A DNA stretch of 6,233 nucleotides, taken from the NCBI GenBank assembly GCA_039804165.1, contig JBDRZZ010000043.1:1-6233 (forward strand), in the 5' to 3' direction. The notes under the pieces were generated by a model. That model had not been told where the DNA came from and did no database searches. It was given only the letters and a program-made list of their open reading frames with translations. Shown one piece after another: positions 1-6,233 of this stretch. A program made the position numbers and the translations under genes. The number at the start of each line of letters is the position of its first letter. The stretch's first letter is position 1. The stretch comes from a candidate division WOR-3 bacterium. Lineage in GTDB: Bacteria; Hydrothermota; UBA3072.

Positions 1-2
1 TG

Positions 3-1025
3 TTAATATTATATTTACTTATGCTTTTAAGTGCCACAGATATTAACGAGGAAGTAGTTTGGAAGTATAGAATGTTTGATTGGAGGTTTTTTTATAATAG
101 AATTTATAGAATTCCTAGTGTAGTTTCACCAAGATGGGAGAATACTTTAAGGGTAACACCCTGGGGAGAAGTGTATTTTCTCCCAGATAGTGAGGAAGAC
201 ACCATAAAGTTTTATATCATTGATGAAAAAGGAAATAAAAAAAGAGAAGGTGTTTTAAATGTTGATGTTATTGATTATTTGGGATTACATCCACCGTTCC
301 GTCATCTAGAAGGAGAGAAGCAAGAAGATATACCTGATAAATTAAAGGCTTCCTTGAGAGATATATTAAAATTGGGGTGTGCTGGATATGTTTTCATCCT
401 TGATCTTTGTGTAAGCCATAAAAAGGATTTTTTTATTTTATTCAGATATAGTGCTTCTTCTGATCTATATTATTGTCTTCTAAAATATGACTCACTTGGA
501 AATTTAAAAGAAATCTGGGCGACCGAGGAGGACCAAAAAGCTTTTTTGAAAAAGGAGAATGTAGCAATAAAGACTATTCCAAGACCCGGAGCTCGTATAT
601 ACACCAATAAAGAAGGTGTTTTCCTTAAGTATGGCAAAGAAATATTTTTGCACTACGATTACAATGGGAATTATCTTGGAGAAGTTAAAGAGCCTGAGGG
701 AATAGTTGAAGAAAGGATAAGGATGCCTGATGGAAGGGAGAAGATAATCTGGAGCGAAAAACCTATTAGGATTTTTGGTGAGTATTATACTTTTAAGAAA
801 GAAGGTAATAAATATAAAGTTAAATTAGATAATAAGGAATATTATTTACCTGAGGGTTTAGACATAGGAGAGTTAAAAGGAGAGTTACGGTTCAATAAGA
901 AAAATCAGACACTTGAGTTGTGGAAATTAGAGTATCGAGGAGAGCCAGATAGTCTTGGTTACAGAGACCTTTGTATAATAAGAAGTGACATAAAATTGGA
1001 GCCAGTCGACACTAAAAAAAACTAA
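3..1025 (+). CDS. Secreted beta-propeller-like protein, 5' end cut by the window edge
   Basis: The frame is open from the first base. The first ATG is at 21, but the codons before it already read LILYLL and run into MLLSATD. This is the hydrophobic core and cleavage region of a Sec signal peptide, so the true start lies upstream of the window and ATG 21 is probably internal. The mature part (at least about 325 residues) contains repeated strand-turn units typical of six-bladed/NHL-like propellers: a W-G-E-V-Y-F-L strand followed by 'IIDEKGNKK', then 'LLKYDSLGNLKEIW', then 'IFLHYDYNGNYLGEV'. No catalytic motif is visible, and the likely role is an extracytoplasmic binding or scaffold protein. 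It ends in VDTKKN, whose codons form an A8 run just before TAA. The same ending occurs in the complete propeller gene at 3230. The frameshifted peptidase gene follows closely on the same strand. The propeller assignment is from pattern only and the exact family is unknown. Confidence 0.75.
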   Translation, partial: LILYLLMLLSATDINEEVVWKYRMFDWRFFYNRIYRIPSVVSPRWENTLRVTPWGEVYFLPDSEEDTIKFYIIDEKGNKKREGVLNVDVIDYLGLHPPFRHLEGEKQEDIPDKLKASLRDILKLGCAGYVFILDLCVSHKKDFFILFRYSASSDLYYCLLKYDSLGNLKEIWATEEDQKAFLKKENVAIKTIPRPGARIYTNKEGVFLKYGKEIFLHYDYNGNYLGEVKEPEGIVEERIRMPDGREKIIWSEKPIRIFGEYYTFKKEGNKYKVKLDNKEYYLPEGLDIGELKGELRFNKKNQTLELWKLEYRGEPDSLGYRDLCIIRSDIKLEPVDTKKN

Positions 1026-1075
1026 ACATCTGGGGGAGGATAAGGGAATTCTTTGTTAGGGTTTTTAAATCTTAG
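1011..1075 (+). repeat. Gene-end repeat, copy 1 (partner at 4379-4443)
   Basis: This 65-base stretch aligns without gaps to 4379-4443 with 53 of 65 identical bases. The first 37 bases differ at only two positions. It covers the last codons of the propeller gene, its TAA stop and 50 bases beyond. The propeller sequences just upstream are much more diverged, so conservation starts sharply at the A8 run. The pair marks the duplicated cassette and carries the candidate recoding signal listed separately. Confidence 0.85.
1013..1075 (+). other. Candidate -1 recoding site with 17-codon tail, copy 1
   Basis: The propeller frame reads ACT AAA AAA AAC TAA, so the run of eight A contains A AAA AAC in the phase of a classical -1 slippery heptamer immediately before the stop. 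After a -1 shift the next codon is CTA at 1022 and translation would add LNIWGRIREFFVRVFKS before TAG at 1073-1075. The tail is basic and aromatic, perhaps an amphipathic helix. No upstream SD-like stimulator is evident and I did not find a strong downstream stem. A run of eight A could also allow RNA polymerase slippage, or its length could be mis-sequenced. Support comes from the equivalent tail after the second propeller gene. Confidence 0.5.
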
Positions 1076-1101
1076 TTTAGAATTGAACAAATATTTTTCA
1101 G

Positions 1102-2778
1102 ATGAACTCAAAAAACTCAACAGACCCGATAAACTCAATGAACTTTACTAAACCCGATTCGGCAAGAATTAAGTATAGATTGGAGCCTCCTGAATACGCA
1201 AACCCTGATATTTCTCCTAAACCAATAAGGATGAAGGTGGAAATCAAGGATAAGGATGGGGTTACAGTCTACGGCCCAAGGGATTTAACTGTTGAAGAAC
1301 AGAGGAACCAATTATTATGGTGGAATGGAATTGATAATAAGGGGGATACATTGGACCCTGAGAGAGGTCCTTTCAAAGGAGAGATAAAATTGAAATATAA
1401 AGAAGAAATACAGACCACAACAAGTTCCCTGGCAGCTGCTTCTGCGAAGACCAAAGGAGGTGAAGTAACTGCGGAATTTCTTTCGAGTTTAATTGCTGTA
1501 AAGGTTAATAATATTAAGCCATCTTATAAGAAGATTGTGGCTGTGAGAGGTGGAGAAAATGATAAATTGAGTTTCGATTATGAAATAAAACCCAGTTGGT
1601 TTACATTTGATAGTAAGAAGTTTTTGATATATGGTAAAGACGGATTATTTGATAATCCAATATATACAGAAGAGTTAACTTCTAATAGTGGTTCTTTTAA
1701 GTGGGATGGTAAATGTGATGCTTCTTTTGGAAAAAATGAATCTGGCCATTATGCTGACCCAAGGGAGAATCCTTTCAGTGTTTATTGTGAATTAAAATTT
1801 GAGGGAGAAGGTAAAGAATATACATTTTGTGAACATTTAATGGATGTGAATGTAGTTCCTCAAATTATGAAGGTTTTTGGGACCCATACTCCTTTTTCTC
1901 CTACTGCTTCTTGTGATGAGGATAATCCTCTTACATTGACACACAGATGTGTAGTAAAAGGGAAGATAGACAATAGTGGAGTGGAGCAAGAAGATATTTT
2001 ATATTATACTGGGGATGGAGAGCCAATCAGGATTTGGAGATGTAGGAATGATAATTCATATCATGCCAACAATGGGACTCAGGTTTATGATTACCAAAAT
2101 AGGAGAAGTTACTGGATTGAGCTGTATAATGAATATGAAATTGATCCAGAAATATGGGATCAAGAAAATTTAGGAGAACTTAACTGTATATGGACGCAGG
2201 AATCTGGACCTACACCGGAAGTAGTTCCTCAGGGTTTAGTAAGTGCGAACACATACAGTAATCCAGGAACATATCGTTATAATATCAGAGTTACTAATTT
2301 AGCGGAAGGTCAGACTATCCAGAATATGGAGTCGCATCCCGGAGAAGTAAAAAGTAGACCTACGAATTATAACCAGGTTAGCTGTGATAGTATAGAATGT
2401 ATCAGAGATTGTTATATGGTTCATTTAAAAGGGGTAGAGAATGACGCTTATGCGTGGGCACAATCTTTTATAGGAGTGCCTTATGCTGAATATATTGATA
2501 ATCCGAATCCACTTCCAAATCGTTTATACCCAACAGATTATCATTACAATGATTGTTCAGGGTTGATACATGCTGCTGAATGGTTAAATGGATGGAGGAA
2601 TTATCGTCAGGATGCTCATGGATATGTTACTTTAACGAGTTATTCATCCTCCAATGGGGGTGTGGACCCTGAAAACAATGTAAATGCCCGGAGGAATGAT
2701 TGGGCAGGGATTGATCCAAAGATAGATAAAGATGGTGATGGGGCGATTGGAAGAAGACCCTATTGGGGATTCAAATAA
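1102..2778 (+). CDS. FlgD-Ig-like module plus first half of NlpC/P60-type cysteine peptidase (N-terminal part of a frameshifted gene)
   Basis: Residues about 17-100 form an FlgD-Ig-like beta-sandwich: 'RMKVEIKDKDG', then 'LLWWNGIDNKGDT', then 'GPFKGEIKLKY'. A second, diverged unit of the same type lies around residues 155-245 (IYGKDG, FKWDGK, NPFSVYCELKF). A PKD-like stretch with the motif TYSNPGTYRYNIRV follows. From residue 448 an NlpC/P60 front half appears: AWAQSFIGVPY, then DCSGL with Cys485 as the predicted nucleophile. The catalytic His block is missing from this frame. After DKDGDGAIG (542-550) the reading turns into an unrelated eight-residue end. Continuing one base on from about 2752 restores 'GEDPIGDSNNDG' and the rest of the domain in 2732-3205, for an intact product of about 700 residues. 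Eleven cysteines and calcium-type loops suggest an extracytoplasmic protein, yet there is no signal peptide. No SD precedes ATG 1102, so the start is doubtful. The family predicts cleavage of peptidoglycan peptides or other amide bonds; the substrate is unknown. Confidence 0.7.
   Translation: MNSKNSTDPINSMNFTKPDSARIKYRLEPPEYANPDISPKPIRMKVEIKDKDGVTVYGPRDLTVEEQRNQLLWWNGIDNKGDTLDPERGPFKGEIKLKYKEEIQTTTSSLAAASAKTKGGEVTAEFLSSLIAVKVNNIKPSYKKIVAVRGGENDKLSFDYEIKPSWFTFDSKKFLIYGKDGLFDNPIYTEELTSNSGSFKWDGKCDASFGKNESGHYADPRENPFSVYCELKFEGEGKEYTFCEHLMDVNVVPQIMKVFGTHTPFSPTASCDEDNPLTLTHRCVVKGKIDNSGVEQEDILYYTGDGEPIRIWRCRNDNSYHANNGTQVYDYQNRRSYWIELYNEYEIDPEIWDQENLGELNCIWTQESGPTPEVVPQGLVSANTYSNPGTYRYNIRVTNLAEGQTIQNMESHPGEVKSRPTNYNQVSCDSIECIRDCYMVHLKGVENDAYAWAQSFIGVPYAEYIDNPNPLPNRLYPTDYHYNDCSGLIHAAEWLNGWRNYRQDAHGYVTLTSYSSSNGGVDPENNVNARRNDWAGIDPKIDKDGDGAIGRRPYWGFK
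1150..1349 (+). repeat. Duplicated FlgD-Ig-like module, copy 1 (partner at 4790-4989)
   Basis: These 200 bases align ungapped with 4790-4989, with 17 mismatches counted by eye (about 91 % identity). Most mismatches are synonymous in the shared frame. The amino acid changes are limited to E/D, VT/NL and N/K. Flanking sequence on both sides diverges quickly and leads to different peptidase domains. The repeat is therefore a conserved protein module under purifying selection, or recently copied, rather than a non-coding element. Confidence 0.9.
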
Positions 2779-3205
2779 TGACGGATTTCCTGGAGTGAGG
2801 GGAGTAGATGATGATGGAGATGGATTAATAGATGAAGATTCAAGGGGTAGACAACCTGGTGAATCTGGATATACAAACGACCTTGCGGAAGATGATGACG
2901 AAGATGGTTATTACGATATTAATCAGGGGAAGATTATCAGGCTTAATGAGGATCCTGGTAGATGGGACCATATTATAATGATAAGGGATTATAGGTGGAT
3001 TGATTGGCATGATCCTCTGTATGCACAGTTTGAACAAACGTTAGGGCATGCTTATAATTTCATTCATGCTTGTCCTGACCCTGGTTGGACCACAGAAGTG
3101 TTCTATAATCTCCTTGATTATAGACCCAGATATCCAATTGTACACACTCAATTTAATCAAACTGGTCGTATTTATAGAACAGAATTCAGACAACCAAATA
3201 GGTAA
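2732..3205 (+). CDS. C-terminal half of the NlpC/P60-type cysteine peptidase with calcium-loop insert (continuation of the gene at 1102)
   Basis: This frame overlaps the end of the preceding one and is best read as its continuation from about 2753, not as an independent gene. The ATGs at 2732 and 2738 have no SD, and the protein starts in the middle of a domain. It opens with acidic calcium-type loops: DSNNDG at 13-18, DDDGDGLIDED around 26-36 and DDDEDGYYD at 54-62. These follow on from DKDGDG in the upstream half, resembling EF-hand or thrombospondin-type-3 loops. Then come 'RWDHIIMIRD' with His80, the likely catalytic His block (HVGIY-like in the family), and 'YNFIHACPDPG' with His112, matching the family's FIHAS segment. 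Together with Cys485 of the upstream half this completes an NlpC/P60 layout, with an acidic insert between Cys and His. The next gene starts 24 bases after the stop. The domain call is by motif and fairly confident; the substrate is unknown. Confidence 0.68.
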   Translation: MVMGRLEEDPIGDSNNDGFPGVRGVDDDGDGLIDEDSRGRQPGESGYTNDLAEDDDEDGYYDINQGKIIRLNEDPGRWDHIIMIRDYRWIDWHDPLYAQFEQTLGHAYNFIHACPDPGWTTEVFYNLLDYRPRYPIVHTQFNQTGRIYRTEFRQPNR

Positions 3206-3220
3206 AATGAATAGTTTATT

Positions 3221-3226
3221 GGAGGA
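3221..3226 (+). promoter_or_regulatory. Ribosome binding site GGAGGA for the gene at 3230
   Basis: A strong Shine-Dalgarno match sits four to five bases before ATG 3230 and decides that start. It lies in a 24-base gap after the preceding stop, so the second cassette is probably co-transcribed with the first. No convincing promoter is visible in the gap. Confidence 0.85.
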
Positions 3227-3229
3227 TAT

Positions 3230-4393
3230 ATGAAAAAGTTTTTAATTTTAATGTTAATGATAATCACTTGCTTTGTTAGTGCAGAGGAATATGTAGATAA
3301 AGTTGAATTATTTATTCCTTATGGAGATGCAGATAGTCTTTTAGGATATAAACCTCCTTATTATGAGATAAAAGAGAATGGTGATACAGGACATATTGAG
3401 CTTGGTCGGGCAGCAACAGCCTGGGATATTCAGAATGATAAAATTTATGTTGCCGATGGAGTAAAAAGTAAGATATTGGTTTATTCTTTGGCTGGGAAAT
3501 ATTTGCGTTCAATTGGGTTATGGAAGGAAGAAACCGATGAAATAAAAATAAAGACTTCTGCAGGGGAAACTCTTACTTTAAAAGCCCGGGAATTGAGAGA
3601 ATGGGATCCTAACCAAAAGAAATTTGTAGTGTCTCAGGGAAATAAATATTATTACGAGAAAATAGGTCTTATTGCGGTTGATGGTTCTGGAAATATCTAT
3701 GCGATTACTGATGTAAGTTTAAAAAATAGAGGTGTAATGAAATTTTCTCCTGATGGTAAGTTATTAGGAATAATAAATAAATTTGGACAGTATGGACCTG
3801 ATGATATTAAGACTTTAGGTTTTCAAGTGCGTTCTGATATTTATGGGGATATAATTGTGGGTATGCTATTAGAAAAAGGAGGTCAAGTTTTTGCTAAGTT
3901 TGATAGAAGTGGCAACTTTATGTGGGTAAAAGAACGAGCTTATCCTAGAGATAAGGAAGGCTATCTTTATAATATGCTCCCAGATGGTAAAGGCCCTTCA
4001 GCACCAGACACCTCAGTTATTGTTTCAAAGATGAATTCACAAGAAGTAGAAATCAAAAAGATTAAAATCTATTTTGAGCCTCCTTCTTCAAGAGGAGTAG
4101 GATTTAGTGGTGTTGATGGTAAAGGTAATCTTTTCTTAAGTTTAGAGCCAATGTATCGCAAATATGACCAAAATGGAAATTTATTAGCAAAGATTTCATG
4201 TTCCTCGATCGTTTTCGAGAAAGGTTTAGCAGATGTTGAATCTATCCCCCTAACTAAATTTATGGCAGATGGAAGCTTTTACATTGGTTATAATTTAAGA
4301 GATGGTTTTCATCTAATTAAATACTACATCAAACCCGGAACCGAAGGAAAAATCCTCGAACCAGCAGTCACCCCCAACACTAAAAAAAACTAA
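3230..4393 (+). CDS. Secreted six-bladed/NHL-like beta-propeller protein
   Basis: This is a complete gene of 387 codons with a strong SD. The N-terminus MKKFLILMLMIITCFVSA is a textbook Sec signal peptide with predicted cleavage before EEYVDK. The mature protein shows about five or six propeller blades: 'IQNDKIYVADGVKSKILVYS' with GKYLRSIG; 'VDGSGNIYAITD' with FSPDGKLLGII; 'YGDIIVG' with FDRSGNFMWV; 'VDGKGNLFLS' with YDQNGNLLAKI; and 'ADGSFYIGY' with FHLIKYYI. The [D/N]GxGN-Y turn followed by [Y/F]DxxGN is typical of NHL/6-bladed propellers. No catalytic motif was seen, so binding or scaffolding outside the cytoplasm is the likely role. It ends TPNTKKN at an A8 run, with a conserved tail in the -1 frame. 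The propeller at 3-1025 is a distant paralogue with the same position relative to a peptidase gene. Confidence 0.85.
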   Translation: MKKFLILMLMIITCFVSAEEYVDKVELFIPYGDADSLLGYKPPYYEIKENGDTGHIELGRAATAWDIQNDKIYVADGVKSKILVYSLAGKYLRSIGLWKEETDEIKIKTSAGETLTLKARELREWDPNQKKFVVSQGNKYYYEKIGLIAVDGSGNIYAITDVSLKNRGVMKFSPDGKLLGIINKFGQYGPDDIKTLGFQVRSDIYGDIIVGMLLEKGGQVFAKFDRSGNFMWVKERAYPRDKEGYLYNMLPDGKGPSAPDTSVIVSKMNSQEVEIKKIKIYFEPPSSRGVGFSGVDGKGNLFLSLEPMYRKYDQNGNLLAKISCSSIVFEKGLADVESIPLTKFMADGSFYIGYNLRDGFHLIKYYIKPGTEGKILEPAVTPNTKKN

Positions 4394-4443
4394 ATATCTG
4401 GGGTAGGATAAGGGAGGTTTGGATTAGAGTATTTAAAACTTAA
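4379..4443 (+). repeat. Gene-end repeat, copy 2 (partner at 1011-1075)
   Basis: This is the second copy of the 65-base repeat at the 3' end of a propeller gene. It is ungapped against copy 1, and its first 37 bases are nearly identical. After about 4443 similarity fades. Its position relative to the propeller stop is the same in both cassettes. Confidence 0.85.
4381..4443 (+). other. Candidate -1 recoding site with 17-codon tail, copy 2
   Basis: The propeller frame again reads ACT AAA AAA AAC TAA. A -1 shift leads through CTA at 4390 into LNIWGRIREVWIRVFKT and stops at TAA 4441-4443. Compared with copy 1, 13 of 17 tail residues are identical and the others are V/F, W/F, I/V and T/S. Eight of the twelve base differences are at third positions of this -1 frame. 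That is the pattern of a translated sequence. The shifting mechanism is not demonstrated. Confidence 0.5.
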
Positions 4444-4546
4444 TTAAAATTTTGTTCCTAAGAGACTCCTGAAGTCTAGATATTCTGAAACCTTTTTCCT
4501 CCTTGCCCCTTCGGAGAATTCGATATATTATAAGGGTGAGACTAAA
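4394..4546 (+). other. Leader between propeller and module gene, partly coding-like
   Basis: After the recoding tail ends at 4443, the frame of the next gene is open from 4448 to its ATG at 4547 with no ATG, GTG or TTG. It reads in part 'RYSETFFLLAPSENSIYYKG' directly into MNSDEIP, which looks like protein. A pyrimidine-rich tract lies at 4491-4511. No convincing promoter or terminator was found. The stretch may be the remnant of a longer N-terminus of the downstream gene. Confidence 0.4.
4534..4540 (+). promoter_or_regulatory. Possible ribosome binding site GGGTGAG for ATG 4547
   Basis: GGTGA can pair with the 16S rRNA 3' end and lies seven bases before ATG 4547. It is weaker than the GGAGGA at 3221 but supports this ATG as a usable start. 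The reading frame is also open further upstream. Confidence 0.45.
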
Positions 4547-5812
4547 ATGAATAGTGATGAGATACCAGTTCGTGTTCAATATGATATAACCTATGAGTGT
4601 AGAGGTGTTCTTTCCACAGAAACGAGGATAGAAGATTATAAGTTAAATGCCTTTGATTATTCTCCTAATAAGCATTATCTTTATGCTTCTGGGACAGGCT
4701 TGGAAGGGGAGAAAAGAGATTCCATACCTATATGGGTGATTAGTTTTGAGATAGATGAGGAGAATGTTACCAAGTATTTTAACCCTTATAAACCTGATTC
4801 TGCAAGGATTAAGTATAGATTGGAGCCTCCTGATTACGCCAACCCTGACATTTCTCCTAAACCAATAAGGATGAAGGTGGAAATAAAAGATAAGGATGGA
4901 AACTTAGTCTACGGTCCAAGGGATTTAACTGTTGAAGAGCAGAGGAACCAATTATTATGGTGGAAGGGAATTGATAATAAGGGGGATACTGTGAAGGTGG
5001 AAAAGGGTCCATTTAAGGTGGAGTTGACTCTTAAATACAAAGAGGATAAAGAAGTTAAGGATAGTGTAGATATAGGTATTGTTTATGTAGATCTTGTTGT
5101 ATTTAACCTACGAAACGGCCCCCCTGTTTCAGAGAAGAACGAGAGAATACAAGATTCTTCAGCAATCACATTGGTAAATGAAGATGATGACGGATTACCA
5201 AAAGGTGCAGATATGAAAAATGAGGTAATAGATGAGGGTGGGGATACTTTAGATATGGTAAAACTGAGATTAAAATGTGAACTTCCAGAGACATTTGTAG
5301 ATGGGACAATTGAATTTGTCGAGAAGAAAGTAAATAGAATAGGAGAAGAAGTTCTTAAAGATACGGCAGTAGTAAGGATATTCGACGAAAAGGACGAAGT
5401 AATATTCAATGATAGTAAGGAGCAAATTGAATTAAAAGAGATACTTAATAAGTCTCGTTTTGTAAATGATTCAATAGATTTCTGGGTAGAAGGGGTAAGA
5501 CACGGTTGTATTGAATTTATGTTAAATTTGAGGGACGAAAATGGGGAGATGCTTGGTTCGGATACCGTATCTGTGATGGCTTTCAAAGAAATGGGGATTG
5601 AATATAGGTATATGAAGGATCAGAATAACAATTATGATTGTCTTCTTAAAGGGAGAGATTCCTTGGAGAATGCTTTTAAGAAAGGTTATGTTATCCCGAA
5701 GATAACTTATGGAGATAGTATAATTCCAGCGAAGTATCCAAAATTGTGGGATAAGTTAATGAGGGACATTACAGACGTTATTCCCAGTCTGCTTCTGTGC
5801 CCTGGTATTTAG
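4547..5812 (+). CDS. FlgD-Ig-like module protein, N-terminal part of a frameshifted metallopeptidase gene
   Basis: The frame has 421 codons from an ATG with a weak SD. There is no signal peptide. Residues 1-81 form a beta-rich region that the first cassette lacks. Residues 82-148 are the shared FlgD-Ig-like module ('RMKVEIKDKDG', 'LLWWKGIDNKGDT', 'GPFKVELTLKY'). Next comes an acidic linker (VNEDDDGLPKGAD) and a second beta domain around 225-345 containing 'IDFWVEGVRHGCIEF' and SDTVSV. I recall this architecture from large exported proteins. The frame ends DITDVIPSLLLCPGI. One extra C in the CCC at 5783-5785 would instead give DVIPQSASVPWYLE and run into the zinc peptidase at 5797-6201, a product of about 551 residues from this ATG. 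I therefore read it as the front of a split peptidase gene parallel to the one at 1102. Its role beyond surface localisation or binding is unknown. Confidence 0.7.
   Translation: MNSDEIPVRVQYDITYECRGVLSTETRIEDYKLNAFDYSPNKHYLYASGTGLEGEKRDSIPIWVISFEIDEENVTKYFNPYKPDSARIKYRLEPPDYANPDISPKPIRMKVEIKDKDGNLVYGPRDLTVEEQRNQLLWWKGIDNKGDTVKVEKGPFKVELTLKYKEDKEVKDSVDIGIVYVDLVVFNLRNGPPVSEKNERIQDSSAITLVNEDDDGLPKGADMKNEVIDEGGDTLDMVKLRLKCELPETFVDGTIEFVEKKVNRIGEEVLKDTAVVRIFDEKDEVIFNDSKEQIELKEILNKSRFVNDSIDFWVEGVRHGCIEFMLNLRDENGEMLGSDTVSVMAFKEMGIEYRYMKDQNNNYDCLLKGRDSLENAFKKGYVIPKITYGDSIIPAKYPKLWDKLMRDITDVIPSLLLCPGI
4790..4989 (+). repeat. Duplicated FlgD-Ig-like module, copy 2 (partner at 1150-1349)
   Basis: This is the second copy of the 200-base conserved segment (about 91 % identity, ungapped). 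Similarity begins at the codons for KPDSARIKYR and ends around KGDT, after which only short motifs such as GPFK and LKYKE remain alike. It joins a different C-terminal enzyme than copy 1. Confidence 0.9.
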
Positions 5813-6201
5813 AGGCAGGGATGGAGGCGGAAGAAGGGGCTAAGTGGGCAGAAGGAGATAAAGGAGAGAAGTTTTATGGGTATACTTACTTTGTGCAAGG
5901 GCCCTATTATTCATTTTCCCTTGTTTTTATGAAAAAGTTAAAAGAATTATCTATTACAAATCCCTGGACTGCTATCAAGATGGCTACAATTCACGAATTA
6001 GGGCATCAATATGCACATCTTACGGATAAGTATAAAGAAGTAAATAAGAAAAAACATGTGCTTAAAGGTTGTTGTGTGATGGATAAACTAGAAATTGAAA
6101 ATAATGAGGTTATAGACTGTAAAAATTTCTGTGATTCCTGTGTGATTCATTTAAAGAACAAATACTGGGATTATGATGCAAATAGACCGCCTCAGAATTA
6201 A
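5797..6201 (+). CDS. Zinc metallopeptidase domain with HExxH and archaemetzincin-like Cys cluster (C-terminal part of the frameshifted gene at 4547)
   Basis: The frame has 134 codons from a GTG that overlaps the preceding frame by 16 bases. No SD supports the GTG, and the upstream codons (QSASVPWYLE) continue the preceding protein, so it is probably the frameshifted C-terminal half rather than a separate gene. Residues 66-77 read HELGHQYAHLTD: His66 and His70 as zinc ligands, Glu67 as catalytic base. The third ligand is not at the metzincin position, where Thr76 stands; Asp77, His74 or His87 are candidates. Further on, C92-C93-V-M95 resembles the CxM Met-turn, and C112-D-S-C115 follows 16 residues after Met95. 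This is close to the archaemetzincin signature (HExxHxxGxxHC, CxM, about 17 residues, CxxC), with a longer loop before the Met-turn. The domain is probably extracytoplasmic and would cleave proteins or peptides; the substrate is unknown. The zincin call is confident, the archaemetzincin relation moderate. Confidence 0.72.
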   Translation: MPWYLEAGMEAEEGAKWAEGDKGEKFYGYTYFVQGPYYSFSLVFMKKLKELSITNPWTAIKMATIHELGHQYAHLTDKYKEVNKKKHVLKGCCVMDKLEIENNEVIDCKNFCDSCVIHLKNKYWDYDANRPPQN

Positions 6202-6202
6202 G

Positions 6203-6220
6203 TTATTAAACCTTTAATAA
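6203..6220 (+). repeat. A+T-only perfect inverted repeat
   Basis: TTATTAAA, CC, then TTTAATAA is a perfect 8-base inverted repeat, starting just after the peptidase stop. The stem has no G-C pairs and no U-run follows directly, so it is a weak hairpin and not a convincing terminator. It lies just before the GGAGG at 6224. Confidence 0.35.
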
Positions 6221-6223
6221 AAT

Positions 6224-6228
6224 GGAGG
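6224..6228 (+). promoter_or_regulatory. Shine-Dalgarno GGAGG, probably for a gene starting beyond the window
   Basis: GGAGG followed by CAAAA ends the window. The arrangement resembles GGAGGATAT-ATG at 3221-3232, so a start codon is expected within a few bases after the edge. By analogy with the cassette order it could be another propeller gene, but no coding sequence is visible. Confidence 0.4.
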
Positions 6229-6233
6229 CAAAA

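Follow-up and report, generated by a model that had tools for sequence, protein, structure and literature searches.

In this report, we describe two genes without significant overall similarity that end in the same 69-bp stretch, in which eight As and a C run directly into the stop codon, and in which a 17-residue tail follows in the -1 frame. The arrangement is present twice, and the tail is conserved as protein in the -1 frame only. The pattern of substitutions makes it very probable that the tail was translated while the copies diverged. As for the present, our first choice, to which we assign a probability of roughly 0.4, is that low-level -1 ribosomal slippage on A AAA AAC yields a tailed form of both proteins.

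A common 3' end in two dissimilar genes

The window, meaning the whole stretch of DNA that was analyzed, is one entire contig of 6,233 bases, taken from a 1.95-Mb assembly of 49 contigs with 34% GC. All of its genes lie on the + strand, in the order gene 1 (21-1025), a first effector-type gene (1102-3205), gene 2 (3230-4393) and a second effector-type gene (4547-6201). Gene 1, whose start may lie 5' of the contig end, finishes with ...DTKKN TAA, while gene 2, a 387-codon frame with a signal-peptide-like N-terminus, finishes with ...PNTKKN TAA. BLASTP matches between the two are short and marginal (best E = 0.010 over 21 residues). A sequence-only reading had taken gene 1 for a propeller protein, a term that a match to the propeller profile PF17170 weakly favors for gene 2 (E = 0.011, below the cut-off). 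Gene 1, in contrast, has no Pfam or NCBIfam match; it is beta-rich, and its single-sequence structure model is of low confidence and made mostly of strands. For both genes, the structure models are too poor to name a fold.

The 3' end of gene 1 reads GAC ACT AAA AAA AAC TAA, with a run of exactly eight As at 1014-1021. The 0 frame is shut by the TAA at 1023-1025 and the -1 frame by a TAA at 1013-1015; a frame change is therefore possible only inside AAAAAAAAC (A8C). Within this box (1013-1025), a heptamer of the X XXY YYZ type, A AAA AAC, stands in the 0 frame of the overlap at 1016-1022. Tail 1 (1022-1075) opens in the -1 frame with CTA AAC ATC TGG and codes for 17 residues, LNIWGRIREFFVRVFKS, before a TAG at 1073-1075. 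That a slippery heptamer directly precedes the stop and that a -1 tail continues to the TAG had been noticed in the earlier reading, and both points stand on direct inspection, reinforced by the second copy: ACT AAA AAA AAC TAA and its -1 tail, at 1011-1075, recur at 4379-4443. The second box (4381-4393) has a layout identical to the first, with the A run at 4382-4389, the heptamer in the same frame of the overlap at 4384-4390 and the TAA at 4391-4393, and leads into tail 2 (4390-4443; LNIWGRIREVWIRVFKT), which is closed by a TAA at 4441-4443. The copies, taken as 1009-1077 and 4377-4445, are 82.6% identical over 69 bp, and BLAST similarity stops about at the tail stop.

In-frame A AAA AAC heptamers are frequent in this genome (163 in about 1,500 predicted ORFs), but only 4 of the 163 lie immediately 5' of a stop codon, and 3 of these 4 are the tail copies. 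The third copy is found at position 394 of another contig of the same assembly (C16), which begins with it: the first 420 bases of C16 correspond to window positions 622-1041 at 96.2% identity. It retains A8C-TAA, with a tail shortened to LNIWGRMF. The run is eight As long in each of the three copies of this single assembly, and A8C-TAA is identical throughout, against a divergence of 22% of sites between the two full tails. A subtilase fragment (PF00082; 440-763 of the C16 locus L001) lies directly behind the broken third tail.

Conservation of the tail as protein

Tails 1 and 2 differ at 11 sites in 51 nt, and 13 of their 17 residues are kept in the -1 frame. With the stop codon included, the count rises to 12 differences in 54 bases. 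Eight of the 12 occupy the third codon position of the -1 frame (binomial P = 0.019), and when the same number of changes is placed at random, 14 of 18 positions (stop counted) survive in less than 0.5% of trials. In a permutation test, the actual changes were redistributed at random over sites that carry the same base and scored against the observed protein similarity. Across the two full copies, both from one genome, it gave P = 0.0003 (0.03% of trials) for the -1 frame, and 0.43 to 0.90 for the other five frames.

As read from the sequence, the tail contains no ATG, GTG or TTG. Since it has no usual start codon and both frames are closed on either side of A8C, reading from the upstream gene is the simplest way to translate it. 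Protein conservation restricted to the -1 frame, the absence of a start codon and the TAA upstream of the A run together argue that the upstream protein carried the tail during the divergence of the copies. Such conservation requires past translation only, and is compatible with a run of either eight or nine As at that time.

Distribution of the tail and of the genes that carry it

Outside the three places, no further tail copy beyond chance was revealed when about 90% of the genome was examined as stretches, when the window's own assembly was searched as a whole genome, or in viral contigs. Six tail-pattern matches in genome contigs had unrelated flanks and were dismissed. The sequence-only reading had proposed that the C-terminal motif be sought in related genomes; in the 147 phylum genomes searched, no match was better than weak (E 0.005-0.05), and none was convincing. 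The tail that it had called conserved is conserved between copies in one species, without a convincing counterpart in the phylum's other searched genomes. The ortholog of gene 2 in a related genome, G004 (L012), is 45% identical and has neither the A run nor the tail, so that the frameshift site is not seen to be conserved across genera; this points to either a gain of the tail in the window's lineage or a loss in that of G004. In G004, the ortholog lies directly 3' of an effector-type gene, and another such pair is present on its contig C41. Peptide-pattern searches of genome and viral contigs found no other relatives of gene 2, and gene 1 has none in 60 genomes but its own copy.

The surrounding locus

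The two effector-type genes have in common a 201-bp repeat near their starts, in the Ig region (1149-1349 and 4789-4989, 91.5% identical), and both are without the N-terminal part of the G004 homolog on C41. They look like cassettes, in that their later parts differ (NlpC/P60-like in one, HELGH peptidase-like in the other), with the C-terminal domains exchanged. The first, FlgD-Ig-like and NlpC/P60-like, is split between two frames (1102-2778 and 2732-3205); we infer its NlpC/P60 identity from a DCSG motif and from a related protein in locus L146. Its break, near 2741-2760, is away from any homopolymer, at a place where the G004 homolog is open, and sits between the DCSG motif and a later WDH motif, possibly catalytic. 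The second is likewise read in two frames (4547-5812 and 5797-6201), the HELGH metallopeptidase-like stretch being in the other frame from about 5773; a second frame break is possible just 5' of it, at 5773-5812, although the treatment of this region as one gene has no homolog support. Fragments of the locus occur terminally on contigs C16 and C31. On C31 (15722-17158 of L042), a transposase-like ORF adjoins, at the contig end, a 175-bp piece of an Ig-type gene that is 95% identical to window positions 5025-5200.

Because the neighboring effector-type gene carries an ordinary frameshift, the locus may be decaying. Surroundings of this kind, cassette-like and partly in decay, make a regulated switch less credible.

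Possible slippage today or possible loss of an A

The 69-bp stretch is a common 3' end that supplies both genes with an A8-C slip site, a normal stop and a basic aromatic -1 tail of 17 residues. If slippage takes place today, most ribosomes would terminate at the TAA and give the short form, while a minority would shift back by one base at A AAA AAC, perhaps helped by the stop codon; alternatively, RNA polymerase could add one A to the run of eight. The slipped product would end in ...KKN/K-LNIWGRIRE(FF/VW)(V/I)RVFK(S/T). The tails have a hydrophobic moment of 0.57-0.60 and a net charge of +3, marginally above shuffled sequences (P = 0.05-0.075), and could fold into a moderately amphipathic cationic helix; that it anchors some of the protein at a membrane or with a partner is a guess, and the switch and the export that the earlier reading proposed are conjectural.

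The heptamer is a proven -1 site in IS1, where it acts without an established stimulator (PMC4066793), and is a weak frameshift site in E. coli (PMC4066793, PMC5009743). At both sites, the run of eight falls short of the approximately nine As expected for poly-A transcriptional slippage, and RNA polymerase is reported not to slip on eight As (PMC1088944). Downstream of the two sites, no stable or shared RNA structure was detected (z -0.03 to -1.06). On balance we favor low-level ribosomal slippage, by a narrow margin over the loss of one A. No Shine-Dalgarno-like element was seen by eye just upstream of the slip site.

The length of the run is informative in this genome. Coding A/T runs drop from 430 of length 8 to 15 of length 9 (about 29-fold), and intergenic runs from 43 to 6 (about 7-fold), with a similar drop in small samples from relatives. 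Eight is thus a tolerated length in coding sequence here, and avoidance begins at nine, the length at which selection against long runs has been described in many bacteria (PMC1088944). The drop fits such selection more than miscounting.

Slippage is supported by the conservation of the tail as protein in the -1 frame only, by the loss of similarity about at the tail stop, by a site that is unchanged in three copies despite divergence of the tail, by the missing start codon and the closure of both frames around A8C, by runs of eight As that elsewhere lie mostly in intact ORFs, by a tolerated run length and by the IS1 precedent. It is opposed by the lack of RNA structure, a heptamer that performs poorly in E. 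coli, the tail-less ortholog, the lack of a convincing tail in the phylum's other searched genomes, the frameshift in the neighboring gene, the broken third tail and a conservation test with just two full copies. A stronger version, in which the stretch would be a portable recoding module that gives two dissimilar genes tailed and untailed forms in a set ratio, seems to us rather unlikely.

Only slightly less probable in our view is that the tail was in frame behind nine As during divergence, and that one A was then lost by replication slippage, either in each copy or once with subsequent gene conversion. This would have turned the tail off, for good in the case of decay or reversibly in that of A8/A9 phase variation. 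Past translation would suffice to explain the protein conservation, and coding runs of nine are avoided here, which would fit with runs of that length being unstable or slippery. The state of the locus is also in keeping with such a loss: the adjoining effector-type gene is frameshifted, both genes of this type are without the N-terminal part of their homolog, C16 and C31 carry terminal pieces of the locus, with a transposase-like ORF next to the C31 piece, and the C16 tail is deleted. However, the same run of eight is then demanded in three copies, and gene 2 is otherwise intact, with its long frame and its ortholog in G004.

Less likely readings: sequencing error or DNA repeat

It is improbable that the true run is nine (or six) As and the tail an ordinary in-frame end of both genes, misread by sequencing or assembly. 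The contig is short, its repeats are common to other contigs, and it contains at least one further frame break. Yet 52 runs of eight As fall within intact ORFs versus 2 at ORF junctions (383-kb sample plus the window), which indicates that As are not lost from this assembly as a rule. Moreover, among 124 genes aligned to proteins of related genomes (132.6 kb), 123 are unbroken, and the sole break is in the window's own effector-type gene. The three copies agree with one another, and the drop at nine is mainly in coding sequence and occurs in relatives too. Systematic undercalling of homopolymers is unsupported on these grounds. Finally, the stretch could be a repeat of non-coding DNA, for instance one that marks where cassettes recombine, whose -1 frame is open by chance. 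This would suit the position between cassette-like gene pairs and the other repeat that the downstream genes have in common, but the substitutions track the codons of the -1 frame, which makes this reading very improbable.

Comparison with known systems

If the tail is translated today, a bacterium would be using -1 frameshifting at the stop codon to extend two different proteins by one and the same short tail, no stimulator having been detected, and the case would show that real C-termini can lie hidden behind annotated stops in uncultured bacteria. If it is not, the locus is a well-marked instance in which an A run has cost two genes a conserved tail.

One close likeness is to IS1, a bacterial system with the same heptamer and the same -1 direction; there, the shift fuses two ORFs into a transposase, whereas here it would add 17 residues to genes unlinked to transposition. 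In tssM1 of Citrobacter rodentium, a stop also lies just 3' of an A run, and poly-A transcriptional slippage extends the C-terminus, both forms being needed (PMC4256274); that gene has 11 As and gains a C-terminal domain, compared with 8 As here. A -1 frameshift likewise extends the cytidine deaminase of Bacillus, but at A CGA AAG, and it was termed incidental; the part of PMC5009743 that deals with it describes no tail common to different genes. Pseudo-pseudogenes at runs of eight or nine As resemble our case in that frames break at A runs and are repairable by slippage (PMC1088944). In those genes, eight As are the normal state and nine the slippery mutant, while in the window it is the shorter run that leaves the tail out of frame.
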